Positions 1 through 41,393 of a stretch of DNA of 41,393 nt are shown here, in pieces. The translations under genes were made by a program, and so were the position numbers. Numbering within the stretch: position 1 is the stretch's first letter; each line of letters opens with the position of its first letter. The stretch comes from a virus. The notes below the pieces were generated by a model that was given only the letters and a program-made list of their open reading frames with translations, was not told where the DNA came from and made no database searches. The DNA lies in the IMG/VR virus record IMGVR_UViG_3300035670_000501, positions 1 through 41,393 of that record; one strand, written 5' to 3'.

Positions 1-1246
1 GGCAAAGTTCTTCATTTAATTGCTCACCTAATGCTTTAATTTCTTTAAGCTCAGCAATTACTTCTTCTGTTGTAGCTTCTGGTTTGGATTCTTTGATGAA
101 TTTAATTGTTTCTCTTAATGTTTTTTCGTATTCAGAATCAAAAGCATTTTCATCATCTTCATCTTCACCAATATTCCAGTCTTCAATTTCAATATCTTGA
201 CTACTTAAATCATAGTAAAAATCATAGATATCTGATGGGGTATTTGAGGCATATAAAGTGTCATCATATTTTTTGATATCAAAATTATCTCTATATTCAT
301 CATATGTACCTATTGCTTTACGAGCATCTTTGCTTGAAACTTTAACGAAATATTTTTCATCAATTTCACCACCCATTCCTTCTTCTAAATTATTGCCTTC
401 TCCATCAGCATATACACGTTGGAAATCATTAAAACTTCTTACGGGTTCATCGTATAATGTAATAGTATCGTTGTCTGTGTTAATACGAATCTCACTACCT
501 TGGTAAGTCATATCTAAAATAAGAGTACTATAATCTTTACCAATAGCTGTTCCTCCTCTAATACCTTTACCTACTTTTTCAGCCCAACCTGCTACTTTAT
601 TAACTAAAGAAGATACACCTTTTCTTTTAGCAAATTCTTTAATGTTTGAAGGAACATAAGCTTCGGTTAATTCTGCTTCATCGATTTCTTCAGCAGCACC
701 TACAATTTCTTCGTAATCATCCATAGATAAGATACCTCTTTCTTTACCTAATTTGTTTGCCTTTTCGGTAACGTCATGTAAATCTAGATCTTTTTTAGCA
801 TCTTCTCTTGAATACTCTAACATACGAAGAAATAAAGGAATATCCATTGTAATTGTATCAACGGCATCTTCTTCTTTAGCTTCACTCATCGATGTTTTTA
901 CAAAACCTTTTAAATTAAATAAATCAACAATATCTTCAAATTCATCATAAAATTTATCTGATTTATTGATTGGTTTATAGATTATTTTAAATGGTCTAAC
1001 TTTATCAGTTTTTGACATTTCGTATTTAACACCTAATTGGTCTAATCGTTTTTTAGCCATGTCAACACCAGTTTCTTTTTTAGCTTCATTCATATTTGAA
1101 ACTTCATCTCTAACCCATTCTTTTTCATTTGGGCCTAATTGATCATAATCCATACCAAACTCTTCGTTTGCTATTTCATCATATATATCTCTTTCTTCTT
1201 TTAAAGGTTTAGAGAAAAATTCTTTAATTTTTTGTAGATCTTTCAT
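1..1246 (-). CDS. acidic hypothetical protein, 3' end outside window
   Basis: An open minus-strand frame begins with ATG at 1246 and runs through position 1 without a stop, giving at least 415 codons. The product is rich in Lys, Glu and Asp. It starts MKDLQKIKEFFSKPLKEE, and its middle (about residues 195-240) is more basic and Gly-rich. I recognise no enzyme motif or membrane segment. The start overlaps the end of the preceding gene by 23 bases, in keeping with the tight overlaps of this operon. Acidic proteins of this kind with short MNEAK-like segments are common in T4-like marine phages, where they are often virion or prohead-associated; that role is only an analogy here. The frame is secure and the function unknown. 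Confidence 0.8.
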   Translation of the reverse strand, partial: MKDLQKIKEFFSKPLKEERDIYDEIANEEFGMDYDQLGPNEKEWVRDEVSNMNEAKKETGVDMAKKRLDQLGVKYEMSKTDKVRPFKIIYKPINKSDKFYDEFEDIVDLFNLKGFVKTSMSEAKEEDAVDTITMDIPLFLRMLEYSREDAKKDLDLHDVTEKANKLGKERGILSMDDYEEIVGAAEEIDEAELTEAYVPSNIKEFAKRKGVSSLVNKVAGWAEKVGKGIRGGTAIGKDYSTLILDMTYQGSEIRINTDNDTITLYDEPVRSFNDFQRVYADGEGNNLEEGMGGEIDEKYFVKVSSKDARKAIGTYDEYRDNFDIKKYDDTLYASNTPSDIYDFYYDLSSQDIEIEDWNIGEDEDDENAFDSEYEKTLRETIKFIKESKPEATTEEVIAELKEIKALGEQLNEELC

Positions 1247-1463
1247 TTGTCTTTTTAGTAGTTTTAGGAGCAGGTTCTTCTGCTAAAATATCTAATGTTG
1301 GTTCCCCACTCATTTTAATCTCAATTTCAGGTTCAATTTCTTGAACTGGTTCTGGATTGTTAGATGGGACTTGGTTTACAACTGTGTCTCTAACAATAGT
1401 GGTATTACCTTTTGAATTGTAAAAGGTTCTAGCATTTTCAAGAGGACCTAATTTAAATTTCAT
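1224..1463 (-). CDS. small Pro/Glu-rich hypothetical protein
   Basis: A 79-residue protein whose C-terminal two thirds are low-complexity and rich in Pro, Glu and Thr (for example PEPVQEIEPEIEIK), ending in a basic tail. It has no signal peptide, membrane segment or catalytic motif. Its ATG overlaps the stop of the upstream GAF-like gene by 4 bases, and its end overlaps the next gene by 23 bases, so it is translated as part of the 6021-to-1 operon. It may be a disordered linker or scaffold-like protein, but nothing in the sequence proves a role. Confidence rests on the operon packing. Confidence 0.65.
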   Translation of the reverse strand: MKFKLGPLENARTFYNSKGNTTIVRDTVVNQVPSNNPEPVQEIEPEIEIKMSGEPTLDILAEEPAPKTTKKTNERSTKN

Positions 1464-2077
1464 TTTTTAGTATATAAATAATCTGTTAATAAGGAACCAA
1501 TAGCTCCTACTTTCTGTCTTATAAATATCCATTCTTCTCGGGATAATTTATGTTCTTTTTCATTAAATGCAATTCCTATAACACCTATAAAATGACCATC
1601 TAAATCATCTATAGCTAACATATAAAAAGATTTAGTATTATAATCTTTAGCAAATAAATTTAAATCATAATTTTCATCAGTATTGTAATTTACAATTGCT
1701 AATTCACCATCTTTATAAAGTTTAGACAATGCTTTAGGAAATAATGATACTGGGATTTGTTGGAAAATATGTTGAATTGCTGAGGTTGTAGGAGTTAATT
1801 TTTCATAGAAAATTGAAAATTTCTGGATGGATTTGCCTGTTGGATAAAAATGACCACCATTATGAAATTGACCTATCCAAATACGATCACATTCTATTTC
1901 TTCTATAATTTGGTCTAATTGATTATCAACTAATTCATTAAGATCAATTGCTTCTTTCACAGAAGAAGATTTTGGATCTTCTTTTTTTAACTTTGTTCTA
2001 ACCCATTCTAAAAAAGCTGGTCCTATTACAGCTGTAATAAGAGCAACTATTATAGTAGTAAACATAGTAATTTCCAT
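1460..2077 (-). CDS. membrane-anchored GAF-like sensor domain protein
   Basis: A 205-residue protein with one N-terminal hydrophobic segment (about residues 4-25), a short charged linker and then a soluble domain. The domain begins near residue 50 and contains DRIWIGQFHNGGHF followed by alternating strands (SFYMLAIDDLDGHFIGVIGI) and a C-terminal helix. The pattern resembles the small GAF-like domains found alone in phages and bacteria. GAF domains usually bind a small ligand or act as a dimerisation platform. The N-terminal segment suggests it sits on the inner face of the host membrane. It overlaps both neighbours by 1-4 bases. No output domain is present, so any signalling role would need a partner. 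The fold call is moderate and the ligand unknown. Confidence 0.6.
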   Translation of the reverse strand: MEITMFTTIIVALITAVIGPAFLEWVRTKLKKEDPKSSSVKEAIDLNELVDNQLDQIIEEIECDRIWIGQFHNGGHFYPTGKSIQKFSIFYEKLTPTTSAIQHIFQQIPVSLFPKALSKLYKDGELAIVNYNTDENYDLNLFAKDYNTKSFYMLAIDDLDGHFIGVIGIAFNEKEHKLSREEWIFIRQKVGAIGSLLTDYLYTKK

Positions 2078-2649
2078 TATTTTCTTTTTTGGTTTTTTAA
2101 ATATTCTAGGGCTTCTTCTTTATATTTTAATAACTGTGTTTTACCAGAACCATCCCATTTTTCAACATCACCCGCTTCAGTAATGAATGTTTGTTTTTCA
2201 TTTATTAATTCATCGAACCAATGTTCAAAATCTTGAATTGTACCTTCTAAATGATCATTTATTACTTGATCTTCAAATTTTTGAAGTTTACCTTGTTTTT
2301 TAAGTTCATGTTCAAAATCTACCTGGCAGTTAAAACAGTGACCATACATTACAAACCATTTTTTATCAAGATGTGGTTTAGTTGCTTTAGAACAAGAAGG
2401 ACAAAATAAAGGTAAAATAATACCTTCTTTTGCCTTATCTAATTTTGTAATATTTTGTTTAACACCATTTTTTATAGTCCATGTTCGGCTATCTTCTTCC
2501 CAAACATCACCTTCATCGTGAAATTCTTTTGATTTTGTATAACCAGTTCCCATAGTAGTTTTTTCTCCATATTTACCTTGAACAAGGTTACGGAGACGAT
2601 TAACATCACTATGCTTAAATTCTTTCTTTAAAACCGAATCGTTTTTCAT
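2077..2649 (-). CDS. zinc-ribbon hypothetical protein
   Basis: A 190-residue soluble protein with a four-cysteine ribbon: CPSC at residues 83-86 and HCFNC at 104-108, about 19 residues apart. The ribbon is followed by a long charged C-terminal helical region. Similar proteins with a CxxC...HxxxFxC arrangement are common in T4-like marine myoviruses, where they have no agreed function. The ribbon would bind one zinc ion and could contact nucleic acid or protein. The gene overlaps its upstream neighbour by 4 bases and its downstream neighbour by 1 base, so it is part of the operon that starts at 6021. No catalytic residues are visible. Confidence 0.65.
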   Translation of the reverse strand: MKNDSVLKKEFKHSDVNRLRNLVQGKYGEKTTMGTGYTKSKEFHDEGDVWEEDSRTWTIKNGVKQNITKLDKAKEGIILPLFCPSCSKATKPHLDKKWFVMYGHCFNCQVDFEHELKKQGKLQKFEDQVINDHLEGTIQDFEHWFDELINEKQTFITEAGDVEKWDGSGKTQLLKYKEEALEYLKNQKRK

Positions 2650-2957
2650 TTTCTTATTATATCTTTAATGATATTTACTAATTTAGATTCATTTACAGCA
2701 GACATTGGTTTTTCCAATTTAATTACTGCTTTCATTTTATATTTAATAGCTATATCTTTAACTTTTTTAGCTACTGTATCAGCACCATCACCATTAATAT
2801 CAACTACAATTGTATCTTTTTTAACAGGTGATAAAATTATTTTGGTTTTAAGACCTGGGTAGTTGGTTTTAAATACTTTGTTCGAGAAAAATCCATCAAG
2901 ATCTGTTTTTGTATCTTGTACTTTTTCTCCGCTTATTACTACTCTTCTAAAGGCCAT
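2646..2957 (-). CDS. small hypothetical protein
   Basis: A 103-residue basic protein with predicted alternating strands and helices (for example KDTIVVDINGDGADTVAKK, then a helix). It lacks a signal peptide, membrane segment or recognised motif. The layout could fit a small alpha/beta domain. Its start lies inside the last 11 bases of the HAD phosphatase gene and its end overlaps the zinc-ribbon gene by 4 bases, which supports it being real. The function is not recognised. Confidence 0.6.
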   Translation of the reverse strand: MAFRRVVISGEKVQDTKTDLDGFFSNKVFKTNYPGLKTKIILSPVKKDTIVVDINGDGADTVAKKVKDIAIKYKMKAVIKLEKPMSAVNESKLVNIIKDIIRK

Positions 2958-3480
2958 ATTTGCTTAATTTATCTAATGTTGTTGTTGTTGAAGTATGAAG
3001 AATTCCAATACCACCGGCATTATTCCAGTCGTTAATATTAGAAACTCTATCATCTATAAGAATTGCATTTTTTCGAGCGTAATTTTTCTTTTTTTCAGCG
3101 GCTGCTAAAATTAAAGGAGTACCAGGAATATTATTTTTAACCCAAATACGCTTTCCTAAACGTGATTCATTTTCACGTGAAGGAGCAGATAATAAAGTTG
3201 GATTATATTGTTTAATGTGATTCCATAACTCTTTACCATCAGGCATCCAAGGCATTCCTGCCCAAAATTTAACACCTACTTGTTTATCAATAAGGTTCCA
3301 GAATTGGTCTTTACCTTTTTCTTTTTCAAATTGTTGAGGAGGCATACCTCCAAACTCTTCAAAACGTTTATCAAAATCTGATAGTACTCCATCCATATCA
3401 CAATAAATTTTATACTGTGATTGAGGGTCTTCAGTTGCTTCCTCTTTAATTTGTTTATATAAATCTGTTAACTTATACAT
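2947..3480 (-). CDS. HAD-superfamily phosphatase, 5'(3')-nucleotidase-like
   Basis: A 177-residue protein with the HAD signature. Motif I is CDMDGVLSDF, with nucleophile Asp28 and acid/base Asp30; motif II is probably Ser98 in TLLSAPS; motif IV is ILIDDRVSN, with Asp143 and Asp144 for magnesium. The small cap and overall length fit 5'(3')-deoxyribonucleotidase-like or polynucleotide 3'-phosphatase-like members. Such enzymes dephosphorylate nucleotides or nucleic-acid ends in the cytoplasm. It overlaps the nucleotidyltransferase gene by 8 bases and shares an operon with a P-loop kinase, so a role in nucleotide or end processing is plausible. The superfamily is firm; the substrate is inferred. 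Confidence 0.75.
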   Translation of the reverse strand: MYKLTDLYKQIKEEATEDPQSQYKIYCDMDGVLSDFDKRFEEFGGMPPQQFEKEKGKDQFWNLIDKQVGVKFWAGMPWMPDGKELWNHIKQYNPTLLSAPSRENESRLGKRIWVKNNIPGTPLILAAAEKKKNYARKNAILIDDRVSNINDWNNAGGIGILHTSTTTTLDKLSKYGL

Positions 3481-4888
3481 TTTTAATCGTATCTTCCCAA
3501 TTACGTAACATTATATTTCCTTTTTCGTATGCTTCTCTTTCAATTTCAGGTAAATCTCCGTCCTCGTTTGTATTGGTTGTATTAATATTATTTAATTTAC
3601 CATTTAAATTTTGTTCATGATGGACCATTTCGTGAGAGAACGAACGCAAAATATCTTTTGGGTGTCTATCCATTGTGAATAAAGTAATTGATTTATTATT
3701 TGGATCATAATAAGCCGTTTTACCCAAAAGATCGGATGCGTTTTCTTTATCATCCTTTATAACCTTAATTTTAGGCAATGGTTTGATATTCATTCCATTG
3801 TCAATCATAAACTTAGATAAAGATACGAAGGCATCTTGCAAATTCCAACCTTCTTTTAAAGGAGCAAATCCTGATCCATAAGGTAAAGCTGTACCTGCTT
3901 GTGGGTCAGATGCTTCTTTCATTTTACGTAATCGCTCTGTTTTCTTTTTAGATGCTTCTTTACGTTTTTCAATATAATCTAAAGCACGTTTTAATCTTGA
4001 TTTTACTTCAGGATCTTTTGCTTTACCATAAGCGGCTCTTACTCGTTGATGAATTAAGTTAATTACTTGAGATTGACGAGCATGAGATTTAGCTTTAAAA
4101 GATGTTTTATTTAAAGTATCAACAATATCTTCTTTGGTTTTAAATTTAATACGGACCGTGTCTTTTGGATCTTCATCTGTGTATAATCTACGACCTGAAC
4201 CTTCTGGTTTTTTGCCTGTTCCTTTTTTAGGGTCTTTCTTTTTAGGACGACCTTCTTCTAATCCACCAGGTGTATTTAATTTTTTACCTGTTGCTACATC
4301 TGTATCATAACCACAAGATCCTTCTTTAACAACAGAAGATACAATATCCCATACTTGTTCTTTTTCTTCAATGTCTGGGATTAAATGGAAAAATTGTTCT
4401 TTGTTATTGTCTTTAACAGCTTTACGAGCTGCCGTTCCACTAACACCTCCTGTTGTTTGAATAACACGTAATTGAAGATTAGGATATTTATCTATTGTTC
4501 TAGTTCTAGAAGCAATATCAGTAAAATCTTCAGGATTATTTTCACGAGCACCTATAATCCAAAGTACTGTTTCCTCAGGATGTTCTTTAGCATAACGTAA
4601 AACATCACCTACAGGTGCTTTTGAAGGTTCAATTCGGGTTTTTAATGGAAGATATTTTTTATATAATTCCCAAATTTGAATAGATTCGCCTTGAGTAATA
4701 CCATCACGCTCACCTCCACCCACATAAATGATAATATCATCAATTTCAGGGTCTTGTTCAGCGGCTTTTTCAACAACAGCATAATGTCCTTTGGTAGGTG
4801 GTTTAAATCCACCCCCATAAATAGCGGTTACTTTTTTTTTCTCCGCTTCCAAAAGATCTTCTAATAAGACTTTGGTAAGGGAGTTCAT
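3473..4888 (-). CDS. nucleotidyltransferase fused to a zincin-like metallopeptidase domain
   Basis: A 471-residue two-domain protein. Residues 18-185 form a HIGH-superfamily nucleotidyltransferase: GGGFKPPTKGH (TKGH at 32-35 in place of HxGH) and the late SGTAAR motif (150-155) that binds the nucleotide. A Lys/Arg-rich linker spans about 205-330. The last 125 residues hold a zincin motif: HEMVHHEQ places His419, Glu420 and His423, and Glu450 or Glu452 in PEIEREAYEKG could be the third zinc ligand, as in gluzincins. The first domain should transfer a nucleotide to a phosphorylated metabolite or cofactor precursor. The second might cut or mature a protein, possibly itself. The fusion is unusual. 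The first domain is secure, the second moderately so. Confidence 0.75.
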   Translation of the reverse strand: MNSLTKVLLEDLLEAEKKKVTAIYGGGFKPPTKGHYAVVEKAAEQDPEIDDIIIYVGGGERDGITQGESIQIWELYKKYLPLKTRIEPSKAPVGDVLRYAKEHPEETVLWIIGARENNPEDFTDIASRTRTIDKYPNLQLRVIQTTGGVSGTAARKAVKDNNKEQFFHLIPDIEEKEQVWDIVSSVVKEGSCGYDTDVATGKKLNTPGGLEEGRPKKKDPKKGTGKKPEGSGRRLYTDEDPKDTVRIKFKTKEDIVDTLNKTSFKAKSHARQSQVINLIHQRVRAAYGKAKDPEVKSRLKRALDYIEKRKEASKKKTERLRKMKEASDPQAGTALPYGSGFAPLKEGWNLQDAFVSLSKFMIDNGMNIKPLPKIKVIKDDKENASDLLGKTAYYDPNNKSITLFTMDRHPKDILRSFSHEMVHHEQNLNGKLNNINTTNTNEDGDLPEIEREAYEKGNIMLRNWEDTIKNV

Positions 4889-5263
4889 TTATTTAAGTTT
4901 TTGGATTTTTTCCTTAGCTGCTGCTTTTTTCTCTTCAATATCTTTTTTAGCTGAACGGAAAGCTTCCATAGCATCTTCCATTTCTTTAAGCTGCATTTCA
5001 TATTCTTTTAAAATTTCAGTAGCATGACGATTTGCCTCAGATCTATTTTTATATGCACCTTTGGTTTCGTCCATTTTAATTTCATCAAATATAGTAGCTT
5101 CATATACCATATTTTCTTTAGTCATACCTTTACCAGGTTTTTTAACTACAAAGAATTTACCAATTTCATCTACTACAGAATGTTCAGCTTCTTGAACAGG
5201 AGCTACTTCCTTAACTGGTTTTTCTTTTTTTTCTACTTCGTTTAATAAGTCTACTAGTTTCAT
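4889..5263 (-). CDS. coiled-coil hypothetical protein
   Basis: A 124-residue charged protein. The N-terminal half is rich in Glu, Val and Lys and includes a beta-like stretch around VDEIGKFFVVKKPGKG. The C-terminal half (about residues 80-124) is a continuous Glu/Lys/Ala helix expected to form a coiled coil. There are no cysteines, no signal peptide and no catalytic motif. It abuts the nucleotidyltransferase gene with no gap and overlaps the kinase gene by 4 bases. It could be an oligomerising partner of one of these enzymes or a virion accessory protein. The function is unknown. Confidence 0.6.
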   Translation of the reverse strand: MKLVDLLNEVEKKEKPVKEVAPVQEAEHSVVDEIGKFFVVKKPGKGMTKENMVYEATIFDEIKMDETKGAYKNRSEANRHATEILKEYEMQLKEMEDAMEAFRSAKKDIEEKKAAAKEKIQKLK

Positions 5264-6021
5264 TTGTTTATAAATTTAGTGATTTTTGTTTGTGCTTGGT
5301 CTATTGTATCAAACTCAGGTTGGGTTGAGATTAATTGTTTTATATCTGAATTGATTTGTTTAGCTTCTTGTTTAGACTTTAGTTTTTCTTCGGGAGTTTT
5401 TTCTTTACCTACTTGTCCTAAAGGTTCAATATATGTTTTAAAAATATAATTTTCATCAAAACTTTTATTAGCATTTTCAGGATTTAAATCTACTATTGTA
5501 AAACTATCTCCAAATGCTTGTTTATATACGTCTATATTTTTATTTACGTCGCGCCAAGAGCGAATCACAATACTCGGCAACAATGATCTGTCTCGCTGTT
5601 TATTGCGCTCTAGTGACGTTATAGGCGATACATAAGTCATTACCATCATTGTATCGTATCCTAGATTTTCTAAATCTGATTTTTTCTTAAGTAATGTTTT
5701 GGAAGAACCACCTACACTATCGATAGCAAGGTTCTTTAAATTTTGAGTAGCATCTTGATATTTACTATCTGTTGCTTTTCTAGCTTGACCCATTAATTCA
5801 CCTGCTTTTTTTAATTCATCAGGTGACATTTGAGCTAATTTCATTCCAATGCCTGAAGACTTAAGGAGTTCTTCATAAGTGTCATCAACATTAATAACAT
5901 TAAAATTAGATGGGACTAGTTTTTGAAGAATAAAGGATTTCCCAGAGCCAGCAGGACCAGCCATAAAAATTGCTTTTGGCTTACCTTGTATTTCTTGCAA
6001 GAGAGATATCAGTCCAATCAT
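5260..6021 (-). CDS. P-loop kinase, zeta-toxin/PNK-like
   Basis: A 253-residue protein that opens the operon reading down to position 1. A Walker A motif GPAGSGKS at residues 22-29 follows a beta strand (KAIFMA). NVINVDDTYEELL is a likely Walker B or substrate segment, and an Arg-rich stretch (ERNKQRDRSLL) near residues 138-148 looks like a lid. The arrangement resembles zeta-toxin and polynucleotide-kinase-type small-molecule or nucleic-acid kinases. It would use ATP to phosphorylate a nucleotide, sugar or RNA/DNA end; the substrate cannot be told from sequence. An exact copy of the ATATTTATAAC motif lies 12 bases upstream, suggesting late expression of the whole operon. Confidence 0.7.
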   Translation of the reverse strand: MIGLISLLQEIQGKPKAIFMAGPAGSGKSFILQKLVPSNFNVINVDDTYEELLKSSGIGMKLAQMSPDELKKAGELMGQARKATDSKYQDATQNLKNLAIDSVGGSSKTLLKKKSDLENLGYDTMMVMTYVSPITSLERNKQRDRSLLPSIVIRSWRDVNKNIDVYKQAFGDSFTIVDLNPENANKSFDENYIFKTYIEPLGQVGKEKTPEEKLKSKQEAKQINSDIKQLISTQPEFDTIDQAQTKITKFINK

Positions 6022-6032
6022 GGATTAAATTT

Positions 6033-6043
6033 GTTATAAATAT
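6033..6043 (-). promoter_or_regulatory. candidate late promoter motif
   Basis: An exact copy of ATATTTATAAC on the minus strand, ending 12 bases before the ATG at 6021. It is one of five exact copies in the window. It probably drives the kinase-to-position-1 operon through the phage sigma factor. Confidence 0.5.
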
Positions 6044-6059
6044 TACAAAATATTTAATG

Positions 6060-6344
6060 TTAATTTTCTTCTTCAAATTTCATCGTAACAACATGATGTT
6101 CATTAATGTATTCTACTTGACCAGCACAACCATTATATCTAGTAAATTCTGGGTTTGGTAGAACTTCAAAATAACATTTATCATCATGGATATAAAGAAG
6201 TTTACCTAAATATGTTGGTAATAAACAAGTACGAAGAGTACGGCCTATCATTTTAGATAAATCATCATTAACTTTATGACGCACAGTAACTTTGTGGCGT
6301 CCCATATACATGTATTCGTAACCGTCTTTATTTGTAATACTCAT
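6060..6344 (-). CDS. small hypothetical protein
   Basis: A 94-residue protein beginning MSITNKDGYEYMYMG. I chose the ATG at 6344 rather than one at 6395 because 6344 sits in the AAGGTTATG start context and lies downstream of a host-type promoter at 6360-6391. The longer frame would overlap that promoter. The protein is rich in Tyr, Val and Lys with predicted beta strands (MGRHKVTVRHKV; DKCYFEVL), resembling small SH3-like phage proteins. There is no recognised domain. It is a single-gene unit with its own early-type promoter. Confidence 0.65.
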   Translation of the reverse strand: MSITNKDGYEYMYMGRHKVTVRHKVNDDLSKMIGRTLRTCLLPTYLGKLLYIHDDKCYFEVLPNPEFTRYNGCAGQVEYINEHHVVTMKFEEEN

Positions 6345-6359
6345 AACCTTTATTATATT

Positions 6360-6391
6360 GTAAATGTACGAAGGGGCTTTCGCCCCTCCAA
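6360..6391 (-). promoter_or_regulatory. host-type promoter with hairpin in spacer
   Basis: The minus strand reads TTGG, 19 bases, TACATTTAC. The spacer is almost entirely a GC-rich hairpin (AGGGGC-GAAA-GCCCCT, 6372-6387), unlike the other promoters here. It drives the gene starting at 6344. Confidence 0.7.
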
Positions 6392-6410
6392 CCATTTTAC
6401 AAGATGTCTT

Positions 6411-7184
6411 TTAATCTTCTCTTTTAACTTGTGTCTTGAATTCAGTAAATACAGGTGCTTCGTTTGGATTTTCCAAATCAAACAAACGTTTTACTGTTTT
6501 AAAGATTTCAATATTTTCTTCTTGTGTGCGAGATGGTAAAATCATTTCCCATCCTTTACCTTGCATTTTGTCTTTAGATGCTTTACGTTTAGAAGATTTT
6601 AACCATAAAATACCAGTTTTATCAGGTTTAACACCAAAACATTCTTCGTAACAATGAGCATAAACTGCAGCTTGTAATTCATAAGTAGTTTGAATATGAT
6701 TTGATGTTTTATGGTCAATAATCCATAAAGAATTATCAATTCTACAAACCAAATCTGTTGTACCTGCCACTTTAAGAGTATCTGAATATAGATGAATTTC
6801 TTGATCGATTAATTCAGGTTTATGAGTTTCCCAAAAATCAACAAAACGTAAAAACATTTGCCAAATAAAAGGATCATATTGTGGATTACCATACTGATTT
6901 AAAAAGTTCATTTCTTTACCTTCTAAATATTCTTCAATCATTTCATGTACTTTAGTTCCATCTTCAGCTGCTTTTTTAACAATATAATCTGCTGAGCGAC
7001 CCATATTTTTCAGCCATTCTTCAAAATGTTTTCCTTTAGGATAACAACTTAAAACATGGGTGATAGATGGATAATATTCACCATTTCTTCTGTAATATCT
7101 TGAATCTGGAAGAGTAATTTGTTTAGCATCTTCTGAGATTTCAAGGATACGATTGTTGACTACTTTTACATTTCTTTTTTTCAT
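6411..7184 (-). CDS. PD-(D/E)XK nuclease, RecB/Cas4-like
   Basis: A 257-residue protein with the ordered motifs of the PD-(D/E)XK nuclease fold. His80 lies in GTKVHEMIEE, Glu129 in DQEIHLYS, Asp144 in AGTTDLV, Asp157 and Lys159 in WIIDHKTS, and Gln171/Tyr175 in QAAVYAHCYEE. This is the RecB/AddB/Cas4-like subfamily, a metal-dependent DNA exonuclease or endonuclease. There are no cysteine clusters, so it lacks the iron-sulfur cluster of Cas4. It overlaps the primase gene by 4 bases, which places it in replication, recombination or host DNA degradation. T4-like phages often carry a nuclease of this type near replication genes. The fold call is strong; polarity and substrate are unknown. Confidence 0.85.
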   Translation of the reverse strand: MKKRNVKVVNNRILEISEDAKQITLPDSRYYRRNGEYYPSITHVLSCYPKGKHFEEWLKNMGRSADYIVKKAAEDGTKVHEMIEEYLEGKEMNFLNQYGNPQYDPFIWQMFLRFVDFWETHKPELIDQEIHLYSDTLKVAGTTDLVCRIDNSLWIIDHKTSNHIQTTYELQAAVYAHCYEECFGVKPDKTGILWLKSSKRKASKDKMQGKGWEMILPSRTQEENIEIFKTVKRLFDLENPNEAPVFTEFKTQVKRED

Positions 7185-8110
7185 AGGAATAATTTTTTCT
7201 CAAGTAATCCTGAGAATGTTAAGGGGTAAGTTTCTTGAATTAAATTTGTAAAACTAGCGAACCCCATTTCGCTTGGATCTTTATCTTGCATATCTACTAG
7301 ATATACTTCTTTTCCTTCTTGCATTAATCTTTCACAGAAGTCTAAAGCTTGTTTTTGTGCATCTTTATCAAGTGCAATATATATTTTTTCAACAGAAGAC
7401 ATCACTATCTTCTTCATTAATTTTGTTTGTATATTTTTGCCTAGAAGCGGGATTACGTTTCTTTTAATGGCAATGGCGTCAAATGGTCCTTCGCACAATA
7501 TAAGCGGTAATTCCCAGTTTATAAACAACTCAAATGGAATAATGTCGCGAGATACAGATGGATTTCTATATTTTACTGAGGGTTCTTTTTCAAATGATCT
7601 TCCTGTAAAATAGTTAATGTTTCCTCGTTCATCATAAGAAGGAATTATAACCATATTAGCATACCTTCCTGTTTCACAATAACCAATTCCGTATTTTAAA
7701 ACATCTTCTTCAGTAATACCACGAGACTTAATATAGGCAAGAGCATGTCTTCCCATAATATTTGATTTCTGGATGTTGGTTAGGGGTTTAAATTCTTTAG
7801 GTAGTGTAATTTTAGTTTCAACTTGAACATCTGTTTCGGGTCCAACATATTTTACAATAGCTTTTAATTCAGACATTACTTCAGGAGCAACCTCTACTGC
7901 TTTAAATAATTGATAAAGTTTTTTACCTTTTTTATCACAAACCCAACAATGCCAAGGATTTTCTCCTTTTGAATTTTCAGACATGTTAACCTCTAGTTTA
8001 GGTTTATGGTGTTTACATAACGGACAGTGGTAAGCATAGTTACCTCGAGCCGTTTGTTTACCATAACCAAGCACAGAATTAGTCAGTGCTACTAGAGATT
8101 GATTTATCAT
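7181..8110 (-). CDS. DNA primase (zinc ribbon plus toprim)
   Basis: A 309-residue primase. An N-terminal zinc ribbon uses Cys29/Cys32 (CPLC) and Cys55/Cys58 (CWVC). A toprim domain follows, with Glu207 in LILCEGPFDAIAI and the Asp pair in IALDKDAQ (248 and 250) for magnesium. The size matches single-subunit phage primases such as T4 gp61, shorter than bacterial DnaG and without the helicase-binding C-terminal domain. It makes RNA primers for lagging-strand synthesis at the phage replication fork. It is translationally coupled to the PD-(D/E)XK nuclease downstream and lies 12 bases after the GIY-YIG gene. Confidence 0.9.
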   Translation of the reverse strand: MINQSLVALTNSVLGYGKQTARGNYAYHCPLCKHHKPKLEVNMSENSKGENPWHCWVCDKKGKKLYQLFKAVEVAPEVMSELKAIVKYVGPETDVQVETKITLPKEFKPLTNIQKSNIMGRHALAYIKSRGITEEDVLKYGIGYCETGRYANMVIIPSYDERGNINYFTGRSFEKEPSVKYRNPSVSRDIIPFELFINWELPLILCEGPFDAIAIKRNVIPLLGKNIQTKLMKKIVMSSVEKIYIALDKDAQKQALDFCERLMQEGKEVYLVDMQDKDPSEMGFASFTNLIQETYPLTFSGLLEKKLFL

Positions 8111-8122
8111 AGTGATAATGTA

Positions 8123-8584
8123 TTAATCCTCTTTTGAGGTACCAAAATCACGTGTGAAAAATTTTCCTAAAATATTGTCGTTGAAATAAGATTCGGGGTA
8201 TTCTAAAACACCCATTGTAAACAAATATTTACATTCGTAGTAAGTTAACAATTTTTTATTATCAACTACTTTTAGAATTTCACGTTTAAATTCATCTTGT
8301 TTACCTTCTTTAATAAGTTCTTGAATGGGTTTAGCCGAACCAAAATATGTTTTCCAATCGCTTTCTTTTGAAACTACTTTAGTAGTAGGTTTGCGACCAG
8401 GTCCGGTTTGCTCCGCCAATTCTTTCTTCGTTAACTTGCGCTTTATATTGTGGTATAGCGATTTCTTACCAATGTACGCATGGTTGCTCGGTATATGAGT
8501 AGTTACGTATATAAAACCAAAAGCATCTTGAGGTAATTCCTCTATTGAGGTAACCTCTTTACCTTTATATAACCAATTTTTCAT
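8123..8584 (-). CDS. GIY-YIG-type endonuclease
   Basis: A 153-residue protein with a degenerate GIY-YIG nuclease signature: GFIY at 23-26 and YIGKK at 37-41, 10 residues apart. It also has WKTYFGS (78-83) and a candidate metal-binding Glu117 in YYECKYL. Stand-alone nucleases of this size occur in T4-like phages, some as homing endonucleases and some of unknown role. There is no obvious DNA-recognition domain beyond a basic stretch (KRKLTKKE). It sits between virion genes and the primase without its own clear promoter. It could be mobile or a recombination nuclease. Confidence 0.75.
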   Translation of the reverse strand: MKNWLYKGKEVTSIEELPQDAFGFIYVTTHIPSNHAYIGKKSLYHNIKRKLTKKELAEQTGPGRKPTTKVVSKESDWKTYFGSAKPIQELIKEGKQDEFKREILKVVDNKKLLTYYECKYLFTMGVLEYPESYFNDNILGKFFTRDFGTSKED

Positions 8585-8603
8585 AAATTTTAATTAATTT
8601 TAA

Positions 8604-9260
8604 TTATGCTGGTTTATAGTGGGCTGTAAACATTATAAATTCTGTTCCAGTACCACCACCTGTTTGAAATTCGATTTGTCCAGTACCAGCATTATATGAT
8701 CTTACACCTACACTATTAGCTGCTGCCCCAGGACCAAAAATAGTGGCATTTATAAATAATGAAGTTCCTATAACTTTTCCTTTTAAAGGATCACATACTG
8801 GGGTTTGGGCTATACCTCCAGCTGCTGTAAGAGAACCAGCAACTACTCCAAAAAGAACACCAATATATGCTGAACCGCTATTGGAGGTAAGAGCATTTAA
8901 ATATGTTGGGGTTGAAGTAGTTGAAGCAAATGAAGCTGTAACTGCACGAGATGCTGTAACGGTTAATGAATTTGTTGCTGCCGTATATTCTAAAAGAGAA
9001 GCAATTTTTGGAGGACGAGTTCCCTCTTGATCAACAAATGTTAAATAATGAGTACCACCACCTGTAATAGCTGTTGTAATATTAGAAGCTGAGGTTGCTG
9101 TAATTGCTGTTGTAGCAGAACCTGTTAAGCTTCCACTGATTGAAACATCATATACTCCGGTTGTACCGCCACCAGCTGTGAAAGCATCATATAATTGAAG
9201 AATATCATTTGATTCAACTATATTACCATTTACGACATTTGAAGAGTTTAAAGTTGCCAT
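8604..9260 (-). CDS. virion structural protein, fibre-like
   Basis: A 218-residue protein of low complexity, very rich in Thr, Ala, Ser and Gly with many short beta-prone repeats (for example TASRAVTASFAST). It has no signal peptide or catalytic motif. Composition and position, at the end of the block of baseplate and tail genes, suggest a fibre or decoration subunit exposed on the particle. The C-terminus (QIEFQTGGGTGTEFIMF) looks like a compact beta domain such as a trimerisation tip. The assignment is from composition and context only. Confidence 0.6.
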   Translation of the reverse strand: MATLNSSNVVNGNIVESNDILQLYDAFTAGGGTTGVYDVSISGSLTGSATTAITATSASNITTAITGGGTHYLTFVDQEGTRPPKIASLLEYTAATNSLTVTASRAVTASFASTTSTPTYLNALTSNSGSAYIGVLFGVVAGSLTAAGGIAQTPVCDPLKGKVIGTSLFINATIFGPGAAANSVGVRSYNAGTGQIEFQTGGGTGTEFIMFTAHYKPA

Positions 9261-9262
9261 AA

Positions 9263-10279
9263 TTATCTATCTATGTTTATAAGTATTGTAGTATCTGTTG
9301 TAGGTGAAATAGGAAGTGGTTGTGATAATTTTCCTATTGCTAATAAATTTTGGTATTCATCATACAATCCTACAGTAGTAACATAAGGACTAAAATATGA
9401 ACCAGTCACATTATTATTTAAATATTGTCCAGGAGTATAAAAAGTTCCTATTGAACTTGTAATAAATGTACTTCCGGAAGTTGATGATGGGTTCAATGTA
9501 AAATTGTATTCATTATCTCTTATAGTACATTGATATTGAGTTTCATATATTGTAAGAGAAGAAGAAAATGAACAAGTTACATTTGATGATGTAACAAATG
9601 CTTCTATAATAGATGTATTAATAGTCCCATATATACCACTACCATATGTTATATACCCATAACCATCAATTCCTGGGCTACTGTCGCTTGTTATTATAGC
9701 TAACCCATGAGGGTAAAATATTTGTCCACAAATTTCACCTGATGAAGAAAAAATTAGATTTCCTTGAGTATCATCATATATTGAACCACTTATACCAGAC
9801 CATGTAAATGAACCTGGTTGGATATAAGTTCCATATAATTTTGAAGGAACAGACATTACTCCAATTACAGCTCCTGAACCTGTAGGAAAATATTTTTCAA
9901 ATGTTAAAGTAGTTTGATTATAATTAAAATATCTTCCATCAGAAGTAGTAGCACCTACAAATACATTACCTTCAGTATTATTACCAGGAACTAAACTTTG
10001 AGTAACAGCAGGACTGCCGTAACTAGAACTTAAATAATTTGAATAATATAATTCTTGAATTGAACTATATACTAAAGTTTGGTATTGAGTAGATACTTGA
10101 CCTGTTGTAGGTGAAGTAGTAGGATTAAATAAAGTATCTGAAAGATTTGTTCCTAAAAATCTATCAATTCCAACATAAGAACCAGTTAAAGCTGCTGCTC
10201 CTTCATAGTAAAATCCTTTACTAACCTCAAATGGGGTTACTATTACATCTGATGCTAGAAATTGTTTGTATGCACCCAT
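9263..10279 (-). CDS. virion structural protein, paralogue of next upstream gene
   Basis: A 338-residue Ser/Thr/Gly/Tyr-rich beta protein. Its last 90 residues resemble the C-terminus of the 350-residue protein at 10285-11337. Both have an EYN(Y/F)..NPS start, a YVTTVGLYDEYQNLLAIGKL-like core and an (S/R)QPLP-type close, while the N-terminal parts differ. The shared tail is probably an attachment domain for the particle and the variable part an exposed module. It lies 5 bases after its paralogue in the block downstream of the late motif at 12028. It is a baseplate or tail-fibre protein by context. Confidence 0.65.
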   Translation of the reverse strand: MGAYKQFLASDVIVTPFEVSKGFYYEGAAALTGSYVGIDRFLGTNLSDTLFNPTTSPTTGQVSTQYQTLVYSSIQELYYSNYLSSSYGSPAVTQSLVPGNNTEGNVFVGATTSDGRYFNYNQTTLTFEKYFPTGSGAVIGVMSVPSKLYGTYIQPGSFTWSGISGSIYDDTQGNLIFSSSGEICGQIFYPHGLAIITSDSSPGIDGYGYITYGSGIYGTINTSIIEAFVTSSNVTCSFSSSLTIYETQYQCTIRDNEYNFTLNPSSTSGSTFITSSIGTFYTPGQYLNNNVTGSYFSPYVTTVGLYDEYQNLLAIGKLSQPLPISPTTDTTILINIDR

Positions 10280-10284
10280 TCATT

Positions 10285-11337
10285 TTAGAAATCTAGCTTA
10301 ACGCGAATTAATGCTTCTTTTGTAAAGTCTTTTGGTAAAGGTCTTGACAATTTAGCAACTGCTAATAGTTGATTTGTATCATTATATAACCCAATTGTTG
10401 TTATATAAGTTTGTGGATTGTTAATAAAGGAAGGATATAATACTTCACCTGTTGAACCTGAAATAAATGATGGATTTTCTGAATAATTATATTCTGAACT
10501 TCTAGGTCTTACAAATATAAAATCTGAAGTAATAGATTCTTGAGAATTGAGAGCAAAATCTGCAGAAGAACCCAGGTTTGCTAAAGATGAACTTAAAGAA
10601 GTAAATAAAGATTGATTAGGGGTAATATTAGGAGCTGAAGAAGCGGTTGCTGAACCACTATAAGTAAATGCAATACCTCCACTTACAGCAGGTGCTGATA
10701 ATGCTCTAGGATTTAATAAAATAGTTCCAATATCTGGGAGTAACCAACCATAAGATCCTGAATTTGCTGAAAATCCATCTGCTGTATTTCTTGATGTAAT
10801 CGGTGCTCTAGTTCCTGAGGATCCGGTGATTAATTGAAACACACGTCCTGCTTCGGTAAATTGAACAGAAGTTACATAATTACTATTATCTGTTAAAGTA
10901 ACAGCACCTCCTGAACCTGAAAGGGTTAATGAAAGGGATCCTAAAAATAAAGCGTCTTTATATCTAGCTCTTTCAAAAGTTAAAGCATAAAATTCAGAAG
11001 CAGTAATAGGACCAAAAGTAAAATTAGTATTTTCATCTCCAATTACTAAATCTTGCCATTGCCCATAAATTGTAGATGTAGGAGATAAACCATTTACAGC
11101 TGTATTATATACTAAACTTCCACTACCATCTGAGTTACCATAAGCAAGGGCAAATTGTACTGATTGGGTAGTTGCGGCATCAAATATATTAGTATAAAAA
11201 TCTCCTGTTGCGCCAGCTACTTGTGCAGATGATGTAAATACTGCTGTTAAGGTTGGTGTATTATTTGACCAAAGAGTAGATGAAATAGCATCTGTACTTA
11301 CTACAAAATCTGATGGGTCTAATCTATTAAATGACAT
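10285..11337 (-). CDS. virion structural protein with conserved C-terminal module
   Basis: A 350-residue beta-rich protein beginning MSFNRLDPSDFVVSTDAISS. The C-terminal 80 residues (EYNYSENPSF, TYITTIGLYND, LLAVAKLSRPLPKDF) form a module that I recognise from T4-like marine myovirus structural proteins, and which the neighbouring 338-residue protein repeats. The middle is a Ser/Gly/Thr-rich variable region. It probably forms part of the baseplate periphery or a short fibre. It follows the 220-residue structural gene by 10 bases. Confidence 0.7.
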   Translation of the reverse strand: MSFNRLDPSDFVVSTDAISSTLWSNNTPTLTAVFTSSAQVAGATGDFYTNIFDAATTQSVQFALAYGNSDGSGSLVYNTAVNGLSPTSTIYGQWQDLVIGDENTNFTFGPITASEFYALTFERARYKDALFLGSLSLTLSGSGGAVTLTDNSNYVTSVQFTEAGRVFQLITGSSGTRAPITSRNTADGFSANSGSYGWLLPDIGTILLNPRALSAPAVSGGIAFTYSGSATASSAPNITPNQSLFTSLSSSLANLGSSADFALNSQESITSDFIFVRPRSSEYNYSENPSFISGSTGEVLYPSFINNPQTYITTIGLYNDTNQLLAVAKLSRPLPKDFTKEALIRVKLDF

Positions 11338-11347
11338 ATTTTATGTT

Positions 11348-12010
11348 TTAAGATACTTTTGTTACTGTTACTGGGATTGTTAAACGAGCACCACTGTCTC
11401 TACCTTCTACAGTTAATGTAGCTTGTAATTGAGTATTTGTACCAAACAACGTATTTACTGTTGTGGCTCTCAAGTTAATTGTTGTACCAACTACTGTTTT
11501 AGATACTGAGGTACCTAATGTTGTTGTAGCGTTAGAAGCATTTAGTGCGGTTACAGCTGGTGTATTAATACCAACACCTTCAAATGTGCTAAATAATCTA
11601 ACATCCGAAATAGTTGCTGTGTAACCACTTGTTTCAAAAGTATTACCACCTAAATAATTTAATGTTTGAGGTGTAATTGCTAATGAAGCACCTTGTTTAA
11701 TTACAATTGCATTATATCCTAAATCAAGGATAGGCATTTTAGCAGTTCCACGAGGTAAAGTTACAAGTTTATATTTCATTACTTGTGTTGATTGTGGAAA
11801 TGCTTCTAATAAAGGCATATTCTCAATTGCTTGTCCATAATATGCAGAACCTGAGGGGTGGTTTGGATTATAAAGTGTATAATCAATTTCATCATCAGCT
11901 AGAGCAAATTGTGTAATTCTAAATTGACCATCATTTTGAGCTAATAATTGACGCCCGGTATCAGTTAATATAGCGTCTATTGTTACTACGGTATTATTTA
12001 AATATCCCAT
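11348..12010 (-). CDS. conserved T4-like phage structural protein
   Basis: A 220-residue protein. Its N-terminal 90 residues (MGYLNNTVVTIDAILTDTGR, DDEIDYTLYNPNHPSG, then KYKLVTLPRG) are a pattern I recognise as very conserved among T4-like myoviruses of marine bacteria, where it is annotated as a virion structural protein. The C-terminal half (about 125-220) is a Thr-rich immunoglobulin-like beta domain. An exact late-type motif lies 17 bases upstream, making it the first gene of the 12010-to-8604 unit. It is probably a baseplate or tail component. Confidence 0.75.
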   Translation of the reverse strand: MGYLNNTVVTIDAILTDTGRQLLAQNDGQFRITQFALADDEIDYTLYNPNHPSGSAYYGQAIENMPLLEAFPQSTQVMKYKLVTLPRGTAKMPILDLGYNAIVIKQGASLAITPQTLNYLGGNTFETSGYTATISDVRLFSTFEGVGINTPAVTALNASNATTTLGTSVSKTVVGTTINLRATTVNTLFGTNTQLQATLTVEGRDSGARLTIPVTVTKVS

Positions 12011-12027
12011 GTTTTTTATTGTTATAT

Positions 12028-12038
12028 GTTATAAATAT
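12028..12038 (-). promoter_or_regulatory. candidate late promoter motif
   Basis: An exact ATATTTATAAC on the minus strand in the gap between the 1627-residue gene and the structural gene starting at 12010. It ends 17 bases before that ATG and is well placed to drive four structural genes. Confidence 0.55.
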
Positions 12039-12058
12039 ATAGTTTTGTTGTTTTTTCA

Positions 12059-15000
12059 TTAAATATTCTTAAAGAATCCGGCAGATTGTGCTATTTCTAA
12101 TAAATTAGCACTATATTCAGGATTAAAATTTCCAGGTACTAATAATCCGTTAATATTCCCATTAGGTGTTATAAAAGATCCAGATGATAATAAAACTATA
12201 GTTTCATTAGGTTTTCCATATATATTTTGAAATGTATAAGGACCAATAGTTTGTTCATCAGGTTGAGCACCACTTGAAAATACCTGATATGTTTGGAAAC
12301 TTCCTGATGATACATTAGAACTTCCTGAAAAAGAATATTGGCGAATTGATACTGGAGTATCTTGAGATCCAGTACCTGAAGGAGTACCTAAATATCCTGA
12401 GTATATGTTTGAAGGAAATATAGAATTTAGTAAGGGAATATTGCTTGTTAATGGATTTACTTTATTATCTAAAATTCCAAATAAACTTGATGAAGGAATA
12501 ATGTTATTTGTGGGGTTTAAATCTATTGTATTTCCATTAACATCTATTAAAGTAGTAACGTGAACGGCTGATGCTAATGTAATTGATGATATTTGAGTAC
12601 CTGCAATATATAATTCATAAGCTAAAAATGAAGGACTTATATTATCAAAATAAGCAAACCAATTACAATAATTTTCAACGTTAGCTACATTTCCTATTGA
12701 ACTTCCTGAGCTCATTGGTTGATTAACAAATGATTGAAATATAGAACCTGTTGGAGATGTTGTTCTACTACCATTATATCTAGGATTTGCACTTCTAGCA
12801 ATTGTATAATTAGAAGCTGGGGTTGTTGAAGGTGTTGCACTTCCTGAACCTCTAGAAGCACTTATAATATTAACCCCATTTACTGCTGTGATTGAGTTTG
12901 AAGAAAAATCAACATCAAAAAACTCATCATTAGGTCTTGCAATAACAGCATTATTAATTATAGGATTATAAGCTGAATTATCAAATCCTGAGGTGTCATT
13001 TAAAAAAGGTGATAAGGTTACTATTTGATTATTAAGAAAACCATAAACTGTAATCCATCCTAATGTCCAAGGATAATATAAAGTAGTAGTTGCTAATGAA
13101 CCTCCTAAAAAAGTAATTTTACGAACTGTAGGAGATTGAGGTGAAATAGAAGAAATAGTACCATTTACATTTACAGTAATATCACCGGGAGATGGTCCAG
13201 GAGGATAGGTTTCAAATTGTACAGGAAATGCTATTTTATTTCCAGCATTTAAATTATTTAATGCTGTTTCTATACTAAGACCATTAAGATCTATTTCGTT
13301 TATATATAATTCATCTATGTACAGATAAAAATTAGACCCATCATATCCTGTTTGTAATTGCCAATACATTTCTCCAGGTCCTGGGTTGGTATTATTGGAT
13401 CCTGTAATATTGTATTTTAATAAAGTAGTAGAAGCTAATTTATAAGGATTATCAGGATTTAGATCTCCATCTTCTACTTGAATATAAGAACCACTTAATT
13501 CTCCATCATAAAATTCCATTTGTGTAGAATCTGTAAATGGTACTAAACCTAATGGGGTGGAATTAATACCATCCCAACTTTGAGTAATATTAACTACATT
13601 ATTACCTGTAAATTCCGATGATGTTAATCCAAATAAATCAGGCATTGTACCTCCTGTACTTCCACTAATGGTGTACATTTGGATAGGAGAACCTGTAATT
13701 TCTAGGTTTTGAAATACAAATGGAGTATCCCAAGCAGGATTAGCAGAAGATCCGCTTCCATAAAATGAAGTAGTTGTATAAGTATCGAGTTGTGGAACCG
13801 GGTATTTATTTCTTTCTAAAATATGTTGTTTAATTAATACTCCTGTTGTTACAGAACTTCTAACAGGAACATAATCTTTAACCATTTTAAATAAGGCATT
13901 ATCATAATATCTGATAAGTCTTATATAATCCCATAGATTATAATTGCTATAGTATTTATCAAAATAATCTTTACTTAAAGCATCTAATTCAGGATATGTT
14001 TCTGCTGAAGATGATACTAATCTAGGATCACCTATATAATCACCAATATTAAAATACCCAATTTGGGCATTAATGTCTTCATTAATTTCATTTTGAGGGG
14101 AAAATACTACCTCAACATACTTAATATCTTCTACATAAGAAGAACTATTATAACTATCTTGATCAATAGGAATAAATGGGGATAATACTGTATTAACTGG
14201 GAGATTTACTTCTTCAGATCCACTATAAGGTAGAGTAGTAGAAATATTTTTTATCTTTTTAGAAACAGTATTTCTCATTCCCGCAGGAATTTGATCTTGA
14301 AATATAAATTCTCTATTTACTGAAAAAGTTCCATTATTAATAGTAAAATTACTATCAGAAGCAAATGATTGAGTTATATAAGAACCTGTAATTTTAGGAT
14401 GAATTGATACAGATGATGTATATAGATCATTTCCTAAAGTACCTCTAAATATTAATTGATCATAAGCACCATTAATTCCTACTCCTTCTATAGAGTAAGG
14501 ATTCATAGTGTAATCATAAAAAGTTCCTGATGGTAATATTGTATTGTAATATCTTACTTCTTGGTAAGAACCACTAAAATTTACATAGCTTTTAGAACCT
14601 ATAGTTAAGGTACCATTTGCTCCAAAATATGCATTTGTTCCTGCTTCCCAAGCTGTTCCTGCTGCACTTGCTGTTGATGAACCTGTATAACCTATAATGA
14701 ATCCATCGTCTCCATTATATATTTTATTTGCCGCGTATAATACAAAATCCCCATCATCTCTAGTAACCATTACTGACCACCAACCACCATCGTAAAATGG
14801 TAAATATATACTTGCTGATACTGTTGGGGCCGCAATATAATTAGGAATAAATTTTAAAGTTGCATATTCATTAGAACCACTAGGAATTGATCCTGAATAG
14901 GAACCGCTTGAATATCCTGAACCTGTGTATTCTAATACAATAGCTGTGTCTCCAGTATTATCTAAATTCCATAAACTTTGAGAAGGTCGAATAATAGCTG

Positions 15001-16942
15001 AGTCTAGTCCTAGTGTTTTGAATCTAAATTGAAGAGTATTAGGAACATCACTTTCCGCTCCCCAAGTAGAATTAACTGACCAAGGAATATCTACAAAAGA
15101 ACCATCACTACCGTCAATATCTAATTTATAATTAAATTTATCTTGCCAATAATCCCAATCATTATTTCCTATTTTATTTTTACCACCAAATTCATTAATT
15201 TGAAGAATAGTATCAGGAATACCAAAAATATTAATTAATGAACGTAAACCAGCATTTGTACCTTTTTTCTTTAAAAGATAAGGTAAAGCATTATATATTT
15301 TTTTATAAGAAAGTCTTACAAAATCATCAATTGTAGGAATGTCTTCAGGATTTGACACTGAAGCTGTTACATAATTTGTAACTAATTGACTTCCTGTTGT
15401 CGGGTATAAAGCTCCATTAGCTGAAAGTCCAATTAATGAACTATATATATTTTCTAAAGTGTAAGTACTATCATATATTTTAGTACCTAAAGATTCTAAT
15501 ACAGTTGATACAACATCTTTAGATACACCTTGATATAAATTAGAATTTGCATCTAATTTAGCAGTTATTGCTTTAGTATATAACCAAATTTCATCAAAGA
15601 ATTGACCAATCATGTTTGTAAACAACATGTAATTAGTATTACTTGAATTAAATCTTATATATTCAGGAACAACATATTCTAAATTATTTTGATTATTTTC
15701 ATCATATCCAAAAGCAATTGCTGACTGGGTAGCATACCAATTTATAGCTTGAGTACTTGTTGGAGGATATAATACATAGGGCGCTTGAGCATTTGATTTA
15801 GGCCAAGCATACGATCCTGAAGTATAATATAAAAAGTATTCATATCCATCAAAACTAGTAATTGTTGTTTCAATTTCTTTTTCTAATAATAATTTACTAG
15901 AAGAAACAACAACAGATGCTGAGGTTGGACCTGTTATATTACTATATAATAAATCAAGCTGAGCTTGTGAAGATGAAATTTTAGTTACTTTTTCTTTGAA
16001 ATTATATAATCTTTGATATGCTGAAGAGAAAAATATAAAATCTTCATAATCAGTATAATCTACATTTATATCTATAGAAGATGCTGATATTTGATTCATT
16101 AATTGGAATAAAGATCCAGTTAATGGAGTCGAGGTAATACTATTATATGTTTGATATTGAGTTAAAGGACCTGTTTCATCTTTTATAGGAATGTTGTAAT
16201 TAGGTCCAGATATTCTAATAGTAGAATCTAAAATAGTTTCTTCTTGAATAAAATCTAATTGATATGCAACAGACTCTGCTTTTTTAAGTACAACAGAAAG
16301 TTCTGTTTTTAAACCAATACTTGTTGGTAAAGGTTCATACAATTTAACTAATAAAGAAGTTGTATTATTTTGAGGATTATATTCTAATGCTGAATTGACT
16401 CCAATAACATATATATTATTACCAAAATTTAAATAAAATTCATCAAGATAGCTACTATTTTCTACATTTTGTCTAAATTCAGTATATAATTCATAAGCTG
16501 AACCACTTAAAAATGTAGTATTTATTAAATCTGAGGTATCAAATAAAAGATTAGTATTAGAACTTAATCTTAATTCTGTTCTTGAAGGTGAAATTTCACT
16601 AATAAATAAAGGATTATCAATAGATCCAACTTGTGGTGAAATAAAATTATATATAGTTTTAACAATACCTGTATTATACCCAGCAGCAATTGCATCTTCT
16701 TCAGGAAATAGAACCATATCTATTATATTTCCAGAAGCATCAATAGATGATGGTTTATATGATCTTAAATCATTATTTGATAATAAAAGATTATCATTAA
16801 AATCATATACAAAATATTCAATTCTATCATTAACAGGATTAAATGAAGAAGTGATTGTAATATTTGGAATAATAGATACATCTTCAGGACTTATAGTCTG
16901 GAGGGTAAGTGTATTTGGATCTATGTTAGTAATATTAACCAT
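12059..16942 (-). CDS. very large tail/baseplate protein with LamG-like domain
   Basis: A 1627-residue protein, the largest in the window. The N-terminal 550 residues are mixed alpha/beta. A conserved junction near 560-600 (KKKGTNAGLRSLINIFGIP, then INEFGG) precedes a concanavalin/LamG-like jelly roll (about 620-830: SIYLPFYDGGWWSVMVTRDD, then SYQEVRYYN). The remainder is Ser/Gly/Thr-rich beta structure with many TGS and SGS turns. LamG domains bind glycans, so a receptor or cell-surface contact is plausible. Genetically it follows gp25, gp6 and two structural genes, where T4 has its long wedge proteins gp7 and gp8. It may be a functional equivalent or a large fibre. There is no signal peptide. 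Confidence 0.7.
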   Translation of the reverse strand: MVNITNIDPNTLTLQTISPEDVSIIPNITITSSFNPVNDRIEYFVYDFNDNLLLSNNDLRSYKPSSIDASGNIIDMVLFPEEDAIAAGYNTGIVKTIYNFISPQVGSIDNPLFISEISPSRTELRLSSNTNLLFDTSDLINTTFLSGSAYELYTEFRQNVENSSYLDEFYLNFGNNIYVIGVNSALEYNPQNNTTSLLVKLYEPLPTSIGLKTELSVVLKKAESVAYQLDFIQEETILDSTIRISGPNYNIPIKDETGPLTQYQTYNSITSTPLTGSLFQLMNQISASSIDINVDYTDYEDFIFFSSAYQRLYNFKEKVTKISSSQAQLDLLYSNITGPTSASVVVSSSKLLLEKEIETTITSFDGYEYFLYYTSGSYAWPKSNAQAPYVLYPPTSTQAINWYATQSAIAFGYDENNQNNLEYVVPEYIRFNSSNTNYMLFTNMIGQFFDEIWLYTKAITAKLDANSNLYQGVSKDVVSTVLESLGTKIYDSTYTLENIYSSLIGLSANGALYPTTGSQLVTNYVTASVSNPEDIPTIDDFVRLSYKKIYNALPYLLKKKGTNAGLRSLINIFGIPDTILQINEFGGKNKIGNNDWDYWQDKFNYKLDIDGSDGSFVDIPWSVNSTWGAESDVPNTLQFRFKTLGLDSAIIRPSQSLWNLDNTGDTAIVLEYTGSGYSSGSYSGSIPSGSNEYATLKFIPNYIAAPTVSASIYLPFYDGGWWSVMVTRDDGDFVLYAANKIYNGDDGFIIGYTGSSTASAAGTAWEAGTNAYFGANGTLTIGSKSYVNFSGSYQEVRYYNTILPSGTFYDYTMNPYSIEGVGINGAYDQLIFRGTLGNDLYTSSVSIHPKITGSYITQSFASDSNFTINNGTFSVNREFIFQDQIPAGMRNTVSKKIKNISTTLPYSGSEEVNLPVNTVLSPFIPIDQDSYNSSSYVEDIKYVEVVFSPQNEINEDINAQIGYFNIGDYIGDPRLVSSSAETYPELDALSKDYFDKYYSNYNLWDYIRLIRYYDNALFKMVKDYVPVRSSVTTGVLIKQHILERNKYPVPQLDTYTTTSFYGSGSSANPAWDTPFVFQNLEITGSPIQMYTISGSTGGTMPDLFGLTSSEFTGNNVVNITQSWDGINSTPLGLVPFTDSTQMEFYDGELSGSYIQVEDGDLNPDNPYKLASTTLLKYNITGSNNTNPGPGEMYWQLQTGYDGSNFYLYIDELYINEIDLNGLSIETALNNLNAGNKIAFPVQFETYPPGPSPGDITVNVNGTISSISPQSPTVRKITFLGGSLATTTLYYPWTLGWITVYGFLNNQIVTLSPFLNDTSGFDNSAYNPIINNAVIARPNDEFFDVDFSSNSITAVNGVNIISASRGSGSATPSTTPASNYTIARSANPRYNGSRTTSPTGSIFQSFVNQPMSSGSSIGNVANVENYCNWFAYFDNISPSFLAYELYIAGTQISSITLASAVHVTTLIDVNGNTIDLNPTNNIIPSSSLFGILDNKVNPLTSNIPLLNSIFPSNIYSGYLGTPSGTGSQDTPVSIRQYSFSGSSNVSSGSFQTYQVFSSGAQPDEQTIGPYTFQNIYGKPNETIVLLSSGSFITPNGNINGLLVPGNFNPEYSANLLEIAQSAGFFKNI

Positions 16943-17318
16943 TTAAATTTTGTAAAGTGTTTAAAGCGTCTTGCACTGTAAGAGAAGTACTTTGAGCTAA
17001 CTGTTGTTGAAGATCTAAGTTTTCTTCTCTAAGAGATGTAATCTCAGCAATTAAAGCGTCTACTATTTCATTTCCTCCAGCTTCAGATCCTATATATTCT
17101 TGACTAGTTATTACAAGGTATTGGTGAGAATTTGTATCTCCAAATTTAGGTATTTGATAAAATAAATCTTGATAAAATTGGAAGAATTCAACTACTGAGG
17201 GCAATGCTGATCCTGTTTGTGAAAACACAGAAGAAGTTAATTCAGTAAAAGTAGTATTAACAGTATTATCAAATGCTGTTTTATTAAATACTTGTTTATT
17301 TAAAGGGAAATTAGCCAT
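16935..17318 (-). CDS. small baseplate/tail-associated protein with coiled coil
   Basis: A 127-residue protein. An N-terminal segment (FPLNKQVFNKTAFDNTVN) and a Phe/Tyr-rich middle (VVEFFQFYQDLFYQIP) are followed by a C-terminal coiled coil (about 85-120: DALIAEITSLREENLDLQQQ). It overlaps the 1627-residue gene by 8 bases and the upstream 401-residue gene by 8 bases, which suggests translational coupling with both. It probably bridges or chaperones those proteins during baseplate assembly. No homologue is recognised with confidence. Confidence 0.6.
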   Translation of the reverse strand: MANFPLNKQVFNKTAFDNTVNTTFTELTSSVFSQTGSALPSVVEFFQFYQDLFYQIPKFGDTNSHQYLVITSQEYIGSEAGGNEIVDALIAEITSLREENLDLQQQLAQSTSLTVQDALNTLQNLNG

Positions 17319-18516
17319 TAATTACTTTAAAATAATATTGATCATCAAATACTTGAGTTGTTCCTGCTATTTCAGATTTAATTAAAATTGAATAATATCT
17401 TTCAGGTTCTAAACCATTCATATATACATCAAAATAACTTGAAGTTGCATCTGCACTTAATTGAGTAAATTGAGTATCAAAATCAATCACCATTTCATTA
17501 GTGTCTAAATCTTTGATAGCCCAATAAGATGCTGTTGGTAAATAATAATTATTTGTGTAAACAGAGCCTGTTGTCCATAATTGAATAGGATATTCAGGAC
17601 GTATATTTACTCTAAATCTATTAAAACTTTGAGGATAAAAAGTTCCCGGATTTTGTGACAATGTTACTGTAGCTGGGAGAGTATTTTGGATAGTTTGAGT
17701 AGATGAACCTGTATCAAATATAAAATCTCTCCAACTAAATTGTAATGCTGGGGGATATATTGTATGGGTATCTCTTGAAAAATATTTTAATTCAGGTTGT
17801 ACATCCTTATTATTAATAAATTCAACTTCTTGTTTTACTAGAAAACCATCAGTAGAAATTGAACCTGTAGACCTAGCTCTAATGATATTGGTTACATTAA
17901 AATTAAGGTCTTTTGTATCAAAAAATCCAAAAGTTACAGAGGCTGTTATAGGGTATATATCTGAATTAAGTCTTGTTGGATATAAAGATCCTGTCCACCA
18001 AACACCACCCCCAGCATATGGGTTTACTGTATTAACTGTTCCTAAACCTATATAGGATCCTGTTCTATTAGGACCAAAATTAGTAGTAGGCCACAAAGTA
18101 CTTCCAGAATAATCTAACCAATACCAACTAGTACCATTTGTTTGGACAGGATCATCTAAATATCTACCCGTTCCCATGTCCCAATCTCCAGCAACAGGAT
18201 AACATTCTACTGTAGTATTTGATTGTAATCCTGTTGAAGTTGCTATAAAACATTGTAAATTAACTTTCCAATAGTTGTTATCAAAAAATTTAGATTCACT
18301 AATAGCTCCAGAAGTGACTTTAATTTTATTATCTAATAAATCATCAATTTCTGTTTCTGAAAAATTAATTAAAAAACGGCTAGTTTGAGGATTAGGAGTT
18401 GAATAAGCAAAAGAGGTTTCAGTTGCTTCTATAATTTCATCTAATCCTGTATTCATTGAAGGGAATAAAGAATATATAGTTGCATCTTGGGAAGGAAATA
18501 ATTTATATACTGCCAT
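17311..18516 (-). CDS. baseplate/tail structural protein
   Basis: A 401-residue, mainly beta protein. The N-terminus (MAVYKLFPSQDATIYSLFPS, then NTGLDEIIE) resembles DNRLRE-type jelly-roll modules seen in surface and virion proteins. Further on are aromatic loops (WYWLDYSGSTLWP) and a C-terminal fibronectin-like segment (GLEPERYYSILIKSEIAG). It directly follows the gp6-like gene (11-base gap) and overlaps the next gene by 8 bases. In T4-like phages this location encodes baseplate wedge parts, so a baseplate role is inferred from order and composition. No enzyme motif is present. Confidence 0.65.
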   Translation of the reverse strand: MAVYKLFPSQDATIYSLFPSMNTGLDEIIEATETSFAYSTPNPQTSRFLINFSETEIDDLLDNKIKVTSGAISESKFFDNNYWKVNLQCFIATSTGLQSNTTVECYPVAGDWDMGTGRYLDDPVQTNGTSWYWLDYSGSTLWPTTNFGPNRTGSYIGLGTVNTVNPYAGGGVWWTGSLYPTRLNSDIYPITASVTFGFFDTKDLNFNVTNIIRARSTGSISTDGFLVKQEVEFINNKDVQPELKYFSRDTHTIYPPALQFSWRDFIFDTGSSTQTIQNTLPATVTLSQNPGTFYPQSFNRFRVNIRPEYPIQLWTTGSVYTNNYYLPTASYWAIKDLDTNEMVIDFDTQFTQLSADATSSYFDVYMNGLEPERYYSILIKSEIAGTTQVFDDQYYFKVING

Positions 18517-18527
18517 TTTATGTTATA

Positions 18528-20384
18528 TTAAAAAGGTACTACTTTACCCTGGATATCGGAATTTGGATATTTAACTTCAAAAATCATAGGATCTAAAGAT
18601 GGATATATAACATTATTTGCTGTTGCACCACTTATATCATAAGCATAATCTGAATATCCTTGATCTGAGCCTACTTTATTAATTATTTGAATAGATTTAA
18701 CTGTTTGAACTCCCTCAATTTGATCAAGGGCAACAAATAAATTTCTTAAAGTTATAGGTTGATTAATTTGCCATTGATCTATGTTAAATATATCTTGTAA
18801 TGCTAATATACATTTTAGTAACACTTCATCTGAGTTGGCACCGGGAAGGGTGATTATTTCAAAGTCTACACCTATATTAATTATAAATGCGTCTCTAATG
18901 CCTATAGAATCATTAATCATTTTATATTGAGACAAATATGTATTTAAATTTCTTTTTAAAGCATCAGATGCTTGAGTTAAATTTTTAATATTATTATAAG
19001 ATAATACATATAAATCTACTGTACTTATAGAACGTGAAGCTGCATTTGGTTTAGTAGCATATACTTTTGCTACAGTTCCATATTCCGAAGGTAAACTTAA
19101 AGATCTAATTACATAATCGTCAAATGTTACGTTTCTTAATTGACTTTGAAAGCTACCTAATGAATTTTGTCTTATTTCATTTATATCATCACCATCAGAG
19201 CCACCTGAAGCTGCTTCAGGATTAGTTACTAATAGTGTATTAAATATTTGTTGAGCTAAGTTAGGATCAGTAATTTGAAAATTCAAAAATGTTACATTAT
19301 CGGTAGTTAAATTTTGAAGAGAATTTGCTTGAACATTAGCATCAACTCCCCCACCAACTAAATATCTTACTGTTAAAGTAGTATTTGAAGGTGAAATACC
19401 ATAGGTATTTGTAAAAATAAAGTTTGTTGGAGCATATGCTGTTGTTAATTTACTTTGATTATCAGGTAAACCAATACCAACATTATCTGGGTTAGGGATA
19501 ATTATTTCTGTAGTATCATTTGGGTTTCCAGAACCAAATTGGATTTGAAGATTTGTTTTATCTAAAAATCTTGTAGCAAATCTATTTTGAACAGATTTAA
19601 TTCTTAATAAATTAGCAACATCTGGGTCTTGAAGATAATTAGGATCATTTGGATTTGCATTATCTATAGCTTCATAAATAGCATCTTGAGCTAAATAATC
19701 TACTTCATACCATTTATCTCCTGTTGTTGAGTCTGTAATGTCTAAAATCTTAATAATATTATTATCGGTAATAGTTCTTGAATCAAAAGGTACAGGACTA
19801 GTAAATGAAAATGATGTTGTTTTAATTGTAGCTGATATTGCTTTTGTAGATTTTTTTACTAAGAAATATGTAGGTACACCACCTGCTGTTTGATAAACTG
19901 TTACTTCTGTAGGATCAGTTGAACTACTAAAAGCAAAATTTACTTTATCTGTAATCAGAAATTGTAAAGATCCATTTAAATTAGAAGTAACGGTAGTATT
20001 AGCAGGAATTTGCATAGCATAAGTATAATCAGGAATTTGCACAGCAGGGCTTCCTGAAGGAGTTGCTGGGAGTTGTTGGTATACTTCTAATGTTGCTGTT
20101 GCAGCATTTGTTGCTTTAGGTTTATATCCTAACATATAAGCCAAATCATATAAGTTTTGAGTTTGGCGAGAATATTGAATAAATGTTTCTTGGAATTGGT
20201 TATCTACGTAGAATGATAAAACATCACCTACATAAGCTGCCATTTCCATAAACATCATTCCTGGTGATGCCGGGGTAAAATCGTTATATGTGTTGGGAAA
20301 ATAGGTTTTAGCATAGCTAACAAGACTATTTCTTAGAGATGTAAAATCTCTATCAACGTATTTTATGTCTCTTCTAACGGCCAT
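18528..20384 (-). CDS. 6: baseplate wedge protein gp6-like
   Basis: A 618-residue protein, close to the 660 residues of T4 gp6. The N-terminal signature is typical of the gp6/baseplate J family: a DIKYVDRDFTSLRNSLVSYA segment, then ASPGMMFMEMAAYVGDVLSF and VDNQFQETF. The central and C-terminal parts carry the J-like fold with NEIRQNSLGSFQSQLR and DDYVIRSLSLPSEYG. gp6 dimers form the ring that joins the baseplate wedges and holds the tube-surrounding hub. It sits directly after the gp25-like gene (2-base gap), the order found in T4-like phages. This is a firm assignment. Confidence 0.9.
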   Translation of the reverse strand: MAVRRDIKYVDRDFTSLRNSLVSYAKTYFPNTYNDFTPASPGMMFMEMAAYVGDVLSFYVDNQFQETFIQYSRQTQNLYDLAYMLGYKPKATNAATATLEVYQQLPATPSGSPAVQIPDYTYAMQIPANTTVTSNLNGSLQFLITDKVNFAFSSSTDPTEVTVYQTAGGVPTYFLVKKSTKAISATIKTTSFSFTSPVPFDSRTITDNNIIKILDITDSTTGDKWYEVDYLAQDAIYEAIDNANPNDPNYLQDPDVANLLRIKSVQNRFATRFLDKTNLQIQFGSGNPNDTTEIIIPNPDNVGIGLPDNQSKLTTAYAPTNFIFTNTYGISPSNTTLTVRYLVGGGVDANVQANSLQNLTTDNVTFLNFQITDPNLAQQIFNTLLVTNPEAASGGSDGDDINEIRQNSLGSFQSQLRNVTFDDYVIRSLSLPSEYGTVAKVYATKPNAASRSISTVDLYVLSYNNIKNLTQASDALKRNLNTYLSQYKMINDSIGIRDAFIINIGVDFEIITLPGANSDEVLLKCILALQDIFNIDQWQINQPITLRNLFVALDQIEGVQTVKSIQIINKVGSDQGYSDYAYDISGATANNVIYPSLDPMIFEVKYPNSDIQGKVVPF

Positions 20385-20386
20385 TT

Positions 20387-20791
20387 TTATAATATAATAT
20401 TAATTTCATCTTGAATACCAAAATTTACTACCTGATATTGTAAATTTATTTGTATGGTGTTTGTATCTTCACTAATTGTTGTTGTAAGTTGAGCAACTTG
20501 AACAAAAGGAAAATATTGATTAATTTCATCTGTAATGAATTTTTTAATAAAATCATTCGTTACACTGCTTATATTTTCAAACACATATTTTTGTAATCCA
20601 CTTCCAAAAAATGGATTAAATACTCTTTCTCCAGGGTTAGTAGAGAAAAAATTTATTAAATTATTTTTTACAGCATCTCTTGTTAAATAGTTTGATTTAA
20701 AAACAGCAGGTGCATTAAAAGGAATATTAACTCCTATAGCTTTTCTGTCTATAGAATCAATTGGAAATCTATTTTGAACAATTATTGCCAT
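20387..20791 (-). CDS. 25: baseplate wedge protein gp25-like (GPW/gp25 family)
   Basis: A 134-residue protein, almost the size of T4 gp25 (132). It has the family pattern: an N-terminal strand region with FNAPAVFKSNYLTRDAVKNN, then NLINFFSTNPGERVFNPFFG, then a C-terminal beta sheet (QINLQYQVVN). gp25 is a conserved baseplate wedge protein that contacts the sheath and initiates its assembly; equivalents exist in all contractile injection systems. It is placed directly before the gp6-like gene and 3 bases after the small 114-residue gene. Strong assignment. Confidence 0.9.
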   Translation of the reverse strand: MAIIVQNRFPIDSIDRKAIGVNIPFNAPAVFKSNYLTRDAVKNNLINFFSTNPGERVFNPFFGSGLQKYVFENISSVTNDFIKKFITDEINQYFPFVQVAQLTTTISEDTNTIQINLQYQVVNFGIQDEINIIL

Positions 20792-20794
20792 TTA

Positions 20795-21139
20795 TTATTT
20801 ATTCATTAAAGCCATTATTTGATCTAAACCAACATTACCTTCAGGTAAAGCACCATTAACTGTGTCTACTGAGTTGGGTTGGAAATTACCAGCATATTGA
20901 GAAGTTGCTGCTCCACCCATTTGCATTTCTCCTAAAATACCACCAAACATTGCTTGTCTTTCGGCAGCTGTCAATTGTTTAGGTTTTTCAATATGGGGTT
21001 GAGCATAAGTATCTCTTACAGTTTCAGTAACAACCGTTTTAGGGGCACGAACTGCTTCCAAAAGAATATCTTTTAATTCCTCTTGGATTGCTTCTCTTAC
21101 AGCTTCTTTTATTAAGTTTTTGAGTTCTGTAGTTTTCAT
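20795..21139 (-). CDS. small Glu/Lys helical protein
   Basis: A 114-residue protein when started at the ATG at 21139; a GTG one codon earlier (21142) is possible. Residues 1-35 are a strongly charged amphipathic helix (KNLIKEAVREAIQEELKDIL). A Gly/Met/Asn-rich flexible tail follows (FGGILGEMQMGG). A late-type motif ends 3 bases before the ATG, so a transcript starting there would have almost no leader. It stands at the head of the gp25-gp6 unit. It could be an assembly factor or a minor virion protein. The function is unknown. Confidence 0.6.
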   Translation of the reverse strand: MKTTELKNLIKEAVREAIQEELKDILLEAVRAPKTVVTETVRDTYAQPHIEKPKQLTAAERQAMFGGILGEMQMGGAATSQYAGNFQPNSVDTVNGALPEGNVGLDQIMALMNK

Positions 21140-21142
21140 CAC

Positions 21143-21153
21143 GTTATAAATAT
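21143..21153 (-). promoter_or_regulatory. candidate late promoter motif
   Basis: An exact ATATTTATAAC on the minus strand, 3 bases before the ATG at 21139. It is positioned to drive the gp25/gp6 wedge genes. The tiny distance to the start codon would give a nearly leaderless mRNA. Confidence 0.5.
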
Positions 21154-21157
21154 TAAA

Positions 21158-22282
21158 TTAATAAGCTTTTAAATTGTCTCTGTCAATTATTAGTTTAAGT
21201 TCTGTAACTAGTGTTTGAGCATTAGATGTAAATGATAATTCTGTTTGGATTAATGGTATACCACTTGGTGTGTACCCAACAGCTCTTCTTCTTGTTACGG
21301 TTGAAGTAAAAGGAACTTCTTCTATCCTTATATCAAAACCTTGGTAACTAGTTTTACTAAAATCATCATAGTTATCAATTCCATAATTAATGTATTGAAG
21401 TGTAGTATCTGATAATTGTTCAATATCTTTATGGTCGGCTTCAGGAAGACATCTTTGTAATGCTAAAGTAAGATTAGTTATAGTACTTGCTATATTTCTA
21501 ATAGAAAGAGAAAATATTGATATTCCTAATGTTAAAGCATTAGCTCCAGCAATAATTGGAGGTAATTTAGGAGTTCCATCATTTTTATACAACAATCTAT
21601 TATTAACATAATCTAAATCATCTAAAATAGAAACTATAGCTCCAGGAATTACAGGAATTGTTTTTGCTGCTGCTGATACTATTGGAATGGTTGTTTGTAA
21701 AGCTGTAGAAATTTGTTGTATAGTATTTGCTCCTGTTGATACGGCTTGACTAACAACTGCTATTTTATTTATTCCTTCAACAGTATTGTTTAAATCTTTA
21801 ACAATATCATTAAATTGTGCTAAAGTGGCTCTTGTTATAGGTTCAGGGGGACAAAGATTTTCTAAATTAATATAATTAGCAGCTAATGCTAATACGTTAG
21901 GTGTAATTATTCCTATTACTTTTTTAGATTGAGCATTTATTATAGGACCCAAATTATTAATACCTTCAGGTTTTTGATCTTTAGGGGTTGAATTTTTTAT
22001 TATTTCAGCAGCTATATCAGAATTAGTTTTTCTATTAGCTTTTTCTTGTTTGGCTTTTTGTCTTGCTGCTTTTTGTTGTTCTCTAGTTGCTTGAATTTCT
22101 GCTTTCTTTTTAGCATGGTAATCTTTTAAAGATTCGTTAAAAGCAAAATTTTCATTGTTTTTTTGATCTTGAAGTTTTTTAGCAGTTTCTTTGCTAAGTT
22201 TAGATAATTCTGATTTTTTTGTATTGGGGTCAGCTGCTGCTTTAATTAAGGAACTTGCTTTTGAAGGATCTATAGTAGCCAT
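21158..22282 (-). CDS. structural/tail protein with N-terminal coiled coil
   Basis: A 374-residue protein. Residues 10-110 are a Lys/Ala/Gln-rich coiled coil (KKKAEIQATREQQKAARQKA). Residues 140-280 are hydrophobic and Ala/Ile-rich (VSQAVSTGANTIQQIS), resembling a tape-measure-like helix. A C-terminal beta segment (VTRRRAVGYTPSGIPLIQTE) looks like a folded attachment domain. It overlaps the upstream spike-like gene by one base. It is probably a baseplate hub or tail-tip component; at this length it is too short for a tape measure. Confidence 0.6.
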   Translation of the reverse strand: MATIDPSKASSLIKAAADPNTKKSELSKLSKETAKKLQDQKNNENFAFNESLKDYHAKKKAEIQATREQQKAARQKAKQEKANRKTNSDIAAEIIKNSTPKDQKPEGINNLGPIINAQSKKVIGIITPNVLALAANYINLENLCPPEPITRATLAQFNDIVKDLNNTVEGINKIAVVSQAVSTGANTIQQISTALQTTIPIVSAAAKTIPVIPGAIVSILDDLDYVNNRLLYKNDGTPKLPPIIAGANALTLGISIFSLSIRNIASTITNLTLALQRCLPEADHKDIEQLSDTTLQYINYGIDNYDDFSKTSYQGFDIRIEEVPFTSTVTRRRAVGYTPSGIPLIQTELSFTSNAQTLVTELKLIIDRDNLKAY

Positions 22283-23577
22283 TATATAGTAAAATTATCT
22301 TTAGATGTAAGTTCCTGATTAGTTATCCTGGTTTTTAAAGCTGTAAGGGTTGTATTTACGGTTAATGCTTTTTGGTTTAACGGAGCCATTAATACACCCG
22401 CAGGAACTCCAACAAGAGTTTGACAAGTATTCATAAAGGATTGGAGTGAGTCTATTAATTCTTCTAATAAATCGACTGTTTGATTACCTAATAATAAAGG
22501 TTCATCTGCTTCTTTATCCCCCAAATATAATTTTCCTGTTTGAATAACCATAGTATCAGTATCTACATTAACACTTTCAATAGCATTTAAATTAATAGAC
22601 ATATTAGAACTTAATAAAATATGATCTAATGAACTATTAAATACTAATCTTCCAGATGTTATAATAATTTGATTTCCATCATATTGATTAGGAATTGTTG
22701 GTGGATTTGATTGGTAACTAGAATAATTTGCTGAGGATACTTCTAAGGGTAATTGTTGAGAACTACCAAAATAAATAGAACCTAAATCTTCATTAATTTT
22801 TTCAATAGTAGGAATCCATGCTTCTGTTTCTGTAGGGGCTTGACCATTTCTTATAATTAAGATAGGATCACCATTTTCACCAATTTGAGACCAAGGATTT
22901 TGATCTAAAACAGTTGAACCAAAACGAATACTATGACCCCACCTACCTTCGTAAATTATATCTCCTTCATATGGTTGAAGATATTTAATATTATTACGTT
23001 CAACAAATGTATTTCCTAAATCAATTTCAGGTGGTGGTGCATCAGCATTGGAAGCAGCACCAGCTTCTGCTCTTTGATAAGAAACATTTTTTGGTTGAGA
23101 ATCAGATTCTAAATTATATTCTATAAGAGGATCAGGAAAAGCATTTTGATGTAAAGTATTCCAAAGATTAATAGGTTGAAAATAATAATAATCTGTTTGG
23201 TTTAAGTCTACATTTCGAGGATCCTGAGTTCTAGTAGAGGGAAAGGAAACAATATAAGTAATTTCATTTAATAGAGGAACGTGTCTTATATTAGGAAATA
23301 AAGGTTTAGCAAAATTATAATTAGCAACTAAATTATCTTCAAATACATCACTTACAGGAACTATAGGATTTGAAAAAGGTTCAAACAAAATTCCTCCTAA
23401 GGTATCGTAAGATCCATATTTATCAAATAATTTAGGATACTCATTTTTAATAGCTACTGGGTCTAAAAAAGTAAAACGAACTCTTACAGGTTGTATAACA
23501 AATTGTCCCTGTTGATCAAAAAAACTTTGATCTTGTGCAGATTGAGCTGCTAAACCATATTCTGCATATCCTGCCAT
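22282..23577 (-). CDS. baseplate hub/central-spike-like protein
   Basis: A 431-residue protein. The middle holds GDIIYEGRWGHSIRFGS followed by GDPILIIRNGQ, a pattern typical of the OB-fold/beta region of phage central spike and VgrG-like proteins. A repetitive beta stretch follows (LSSNMSINLNAIESVNVDTD, IQTGKLYLGDKEADEPLLLG) that could form a beta helix. The C-terminus is helical. Such proteins form the membrane-piercing spike at the tip of contractile tails. No lysozyme motif is seen, unlike T4 gp5. It overlaps both neighbours by one base, within the baseplate gene block. Moderate confidence. Confidence 0.65.
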   Translation of the reverse strand: MAGYAEYGLAAQSAQDQSFFDQQGQFVIQPVRVRFTFLDPVAIKNEYPKLFDKYGSYDTLGGILFEPFSNPIVPVSDVFEDNLVANYNFAKPLFPNIRHVPLLNEITYIVSFPSTRTQDPRNVDLNQTDYYYFQPINLWNTLHQNAFPDPLIEYNLESDSQPKNVSYQRAEAGAASNADAPPPEIDLGNTFVERNNIKYLQPYEGDIIYEGRWGHSIRFGSTVLDQNPWSQIGENGDPILIIRNGQAPTETEAWIPTIEKINEDLGSIYFGSSQQLPLEVSSANYSSYQSNPPTIPNQYDGNQIIITSGRLVFNSSLDHILLSSNMSINLNAIESVNVDTDTMVIQTGKLYLGDKEADEPLLLGNQTVDLLEELIDSLQSFMNTCQTLVGVPAGVLMAPLNQKALTVNTTLTALKTRITNQELTSKDNFTI

Positions 23578-23912
23578 TATTTATCTCCTTTTAACTCATT
23601 CATTGCTGAAAGTAGTTGTTCTTTTTCCTCATCAGAAATAGTTAATGAACCATCTGCTGTTTGAGTTTGCATAGCACGTTGAGCTAGCGCAGCCATTTTA
23701 ATTAGAATATCATCATTTTTAACACTTATTTCCATATATTCCTTAATTAAAGGAACAACTAAAGTAGCATCACCAATTTCTGAAATTAATGGTTTTAGCT
23801 CGTTTATAAGTGCTGTGACTTGTTTATCTTTTTTCTGTTGGTTATTATAAATTTCCTCTAAAATATCAGAGAATTTTTTCTTACCAAAGATTACGTTATC
23901 AAATTGTGACAT
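23577..23912 (-). CDS. small helical hypothetical protein
   Basis: A 111-residue, predominantly helical, Lys/Glu/Leu-rich protein (IYNNQQKKDKQVTALINELK). It is the first gene of the block running to the spike-like gene. A near-match to the late motif (ATATTTATTAG) lies upstream at 23931-23941. It has no membrane segment or motif. Its position before hub proteins suggests a chaperone or baseplate assembly factor, which is an inference from context. Confidence 0.6.
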   Translation of the reverse strand: MSQFDNVIFGKKKFSDILEEIYNNQQKKDKQVTALINELKPLISEIGDATLVVPLIKEYMEISVKNDDILIKMAALAQRAMQTQTADGSLTISDEEKEQLLSAMNELKGDK

Positions 23913-23930
23913 AAATATACAATTTTGTTT

Positions 23931-23941
23931 CTAATAAATAT
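23931..23941 (-). promoter_or_regulatory. possible late promoter, diverged copy
   Basis: ATATTTATTAG on the minus strand matches ATATTTATAAC at 9 of 11 positions, 18 bases before the start at 23912. It lies between the sigma gene and the first virion gene, a logical place for a late promoter. Weak on its own. Confidence 0.35.
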
Positions 23942-23946
23942 TGAAA

Positions 23947-24654
23947 CTAGAAATTTGTATATCCGTTTTCTAAATAAAAGACATAATTTTCTTTAAATAT
24001 ATCATAAAGTTGATTAGCTATTTTAGTAATTTTAGGAGTCTTTACTTCAACTTGTTCACGGATATAAATGTAAAGTGCTTTTTTATTAAAAATATCTAAA
24101 TTTTCTCGTTTTCTAAATAATTCTAAAATAGCATCTGCTATTTGAGCATCATATTCTTTTGGGAATATTTCAAATATATTTTGAGTACAATATTCAGTAT
24201 ATTGATCTATAAATTGAGATAAACGTTCATCATAATTATCACCATCTATATTGTAAGAATGATTTTCATCTTCTTCTAAAATCTCAATAGGAGCAGTATC
24301 AACACGCTTTTTATAATTTTTTTGGTTTGAAAGGATTAGATAACGTTTTGCAATTGTTCCAAAGTAAGAATATGCTTTTGCTCCCTTAGATTGATCATAA
24401 AGGTGAATTTTAGAAAGAAGAAATGTAATTACTTCATGTTGTAAATCTTCAATATTATCTACTTCTGTATAATAGAATTTGAATGTGTGGATAATATTTT
24501 CAGTTAATTTAAAAAAACCATAATGAATTCTTTCTCTATAAATTCTACTTCTTTCTTCAGAATCATCTGTATGATTGTATAAAACAATGGCATTTTCAGT
24601 GTCTTGGGTAAAGTATTGTACCCCTTTTTTCTTTTTTTTGACTACTACTTCCAT
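23947..24654 (-). CDS. 55: sigma factor for late transcription, gp55-like
   Basis: A 235-residue protein. Residues 40-112 carry a sigma region 2-like helix set: RERIHYGFFKLTENIIHTFK, then EDLQHEVITFLLSKI and KAYSYFGTIAKRYLILSNQ. This is the pattern of T4 gp55 and its cyanophage homologues, divergent small sigma factors that direct RNA polymerase to late promoters. The basic N-terminus (KKKKKG) and acidic middle (EILEEDENH) are typical of the family. It abuts a membrane coiled-coil gene and lies downstream of a host-type promoter at 25950, so it can be made early. It is the likely reader of the ATATTTATAAC sites. Confidence 0.85.
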   Translation of the reverse strand: MEVVVKKKKKGVQYFTQDTENAIVLYNHTDDSEERSRIYRERIHYGFFKLTENIIHTFKFYYTEVDNIEDLQHEVITFLLSKIHLYDQSKGAKAYSYFGTIAKRYLILSNQKNYKKRVDTAPIEILEEDENHSYNIDGDNYDERLSQFIDQYTEYCTQNIFEIFPKEYDAQIADAILELFRKRENLDIFNKKALYIYIREQVEVKTPKITKIANQLYDIFKENYVFYLENGYTNF

Positions 24655-24935
24655 TACTTTTCAACATTCTTGATGATGAAAGTATTTAAAATAGTTTGGA
24701 TACTTTGTATTTGTTGAAAGAAAAATCCTACTTCATCATCTGATTTGAAACTCCCTTTAACATCAATTTCTTGGATTTTTTTATCCGCAACTTCAATGGT
24801 TTGAGAAATTTTATTTAAATAAGTCATATACCCTGTAAGGATATCTTCTTGTTTTTCGTTTTTACGTAGAAGGTTAAAGGTCGTATATCCCAAGATTACG
24901 ACCATTATACCTAAAATTATTGTTAATATTATCAT
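24654..24935 (-). CDS. small membrane protein with coiled coil
   Basis: A 93-residue protein with one N-terminal transmembrane helix (residues 1-22, ILTIILGIMVVILGYTTFNL). A charged cytoplasmic-type segment and coiled-coil region (about 25-90) follow. It overlaps the sigma gene by one base and the HD gene by 4 bases, so all three are translated together. It could anchor a host or phage protein to the inner membrane. No specific function can be inferred. Confidence 0.6.
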   Translation of the reverse strand: MIILTIILGIMVVILGYTTFNLLRKNEKQEDILTGYMTYLNKISQTIEVADKKIQEIDVKGSFKSDDEVGFFFQQIQSIQTILNTFIIKNVEK

Positions 24936-25717
24936 AAGTTGTCTAATAAGTTTTTAAGACCTTCATTTTTTAGTGAACCTAACGCTTTAGTTTGTTTACT
25001 ATCTTTTGATGGTGCTTTTTTATTTGACTCCAATGTAAAACTTTTCTTTAATGTATCCACGCTACCGTTTAATTTAGGTAACCATTCACGTTCAAATTCA
25101 ATACGTGCGGCCATTAAATCGGCCTGGTGGATAATATATGGAAGAGAAGTACGAGGTTTTTGTTCTGGCATATAAGCCATAAGATATTTCTCGTTTGCTT
25201 TATCATATAAACCATCATGAGTCTGGATTGATATCATCTCATTAAATGAATATTGGATTCCATGAGATTGAAGCATAAATAAACCACGATCTGGGACTGA
25301 GGCAAATGGAACTTTAGTGTTAAACATATAGTCCTCTCCTAATTTTTCACGTCTCCAATTATCAGTCTGAGGGATATATGATTCTTCTGTTTCAGAACCC
25401 ATTTTACCCAAATCATGATTTAGAGCCGAAAATACAAGTTCCTCTTTAGTAAATGTATCTAGATCAGCACCCATATCTCCCCATAATTTATGAAGATGAA
25501 GAGCACAAGTTACAACACGATTAACATGTTCTACATACCCTCCAGGAAAAGCATTATGGTATTCTTTTTTATGAGCAGCAGGCATTAAAACAATGCGATC
25601 CTCATATTTTTCATAAAATGCTTTAAGTGTTGTTTTACGTGGTTCGGAAATATGGTCATCAATAAAACCAATAAAATCCAACCAATTTTGTTGAATTTGT
25701 TCTGCTGTTAGTTGCAT
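24932..25717 (-). CDS. HD-domain phosphohydrolase
   Basis: A 261-residue protein with an HD fold. His64 lies in GGYVEHVNRV and the paired His101-Asp102 in NHDLGKMG; a further candidate metal ligand lies near HGIQYS (about 152). HD proteins are metal-dependent phosphohydrolases acting on nucleotides, cyclic nucleotides or nucleic acids. Phage members often hydrolyse dNTPs or signalling nucleotides. The C-terminus (about 225-261) is Lys/Ser-rich and probably flexible. It shares an operon with the late sigma gene and is separated by 3 bases from the small upstream gene. The fold is firm, the substrate unknown. Confidence 0.8.
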   Translation of the reverse strand: MQLTAEQIQQNWLDFIGFIDDHISEPRKTTLKAFYEKYEDRIVLMPAAHKKEYHNAFPGGYVEHVNRVVTCALHLHKLWGDMGADLDTFTKEELVFSALNHDLGKMGSETEESYIPQTDNWRREKLGEDYMFNTKVPFASVPDRGLFMLQSHGIQYSFNEMISIQTHDGLYDKANEKYLMAYMPEQKPRTSLPYIIHQADLMAARIEFEREWLPKLNGSVDTLKKSFTLESNKKAPSKDSKQTKALGSLKNEGLKNLLDNL

Positions 25718-25720
25718 AAA

Positions 25721-25918
25721 TTAAAAACGATTAATTTCTCCGGGTGATAAAGGTTCTTGTTGTACAAATGCCTTAGCATCATCAATAGATTCACGAAGGG
25801 TAATAAGTACTTCTTCAACTTGTTCTCTTGAACCACCTCGGTTCAACATCATGTGTAATTTACCCACTTCACCCTCGGCTCTCTCTAACCTTCTCATTAT
25901 TATTTCTCTGTTCTTCAT
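25721..25918 (-). CDS. small charged helical protein
   Basis: A 65-residue protein rich in Arg and Glu, predicted as two helices (MRRLERAEGEVGKLHMML; EEVLITLRESIDDAKAFVQQ). It is the first gene after the host-type promoter at 25950-25980 and leads the operon that contains the HD protein and the sigma factor. It has no recognised motif. A small early regulator or host-binding protein is possible but unproven. Confidence 0.6.
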   Translation of the reverse strand: MKNREIIMRRLERAEGEVGKLHMMLNRGGSREQVEEVLITLRESIDDAKAFVQQEPLSPGEINRF

Positions 25919-25949
25919 AATATTTTTTATTTTCTTTTCTCTCGTATCT

Positions 25950-25980
25950 CAAATATAATGACACGATAACTAACCTCCAA
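25950..25980 (-). promoter_or_regulatory. host-type promoter
   Basis: TTGG, 19 bases, TATATTTG on the minus strand, the best match in the window to the Bacteroidota TAnnTTTG box. It drives the operon ending in the gp55-like sigma gene. Confidence 0.8.
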
Positions 25981-25982
25981 GC

Positions 25983-26420
25983 TTAGGTTAAAAGTTCTTC
26001 AAGAATATTTTGAATTTTTTTAAGATGTGCACATTTTTCATATTCTTCGAATTCTTCAAAGTAAGAAATAGCAAACCTTACATAAGTGAGAAGGTAATCG
26101 TCGGCATAATGTAATATAGCTTCTTGACATATCCTATCCTGAGTGTTTATTTTGGAAATCCAATACCAAGCTCTGTTATATACTACAAATTCACCTGCTT
26201 GTTCAACATCATATAAATCTAATTCTTCATCCATCTTGGAAAAGAAACCCATTATTTTTCTATTAAATGTTTTATGGTTATGGATAAGTTTTTTAAACAT
26301 ACCTACCCAGAATAAAGGATGTTCTTTTAAATCTAAAGCAGCATCTATAGCTTTAGCTTTTTCATGTAAAGAATTATTTTCTTCTTCATTAAATAACCCA
26401 AATATTTTATTTGCATCCAT
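25983..26420 (-). CDS. hypothetical helical protein
   Basis: A 145-residue protein using the ATG at 26420 (MDANKIFGLFNEEENNS). An upstream ATG at 26456 would add 12 hydrophobic residues and read through the late-type motif, so I prefer the shorter form. The product is aromatic and acidic, apparently all-helical (YVRFAISYFEEFEEYEKCAH), with no known motif. It is a single gene between the lysis terminator and the sigma operon, under a late-type motif. The function is unknown. Confidence 0.6.
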   Translation of the reverse strand: MDANKIFGLFNEEENNSLHEKAKAIDAALDLKEHPLFWVGMFKKLIHNHKTFNRKIMGFFSKMDEELDLYDVEQAGEFVVYNRAWYWISKINTQDRICQEAILHYADDYLLTYVRFAISYFEEFEEYEKCAHLKKIQNILEELLT

Positions 26421-26421
26421 G

Positions 26422-26432
26422 ATTATAAATAT
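26422..26432 (-). promoter_or_regulatory. candidate late promoter motif, one mismatch
   Basis: ATATTTATAAT on the minus strand, one base before the ATG at 26420. If it is a promoter, transcription would start at or within the start codon, giving a leaderless mRNA. Confidence 0.4.
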
Positions 26433-26459
26433 GTCTATAATCGATTTTAAGCGCATATA

Positions 26460-26494
26460 AAAACAAAACGCGGAACCTTCATATGGTTCCGCGC
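26460..26494 (-). terminator. Rho-independent terminator of lysis cassette
   Basis: On the minus strand a perfect 9-bp stem (CGCGGAACC with GGTTCCGCG, loop of 7) is followed by TTTTGTTTTT. It lies 27 bases after the last lysis gene and ends that transcription unit. Confidence 0.9.
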
Positions 26495-26520
26495 TAGTTT
26501 TACAAAAATTTTATATACAA

Positions 26521-27114
26521 TTATTTAATATCTGATGATTCAATTAATGTATATGTAAATGATTTACCATGGATAGCTGCTGCTTTTCTACAAATAGCCA
26601 TAAATGATTCAAAATCAGCTGCTTTTTTAAACACTTGACACCCTTCAGACCAGTTTTCTACATAAGTAGAATCTGCACCTGCTTTATGGATGTTAATTCC
26701 AAATACACCTTCAGCAATTTTAGTTTCGTCATATTTTAAATCACGATTAGCATCACGATAAACTTTAACAGGTTTTGCTTGTCTTAATGCTTCGTATTTT
26801 CCTTGATGTAAACCTAGAGTGTGTGAACCTCTGTATTGGCCTTCAACTAAACGAGCAACACCGGCAGAATTGTGGTATTGTTGTACTCCTTTTTTACCAG
26901 GGTCAGTTGTAGCTGGCCAGCAATGAGATTTCCATTCACCATCTTCTTTATAAGAAACAGTAATACAGTCATCAAATATATTAGTTACCTTATCCCCAGT
27001 TGATGAGTTTCTAACTCCAACAATATTTACATCAAAATCTTTTGCACCTTCAAACCAAACATATCCTTTGGCTTTAACAGCGGCTTCAATTTGTTCTCTT
27101 GTATAACAGCTCAT
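26521..27114 (-). CDS. L,D-transpeptidase/YkuD-like lysis-associated protein
   Basis: A 197-residue soluble protein. A conserved GINIHKAG (His143) and WSEGCQVF (Ser156, Cys159) reproduce the His and SxGC signature of the YkuD catalytic fold, in which cysteine attacks the peptidoglycan stem peptide. It has no signal peptide, so it would need the holin, or act after lysis begins. It follows the GH19 endolysin by 6 bases and ends at a strong terminator. Two peptidoglycan-active enzymes side by side, one cutting glycan and one acting on peptides, make a coherent lysis pair. Family level only; activity may be hydrolytic rather than crosslinking. Confidence 0.6.
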   Translation of the reverse strand: MSCYTREQIEAAVKAKGYVWFEGAKDFDVNIVGVRNSSTGDKVTNIFDDCITVSYKEDGEWKSHCWPATTDPGKKGVQQYHNSAGVARLVEGQYRGSHTLGLHQGKYEALRQAKPVKVYRDANRDLKYDETKIAEGVFGINIHKAGADSTYVENWSEGCQVFKKAADFESFMAICRKAAAIHGKSFTYTLIESSDIK

Positions 27115-27120
27115 AATTTA

Positions 27121-27732
27121 TTATTTAACGTATTCGTAATATTTGTATGTTTTTATTTTACGGTCATCTAATCCGTGAGTACCTCCGTTGATGCGTTTTG
27201 TTAAAGCTAAAATAGCAGCATCGTTAATACCTTGATCACAAATAGACCAAAGTTTATTTCTATCAAAGAAAAACATTGCTGATTCAAAAGCATAAGTGGT
27301 AGCTACTAAATCAGGAGTAGTTAAAATTTCTGGTTTTTTAAGATAATTAGCAAATGCTTGATAGTTCGATTTTCCGGTAAGTTGTAATGCACCTCGCCCC
27401 CTGTATTTCCAACCATCACCTGATGCTTCATCGCCATTACCCATTCGGCTAGCATATACTCGGTTGGCAATCTTTTCTGGTTGGCGCGCATATGATTCTT
27501 CTAAATTACCCGGAAAGTATTTTCCAAAGATACCTTGTAGACCTTTAGATGAATAGTTTAAATTTTCCGAAAATGCTTTGAAACCACCTGTTTCATGAGC
27601 GGTTTGAGCAAAGAAATGTGCTGCGCGAACTGGAGTTAGTTTATAAAACTCCATTGCTTTTTTCATAGTACCTGGACCGAAAGCACCATCAGCGGCTACT
27701 CCGATCTTTTCTTGTAGACTTTTTAGACTCAT
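27121..27732 (-). CDS. endolysin, GH19 chitinase/lysozyme-like
   Basis: A 203-residue enzyme. Residues 5-30 resemble a shortened peptidoglycan-binding repeat (LQEKIGVAADGAFGPGTMKK). The GH19 catalytic domain follows: AHETGGF with general acid Glu47, a second acidic site near Glu56, and the conserved WKYRGRGALQLTGKSNY segment. GH19 phage lysins cleave the glycan backbone of peptidoglycan. There is no signal peptide, so release depends on the holin, whose candidate gene ends exactly at this start (one-base overlap). Strong assignment. Confidence 0.9.
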   Translation of the reverse strand: MSLKSLQEKIGVAADGAFGPGTMKKAMEFYKLTPVRAAHFFAQTAHETGGFKAFSENLNYSSKGLQGIFGKYFPGNLEESYARQPEKIANRVYASRMGNGDEASGDGWKYRGRGALQLTGKSNYQAFANYLKKPEILTTPDLVATTYAFESAMFFFDRNKLWSICDQGINDAAILALTKRINGGTHGLDDRKIKTYKYYEYVK

Positions 27733-27995
27733 TATTCTTCGTTTTTATTATTTTTTTCGTTTTTATCTTTTTTATTCATCCATTTATCTACAGATGCTAT
27801 ACCAAATGAACCTAGTACTAGGACCATAAATCCATCAAAGATAAATTTATTAATTATTAATGGATCACCAAAAGCTCCAGTTATTAAATCTACTGCTAAT
27901 GAAATACATAGCATTACAAAAGCGATAAATCCAACAACAGCTTTTTCATTGATAGTGTTGTTGTCGTCAAATAGTTGTTTAAAGAAATTTTTCAT
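27732..27995 (-). CDS. holin candidate
   Basis: An 87-residue protein with two predicted transmembrane helices (about 17-36, AVVGFIAFVMLCISLAVDLI, and 52-70, FDGFMVLVLGSFGIASV). It has a short loop with GDP and a highly charged C-terminal tail (KKDKNEKNNKNEE). This topology, the size and the position immediately before the endolysin are typical of class II-like holins that open the inner membrane at the time of lysis. It is separated by 4 bases from the preceding spanin-like gene. Family recognition is by topology and context. Confidence 0.7.
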   Translation of the reverse strand: MKNFFKQLFDDNNTINEKAVVGFIAFVMLCISLAVDLITGAFGDPLIINKFIFDGFMVLVLGSFGIASVDKWMNKKDKNEKNNKNEE

Positions 27996-27999
27996 AGTT

Positions 28000-28548
28000 T
28001 TACATTTTAATAGGGACCTTTGTTACTTTAGGTCTTCTGGGTTTTACAATATCAGTTTCCCATCCTTTTGATGGTTCTTCCTGATCTTCATAAGGAGTAA
28101 TTACCTCATCACATCTAAAAAATAATATATCTCCAGTATAATCATTCTTTCTTACTTTGTATTGACTTAAATCCACTGCATATAACATCGTATCTTTCCA
28201 CGAATAATATATCCATGTAGACTTAATTCCTGCGTCTAATAACCAATGTTCAATAATATCTAAACGGGAAGCTAATTCGTAATCGTGTGTGAAGTTGTTT
28301 ATGACTTCTGTCTTTTGGATTAAAAGAGTATCTTTAATAGCAATTAAACTATCTCTATATTTTATATCAAGTTTAAGAGATGAAATAGTAGCTTTTTGTT
28401 TTTCAAAAATAGTATTAATATCATCTGCTTGTTTAACAGTTAATATTACTACCGAATCCCCCTTAATTATCGTCTTCAGCGGGTAATTTGATTGGCTGAA
28501 AATCAAACTGTGCACCAGTAGACTGCTTACGAACAATATCTTTCTCAT
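28000..28548 (-). CDS. secreted lysis-cassette protein, outer spanin-like
   Basis: A 182-residue protein with a clear N-terminal signal sequence (MRKILFVSSLLVHSLIFSQS, cleavage expected after about residue 20) and no lipobox cysteine. Its N-terminal mature part (KGDSVVILTVKQADDINTIF) followed by a heptad-like helix is a pattern I associate with lysis-region proteins of Bacteroidota phages. It overlaps the preceding membrane coiled-coil gene by 86 bases in another frame, as overlapping Rz/Rz1 spanin genes do. It probably acts in the periplasm and on the outer membrane during lysis. No acylation site is visible, so it would be an atypical outer spanin. Confidence 0.55.
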   Translation of the reverse strand: MRKILFVSSLLVHSLIFSQSNYPLKTIIKGDSVVILTVKQADDINTIFEKQKATISSLKLDIKYRDSLIAIKDTLLIQKTEVINNFTHDYELASRLDIIEHWLLDAGIKSTWIYYSWKDTMLYAVDLSQYKVRKNDYTGDILFFRCDEVITPYEDQEEPSKGWETDIVKPRRPKVTKVPIKM

Positions 28549-28843
28549 CTTGTAATTCTTTTTTAATATTTTTTACAACTGATTTTGTACTGTCTAAGTC
28601 ACCTAAAACTTCAGAAACCATACTTTCTAGATTCTGTTTATCTTCTGTTAATTCTTGATTTTCTTCTTTTAATTGGTTTACACTATTTGTAAGAGCTTTA
28701 TTTGCTTTTGTTAATTGTTTGTTTTCGCCTGTGAGTTGAATATTATCTTCAACTACAACAACGTGTTCATGACCACTTGAAAAAATTTGTAAGCATATTA
28801 AAGCCACAAACGATATTCCTACAATAAGTAGTTTTTTCTTCAT
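28463..28843 (-). CDS. membrane-anchored coiled-coil protein, inner spanin-like
   Basis: A 126-residue protein with an N-terminal signal anchor (KKLLIVGISFVALICLQIF). A long periplasmic coiled coil (about 32-105, LTKANKALTNSVNQLKEENQ) and a Pro-containing acidic tail follow. That is the layout of an inner-membrane spanin (Rz-like). The last 86 bases overlap the start of the secreted protein in a different frame, an arrangement characteristic of spanin pairs. It follows the 82-residue membrane protein by 2 bases. Moderate confidence. Confidence 0.6.
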   Translation of the reverse strand: MKKKLLIVGISFVALICLQIFSSGHEHVVVVEDNIQLTGENKQLTKANKALTNSVNQLKEENQELTEDKQNLESMVSEVLGDLDSTKSVVKNIKKELQDEKDIVRKQSTGAQFDFQPIKLPAEDDN

Positions 28844-28845
28844 GG

Positions 28846-29094
28846 TTATTTTTTATTATTTCCAAATATCATTAACACAGTTTCCTTTAGACTTTTAGAA
28901 CTCTCGGTACTTTCTTCAAGTTTCTTTTCAAGATCTTCTCTATAATCACCTTCAAGTTCTTCCACCTTATTTCTAAGCTTTTCTTCACTTTCCATTAATC
29001 GTTTTAAGAAAATCCAACAAAGATATCCAAGACCAAGTACAGCAAATCCTAAAACACCATATTGTGTTAATACTTCAAAAGGTCCGAAAGACAT
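28846..29094 (-). CDS. small membrane protein, paralogue of next upstream gene
   Basis: An 82-residue protein. The N-terminal region has YGVLGFAVLGLGYLCWIFLK, one transmembrane helix with a Gly/Leu-rich face, and an extended charged helical tail follows (residues 35-82). It is clearly related to the 66-residue protein just upstream, which has YGPLGLAVLALGYVAWMFLK. The pair heads the lysis cassette. Candidate roles are holin, antiholin or pinholin-like partners. One-base overlap with its paralogue. Confidence 0.65.
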   Translation of the reverse strand: MSFGPFEVLTQYGVLGFAVLGLGYLCWIFLKRLMESEEKLRNKVEELEGDYREDLEKKLEESTESSKSLKETVLMIFGNNKK

Positions 29095-29294
29095 TATTTT
29101 TTAGATTTTGATTTTTTACTTAATTCTTCTTGTAGGCGATCTTTTTCGGCCCACTGGCGCTTAAGGAACATCCAAGCTACATAACCTAATGCTAATACGG
29201 CCAAACCTAATGGACCGTAATCAGCAAGTTGAGCAAACACTCCAAAATCAGGAGTGGCTACTGTTGAAGTTGTGTCTGTAATTAAAGGTAGCAT
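29094..29294 (-). CDS. small membrane protein heading the lysis cassette
   Basis: A 66-residue protein. An N-terminal soluble stretch (about 1-27) is followed by one transmembrane helix (YGPLGLAVLALGYVAWMFLK) and a basic tail (KKSKSKK). It is homologous to the 82-residue protein that follows. It is the first gene of the lysis unit, 12 bases downstream of a late-type motif at 29306-29316. Two tandem copies suggest an effector/inhibitor pair, as in holin/antiholin systems. That is an inference. Confidence 0.65.
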   Translation of the reverse strand: MLPLITDTTSTVATPDFGVFAQLADYGPLGLAVLALGYVAWMFLKRQWAEKDRLQEELSKKSKSKK

Positions 29295-29305
29295 AAGTTG
29301 TTTTG

Positions 29306-29316
29306 TTTATAAATAT
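29306..29316 (-). promoter_or_regulatory. candidate late promoter motif of lysis cassette, one mismatch
   Basis: ATATTTATAAA on the minus strand in the 26 bases between the tRNA-Thr terminator and the first lysis gene. A promoter is required here because a terminator lies just upstream. Confidence 0.5.
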
Positions 29317-29319
29317 TAT

Positions 29320-29351
29320 AAAAAAGGGAACCAAGATAAAACCTGATTCCC
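29320..29351 (-). terminator. Rho-independent terminator after tRNA-Thr
   Basis: On the minus strand GGGAATCA pairs with TGGTTCCC (8 bp including one wobble, 10-base loop), followed by six T. It separates the tRNA region from the lysis cassette. Confidence 0.8.
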
Positions 29352-29407
29352 TTTTAACTCCTTTTCGAGGGGCCACCACCAAGTTATTAGATACTTGGAA
29401 ACTTTGA

Positions 29408-29479
29408 GCTTCCTGCCGGAATCGAACCGACAACCCTCGCATTACAAATGCGATGCTCTACCTGTTGAGCTAAGGAAGC
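29408..29479 (-). tRNA. tRNA-Thr(TGT)
   Basis: Full cloverleaf: acceptor GCTTCCT/AGGAAGC, anticodon loop TTTGTAA and a standard T-arm. CCA is not encoded, as with the other tRNAs here. It is the last RNA before the terminator at 29351. Confidence 0.95.
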
Positions 29480-29491
29480 ATTTTGAGCCGA

Positions 29492-29641
29492 TTACTCGGC
29501 TACAGTTGTGTCTACAGCAACACAAGTAGTATCAACTACTGTAGTGTCTACTGCTGTAGAATCTGTGGTAGTGGTTTCGGTGTTATTAGCACAAGAAGCC
29601 AAAGCTACAACAGCAACAAGAGCGAAAAACATTTTTTTCAT
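29492..29641 (-). CDS. small Thr/Val/Asp-rich lipoprotein
   Basis: A 49-residue protein from the ATG at 29641, chosen over upstream ATGs because the signal peptide begins here. MKKMFFALVAVVALASC is a textbook lipoprotein signal with the lipobox LASC and acylated Cys17. The mature part is 33 residues, almost only Thr, Val, Asp and Ala in TTVVD-like repeats with one extra Cys40. It has its own host-type promoter (29676-29707) and sits between a membrane protein gene and tRNA-Thr. Phage lipoproteins of this size can block receptors against superinfection (for example T5 Llp). That role is inferred from class and promoter only. Confidence 0.7.
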   Translation of the reverse strand: MKKMFFALVAVVALASCANNTETTTTDSTAVDTTVVDTTCVAVDTTVAE

Positions 29642-29675
29642 TTTTGTATGTTGGGTTTTAATTGTTAAACTTAGA

Positions 29676-29707
29676 ATAAATATATTAACCTTTCTTGACA
29701 TTTCCAA
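29676..29707 (-). promoter_or_regulatory. host-type promoter of lipoprotein gene
   Basis: TTGG, 19 bases, TATATTTAT on the minus strand. It lies across the 3' end of the 85-residue gene and about 35 bases before the lipoprotein ATG. Confidence 0.75.
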
Positions 29708-29942
29708 GTGCTTTGTCGATTCTTGAATCAACTTTGCGAGAAATCTCTTGAATAGATTTTTCTGTTTGAGATTTAATAGAATTTATTACCTTAAGATTAT
29801 CTTCTACTGATTTTCTATGTTCTTTAAATTCTCGTTTAATTCGAGTAAATTCAATCAACACAGCAGTCATTCCTAACAAAATGGCTCCAATAAAGAACAT
29901 TGTCACTGGATGTGGTAGTACTGTAACTGTAACTTCATTCAT
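29685..29942 (-). CDS. small membrane protein with coiled coil
   Basis: An 85-residue protein. A short N-terminal segment and one transmembrane helix (VTMFFIGAILLGMTAVLIEF) are followed by a Lys/Glu-rich helix (about 33-85) likely to form a coiled coil on the cytoplasmic side. It lies between tRNA-Ser(TGA) and the lipoprotein gene. The function is unknown; it resembles the other small membrane helices of the lysis region without clear sequence identity. Confidence 0.6.
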   Translation of the reverse strand: MNEVTVTVLPHPVTMFFIGAILLGMTAVLIEFTRIKREFKEHRKSVEDNLKVINSIKSQTEKSIQEISRKVDSRIDKALGNVKKG

Positions 29943-29964
29943 ATTAACTAATTTAAATTTTAGC

Positions 29965-30048
29965 GGAAGATGTAGGATTCGAACCTACGGTACCTTGCGG
30001 TACAACGGTTTTCAAGACCGCCGCGATCGACCACTCTGCCAATCTTCC
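29965..30048 (-). tRNA. tRNA-Ser(TGA)
   Basis: Class II cloverleaf with a long variable arm. Acceptor GGAAGAT/ATCTTCC, anticodon loop CTTGAAA. It lies directly upstream of the 85-residue membrane protein gene. Confidence 0.95.
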
Positions 30049-30078
30049 ATTCCATAATTAAGTCTATGGGAAACTTTG

Positions 30079-30149
30079 TTAACGGTGTAGGGATCGAACC
30101 TACATTTCTTGGGTCGGGGCCAAGCGTCCTGCCGTTAGACGAACCGTCA
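30079..30149 (-). tRNA. unusual tRNA, possible Arg(CCG) or degenerate Gln-like
   Basis: The acceptor (TGACGGT/ACCGTTA, one G-T pair), D-arm (GTCTAACGGCAGGAC) and T-arm (GTAGG/CCTAC) are normal and resemble the phage's own tRNA-Gln. The anticodon stem CTTGG/CCAAG closes the loop CCCCGAC, which has C rather than the near-universal T at position 33. The nominal anticodon is CCG. Whether it is charged or decodes is open. Confidence 0.6.
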
Positions 30150-30169
30150 AGATACGGCATATTGATATT

Positions 30170-30490
30170 ATAATCTGGCGATTAGAACCCGACGTTCTAT
30201 TCGTTTCCTTTACTAGCTACATCTCCCGACATGTATTACTAATAAACTGTGAGAACAAAGCTATTGAGGTAACTTTGCTTTATACTTTGGATTTAACAAC
30301 CGCAATTGTTCTAGCGGCCCCGAAATGTTTACTAAAACACTCACGGAATTAAACCAACCTATTTCTCACCAGACCTTCTATCCAATGGGAACCCTCACCT
30401 GCTTGCGAACCTCTCCGTTAATGCAGTTTCAGCAGGATACTGCAAGAAGGTTTTCCTTCGGGGCACTTTTGGGTATGTTATATTTTCAAA
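30170..30490 (-). ncRNA. candidate structured RNA, about 300 nt
   Basis: This 390-base stretch has no credible gene but is dense in hairpins. An 8-bp helix GCCCCGAA/TTCGGGGC joins 30457-30464 to 30317-30324. Another 7-bp helix, TCTGGTG/CGCCAGA, joins 30367-30373 to 30174-30180 and would cross the first (pseudoknot). Local hairpins lie at 30446-30459, 30423-30443 and 30300-30317. It starts just after a host-type promoter (30502-30532) and precedes two tRNAs. Its 3' part vaguely recalls the 3' end of tmRNA (GGGTTCTAATCGCCAG), but no tag reading frame or matching 5' end is found. No known family recognised. Confidence 0.55.
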
Positions 30491-30501
30491 GAACTATGAT
30501 A

Positions 30502-30532
30502 CGAATATAATATAAATACATTCAATATCCAA
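30502..30532 (-). promoter_or_regulatory. host-type promoter upstream of structured RNA
   Basis: TTGG, 19 bases, TATATTCG on the minus strand. The expected start near 30495 is the beginning of the structured RNA candidate. Confidence 0.75.
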
Positions 30533-30538
30533 GTTTAG

Positions 30539-30615
30539 TTGGCAAGAAGGGACTTGAACCCTCATGTAACCAGTTACCCTTTCTACAAGGTATAAGCTTG
30601 AGGGGATACTTGCCA
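30539..30615 (-). tRNA. atypical tRNA-like RNA without normal D-arm, possible Ile(TAT)
   Basis: The 7-bp acceptor TGGCAAG/CTTGCCA and T-arm (GAGGG/CCCTT) are clear. No normal D-arm can be drawn. The only good 7-base loop is CAAG-CTTATAC-CTTG, which would present TAT after a correct T33. A small hairpin GTAA-CTGG-TTAC occupies the variable region. It may be a truncated tRNA for ATA codons or a non-translational tRNA mimic. Confidence 0.5.
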
Positions 30616-30621
30616 ATATTG

Positions 30622-30694
30622 TCGGGAAGACAGGACTCGAACCTGCGGCCTGATGGTCCCAAACCACCCAATCTACCAACTGATCTACTTCCCG
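30622..30694 (-). tRNA. tRNA-Pro(TGG)
   Basis: Normal cloverleaf: acceptor CGGGAAG/CTTCCCG, anticodon loop TTTGGGA. Confidence 0.95.
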
Positions 30695-30703
30695 ATATTA
30701 TTG

Positions 30704-30777
30704 TGATCCAATCAGGATTCGAACCTGAGACCTACTGCTTAGAAGGCAGTTGCTCTATCCATCTGAGCTATTGGACC
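30704..30777 (-). tRNA. tRNA-Arg(TCT)
   Basis: Normal cloverleaf: acceptor GGTCCAA/TTGGATC with one G-T pair, anticodon loop CTTCTAA. It reads AGA/AGG codons. Confidence 0.95.
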
Positions 30778-30788
30778 ATAATATATTG

Positions 30789-30861
30789 AGCGAGATGTGG
30801 GACTCGAACCCACAACCCCCGACTTGGAAGGACGGTGCTCTACCAATTGAGCTAATCTCGC
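30789..30861 (-). tRNA. tRNA-Gly(TCC)
   Basis: Normal cloverleaf: acceptor GCGAGAT/ATCTCGC, anticodon loop CTTCCAA. First tRNA after the promoter at 30886-30917. Confidence 0.95.
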
Positions 30862-30885
30862 TTTTTATGTCAACGAACTTATGTT

Positions 30886-30917
30886 GTAAATATACAACCA
30901 AAATATTAAAAAACCAA
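30886..30917 (-). promoter_or_regulatory. host-type promoter within tRNA region
   Basis: TTGG, 19 bases, TATATTTAC on the minus strand, upstream of tRNA-Gly, -Arg and -Pro. Confidence 0.8.
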
Positions 30918-30925
30918 ATTTATTG

Positions 30926-31011
30926 CGGAAAGCATTGGAGTCGAACCAAATACCTTTTCAGGTACATCTCGCTTAGCAGGCGGACCCTCTCACCGTTGAG
31001 GATTACTTTCC
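30926..31011 (-). tRNA. tRNA-Ser(GCT)
   Basis: Class II cloverleaf with long variable arm. Acceptor GGAAAGT/GCTTTCC, anticodon loop CTGCTAA. It begins 5 bases after the RNase H-like gene ends, so it is probably cut from the same transcript. Confidence 0.95.
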
Positions 31012-31016
31012 TTATT

Positions 31017-31466
31017 TTAACGACATTGATAATCAGCTGCCTTAGTAGCAACTTGAATATCAGGTTTAACGTTAACTTTATATCCTAAACTATTTGCCCA
31101 ACCTTTAGCAGCTGAAATTAGTTTATTTGATTTAAAGGTTTCATCATCGTTATAATCCATATCAATTTGAACGTTAACATTTATTTGTTTAGTTAACCAT
31201 TCTGCTATTTCAATAGATGCTTCTGCTTCTTTCCATAAGCGAGTCCATATATCTAAAATAGCAGGTTCTTTAGATTTAGAAACAATATAGTGAACGCCAT
31301 TACGACTAAAACGATACGCTATAACGGTACTATATGTTGTATAACCGCCTTCATTTTGAGAGTCAGTACCAATGTGGATTTGCACAGTTGGATTGTCTCT
31401 TAACACCTCTAATGTATGTTTAACCACGTTTACCACTTGACCGTTTACTCGTTTGAACACTTTCAT
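31017..31466 (-). CDS. RNase H-like protein, YkuK/DUF458 family
   Basis: A 149-residue protein from the ATG at 31466 (MKVFKRVNGQVVNVVKHTLE); an ATG at 31484 would add six residues. The signature IHIGTDSQNEGGYTTYSTVI places the first catalytic Asp as in YkuK-like RNase H-fold proteins. Later acidic residues (DMDYNDDE) could complete the metal site. The family is predicted to be nucleases, but its substrate is unsettled. It is the only protein gene inside the dense tRNA array, flanked within 30 bases by tRNA-Trp and tRNA-Ser. A role in RNA processing or RNA/DNA hybrid removal is suggested by context. Confidence 0.75.
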   Translation of the reverse strand: MKVFKRVNGQVVNVVKHTLEVLRDNPTVQIHIGTDSQNEGGYTTYSTVIAYRFSRNGVHYIVSKSKEPAILDIWTRLWKEAEASIEIAEWLTKQINVNVQIDMDYNDDETFKSNKLISAAKGWANSLGYKVNVKPDIQVATKAADYQCR

Positions 31467-31492
31467 TTTAATTAAATTAAACAATTTACTAG

Positions 31493-31563
31493 CACGGATA
31501 CAAGGATTCGAACCCTGAACTGAGGTTTTGGAGACCTATATGATACCATTTCACCATATCCGT
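31493..31563 (-). tRNA. tRNA-Trp(CCA)
   Basis: Cloverleaf with acceptor ACGGATA/TATCCGT, anticodon loop CTCCAAA. Confidence 0.92.
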
Positions 31564-31571
31564 ATTTTATG

Positions 31572-31643
31572 AGGTTAGTATAGGATTCGAACCTATATAC
31601 CGAAGTTTTGCAGACTTGGACCTTACCTATCGGACAACTAACC
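31572..31643 (-). tRNA. tRNA-Cys(GCA)
   Basis: Cloverleaf with acceptor GGTTAGT/ACTAACC, anticodon loop CTGCAAA. Confidence 0.94.
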
Positions 31644-31648
31644 ATTTG

Positions 31649-31722
31649 GGTGATTAATGGGAATCGAACCCATGGCACAAGGAACCACAATCCTTTGCTC
31701 TACCTACTGAGCTATAACCACC
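31649..31722 (-). tRNA. tRNA-His(GTG)
   Basis: Cloverleaf with acceptor GTGGTTA/TAATCAC, an extra 5' G (-1 position) facing C73 as expected for histidine, anticodon loop ATTGTGG. Confidence 0.94.
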
Positions 31723-31728
31723 ATATAG

Positions 31729-31802
31729 TAGGAATAATAGGGCTCGAACCTATAACCTTCCGCGTATCAGGCGGATGCTCTAACCAATTGAGCTATATTC
31801 CT
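31729..31802 (-). tRNA. tRNA-Ile(GAT)
   Basis: Cloverleaf with acceptor AGGAATA/TATTCCT, anticodon loop CTGATAC. Confidence 0.95.
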
Positions 31803-31807
31803 AATTG

Positions 31808-31879
31808 CGTCCTCACTAGGATTCGAACCTAGGACCCAACGGTTAACAGCCGTTTGCTCTACCACTGAGCTATGAAGAC
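31808..31879 (-). tRNA. tRNA-Asn(GTT)
   Basis: Cloverleaf with acceptor GTCTTCA/TGAGGAC, anticodon loop CTGTTAA, discriminator G as usual for Asn. Confidence 0.95.
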
Positions 31880-31885
31880 ATTTGG

Positions 31886-31958
31886 TGGTTTCTGCTGGAT
31901 TCGAACCAGCGACGCTCGGCTCTTCAGGCCGACGCTCTACCAACTGAGCTAAGAAACC
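31886..31958 (-). tRNA. tRNA-Phe(GAA)
   Basis: Cloverleaf with acceptor GGTTTCT/AGAAACC, anticodon loop CTGAAGA. Confidence 0.95.
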
Positions 31959-31963
31959 AATTG

Positions 31964-32037
31964 TACATCGGGAAGGATTCGAACCCTCAACCCCTGCATC
32001 CGTAGTGCAGTGCTCTATCCAATTGAGCTACCAATGC
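31964..32037 (-). tRNA. tRNA-Arg(ACG)
   Basis: Cloverleaf with acceptor GCATTGG/CCGATGT, anticodon loop CTACGGA. A34 would need the host TadA deaminase to read CGN codons. Confidence 0.94.
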
Positions 32038-32042
32038 ATTTT

Positions 32043-32126
32043 GTGCCTGCAGAAGGACTCGAACCTCCGAACCCGTAAGGGAGCTGATTTACAGTCAGCT
32101 GCAATTGCCGCTATGCGATACAGGCA
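32043..32126 (-). tRNA. tRNA-Tyr(GTA)
   Basis: Class II cloverleaf with long variable arm. Acceptor TGCCTGT/GCAGGCA, anticodon loop CTGTAAA. Confidence 0.93.
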
Positions 32127-32198
32127 AATTCCGATTTTGATGGGCTACTTCTGATAATATGTTTCAATTACCCAGCACTTGAGATCGAGAACTCCTTG
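32127..32198 (-). ncRNA. inter-tRNA insert E, weakly structured
   Basis: 72 bases between tRNA-Tyr and tRNA-Val, much longer than the usual 5-10-base spacers. A TGGG/CCCA pairing and a GAAGTAGCCC stretch are visible, but no strong closing helix. It may be a small RNA or a processed spacer. Confidence 0.3.
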
Positions 32199-32271
32199 TA
32201 CACCCTCTAGGATTCGAACCTAGGACATATTGCATGTAAAACAATCGCTCTACCAACTGAGCTAAAGGTGC
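32199..32271 (-). tRNA. tRNA-Val(TAC)
   Basis: Cloverleaf with acceptor GCACCTT/AGGGTGT, anticodon loop TTTACAT. Confidence 0.93.
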
Positions 32272-32373
32272 ATATTCCCGTCGTTGGTACTGGCCGTTTC
32301 TCGAGTCGACACTTTCCCCGTTCTTGTTTTATTTGAGTGTACTTCCCTACTGGGACTTGAAGTCAACACTATG
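32272..32373 (-). ncRNA. inter-tRNA insert D
   Basis: 102 bases between tRNA-Val and tRNA-Lys. A TCCC-AGTA-GGGA hairpin carries the AGTAGG core found in other inserts, and two similar GTGTYGACT segments occur 50 bases apart. No perfect closing helix was found. Confidence 0.35.
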
Positions 32374-32447
32374 TGATCCCGATGGGGCTCGAACCCATGA
32401 CTCCCTCATTAAAAGTGAGGTGCTCTAGCCAACTGAGCTACGAGATC
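32374..32447 (-). tRNA. tRNA-Lys(TTT)
   Basis: Cloverleaf with acceptor GATCTCG/CGGGATC, anticodon loop CTTTTAA. Confidence 0.95.
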
Positions 32448-32453
32448 GTTTTG

Positions 32454-32534
32454 TACCGAAAGCGAGACTCGAACTCGCAAGCACTAGGCACTGGTTTCTA
32501 AGACCAGCATGTCTACCAATTCCATCATTTCGGC
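32454..32534 (-). tRNA. tRNA-Leu(TAG)
   Basis: Class II cloverleaf. Acceptor GCCGAAA/TTTCGGT, anticodon loop CTTAGAA. Confidence 0.95.
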
Positions 32535-32537
32535 AAG

Positions 32538-32665
32538 TAAAGAGAAACTACGGGTCTTTCGGGGTTTCTGGTTGAGTGCAATGAGTGACGCCTACCTACT
32601 ATAAACCCTTTTTCGGCAATTAATACACTCTACTTCTCAACTACAGCTTTCACTGTTTCTCTTTA
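32538..32665 (-). ncRNA. inter-tRNA structured RNA C, closed by 11-bp helix
   Basis: A 128-base insert between tRNA-Leu and tRNA-Asp. Its ends form a perfect 11-bp inverted repeat (TAAAGAGAAAC with GTTTCTCTTTA). The interior contains GTAGGTAGG (32591-32599) shared with insert B, and a CCCCGAAAG segment. The closing helix would isolate it from the flanking tRNAs and could guide processing. No coding potential. Confidence 0.55.
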
Positions 32666-32666
32666 G

Positions 32667-32740
32667 CGGCTCATACGGGACTCGAACCCGTGATCTCCCA
32701 CGTGACAGGCGGGCATCCACTCCAACTGGACCAATGAGCC
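32667..32740 (-). tRNA. tRNA-Asp(GTC)
   Basis: Cloverleaf with acceptor GGCTCAT/ATGAGCC, anticodon loop CTGTCAC, discriminator G. Confidence 0.95.
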
Positions 32741-32744
32741 AAAT

Positions 32745-32859
32745 AAAACATAATACTACTTTAATAACGTTTACCCAATTTTACATCCGAACGCTTTACC
32801 TTGTTAGACCGTAATTTGGGGAACGACTTCTAACATCCTACCTACCCATATTATGTTTT
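32745..32859 (-). ncRNA. inter-tRNA structured RNA B, closed by 11-bp helix
   Basis: A 115-base insert between tRNA-Asp and tRNA-Ala, bounded by a perfect 11-bp inverted repeat (AAAACATAATA with TATTATGTTTT). It shares the 9-mer GTAGGTAGG (32837-32845) with insert C. No open frame of interest. Confidence 0.55.
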
Positions 32860-32860
32860 G

Positions 32861-32933
32861 TGGAGCTGAAGGGATTCGAACCCTCATCCTTTACATTGCA
32901 AATGTAACGCTCAGCCAGTTGAGCTACAACCCC
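32861..32933 (-). tRNA. tRNA-Ala(TGC)
   Basis: Cloverleaf with acceptor GGGGTTG/CAGCTCC, including the G3-T70 pair that identifies alanine tRNA. Anticodon loop TTTGCAA. Confidence 0.95.
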
Positions 32934-32938
32934 CTCTA

Positions 32939-33015
32939 GACAGACTTTGCACACGTTCAGGGCCTACTGTGCTAATTCATCCCTGCGCTTCTACGTTTCC
33001 CGTCGGATATCTGCC
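32939..33015 (-). ncRNA. inter-tRNA structured RNA F
   Basis: A 77-base insert between tRNA-Ala and tRNA-Gln. Closing helix GGCAGA/TCTGTC (one wobble), an internal hairpin GCACA/TGTGC, and the AGTAGG core. Weaker than inserts B and C but similar in placement. Confidence 0.4.
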
Positions 33016-33019
33016 TTTG

Positions 33020-33090
33020 TTTTCCCCCAGAGATTCGAACTCCGATTCAGTGGCTCAAAACCACTTGTCCTGCCATTAGACGAGAGGAAA
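33020..33090 (-). tRNA. tRNA-Gln(TTG)
   Basis: Cloverleaf with acceptor TTTCCTC/GGGGAAA, anticodon loop TTTTGAG. Confidence 0.93.
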
Positions 33091-33095
33091 ATATA

Positions 33096-33175
33096 GTTGC
33101 AATTGATGGACTCGAACCACCCACGGGGAGCTACCCAAACTGACTCATGAGATCAGCGCTGCACCTGCATTGCAA
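33096..33175 (-). tRNA. atypical CAT tRNA with reduced D-arm
   Basis: Acceptor TTGCAAT/ATTGCAA and T-arm GGTGG/CCATC (with one unpaired base between T-stem and acceptor). A sound anticodon arm CTGAT-CTCATGA-GTCAG gives CAT. Only 12 bases replace positions 8-26, too few for a normal D-arm. The variable region is about 18 bases with a GGG-TAGCT-CCC hairpin. It could be a Met, initiator or Ile2 type, or a tRNA mimic. Confidence 0.55.
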
Positions 33176-33180
33176 TATAG

Positions 33181-33255
33181 TTGCGGGAGTGGGAATCGAA
33201 CCCACCTAGTCCAAGCTTATGAGACTTGTCAGTGCACCAGCTCTAGTTTCCCGCA
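33181..33255 (-). tRNA. tRNA-Met(CAT)
   Basis: Normal cloverleaf: acceptor TGCGGGA/TCCCGCA, anticodon arm CAAGT-CTCATAA-GCTTG. It could alternatively be Ile2 if lysidine-modified. Confidence 0.9.
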
Positions 33256-33263
33256 GTTTATTG

Positions 33264-33337
33264 TATTCCGGACGGGGTTCGAACCCGCAATCTCCGCCTT
33301 GAAAGGGCGACGAGTTAACCCGTTACTCTACCGGAAC
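33264..33337 (-). tRNA. tRNA-Glu(TTC)
   Basis: Cloverleaf with acceptor GTTCCGG/CCGGAAT, anticodon loop CTTTCAA. First tRNA after the promoter at 33386-33417. Confidence 0.94.
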
Positions 33338-33385
33338 ATGGTTTTCTAATATGTCAAAGAACTTCGTTCTTGCTTTTTCAACTTG

Positions 33386-33417
33386 GTAAATATACGAAAA
33401 TATATCCGGATATCCAA
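33386..33417 (-). promoter_or_regulatory. host-type promoter of main tRNA array
   Basis: TTGG, 19 bases, TATATTTAC on the minus strand, about 50 bases before tRNA-Glu. No other host-type promoter was seen until 30886, so it may drive all tRNAs from Glu to Ser(GCT) plus the RNase H-like gene. Confidence 0.8.
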
Positions 33418-33473
33418 GTTTTTTGTGAGAAGTTTTTAATTTCTCTTTTTATTTTACTATTTTAAAGAACAAA

Positions 33474-33504
33474 CAAAAAAACCCGACTTTTTTAGGGTCG
33501 GGTT
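33474..33504 (-). terminator. Rho-independent terminator
   Basis: On the minus strand an 8-bp stem AACCCGAC/GTCGGGTT with a 9-base loop is followed by TTTTTGTTTG. It ends the RNA unit from 34637 or 33685 and lies before the tRNA-array promoter. Confidence 0.9.
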
Positions 33505-33537
33505 TAACTTTGTTTTATTTGTATGTCTTTGTTATCT

Positions 33538-33659
33538 ACATACTCAACTTCGGTTAAACCCTGGATGCCCCGGATTAAACTTATAATCACTAATCCATGA
33601 TTGGCCCACTGCGATCATTGTCGCTCTGCGCTCTTGGTTTTGTGATATGTTGAGTAAGT
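33538..33659 (-). ncRNA. structured RNA A with own late-type motif
   Basis: A 122-base domain closed by an 11-bp helix with one mismatch (ACTTACTCAAC with GTTGAGTATGT). Internal hairpins include GCGA/TCGC and GGATTA/TAATCC. It is preceded by an exact ATATTTATAAC motif (33685-33695) and followed by a strong terminator. It could be an independent small RNA of about 200 nt, or the 3' domain of the large RNA upstream. Confidence 0.5.
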
Positions 33660-33684
33660 GTTTCACCTGTAGTAAAATTTATAT

Positions 33685-33695
33685 GTTATAAATAT
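33685..33695 (-). promoter_or_regulatory. candidate late promoter motif in RNA region
   Basis: An exact ATATTTATAAC on the minus strand, not followed by a protein gene but by structured RNA A and its terminator. This suggests late expression of a non-coding RNA. Confidence 0.45.
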
Positions 33696-33705
33696 GTTAA
33701 AATTT

Positions 33706-34637
33706 TTCTTTGTCGCAATAGAGGAAACGAACCTCTAAAATGTCCAACTTGCGTGTAAATTTAAAACGCTGAGATTATACGTTTATGCGTTAGGTCTTTT
33801 GTCGGATTATTTATTCCCTTCTTATCCACAAGCTTTTGACTTGTATCCTAACAATGCCGGTTATTTAAGTGAACCACTCTTTAAGTCACCTGTATTGGAC
33901 TACTCTCGCTATACTCCATCTGTTCAAACTTGCGGTCTGATAAGCCCCTGCCGAGGTTACAAATTTTTCAAACGAATCACTATCGGCTTGCGACCTCTAG
34001 TGGCAATGAACAACTCATTACTATGTAGGCATCTTTCGTCCGTGACTGGCATGCACTTTTGCTTTGATAGTTGTGAATTTGCATTCCAAAATACGCAAAG
34101 TGTTTTGACGTGGATGAGTGAAAGTAGTGGCCTGCCTTTTAGCTTTCCCAACTTTTGATCGAGAAAATACTAAACTACTCTCTGAGATATCCCTACCTCC
34201 ATATTTTAAGATTACTTCATGTTGCAAACCTTGGTAGATTCAAAACAAGGTAAATAACAGCACCACCTGTACATTTACATGCCTTTCGGCTTTAAGTACC
34301 CTCTAATATTGAATAACGCAATTGTAAACCTGGATGGGCCTATATCTTGCAAATATTCTACGAGTTATTCTTATTGTCCTTCCGGACTCAACCTAACGAC
34401 CCACATCGCTAAGTCATTCAATCATTTCATTACGGCGTTGCCCTCACTACTTCAGACCAAATGATATCCCGCTTGTCTACTCGAGCTCCTTTCGAAGCCG
34501 CAAACTACTTTGTCATGTAATTCACTTTATCCCCCTTTCGAGGTTTATTTAACGACCATAGACTGCCAATATCTTTTATCAACTTTCGTTGAATGGATAT
34601 TATAATAATTTAAAGAACGTTTTGTTTTCTAATTTGC
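33706..34637 (-). ncRNA. large structured RNA candidate, about 900 nt
   Basis: The 1.3 kb between tRNA-Glu and tRNA-Leu(TAA) has no credible gene; its short frames conflict and occur on both strands. The minus strand has repeated GNRA-capped hairpins: CAAC-GAAA-GTTG (34580-34591, inside an AATATC/GATATT stem), CCTC-GAAA-GGGG (34531-34545), CTTC-GAAA-GGAG (34484-34500), GTCC-GGAA-GGAC (34376-34390) and GCC-GAAA-GGC (34281-34290). The 3' end has a tRNA T-arm/acceptor mimic (33714-33753: CGCAA/TTGCG stacked on TAGAGG/CCTCTA with loop TTCGTTT). Size, host type and tRNA neighbours recall the ornate GOLLD and ROOL RNAs of phages. Membership is not shown. Confidence 0.65.
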
Positions 34638-34643
34638 TTATAT

Positions 34644-34675
34644 ATAAATATACGAACATCTTTTCAAACAACCAA
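34644..34675 (-). promoter_or_regulatory. host-type promoter of large RNA
   Basis: TTGG, 19 bases, TATATTTAT on the minus strand. The predicted start near 34637 is about 35 bases before the first hairpin of the large RNA. Confidence 0.8.
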
Positions 34676-34717
34676 GCTATATTAAAAAATTTTTAAAAAG
34701 CTTTTATTTTTTTTTTG

Positions 34718-34803
34718 TACATCCGGCCGGAATCGAACCGGCACGACCATCACTGGCCAAGGGATTTTAAGTCCCTCGTGTCTACCTATTTCACCACGGA
34801 TGC
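34718..34803 (-). tRNA. tRNA-Leu(TAA)
   Basis: Class II cloverleaf. Acceptor GCATCCG/CGGATGT, anticodon loop CTTAAAA. It begins 6 bases after the 82-residue gene ends, so it is cotranscribed with it and separated from the main tRNA array by the large RNA. Confidence 0.95.
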
Positions 34804-34809
34804 ATATAT

Positions 34810-35058
34810 CTAAATATATGAAGATTTTTCTTTATTTCCAACCTCAACATCCCAATCTTTAGCTCCTACTTGAAGACATTGGAGAAATGAAGCATCTGGG
34901 AATTGTTCTTTGTGTTTAAAAGCCGACCAAACAACTTCTAGTTGCAAACCATATCGATCAGCACGTGATAAAATTTCATCACATTCCATATTGATGATTG
35001 CTTCATCCATGGCTTTAAGCTCCAATTGAAATTCGTCTTGTGAAATAAAATCTTCCAT
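34810..35058 (-). CDS. small acidic hypothetical protein
   Basis: An 82-residue acidic, mostly helical protein (MDEAIINMECDEILSRADRY). The middle region LQLEVVWSAFKHKEQFPD resembles small phage proteins encoded next to early genes. No catalytic motif, membrane segment or signal peptide. It has its own host-type promoter (35073-35104) and the start context AAAGTTATG. It ends 6 bases before tRNA-Leu. The function is unknown. Confidence 0.65.
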   Translation of the reverse strand: MEDFISQDEFQLELKAMDEAIINMECDEILSRADRYGLQLEVVWSAFKHKEQFPDASFLQCLQVGAKDWDVEVGNKEKSSYI

Positions 35059-35072
35059 AACTTTTTATTTAT

Positions 35073-35104
35073 ATAAATATACGTTAAAAATCTTGATTCT
35101 CCTA
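35073..35104 (-). promoter_or_regulatory. host-type promoter, TAGG variant
   Basis: TAGG, 19 bases, TATATTTAT on the minus strand; the only site with a change in the -33 box. It drives the 82-residue gene and tRNA-Leu. Confidence 0.65.
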
Positions 35105-35105
35105 A

Positions 35106-35303
35106 TTAATTCATTGAAAATGTCAAAGCATTTTGAATAGCATCTTCAATATCGTTATCATAATCTTCAAGCATATCTTTTAGTGCTTGATTATAACCAC
35201 GCATAAAAATAATTTCATTATCAGTATATTCGCGTGAAGGCATGATCATTTCAAGACGGTTGTCTTCTAGAGCATCTAATAGGGATTGTTTAAAACTTGA
35301 CAT
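35106..35303 (-). CDS. small acidic hypothetical protein
   Basis: A 65-residue acidic protein (EYTDNEIIFMRGYNQALKDM, then LEDYDNDIEDAIQ), predicted helical. The start is the ATG of an AAAGGTTATG context directly downstream of a host-type promoter. I recognise no family. The self-contained promoter-gene unit and small acidic product are typical of early phage genes that target host proteins, but no target can be named. Confidence 0.65.
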   Translation of the reverse strand: MSSFKQSLLDALEDNRLEMIMPSREYTDNEIIFMRGYNQALKDMLEDYDNDIEDAIQNALTFSMN

Positions 35304-35328
35304 AACCTTTATTTTTAATTTCTATGAT

Positions 35329-35360
35329 GTGAATATATGAACGAAAATTCATATCTCCAA
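35329..35360 (-). promoter_or_regulatory. host-type promoter
   Basis: TTGG, 19 bases, TATATTCAC on the minus strand, 26 bases before the ATG at 35303. Confidence 0.75.
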
Positions 35361-35363
35361 ATT

Positions 35364-35924
35364 TTACATGGAAGGTTTTCCAAGAAGAATTTTTTTAGTT
35401 TCTTTACCACCAATGTAGCGTGTATAAGAACCATCATCTTGAATATCTATAGCTTTACCCTTCATTACCTTTTCAATAGTATCCTTATTAGTAACTACAG
35501 GAACACCTTTAGCAAGTAAGATATCTTTAATTTTACCTGATACTTCAACAAAGTTACCTGGGGTTTTGAGTAGGTCTACTTGTTTGTTGATTGTTTTAGA
35601 TTTAGCAATAGAGGAACCATCGTGACCCATAGCAGTAATTTTATTACCTGCTGGTTTCTTTTTAGATACTACTACAGCATCAATTTCAGGATCATCGTCT
35701 ATATCAATAACTTCGTAATCAGCATCACCCTGTGCACCTGTTACATCGCTTGCGCTACTATAATTTAAATTACCGCCAATTGACGCATAAGCTGTGTTAA
35801 TTAGGTCAAAAATATCACCTGAAAATTCTTCAGTTTCTTTTTTATCTAGATCAACCCATTGATCTTTAGGTAGTTCCTCTAGTAAAGGATTATTTTTTAA
35901 ATATGCTCTATAATCGAATGACAT
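35364..35924 (-). CDS. conserved T4-like phage protein of unknown function
   Basis: A 186-residue protein starting at the ATG at 35924 (MSFDYRAYLKNNPLLEELPK); a longer frame from 35945 would overlap the previous gene by 19 bases. The pattern IDIDDDPEIDAVVVSKKK, then TAMGHDGSSIAKSK, EVSGKIKDILLAKGVP and YIGGKETKKILLGKP recurs in proteins of many marine T4-like phages, some suspected to have a GNAT-like fold. It follows the 160-residue gene by 2 bases. The family is recognised by pattern; activity is not established. Confidence 0.7.
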   Translation of the reverse strand: MSFDYRAYLKNNPLLEELPKDQWVDLDKKETEEFSGDIFDLINTAYASIGGNLNYSSASDVTGAQGDADYEVIDIDDDPEIDAVVVSKKKPAGNKITAMGHDGSSIAKSKTINKQVDLLKTPGNFVEVSGKIKDILLAKGVPVVTNKDTIEKVMKGKAIDIQDDGSYTRYIGGKETKKILLGKPSM

Positions 35925-35926
35925 AA

Positions 35927-36409
35927 TTAATCGGGATTTGACCAACCTTTATAAAAATCGGCTTCTCTTTTAGATTCGTCTTTTAAACCTTGTTGCATGT
36001 AGTTAACTATCATTTTAATCGTAGCTAAATTAATAGGTCTTTTCTTTAAACTCATATCAATGTTACTTCTTCCTACTACACCAACATTATAATTCGGTTC
36101 AACCCCAAACAATTGAGCAATAGGTTCAATAGATCTACGATATCCACCAGCACTACTAAATAGATATTTACCATCTTCAACAGCAATTGAAAATCCTTGA
36201 GCACTTCTACTATCATAGAAACGATCACCTGGTTTACTATCTGGGTAAATTCTTAGTCTTATTTGATCACCATAGTTGTTAGGATCAGGTTCAACCATTA
36301 CTCCTAAAACATCTATTAATTTTTGAGCTTCTGCTTCTGCCTCTGTTGGATCAACAGCTTCATAAAGTTTACCTTCAGCTAAATATTTTTTTAAATCGAA
36401 ATTGCTCAT
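35927..36409 (-). CDS. hypothetical protein
   Basis: A 160-residue soluble protein. The N-terminus (MSNFDLKKYLAEGKLYEAVD) resembles the first residues of many T4-like phage virion-associated proteins. The middle is alpha/beta (QGFSIAVEDGKYLFSSAGGY), followed by a C-terminal helix. Its ATG overlaps the esterase stop by one base, and an exact late-type motif lies 14 bases upstream, inside the esterase gene. It therefore may be expressed late with the next gene. The function is unknown. Confidence 0.65.
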   Translation of the reverse strand: MSNFDLKKYLAEGKLYEAVDPTEAEAEAQKLIDVLGVMVEPDPNNYGDQIRLRIYPDSKPGDRFYDSRSAQGFSIAVEDGKYLFSSAGGYRRSIEPIAQLFGVEPNYNVGVVGRSNIDMSLKKRPINLATIKMIVNYMQQGLKDESKREADFYKGWSNPD

Positions 36410-36894
36410 TACGCTATATATTTGTTATAAATATATTCAAAATCAATAAGCGGTATCCTGTGTCCCATATCTTCAATTTCTTCAATAACACATTCGATAA
36501 AAGCATCATCAAGAATTTCCTTAGTAATCAAAGGATTAACAACATCATCCTCCATACCCAAAACAACAACTGGAGTTAGATAAATATCAGGATCAGCATT
36601 GCTTAATTTATTAAATTCAGGATCAAATGAACGTGAGTGAATAGCAGGGTTAAAAGCAATAGTACTAATACCAAAATAATTACCTAACAACAAGGCAGCA
36701 TGTCCACCCATACTAGAACCAATAATAACATCAGGTTTAAAAGCTCGAACCATTTTCAATAACAAATCCTCGACATAAGGATCGGCATAATTCATAGCAG
36801 GAGCATAACAATCAGATACCTCGTGGAGGAAATCTACCTTACTACCAGTATTAGAACTTTCTAAACCGTGCAAATACAAAACTCGTTTTCTCAT
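36409..36894 (-). CDS. YqiA-like alpha/beta-hydrolase (esterase)
   Basis: A 161-residue protein matching small alpha/beta hydrolases of the YqiA/UPF0227 type. YLHGLESSNTGSK is the oxyanion region; GSSMGG holds nucleophile Ser61; GMEDDVV holds the acid (Asp116 or Asp117); and MGHRIP holds His145. The full catalytic triad is present. Such enzymes hydrolyse acyl esters; the natural substrate is unknown. It has its own host-type promoter (36914-36945) and an AAGGTTATG start, so it is probably early. Metabolic takeover or envelope modification are possible roles. Confidence 0.85.
   Translation of the reverse strand: MRKRVLYLHGLESSNTGSKVDFLHEVSDCYAPAMNYADPYVEDLLLKMVRAFKPDVIIGSSMGGHAALLLGNYFGISTIAFNPAIHSRSFDPEFNKLSNADPDIYLTPVVVLGMEDDVVNPLITKEILDDAFIECVIEEIEDMGHRIPLIDFEYIYNKYIA
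36424..36434 (-). promoter_or_regulatory. candidate late promoter motif inside esterase gene
   Basis: An exact ATATTTATAAC on the minus strand within the last codons of the esterase gene, 14 bases before the ATG at 36409. It would separate late expression of the two downstream genes from the early esterase. Confidence 0.5.
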
Positions 36895-36913
36895 AACCTT
36901 AATTTCTTATACG

Positions 36914-36945
36914 GTAAATATACGAAAGGGATCTGACGGAGCCAA
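36914..36945 (-). promoter_or_regulatory. host-type promoter
   Basis: TTGG, 19 bases, TATATTTAC on the minus strand, 19 bases before the ATG at 36894. Confidence 0.8.
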
Positions 36946-36965
36946 ATCCCTTCGCAATTTTCTTT

Positions 36966-37727
36966 TTATGCAAGTGTTAACTCTCTACCTGCAAGATCAT
37001 ACAATTGTTGATTCAACCAAATATCAGTTTGTTTATCTTTAACATCATGTGTTAAGTTTTCTTGAATACGGTTAAATACAGTCCATACGTCATTACCTTC
37101 GTCTTCAACGCGATTTACGCGCAATAATGCGTCGGGATTGAAGTTTTCATCGGTTTCGTTGAAACGTAATCTCGCTGCGTTATATGCAAGCTCTCTCATT
37201 TGTTCAAGAGTCATATCTTTTTGCTTCCAAGTATTAAGTTGAGCAATAACTTCTTGAGCTTTATCATTCATACTATTAACAAAACGATCTAAATCTCTAT
37301 AGTTAATTTCTGTATGCTTAATTTTTTCAGTTTCAGCGTGTTTATCAAACCTAATTGCTCCATTAGAACATACCATTCGATATGCTCCTAAACCTATTGA
37401 AAGAGGTCGATCACCTGAACAGCTATTAGAAACAGTAATTGAAGAATATGCTTCATCTTTACCTTGCTTATTTTTAACAGCAAAATCAGGATGAGTCATT
37501 TGAACATAGTTATGAGTAATCTTACGACTATTTTTATTACGTTGTTCATCAACTCCATTAATTAACCATCCTTCATTTTGTAGTTTTTGAACTACTTCAA
37601 TAGTAGGAATATAAAACTCTTTTTGTTTGATACGTTGAACTTTACTAATGTAATTAGGATCAAGAGTATTAGCAAATGCTTTTGCTTTGTTCAAATCGTT
37701 GTTTACTGGAATAAATTTGTATTTCAT
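36966..37727 (-). CDS. DUF932-like protein
   Basis: A 253-residue protein. The core SITVSNSCSGDRPLSIGLG followed by AYRMVCSNGAIRF matches the DUF932 phage/plasmid family signature (ILxNSHDG...AGxFRxVCxNG). C-terminal helices end in a segment with RVEDEGNDVWTVFNRIQENL, which the second copy at 39715-40509 also carries. Members are widespread in phages and plasmids and are thought to be DNA-metabolism or anti-host accessory proteins; no activity is established. It follows the 39-residue gene by one base. Confidence 0.75.
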   Translation of the reverse strand: MKYKFIPVNNDLNKAKAFANTLDPNYISKVQRIKQKEFYIPTIEVVQKLQNEGWLINGVDEQRNKNSRKITHNYVQMTHPDFAVKNKQGKDEAYSSITVSNSCSGDRPLSIGLGAYRMVCSNGAIRFDKHAETEKIKHTEINYRDLDRFVNSMNDKAQEVIAQLNTWKQKDMTLEQMRELAYNAARLRFNETDENFNPDALLRVNRVEDEGNDVWTVFNRIQENLTHDVKDKQTDIWLNQQLYDLAGRELTLA

Positions 37728-37728
37728 A

Positions 37729-37848
37729 TTATTTATAGATTGGTTTTATATTTCCGTTTTTATCGATTGTATACGATACGGGTTGGGTTAAATTATTTGT
37801 TTTGTTGTAACTACCTTTTTTAGTTGAGGTACCTCCTGAACAGCTCAT
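37729..37848 (-). CDS. 39-residue Ser/Gly/Asn-rich microprotein
   Basis: A minus-strand frame of 39 codons from ATG 37848 to TAA 37729, shorter than most ORF cut-offs. It begins MSCSGGTSTKKGSYNK and ends in a hydrophilic tail (YTIDKNGNIKPIYK). It fills the gap between the RadA-like and DUF932-like genes and stops one base before the next ATG, as a real coupled gene would. I recall similar MxCSGGTSxxKG microproteins in other T4-like phages. The function is unknown. Confidence 0.55.
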   Translation of the reverse strand: MSCSGGTSTKKGSYNKTNNLTQPVSYTIDKNGNIKPIYK

Positions 37849-37874
37849 ATTATATAAATTTAATTGATTACTAA

Positions 37875-38666
37875 TTAATCTTGTTTTTCCATCTCGTAAG
37901 CGTAATGTACACCTCCGTTGAATATTGAGAAAAACACTTTGAAATCTTTATCGCAATCTCTGTTTTTACTAAAATACAATGAACGCTCTAAACCATCTTT
38001 TGAACGATCAACGTTACAAAACGCATCAACCATGTGTTTCAAACGATTTGAACCAACAAAATCTCCTGATTTAGTCATTTGTTGAATGTTAATAAATGTA
38101 GTGTAGTAGTTTTTAGAGTTACCTCCTTTTTTATGTTTATCTTGTAAGTTCAAAAACCAAAACTCAGCATTACTTTCAGTTGTACGATAAGCATCTTTAT
38201 ACATTTCAAGTACTTCAGCAATTGAATCGATTGCAATTACATCATAACCTTCATCAAAAACATGCTCCATTGTTTCCTTAACATTTTCAGAGTAGTTTTT
38301 CAAAAACAATGTTTGAACACAATTAAATGAAGGCATACGTTTACAATACTTGTAATGAGCAATCTCATCCATCTCTCCACTAACAAATAATACTTTTAAA
38401 CCTTGCATAGTTAGTTTAGATAATACATCAAGTACAATTGTAGACTTACCACTACCAGGACCTCCTGCTAACATCATGTTAGTACCAGGCATTAAACCTC
38501 CTTCAGTAGAAAAAATAACATCAAGCTCAGTACCAGTAGGCATTGGTTTAAATAACTCATCACTAAAGCTTAATTCACTACCTCTAAATAATTTTACTGA
38601 GGTTGAATCGAATTCTACTACTAATTTCTGTTTTGAGGGACGACCTCTTTTAACTAAATTTTGCAT
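37875..38666 (-). CDS. RadA/RecA-like P-loop ATPase
   Basis: A 263-residue protein. A basic N-terminal segment is followed by a RecA-fold ATPase: Walker A GGPGSGKST (68-76), a FVSGEMD segment (94-100) and Walker B YDVIAIDS (Asp147). After these come a sensor-like FINIQQMTKSG (about 189-199) and a terminal basic region. This resembles the ATPase core of RadA/Sms and KaiC/DnaB-type proteins without their Zn finger or Lon-like domains. Likely roles are recombination, branch migration or helicase-like motor activity in phage replication. It has its own host-type promoter and AAGGTTATG start. Confidence 0.8.
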   Translation of the reverse strand: MQNLVKRGRPSKQKLVVEFDSTSVKLFRGSELSFSDELFKPMPTGTELDVIFSTEGGLMPGTNMMLAGGPGSGKSTIVLDVLSKLTMQGLKVLFVSGEMDEIAHYKYCKRMPSFNCVQTLFLKNYSENVKETMEHVFDEGYDVIAIDSIAEVLEMYKDAYRTTESNAEFWFLNLQDKHKKGGNSKNYYTTFINIQQMTKSGDFVGSNRLKHMVDAFCNVDRSKDGLERSLYFSKNRDCDKDFKVFFSIFNGGVHYAYEMEKQD

Positions 38667-38697
38667 AACCTTTGTTTTTAATTATCAATCTTACCTT

Positions 38698-38729
38698 GTA
38701 AATATACGAACGGAGATTCGGGATTCCAA
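38698..38729 (-). promoter_or_regulatory. host-type promoter
   Basis: TTGG, 19 bases, TATATTTAC on the minus strand, 31 bases before the RadA-like start. Confidence 0.8.
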
Positions 38730-38758
38730 ATCTCTTTGCAAAAGTTTTAAAAAAAATT

Positions 38759-39226
38759 TTAAATGTAACGTTGACCTAGAGTTTCAACTGCTTTTTTAGC
38801 TTCATCAAGTGAAATTTGAAAAAATTCTCTATGGTTATTTACTCGATATGACTCAAGATATTTATGAACTTCACCTTCAAGTTGTTCACCATTATAGCAA
38901 TGAAAAGCCCATTCTACTTTATAAGGTAAAACAACACCCGTAGCATTAGAAATTTGCCTAGCTCTTTCTTCGGGTTGGTTTTTAGTATAACCAATTTTAA
39001 GCATAGCAGGAAGAGTAGGATTTGAAAGAACATAAACCCAAGAATCAAAATCTCCTTCTCTATTAGCATACATATTTTTCTTACGAGCAGTATAATAAGT
39101 CACTTTATCCCATTCATCTTCTATAGGAGTAAAAGTATAAAAAGCAGCATTCCCAAACCCCCCAGAATAATCCTCAACACAAGGAATATATTGTTTAGCT
39201 TCTTCTTCAGTTATTCTTTTAATCAT
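38759..39226 (-). CDS. T5orf172/GIY-YIG-related protein
   Basis: A 155-residue protein. Residues 62-145 match the T5orf172 (MUG113-like) subfamily of GIY-YIG domains: WVYVLSNPTLPAMLKIGYTK, then ERARQISNATGVVLPY, a Glu in GEVHKYLESYRV and a terminal REFFQISLDEAKKAV. Family members are predicted DNA-binding or nuclease proteins of phages. The N-terminal 60 residues (with GGFGNAAFYTFTPIEDEWD) are not recognised. No clear promoter lies in the 85 bases upstream. Confidence 0.75.
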   Translation of the reverse strand: MIKRITEEEAKQYIPCVEDYSGGFGNAAFYTFTPIEDEWDKVTYYTARKKNMYANREGDFDSWVYVLSNPTLPAMLKIGYTKNQPEERARQISNATGVVLPYKVEWAFHCYNGEQLEGEVHKYLESYRVNNHREFFQISLDEAKKAVETLGQRYI

Positions 39227-39311
39227 ATTATAAAAATTTCAGTGCGCAAACCTTTCTTAACTACAAATAATACATCTATCCGTATATACGATAAACTAGC
39301 AATTTTATTTA

Positions 39312-39734
39312 CTACAAATTAAACCCATCAACAATACTAGTAGTGGATTTACTATCTCGGGAAACGTAAATAATTTTTTTGATAAATTGGGAACCAATTA
39401 TAGGTTTGCCACGATAATCGTCACCTATAACCATAAAATCCGGCATTATAGTGCTTATATGCGATTCAAGCTCATCATTCGATGCGAATGGTAAAACATG
39501 ATCTATATACTTTATAGACGAAAGCATTAAAATACGATCTTGGAGAGAATTAATTGGACGTGTAGGACCTTTATAGGAGGAAATACGATCATCAGTATCA
39601 ATACCAATCCAGACATGACCTTGAGAACCAGCTAACATACGTGCGATACGGAAAAGTTTGATATGCCCCGTATGGAGCACATCAAACGAACCGTTAAGCC
39701 AAACTTGATTGCTCTTAAGCGGTAACATATTCAA
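39312..39734 (-). CDS. cytidylyltransferase-like enzyme (HIGH superfamily)
   Basis: A 140-residue single-domain nucleotidyltransferase. VWLNGSFDVLHTGH (about 11-24) contains the HxGH signature; IGDDYRG (103-109) and STTSI (130-134) are the later nucleotide-binding motifs. The size and motifs match glycerol-3-phosphate cytidylyltransferase/RfaE-C-type enzymes, which transfer CMP or AMP to a phosphorylated sugar, polyol or cofactor precursor. It overlaps the second DUF932-like gene by 20 bases. With the nucleotidyltransferase-zincin fusion, this is the second such enzyme in the window. The substrate is unknown. Confidence 0.8.
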   Translation of the reverse strand: MNMLPLKSNQVWLNGSFDVLHTGHIKLFRIARMLAGSQGHVWIGIDTDDRISSYKGPTRPINSLQDRILMLSSIKYIDHVLPFASNDELESHISTIMPDFMVIGDDYRGKPIIGSQFIKKIIYVSRDSKSTTSIVDGFNL

Positions 39735-40509
39735 GAGCTAAATCATACAATCTCTCGTTGATAACCAAGTCTTGTTTAAAGTTCTTGATTTTACGGGCCT
39801 TACGAGACTTAACACCGTACTTGTAGTTGAACATACCGTGGATCACTTTCTCCTGAATCACGTTATATACACTCCACAAGTCATTTCCACGATCCTCGGA
39901 ACGTGTTGGGGTAAGGAGATCTTGGAAATCGATCTGGATATTATCTAAATCGCCGAGGCGAACTTCTAAGGCTTTCTTTGCAAAATCGAGGGCCTGTTCT
40001 TGGCTCAATTCTACTTGGCGGAACTTGTTCAATGACTCAACAGTCAAAGGCAATTTTTCAACCATTGCTTTGATTGTATCTTGTAACTCTTCAAATGAGT
40101 AACCGTAGTGACGGATTTTCATGTTTTCAAACTCACGGGAAGAAACAACCAAACCATTTTCACAAACCATACGGAACAAACCGGCTGTGAAGGTAAATGC
40201 ATTTTTACCGTCATGTGAATTTGTCAATAGGATTTGTGGGAAAACGTTGTCACCATCCTCTGCGGTGATCTGGATATCATTGTTACGGAACACAACTAGG
40301 TGTTTTTGGTAACCATCGCCTTTACGGGCTTTAACTTGTTTAGCATCAACTACTCCCCAACCCAACAACTGCATGTCGTCGATGATTTTTTCGGTTGAAA
40401 TGTGAGCATACTTTTCACTTGTTCCCGGAGCACCTTGTGCTGTGAAAATTGAATTTGCTAATTGGCGGATTTCGCTTTTTGTTCTAAACTCTTGATTTAA
40501 ATTTAACAT
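39715..40509 (-). CDS. DUF932-like protein, second copy
   Basis: A 264-residue DUF932-type protein. KHLVVFRN, ILLTNSHDGKNAFTFTAG and LFRMVCENGLVVS form a near-consensus family core. The terminal section shares the RGNDLWSVYNVIQEKV pattern with the copy at 36966-37727. The two are clearly homologous but divergent outside the core. It is first in its unit, with an AAGGTTATG start and a host-type promoter at 40559-40590, so it is probably abundant early. The function of the family is not established. Confidence 0.8.
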   Translation of the reverse strand: MLNLNQEFRTKSEIRQLANSIFTAQGAPGTSEKYAHISTEKIIDDMQLLGWGVVDAKQVKARKGDGYQKHLVVFRNNDIQITAEDGDNVFPQILLTNSHDGKNAFTFTAGLFRMVCENGLVVSSREFENMKIRHYGYSFEELQDTIKAMVEKLPLTVESLNKFRQVELSQEQALDFAKKALEVRLGDLDNIQIDFQDLLTPTRSEDRGNDLWSVYNVIQEKVIHGMFNYKYGVKSRKARKIKNFKQDLVINERLYDLALEYVTA

Positions 40510-40558
40510 AACCTTGATTTTTGTTTTTTAATTAATTATTTATCTTTCTTATTACATG

Positions 40559-40590
40559 GTAAATATACGAACCGGATCTCGGGATTCCAA
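40559..40590 (-). promoter_or_regulatory. host-type promoter
   Basis: TTGG, 19 bases, TATATTTAC on the minus strand, about 50 bases before the DUF932-like start. Confidence 0.8.
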
Positions 40591-40608
40591 GCTTCCTGTG
40601 CAAAGTCT

Positions 40609-40887
40609 TTAAAGACTTTCATCTTCTTCATCATCTTCTTCATGACTTGGAATAGTACCATTCTTTTTTAATATATCAAATAGTAACCATGCTGCTGCTT
40701 CCATTTCTGGAGATGAGGGTTCATCTTCCCAACCTAAATCCATTAATTCGGATTCAATCTCAAACATGTCTTTTTCAATAGTTGATTTCCAAAAATTCTC
40801 ATCGGTAATATACGTGTCACCATACATTACTACTGCCATCTCAATCAATACTGATCTTTGTTCTAATAGTTCTTCTATTCTATTCAT
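40609..40887 (-). CDS. small acidic hypothetical protein
   Basis: A 92-residue acidic, helical protein ending in an Asp/Glu run (HEEDDEEDES). Aromatic residues cluster in ENFWKSTIEKDMFEIE and EAAAWLLFDIL. It has no known motif. Its ATG overlaps the stop of the upstream 48-residue gene (ATGA), indicating coupled translation. The acidic tail could mimic DNA or bind a host protein, but this is speculation. Confidence 0.6.
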   Translation of the reverse strand: MNRIEELLEQRSVLIEMAVVMYGDTYITDENFWKSTIEKDMFEIESELMDLGWEDEPSSPEMEAAAWLLFDILKKNGTIPSHEEDDEEDESL

Positions 40888-41030
40888 TTTACTTTTGTTA
40901 ATGTTGCTACTTTTACAATATAACGGTACTTATCGTTTTGAATAGCACACGTATTATCACCTTCTTTATACCAAACCAAAGTCCATTCTCCGGGATGTGT
41001 GGTGCAAGTTACTTTATCTCCTTCTTTCAT
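40884..41030 (-). CDS. 48-residue small protein
   Basis: A 48-codon minus-strand frame from ATG 41030 to TGA 40884, below usual ORF cut-offs. The product (MKEGDKVTCTTHPGEWTLVW, then basic and beta-prone) looks like a compact SH3-like barrel. It starts one base after the stop of the upstream gene and ends in an ATGA overlap with the next, so spacing strongly supports it. The function is unknown. Confidence 0.6.
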   Translation of the reverse strand: MKEGDKVTCTTHPGEWTLVWYKEGDNTCAIQNDKYRYIVKVATLTKVK

Positions 41031-41031
41031 G

Positions 41032-41393
41032 TTATTTCATTTCAAAACCAACCCATACTGAACGGTACAAACCATTCCATTTTTCATCACCATTGCCAAA
41101 CAACACTCCGTTTACTACTGCAACAGCATGACCTTGAACGATCAATACAAAACGACCAACTGGATGAGCTTCCATGAATGACTTTAATGTGTATCCTGTT
41201 GGTTTTTTATATTTTCTATTTACTAATACTTTATCACTACCAAACGCTGTTTTCATAAATGCTTTTGATGGGTGAGTACCAATAAAACTAATTTTCAATC
41301 CGTTTTTAGTAGTACCAATAACGTTTTTAGCATAAGCATTAACGTATGTACCTCTACGGTCTTGACGGTTCATCTTATTCTTGATATAACCAT
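41032..41393 (-). CDS. hypothetical protein with His/Asn motif, 5' end probably outside window
   Basis: The frame is open to the window edge; a start at 41373 (113 residues, MNRQDRRGTYVNAYAKNV) or further upstream is possible. The sequence FVLIVQGHAVAVVNGVLFG resembles the His...Asn half of papain-like or C39-like peptidase folds found in small phage proteins, but no upstream catalytic Cys is visible in this fragment. It precedes the 48-residue gene by one base. The role is uncertain. Confidence 0.55.
   Translation of the reverse strand, partial: GYIKNKMNRQDRRGTYVNAYAKNVIGTTKNGLKISFIGTHPSKAFMKTAFGSDKVLVNRKYKKPTGYTLKSFMEAHPVGRFVLIVQGHAVAVVNGVLFGNGDEKWNGLYRSVWVGFEMK

Follow-up and report, generated by a model that had tools for sequence, protein, structure and literature searches.

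A complete phage tRNA array with a re-wired tRNA-like element, host-type boxA leaders, GOLLD RNA and further structured RNA families

Why would a phage carry tRNA genes for all twenty amino acids, and what else lies among them? We addressed both questions in a 41,393-nt viral fragment (IMGVR_UViG_3300035670_000501; the whole fragment is referred to as the window). ARAGORN identified 25 tRNA genes between 29406 and 34803, all on the minus strand, as are all features described below: Thr, Ser-UGA, Arg-CCG, Pro, Arg-UCU, Gly, Ser-GCU, Trp, Cys, His, Ile-GAU, Asn, Phe, Arg-ACG, Tyr, Val, Lys, Leu-UAG, Asp, Ala, Gln, two genes with a CAU anticodon, Glu, and Leu-UAA. Every amino acid is thus represented, as the initial annotation had claimed, and its total of 26 tRNA or tRNA-like genes is reached by adding one strongly conserved element at 30537–30616 to the ARAGORN genes. 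Its list by amino acid was right in coverage but not in detail, as Arg has three genes (ACG, UCU, and CCG) instead of two and CAU has two. The Rfam tRNA model recovers most of the 25 genes (21 above cut-off in the gathering run, which also returned GOLLD RNA). Because related phages carry 24–26 tRNAs at the same genomic place, a chance array is excluded. In Flavobacterium phage immuto, the closest isolate, no tRNA is annotated between positions 40000 and 125000, and ARAGORN found none in 85000–125000. Completeness itself is not new: Xanthomonas phage XacN1 has 26 canonical tRNAs per terminal repeat, which likewise cover all twenty amino acids (PMC5852040).

Several genes in the array depart from the usual tRNA form. 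The gene at 33096–33180 is an odd class-II tRNA-like gene with a CAU anticodon, G37, a shortened D arm, and a long variable arm; it recurs in relatives and was not matched by Rfam. The other CAU gene (33180–33255) is also structurally odd, and its best match was the Rfam Sec model, below the cut-off. The same sub-threshold model was the best match for tRNA-Ser(GCU) at 30925–31012, a recurrent gene with a long D stem in relatives. An open reading frame with an RNaseH_like domain (PF04308; 31017–31484) lies inside the array, and in relatives a similar one adjoins tRNA-Ser(GCU).

Assuming standard extended wobble at U34, a superwobble that hinges on modifications invisible in DNA, the canonical array tRNAs read all sense codons but AUA, which makes up 32% of Ile codons in the window and 39% in the late structural genes. 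The capacity for self-sufficient translation, which the initial annotation had read from the complete set, is supported, and the element at 30537–30616 has a UAU anticodon that fits the gap. We consider it most likely that the array is a self-sufficient decoding set, predicted to be highly expressed, with which the phage mRNAs could all be translated independently of host tRNAs; translation may thereby be freed from a host tRNA pool that is in short supply or being attacked. The window is a 41-kb fragment, and other parts of the genome may hold further tRNAs and translation genes. The tRNAs might instead mainly tune translation to the A/T-rich codon usage of the phage, their completeness being a by-product of accumulation at a tRNA hotspot. 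The window has a GC content of 32%, many array anticodons fit its commonest codons (AAA, GAA, CAA, TTA, and AGA), and the tRNAs of XacN1 favor codons commoner in that phage than in its host (PMC5852040). Codon-usage matching alone nevertheless fails to explain the set, because tRNA-Arg(CCG) serves a single codon, CGG, that is used 0 times in 10,586 window codons; moreover, Trp, Cys, His, and other tRNAs have no rare-codon rationale, and near-complete sets of 24–26 are kept in related phages. We regard this alternative as unlikely.

The element that fits the AUA gap, here called TL, has the anticodon loop CUUAUAC (anticodon UAU, Ile AUA) and lacks a D hairpin. ARAGORN missed it, and searched alone with the Rfam tRNA model it scored 29.1 bits against a threshold of 29.0, the model skipping its D arm. 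Its family spans more than 119 viral contigs, a relative is carried by the isolate Microbacterium phage A3Wally, where it lies unannotated at about 93608–93687 of MZ150783.1 and would carry arginine, and its core was absent from the 395 Bacteroidota genomes searched. Across the family, the 7-bp acceptor stem (98.4% of cells paired) and the 5-bp T stem (95.6%, with a TTCRA loop) covary and are those of a tRNA, the anticodon stem is 100% paired, and a discriminator-like A follows the acceptor stem. The anticodon loops (CUUAUAC, CUCAUAA, CUACGAA, and CUGAUAA) present UAU, CAU, ACG, or GAU, and every one is a 7-nt loop with U33 and, as the purine at position 37, an A. No canonical D hairpin precedes the anticodon arm, the acceptor and anticodon stems being separated by ∼8 nt. 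In the alignment, covariation instead pairs two D-stem strands across the anticodon arm, which they flank, with a D-loop-like GG segment behind it. This re-wired fold has standard pairs in 98.4% of pair cells vs. 75.0% after shuffling, 16 of its 21 pairs are changed on both sides, and its covariation score is 0.643 against 0.183. The fold rests on covariation, because energy folding of the single sequence favors a different structure (−25.5 vs. −16.4 kcal/mol for the re-wired one).

TL could also be read as an RNA that resembles a tRNA but acts as a regulator or decoy; the missing D arm, the failure of ARAGORN to call it, and an unusually invariant core would speak for this. That reading, however, does not sit well with an anticodon that varies among UAU, GAU, CAU, and ACG, always within a 7-nt loop that keeps U33 and A37, with the A after the acceptor stem, or with the genomic setting: all 331 tRNAs near family members are on the same strand, and the element lies mostly beside Arg-UCU, with Arg-UCU and Leu-UAA tRNAs as its neighbors. 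AUA, furthermore, would otherwise go unread. We judge a non-tRNA role quite unlikely and favor an unusual tRNA-Ile(UAU) that would be charged and would close the AUA gap. Functional tRNAs that share the loss of the D hairpin are known from animal mitochondria and mites (PMC2797822, PMC9427863); TL differs from them in occurring in bacterial viruses, in having D-stem strands that still pair, on either side of the anticodon arm, and in having the D-loop-like GG segment after that arm.

How might such a set be expressed? A boxA sequence, GTTCTTTGACATATTAGAAAA (33342–33362), lies 25 nt before tRNA-Glu, and a boxA-like sequence with one mismatch, GTTCGTTGACATA (30866–30878), precedes tRNA-Gly. The boxA 21-mer had 39 matches in 84,980 genomes, all in Bacteroidota, with 23S rRNA following closely in 23 cases; a first look for 16S genes downstream of the matches found none, because the matches precede 23S. 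Its core occurs 40 times in sense and 0 times in antisense orientation in 82 phage arrays and is ∼28-fold rarer elsewhere. Both the identity with a host-type rRNA boxA and the position in a transcript leader are those of an rRNA antitermination signal; the 21 bases are identical to the boxA of the Bacteroidota 16S–23S spacer, whereas here they stand before runs of phage tRNAs. With a host-type boxA in the leaders, RNA polymerase is probably helped by host antitermination factors to continue through these untranslated, highly structured transcripts, which would give high yields.

Such high-output leaders would suit the replacement of a destroyed tRNA pool and bear on the proposal of the initial annotation that the set specifically counters anticodon nucleases or other tRNA-cutting defenses. 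There are precedents in the tRNA-Tyr of phage T5, which acts against retron-Eco7, and in a phage tRNA-Lys that acts against PrrC (PMC11555353), as well as in AriB of the PARIS system (PMC12409363), and the odd architectures at 30537, 33096, and 30925 could resist recognition. However, among the 22 anticodon loops that could be compared, 12 have exactly the sequence found in one Bacteroidota genome, which gives no general indication of escape from nucleases. Nuclease protection is plausible by analogy with T5 (PMC11555353); as the specific purpose of the set we hold it possible, if somewhat doubtful.

The array also contains a GOLLD RNA, which the initial annotation had overlooked. Its conserved 3′ domain (33766–34182) matches RF02032 over the full model (positions 1–416) with 277.9 bits against a cut-off of 150, and the 5′ domain and leader (34183–34705), conserved in relatives, lie directly upstream. 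GOLLD is a cage-forming RNA family for which a 14-mer cage has been resolved by cryo-EM (PMC12286853). This copy, identified from sequence, resembles the family in its full-length model match, phage tRNA setting, and variable 5′ domain; it differs in lying within a complete array, with new RNA families for neighbors, and in being followed by a T-arm/acceptor-like hairpin (33712–33753, just 3′ of GOLLD), which is kept in four relatives.

Between the tRNAs lie at least four families of 70–135-nt RNAs that are not in Rfam, with folds and three pseudoknots supported by compensatory changes. Covariation was seen in X3, X5, X1, and X4, and was used instead of single-sequence energy z-scores (approximately −1.6 to +1.3) because these were uninformative, as expected for pseudoknots. 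X1 (32938–33012) has a closing helix and an H-type pseudoknot (CAGGG/CCCUG and GCACA/UGUGC), and X3 (32535–32670) has five helices and a covarying pseudoknot (GGGUUN/NAACCC). X4 (32277–32371) is a covarying long hairpin with a candidate pseudoknot, and X5 (32127–32195) is pseudoknotted with conserved CUCAAGUGCU and, further along, AGCCCAUCAAA. X2 (32743–32858) is a candidate RNA that relatives, too, conserve between the Ala and Asp tRNAs. A further structured RNA, element E (33470–33665), ends in an intrinsic terminator (33474–33505) and has a homolog in locus L141. Within it, GGGUUUAAC is complementary to the terminator arm, which would allow an attenuator reading; apart from the window, this is seen only in L141, and there roughly. 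The N element (30151–30535) is non-coding over its ∼385 nt, its longest ORF having 61 aa; it is conserved in loci L012 and L221 and has promoter-like and boxA-like sequence in front.

X1–X5, E, and N gave only weak sub-threshold Rfam matches, and among the matches listed for ten related loci we found GOLLD, tmRNA, and tRNA only, with no family for the X elements. X3 is the most widespread, occurring in ∼70 viral contigs beside differing tRNAs; its exact core pattern had no match in 84,980 bacterial genomes, and isolate phages yielded just one 26-base, chance-like match. The X elements sit in tRNA gaps, with ends only a few bases away from those of the tRNAs, as processing spacers or decayed tRNAs might. 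Their conserved cores are, however, specific to each family, their pseudoknots covary, and they move between different tRNA neighbors, X3 matches even occurring in contigs without a nearby tRNA; that they are not RNA genes thus seems improbable to us. They recall rnaC (species 1) and rnaD (species 2), the small stable RNAs annotated among the tRNAs of T4. An identity of X3 with these was rejected, its model finding no match in T4 69500–74000 (E-values up to 1).

Taken together, we consider it probable that the array is an island of stable RNAs, that it belongs to an uncultured T4-like phage with Bacteroidota as hosts, and that it is transcribed in several units with the host rRNA boxA in their leaders. 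It would supply a self-sufficient decoding set in which the AUA gap would be closed by TL, with no D hairpin, an anticodon arm enclosed by the two D-stem strands, and a GG D-loop-like segment behind that arm; GOLLD and the small X RNAs would be stable RNAs in their own right, released by tRNA end-processing from the same precursors. GOLLD, boxA leaders, and inter-tRNA RNA families do not figure in the cited sections on XacN1 (PMC5852040), an unrelated phage of an unrelated host. With a little less confidence, we also think that phages widely use this re-wired tRNA class (UAU, GAU, CAU, and ACG), which escapes standard annotation and would serve AUA as well as Arg codons, and carry islands in which several previously unknown families of pseudoknotted stable RNAs lie beside GOLLD, with host-rRNA-type leaders.

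Should TL function as a tRNA, an AUA-reading tRNA has been overlooked in the annotation of many phage genomes, and a core wired unlike the cloverleaf is accepted by ribosomes and by IleRS or ArgRS; through the relative in the isolate A3Wally, TL can be studied in a laboratory host. In the boxA leaders there is a direct, testable way in which a phage would borrow the rRNA transcription machinery. The X families are companions of GOLLD with clear, testable structures, and may help to explain the stable RNAs of phage tRNA clusters, a question raised by RNAs C and D of T4.

ARAGORN identified 25 minus-strand tRNA genes in the window, spanning 29406–34803, and the Rfam tRNA model confirmed the majority of them. 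Together they represent all 20 amino acids, as the initial annotation had held; its count of 26 tRNA or tRNA-like genes exceeds ARAGORN's by one, and is reached by adding TL, a re-wired tRNA-like element at 30537–30616 (minus strand) that is real. The 41,393-bp virus record, classed as linear (such records are often fragments), has T4-like myovirus genes, among them those for baseplate wedge, endolysin and primase. When baseplate proteins are compared, its nearest isolates are immuto-group Flavobacterium phages (46% identity). Two protein searches gave more than 100 related viral loci (L numbers below), many with 19–26 tRNAs per array in shuffled order, which shows the array to be a feature that the phage group maintains. 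Three large related phages (L223, 9410–9780; L246, 8855–9260; L285, 5143–5519) carry a tmRNA gene (RF00023) along with near-complete tRNA arrays, the cage-forming RNA GOLLD and the X elements described below. An RNaseH_like ORF (PF04308; window 31017–31484, L011 6037–6626) accompanies tRNA-Ser(GCU) in an order that differs among related phages, and may encode an RNA-processing enzyme. The structural gene region includes a Zeta-toxin-like kinase domain (PF06414, 5260–6021).

TL was listed neither by ARAGORN nor by wide Rfam searches of the window. Its acceptor stem and T arm are normal, with just ∼8 bases between acceptor and anticodon stems; the would-be D-stem strands instead enclose the anticodon arm, paired with each other in 100% of cells and with three covarying pairs, and a D-loop-like GG segment comes after the arm. 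An exact pattern for the core matched more than 119 viral contigs. Across 120 TL loci, all 331 tRNAs within 4 kb share its strand; the neighbor is very often a lone tRNA-Arg(UCU), and a canonical Ile-UAU occurs nearby in three. An alignment of 18 diverse sequences, among them two gut-virus records and the Microbacterium phage isolate A3Wally, had standard pairs in 98.4% of pair cells (75.0% shuffled), and 16 of 21 pairs had changed on both sides (score 0.643 vs. 0.183 shuffled). The single-sequence energy optimum differs from the re-wired fold, which counts against this reading. Given the TL stretch alone, the Rfam tRNA model produced the same alignment with the D arm skipped, scoring 29.1 bits where the cut-off is 29. 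The TL family model scored clear members at 83–103 bits, one shorter L456 element at 39 and canonical tRNAs at ∼30 or less. Nearly all members have the anticodon loop CUUAUAC (UAU), the deviants being L139 (CUCAUAA), L456 (CUGAUAA, GAU) and A3Wally (CUACGAA, Arg ACG), whose unannotated element sits in a tRNA array gap. Three TL-type elements, with anticodons UAU and GAU, occur in L456 (4395–4474, 5163–5228, 5794–5873). D-armless tRNAs, like TL without a D hairpin, were found described only from animal mitochondria and mites, whereas TL comes from viral contigs; because the literature covered was open-licence papers, this is weak evidence for absence elsewhere.

Five short inter-tRNA gaps (X1–X5, 70–135 nt) have sequences that recur on the tRNA strand in other phages, several with different tRNA neighbors. 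DNA pattern scans found X3 in ∼70 contigs and X5 in ∼25, some contigs exceeding 180 kb. Standard pairing exceeded shuffled values for X3 (n = 37; 88.9 vs. 75.8%; 23 of 36 pairs with changes in both partners; score 0.412 vs. 0.181), X5 (n = 20; 96.9 vs. 88.3%; 8 of 13) and, from few sequences, X1 (n = 5; 84 vs. 69.6%; 10 of 20) and X4 (n = 7; 94.4 vs. 84.0%; 6 of 18), and in each the signal was lost when partners were slid. An X3 pseudoknot is 98% paired, its last pair alternating among A-U, U-A and C-G; X2 is conserved as sequence in relatives. No X family had an Rfam match above cut-off in the window or among the matches listed for ten related loci, and the exact X3 core was absent from 84,980 cellular genomes. 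T4, by its annotation, likewise has small stable RNAs in its tRNA cluster, of which RNAs C and D were unmatched by the X3 model. X3 in the window (32535–32670) and most other members have GAAAGACCC in their conserved 3′ core; it matches nine 23S rRNA bases near the macrolide site, possibly by chance. A further conserved RNA of ∼107 nt, Y, occurs at L019 4448–4554 and 26 other loci, usually directly after tRNA-Ser(UGA); the window lacks it.

GOLLD (RF02032) matched at 33766–34182 over model positions 1 to 416 (277.9 bits, cut-off 150), with a conserved 5′ domain upstream. Its neighbors in relatives are Gly/Lys, Leu/Thr or Met/Asn tRNAs, and in this phage group it is followed by a short T-arm/acceptor-like hairpin (33712–33753). 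GOLLD within tRNA arrays is previously known, and in vitro the RNA assembles into a 14-mer cage (PMC12286853). Two uncultured phages of 635–642 kb (L304, LR756502; L305, LR745206) carry DNA similar to the window GOLLD with few tRNAs nearby.

Ahead of tRNA-Glu lies a 21-base boxA, GTTCTTTGACATATTAGAAAA (33342–33362). With R allowed at one position, it occurs at 39 places among 84,980 genomes, all Bacteroidota, and at least 23 of the 39 directly precede 23S rRNA, with 23S landmarks 2.1–2.2 kb downstream. Across 82 phage arrays, the core TTCTTTGACA appears 40 times in sense and never in antisense, at 0.128 per kb inside arrays vs. 0.0046 elsewhere, typically 24–27 bases upstream of the first tRNA in a run. 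Judged by these matches, the leader motif is the rRNA boxA and links the phages to Bacteroidota hosts; it also suggests that the arrays would use the host rRNA antitermination machinery. In element E, a structured RNA ending in a terminator (33474–33665, minus strand), GGGUUUAAC complements GUUAAACCC, a segment overlapping the terminator arm; E is a possible terminator/antiterminator switch ahead of the tRNA-Glu unit.

Complete phage tRNA sets are already known: Xanthomonas phage XacN1 has one, like the window phage (PMC5852040). As far as Rfam and the literature searched extend, the foremost novelty is TL as a class of re-wired, putative tRNAs; the X families are also new, as are rRNA-type boxA leaders in phage arrays. 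Among the window's 10,586 codons, the canonical tRNAs, with extended wobble at U34, read all but AUA, which makes up 32% of Ile codons (39% in late structural genes); TL, as a putative tRNA with anticodon UAU, fits this gap. The set may serve to outlast host-tRNA cutting, for which T5-type precedents exist (PMC11555353, PMC12409363); 12 of 22 anticodon loops are identical to those of a Bacteroidota genome, which gives no general sign of nuclease escape. The sole codon of tRNA-Arg(CCG), CGG, is never used in the window. With AUA the one gap, TL fitting it and a tRNA for an unused codon, the tRNAs seem to form a general replacement set, not a codon-usage supplement.

Follow-up and report, generated by a model that had tools for sequence, protein, structure and literature searches.

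A full-length GOLLD RNA in a phage tRNA array has a leader motif shared with Bacteroidota 16S rRNA leaders

Introduction

Few known RNA-only assemblies are as large as GOLLD. In the cryo-EM structure of env-38 GOLLD, an RNA of 833 nt is divided into a 5' domain (nucleotides 1-420), which makes up the cap, and a 3' domain (421-833), which makes up the ring (PMC12286853). The env-38 cage comprises 14 chains, with the linker disordered inside the cage and with two self-kissing loops, L21a and L21b (PMC12286853). Transcription signals of another class of long untranslated RNA, the rRNAs, have been described separately: the boxA of gamma-proteobacteria has the consensus GYTCTTTAANA, a survey from which its authors left non-coding RNAs out (PMC5725501).

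Here, we analyze a GOLLD locus from a virus record of 41,393 bases. The whole record was analyzed and is referred to as the window; positions are those of the window unless a locus number precedes them. An initial annotation of this DNA had proposed a non-coding unit on the minus strand, and its location and extent hold: the unit begins with a promoter (34645-34675) and reaches about 33706.

Results

The phage tRNA array contains a full-length GOLLD RNA. Twenty-five tRNA genes, which cover all 20 amino acids, lie on the minus strand at 29406-34803, and the GOLLD locus sits inside this array between tRNA-Leu and tRNA-Glu. A cmscan search with all Rfam families (4227) matched the GOLLD model RF02032 end to end at 33766-34182 on the minus strand (model positions 1-416; 277.9 bits against a gathering score of 150 bits; E 1.9e-78). 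The full-model match identifies the RNA as GOLLD, an assignment that we regard as virtually certain. It is therefore neither a very divergent member nor a new class, as the initial annotation had suggested it might be, although the same annotation was right to name GOLLD as its leading guess.

The RNA extends well beyond the Rfam model. We show that it is about 850 nt long, running from 34606 to 33755 on the minus strand, and that a 5' part of about 420 nt precedes the 417-nt 3' domain. Similarity between loci likewise exceeds the model: distant relatives (65-70% identity) match as far as about 34581, and the closest ones as far as 34700. The RNA and its neighbors are arranged as follows.

34717 to 34803, minus strand: tRNA-Leu(UAA), upstream neighbor of GOLLD
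34183 to 34606, minus strand: GOLLD 5' domain, the cap domain of the known cage, absent from the Rfam model (approximate boundaries; 24 loci aligned)
33766 to 34182, minus strand: GOLLD 3' domain, RF02032 (covariance-model match)
34039 to 34104, minus strand: variable A+U-rich linker within the 3' domain, unpaired in the Rfam alignment and variable in length among our aligned homologues; contains no tRNA in the window
33263 to 33337, minus strand: tRNA-Glu(UUC), which opens the downstream tRNA unit

GOLLD relatives were recovered from viral and genomic collections. A pattern scan of IMG/VR gave 48 contigs, nearly all of which share the RNA according to BLAST, and cmscan scored GOLLD at 269-322 bits in eight diverse relatives. 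When annotated phages were searched at the DNA level, two unannotated huge phages were the only matches. Four matches to the GOLLD pattern were found across the genome collection. One, on a Mycobacterium contig (L054:254-683, minus strand), is a real GOLLD, with a tRNA inside its linker (545-613) and tRNAs adjoining both sides; the other three (L052, L053, and L055) were rejected as chance matches to the pattern.

Several other genes were observed in the window and in related loci. The tRNA array also holds a gene for an RNase H-like protein (PF04308) at 31017-31484 on the minus strand. Two DUF932 proteins are encoded at 36966-37727 and 39715-40509 (minus strand), and the gene at 38759-39226 specifies a T5orf172 (GIY-YIG type) protein. 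Genes for tmRNA lie a few kb from GOLLD at L009:2090-2488, L024:4549-4954, L028:332-706, and L031:3574-3907, and those of L009, L024, and L028 match Rfam RF00023 too.

Both domains show covariation far beyond chance. In an alignment of 24 homologues (1010 columns, hardly covering the leader), 145 of the 198 pairs given by RNAalifold change on both sides yet stay paired, with 96.1% of cells paired and a covariation score of 0.65. Sliding the partners by 1-3 columns left 40-64 double-change pairs, 37-42% of cells paired, and a score of 0.09-0.13, and so the structured RNA of the initial annotation withstands a check by covariation. Double changes were found for 78 of the 104 pairs of the 5' domain (96.6% of cells paired) and for 67 of the 93 pairs of the 3' domain. 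Column-shuffled RNAalifold gave a z of about -60 for each half, a value that is swayed by the alignment and that we take to mean simply far beyond chance. Two helices that cannot be nested also emerged from a covariation scan.

34116 to 34121, minus strand: pseudoknot 1, 5' strand, pairing with 34033-34038 (covariation)
34033 to 34038, minus strand: pseudoknot 1, 3' strand, pairing with 34116-34121
34013 to 34017, minus strand: pseudoknot 2, first strand, pairing with 33839-33843 (covariation)
33839 to 33843, minus strand: pseudoknot 2, 3' strand, pairing with 34013-34017

All six pairs of pseudoknot 1 covary (APC-MI 6-12 sd), with standard pairs in 95-100% of cases, and this helix may be the reported L20-J13/15 contact. 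In pseudoknot 2, which connects the junction that follows the GAAAG segment with the segment that follows P22, the pairs 34017-33839, 34014-33842, and 34013-33843 covary by up to 14 sd. Its two strands read AUGCC-GGCAU in the window and GUGAC-GUCAC elsewhere, and it appears to resemble the reported L22-J17/22 pseudoknot.

GNRA hairpins lie on one strand only. At least five had been noted at the outset; with stems of at least 4 pairs, we find five on the transcribed strand of 33700-34640 versus none on the opposite strand. The number expected from dinucleotide shuffles was 0.21, with 3 at most. Two further hairpins occupy the putative site of the kissing loops.

33931 to 33941, minus strand: hairpin with loop CGGCA, putative L21a (env-38 numbering in PMC12286853)
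33914 to 33925, minus strand: hairpin with loop CGCAA, putative L21b (placed by position)

Palindromic GC or UCGA loops are found at this site across the loci, the putative correspondence to L21a and L21b being set by position. The loops contain GC in most loci, while the putative L21a of L002, L003, L012, and L039 has UCGA, which is self-complementary as well and fits the reported switch from GC to CG in L21a. By analogy with env-38, we infer that 14 copies of the RNA could form a hollow cage. Among the closest relatives, the two loop sequences (33914-33941) are swapped between the window, L014, L016, and L017 on one side and L004 and L050 on the other; L004 and L050 are >90% identical overall to the window.

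The element directly 3' of GOLLD is probably a reduced tRNA, judging from its form and from the neighbors found at the same place in other loci. This minihelix is not part of GOLLD.

33709 to 33754, minus strand: tRNA-derived minihelix, with a T-arm-like hairpin (6 bp, 7-nt loop) and a possible 5-bp acceptor CGCAA/UUGCG

The initial annotation had described it as an imitation of a T-arm stacked on an acceptor stem within the large RNA. The element is real and highly conserved, but it lies outside GOLLD and departs from a true T-arm: its loop, UUCGUUU or AUCGUUU, lacks A58 and does not fit the UUCRA T-loop consensus. Taken by itself, its fold does not reach significance (z -0.8), and another pairing competes with the 5-bp acceptor. 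The 46-nt element is present in the window, L004, L014, L016, L017, and L050, and 45 of its 46 positions are invariant in these six phages versus 45 of the 100 positions just downstream. It shows no covariation because there is hardly any variation.

Other GOLLD loci have related elements in the same slot. A full tRNA is found 11-21 nt past the last GOLLD hairpin (TAATCTCA...) in the close relatives L026, L021, and L048, while the T-arm alone remains in L035, L041, and L028. The huge-phage relatives L002, L012, and L003 have a tRNA-like element after GOLLD with an anticodon loop of 6 nt (UUUUCA or UUUUUA), and these elements are probably non-decoding.

L002:12830-12903, L003 after 12838, and L012 after position 833: tRNA-like elements directly 3' of GOLLD

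A shorter tRNA-like form is seen in L039, and degenerate tRNA-Gly-like elements in L032 and L051. The elements of the huge-phage relatives, L039, L032, and L051 were partly read by eye. Of 68 distinct 3' neighborhoods, 20 show a canonical tRNA no more than 40 nt away, and a tRNA-like element or remnant is present in about ten others. More than half have no tRNA-like element, and many end in U-runs and intrinsic terminators.

The minihelix could instead be a decaying tRNA without function, a reading that we take seriously but consider the less probable one. It sits in a tRNA slot, its loop lacks A58, and degenerate tRNAs occur at the same place in other loci, all of which would suit decay. However, 45 of the element's 46 positions do not differ among the six phages, compared with 55 variable positions in the 100 downstream, and the 6-nt anticodon loops of the three huge-phage relatives suggest selection beyond decoding. 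We thus favor a tRNA reduced under selection, which may serve as a 3' processing signal.

The unit probably ends at an intrinsic terminator behind the minihelix.

33470 to 33505, minus strand: intrinsic terminator, putative end of the unit (fold z -5.0)

A scan listed the terminator stem (33479-33505) on the plus strand; on the minus strand, it is followed by TTTTTTT. Thr_leader (26.7 bits versus a cut-off of 55) and similar weak Rfam matches overlap the terminator and were rejected as below threshold. Between minihelix and terminator, the closest relatives do not share the stretch 33520-33690 (minus strand), in which a small ORF ends ...SWISDYKFNPGHPGFNRS.

A sequence conserved across GOLLD leaders also occurs, letter for letter, as a motif in 16S rRNA leaders of Bacteroidota. 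The promoter and the boxA-like elements of the window are listed below.

34645 to 34675, minus strand: GOLLD promoter, TTGG, 19-nt spacer, and TATATTTA, kept in relatives
34610 to 34618, minus strand: boxA-like element GTTCTTTAA, about 27 nt past the promoter in the direction of transcription
33354 to 33362, minus strand: boxA-like element immediately ahead of tRNA-Glu in the following unit, with an exact GTTCTTTGACATATT at 33348-33362
30486 to 30494 and 33462 to 33470, minus strand: further boxA-like elements in the tRNA/GOLLD stretch

A host-type promoter had been claimed for the unit, and we recover it: TATATTTA at 34645-34652, with TTGG 19 nt upstream, is kept in the relatives L004, L014, L016, L050, L026, and L021, while farther relatives such as L023 and L025 have TATATTTG. 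We take the promoter to be of the Bacteroidota type, TTTG-N19-TANNTTTG, and TATATTTG is the known -7 form in Bacteroidota. The window contains TATATTTA 15 times on the minus strand and twice on the plus strand. Transcription of GOLLD would start near 34640, and GUUCUUUAA lies directly behind the promoter.

We show that, of 60 distinct GOLLD leaders, 53 have an exact G[UC]UCUUU[GA]A no more than 110 nt upstream of the core that GOLLD loci conserve, and 7 have no exact match. In the first set of leaders, 25 of 29 had the motif versus 0.12 expected from shuffles. The same motif is present within 220 nt in 17 of 26 Bacteroidota 16S rRNA leaders, for which 16S starts were taken from genomes in the phylum of a Bacteroidales MAG (L055) and leaders with enough upstream DNA were counted. 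A reversed-pattern control gave 0 of 61 genomes. Many GOLLD leaders have a small hairpin ahead of the motif, which the window does not. In rRNA leaders, boxB lies ahead of boxA. The GTTCTTTAACA of the relative L026 fits GYTCTTTAANA, the boxA consensus of gamma-proteobacteria (PMC5725501).

We infer that the leader motif is boxA, the antitermination signal of rRNA, on the grounds of these shared letters. All four minus-strand GTTCTTTRA matches of the window fall in the tRNA/GOLLD stretch. As the motif also stands before array tRNAs, boxA would mark the stable-RNA units of the phage and not GOLLD alone. It is not universal in GOLLD: L054 lies between tRNAs and has no such leader. Taken jointly, the GOLLD identity and the boxA reading of the leader are fairly probable.

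A different role for G[UC]UCUUU[GA]A, as a structural strand of GOLLD or as the site of a phage-specific regulator and not of Nus factors, is unlikely. That nearly all GOLLD leaders keep the motif would agree with either role. However, the spacing between motif and core ranges from 20 to 101 nt with the letters unchanged, which is a poor fit to one strand of a fixed helix. Both roles also have to contend with identical letters in 16S leaders of the host phylum and before array tRNAs.

The phage is distantly related to Flavobacterium phage immuto. Immuto phages are the closest isolates, with 46-51% amino acid identity over the full length of baseplate and primase proteins, and a search of immuto for GOLLD found none. 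This proximity, together with the form of the promoter and the form of the boxA, makes a host in Bacteroidota likely.

Two remaining readings are extremely improbable. The size and setting of the region suit ROOL too, as the initial annotation had argued, but ROOL (RF03087) is unmatched in the 4227-family scan, even with E values of up to 1 allowed across 33300-34900, while GOLLD is matched at full length, which leaves next to no room for ROOL or for a large RNA of some new, unrelated class. Separately, to compare ROOL leaders, ROOL was sought in 120 Firmicutes genomes, and none was found there. Nor does the region code for protein on any reasonable view, since the 119-aa ORF on its plus strand is open in 0 of 42 homologues and the RNA structure covaries strongly. 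The region has four ORFs of at least 60 aa, and homologues conserve none of them: two of the frames are closed in every homologue, and the other two are open in 3 of 41 and in 12 of 38. This bears out the earlier judgment that the region holds no credible gene.

Discussion

The leader and the 3' neighbors suggest a route by which GOLLD could be made. Host RNA polymerase would start at the Bacteroidota-type promoter, and the boxA in the nascent leader would recruit the host NusB/NusE antitermination complex. Antitermination would then allow the long untranslated RNA to be made without Rho termination and, as with rRNA, might also assist its folding. The 3' end may be released by way of the adjacent tRNA or tRNA-like element, here a shrunken tRNA, as a substrate of RNase P or tRNase Z, and the intrinsic terminator behind the minihelix would end the unit. 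More generally, GOLLD of Bacteroidota phages might be made like rRNA, with a host-type boxA for transcription and folding and with trimming by tRNA enzymes at tRNAs or at reduced, non-decoding tRNA-likes; we offer this tentatively, as a proposal with nearly as much for it as against it. The likeliest use of such a cage would be holding or shielding translation-apparatus RNAs in infected cells, which is a more doubtful suggestion.

GOLLD membership by itself is ordinary, and it is the leader and the series of 3' neighbors that look new, as far as the literature shows. No description of a boxA-like leader or of a tRNA-derived 3' series for GOLLD was found in the literature searched, whose reach did not include the original 2009 report, and a search pairing "boxA" with "GOLLD" returned nothing on phage RNA. 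A conserved boxA, if true, ties a phage RNA cage to the rRNA transcription machinery of the host and makes its biogenesis testable by point mutation. The graded 3' neighbors (tRNA, anticodon-defective tRNA, T-arm remnant, and minihelix) offer a test of 3'-end formation.

The locus shares features with several known systems. Like ROOL (RF03087), a cage-forming RNA, it is a large phage RNA near tRNAs, but neither the sequence nor the model of ROOL matches here. Mycobacterial tRNA arrays likewise contain GOLLD with tRNAs as its immediate neighbors on either side (PMC6582537; L054), but the mycobacterial RNA has a tRNA inside its linker and shows no boxA leader beside it. With GOLLD as known from RF02032 and from the env-38 cage (PMC12286853), our RNA has in common the whole 3' domain of the covariance model, a comparable total length, a distinct 5' domain ahead of the conserved 3' domain, the variable linker, a place in a phage tRNA array, and, at the putative kissing-loop site, self-complementary hairpin loops with GC or UCGA. 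It differs from described GOLLD in its boxA-like leader and tRNA-like 3' neighbor. An rRNA operon leader (PMC5725501, PMC10250234) resembles the GOLLD leader in its promoter, its frequent small hairpin, its GUUCUUU[GA]A, and the long untranslated structured RNA that follows, but the GOLLD leader is phage-borne and leads into GOLLD and tRNAs rather than rRNA.
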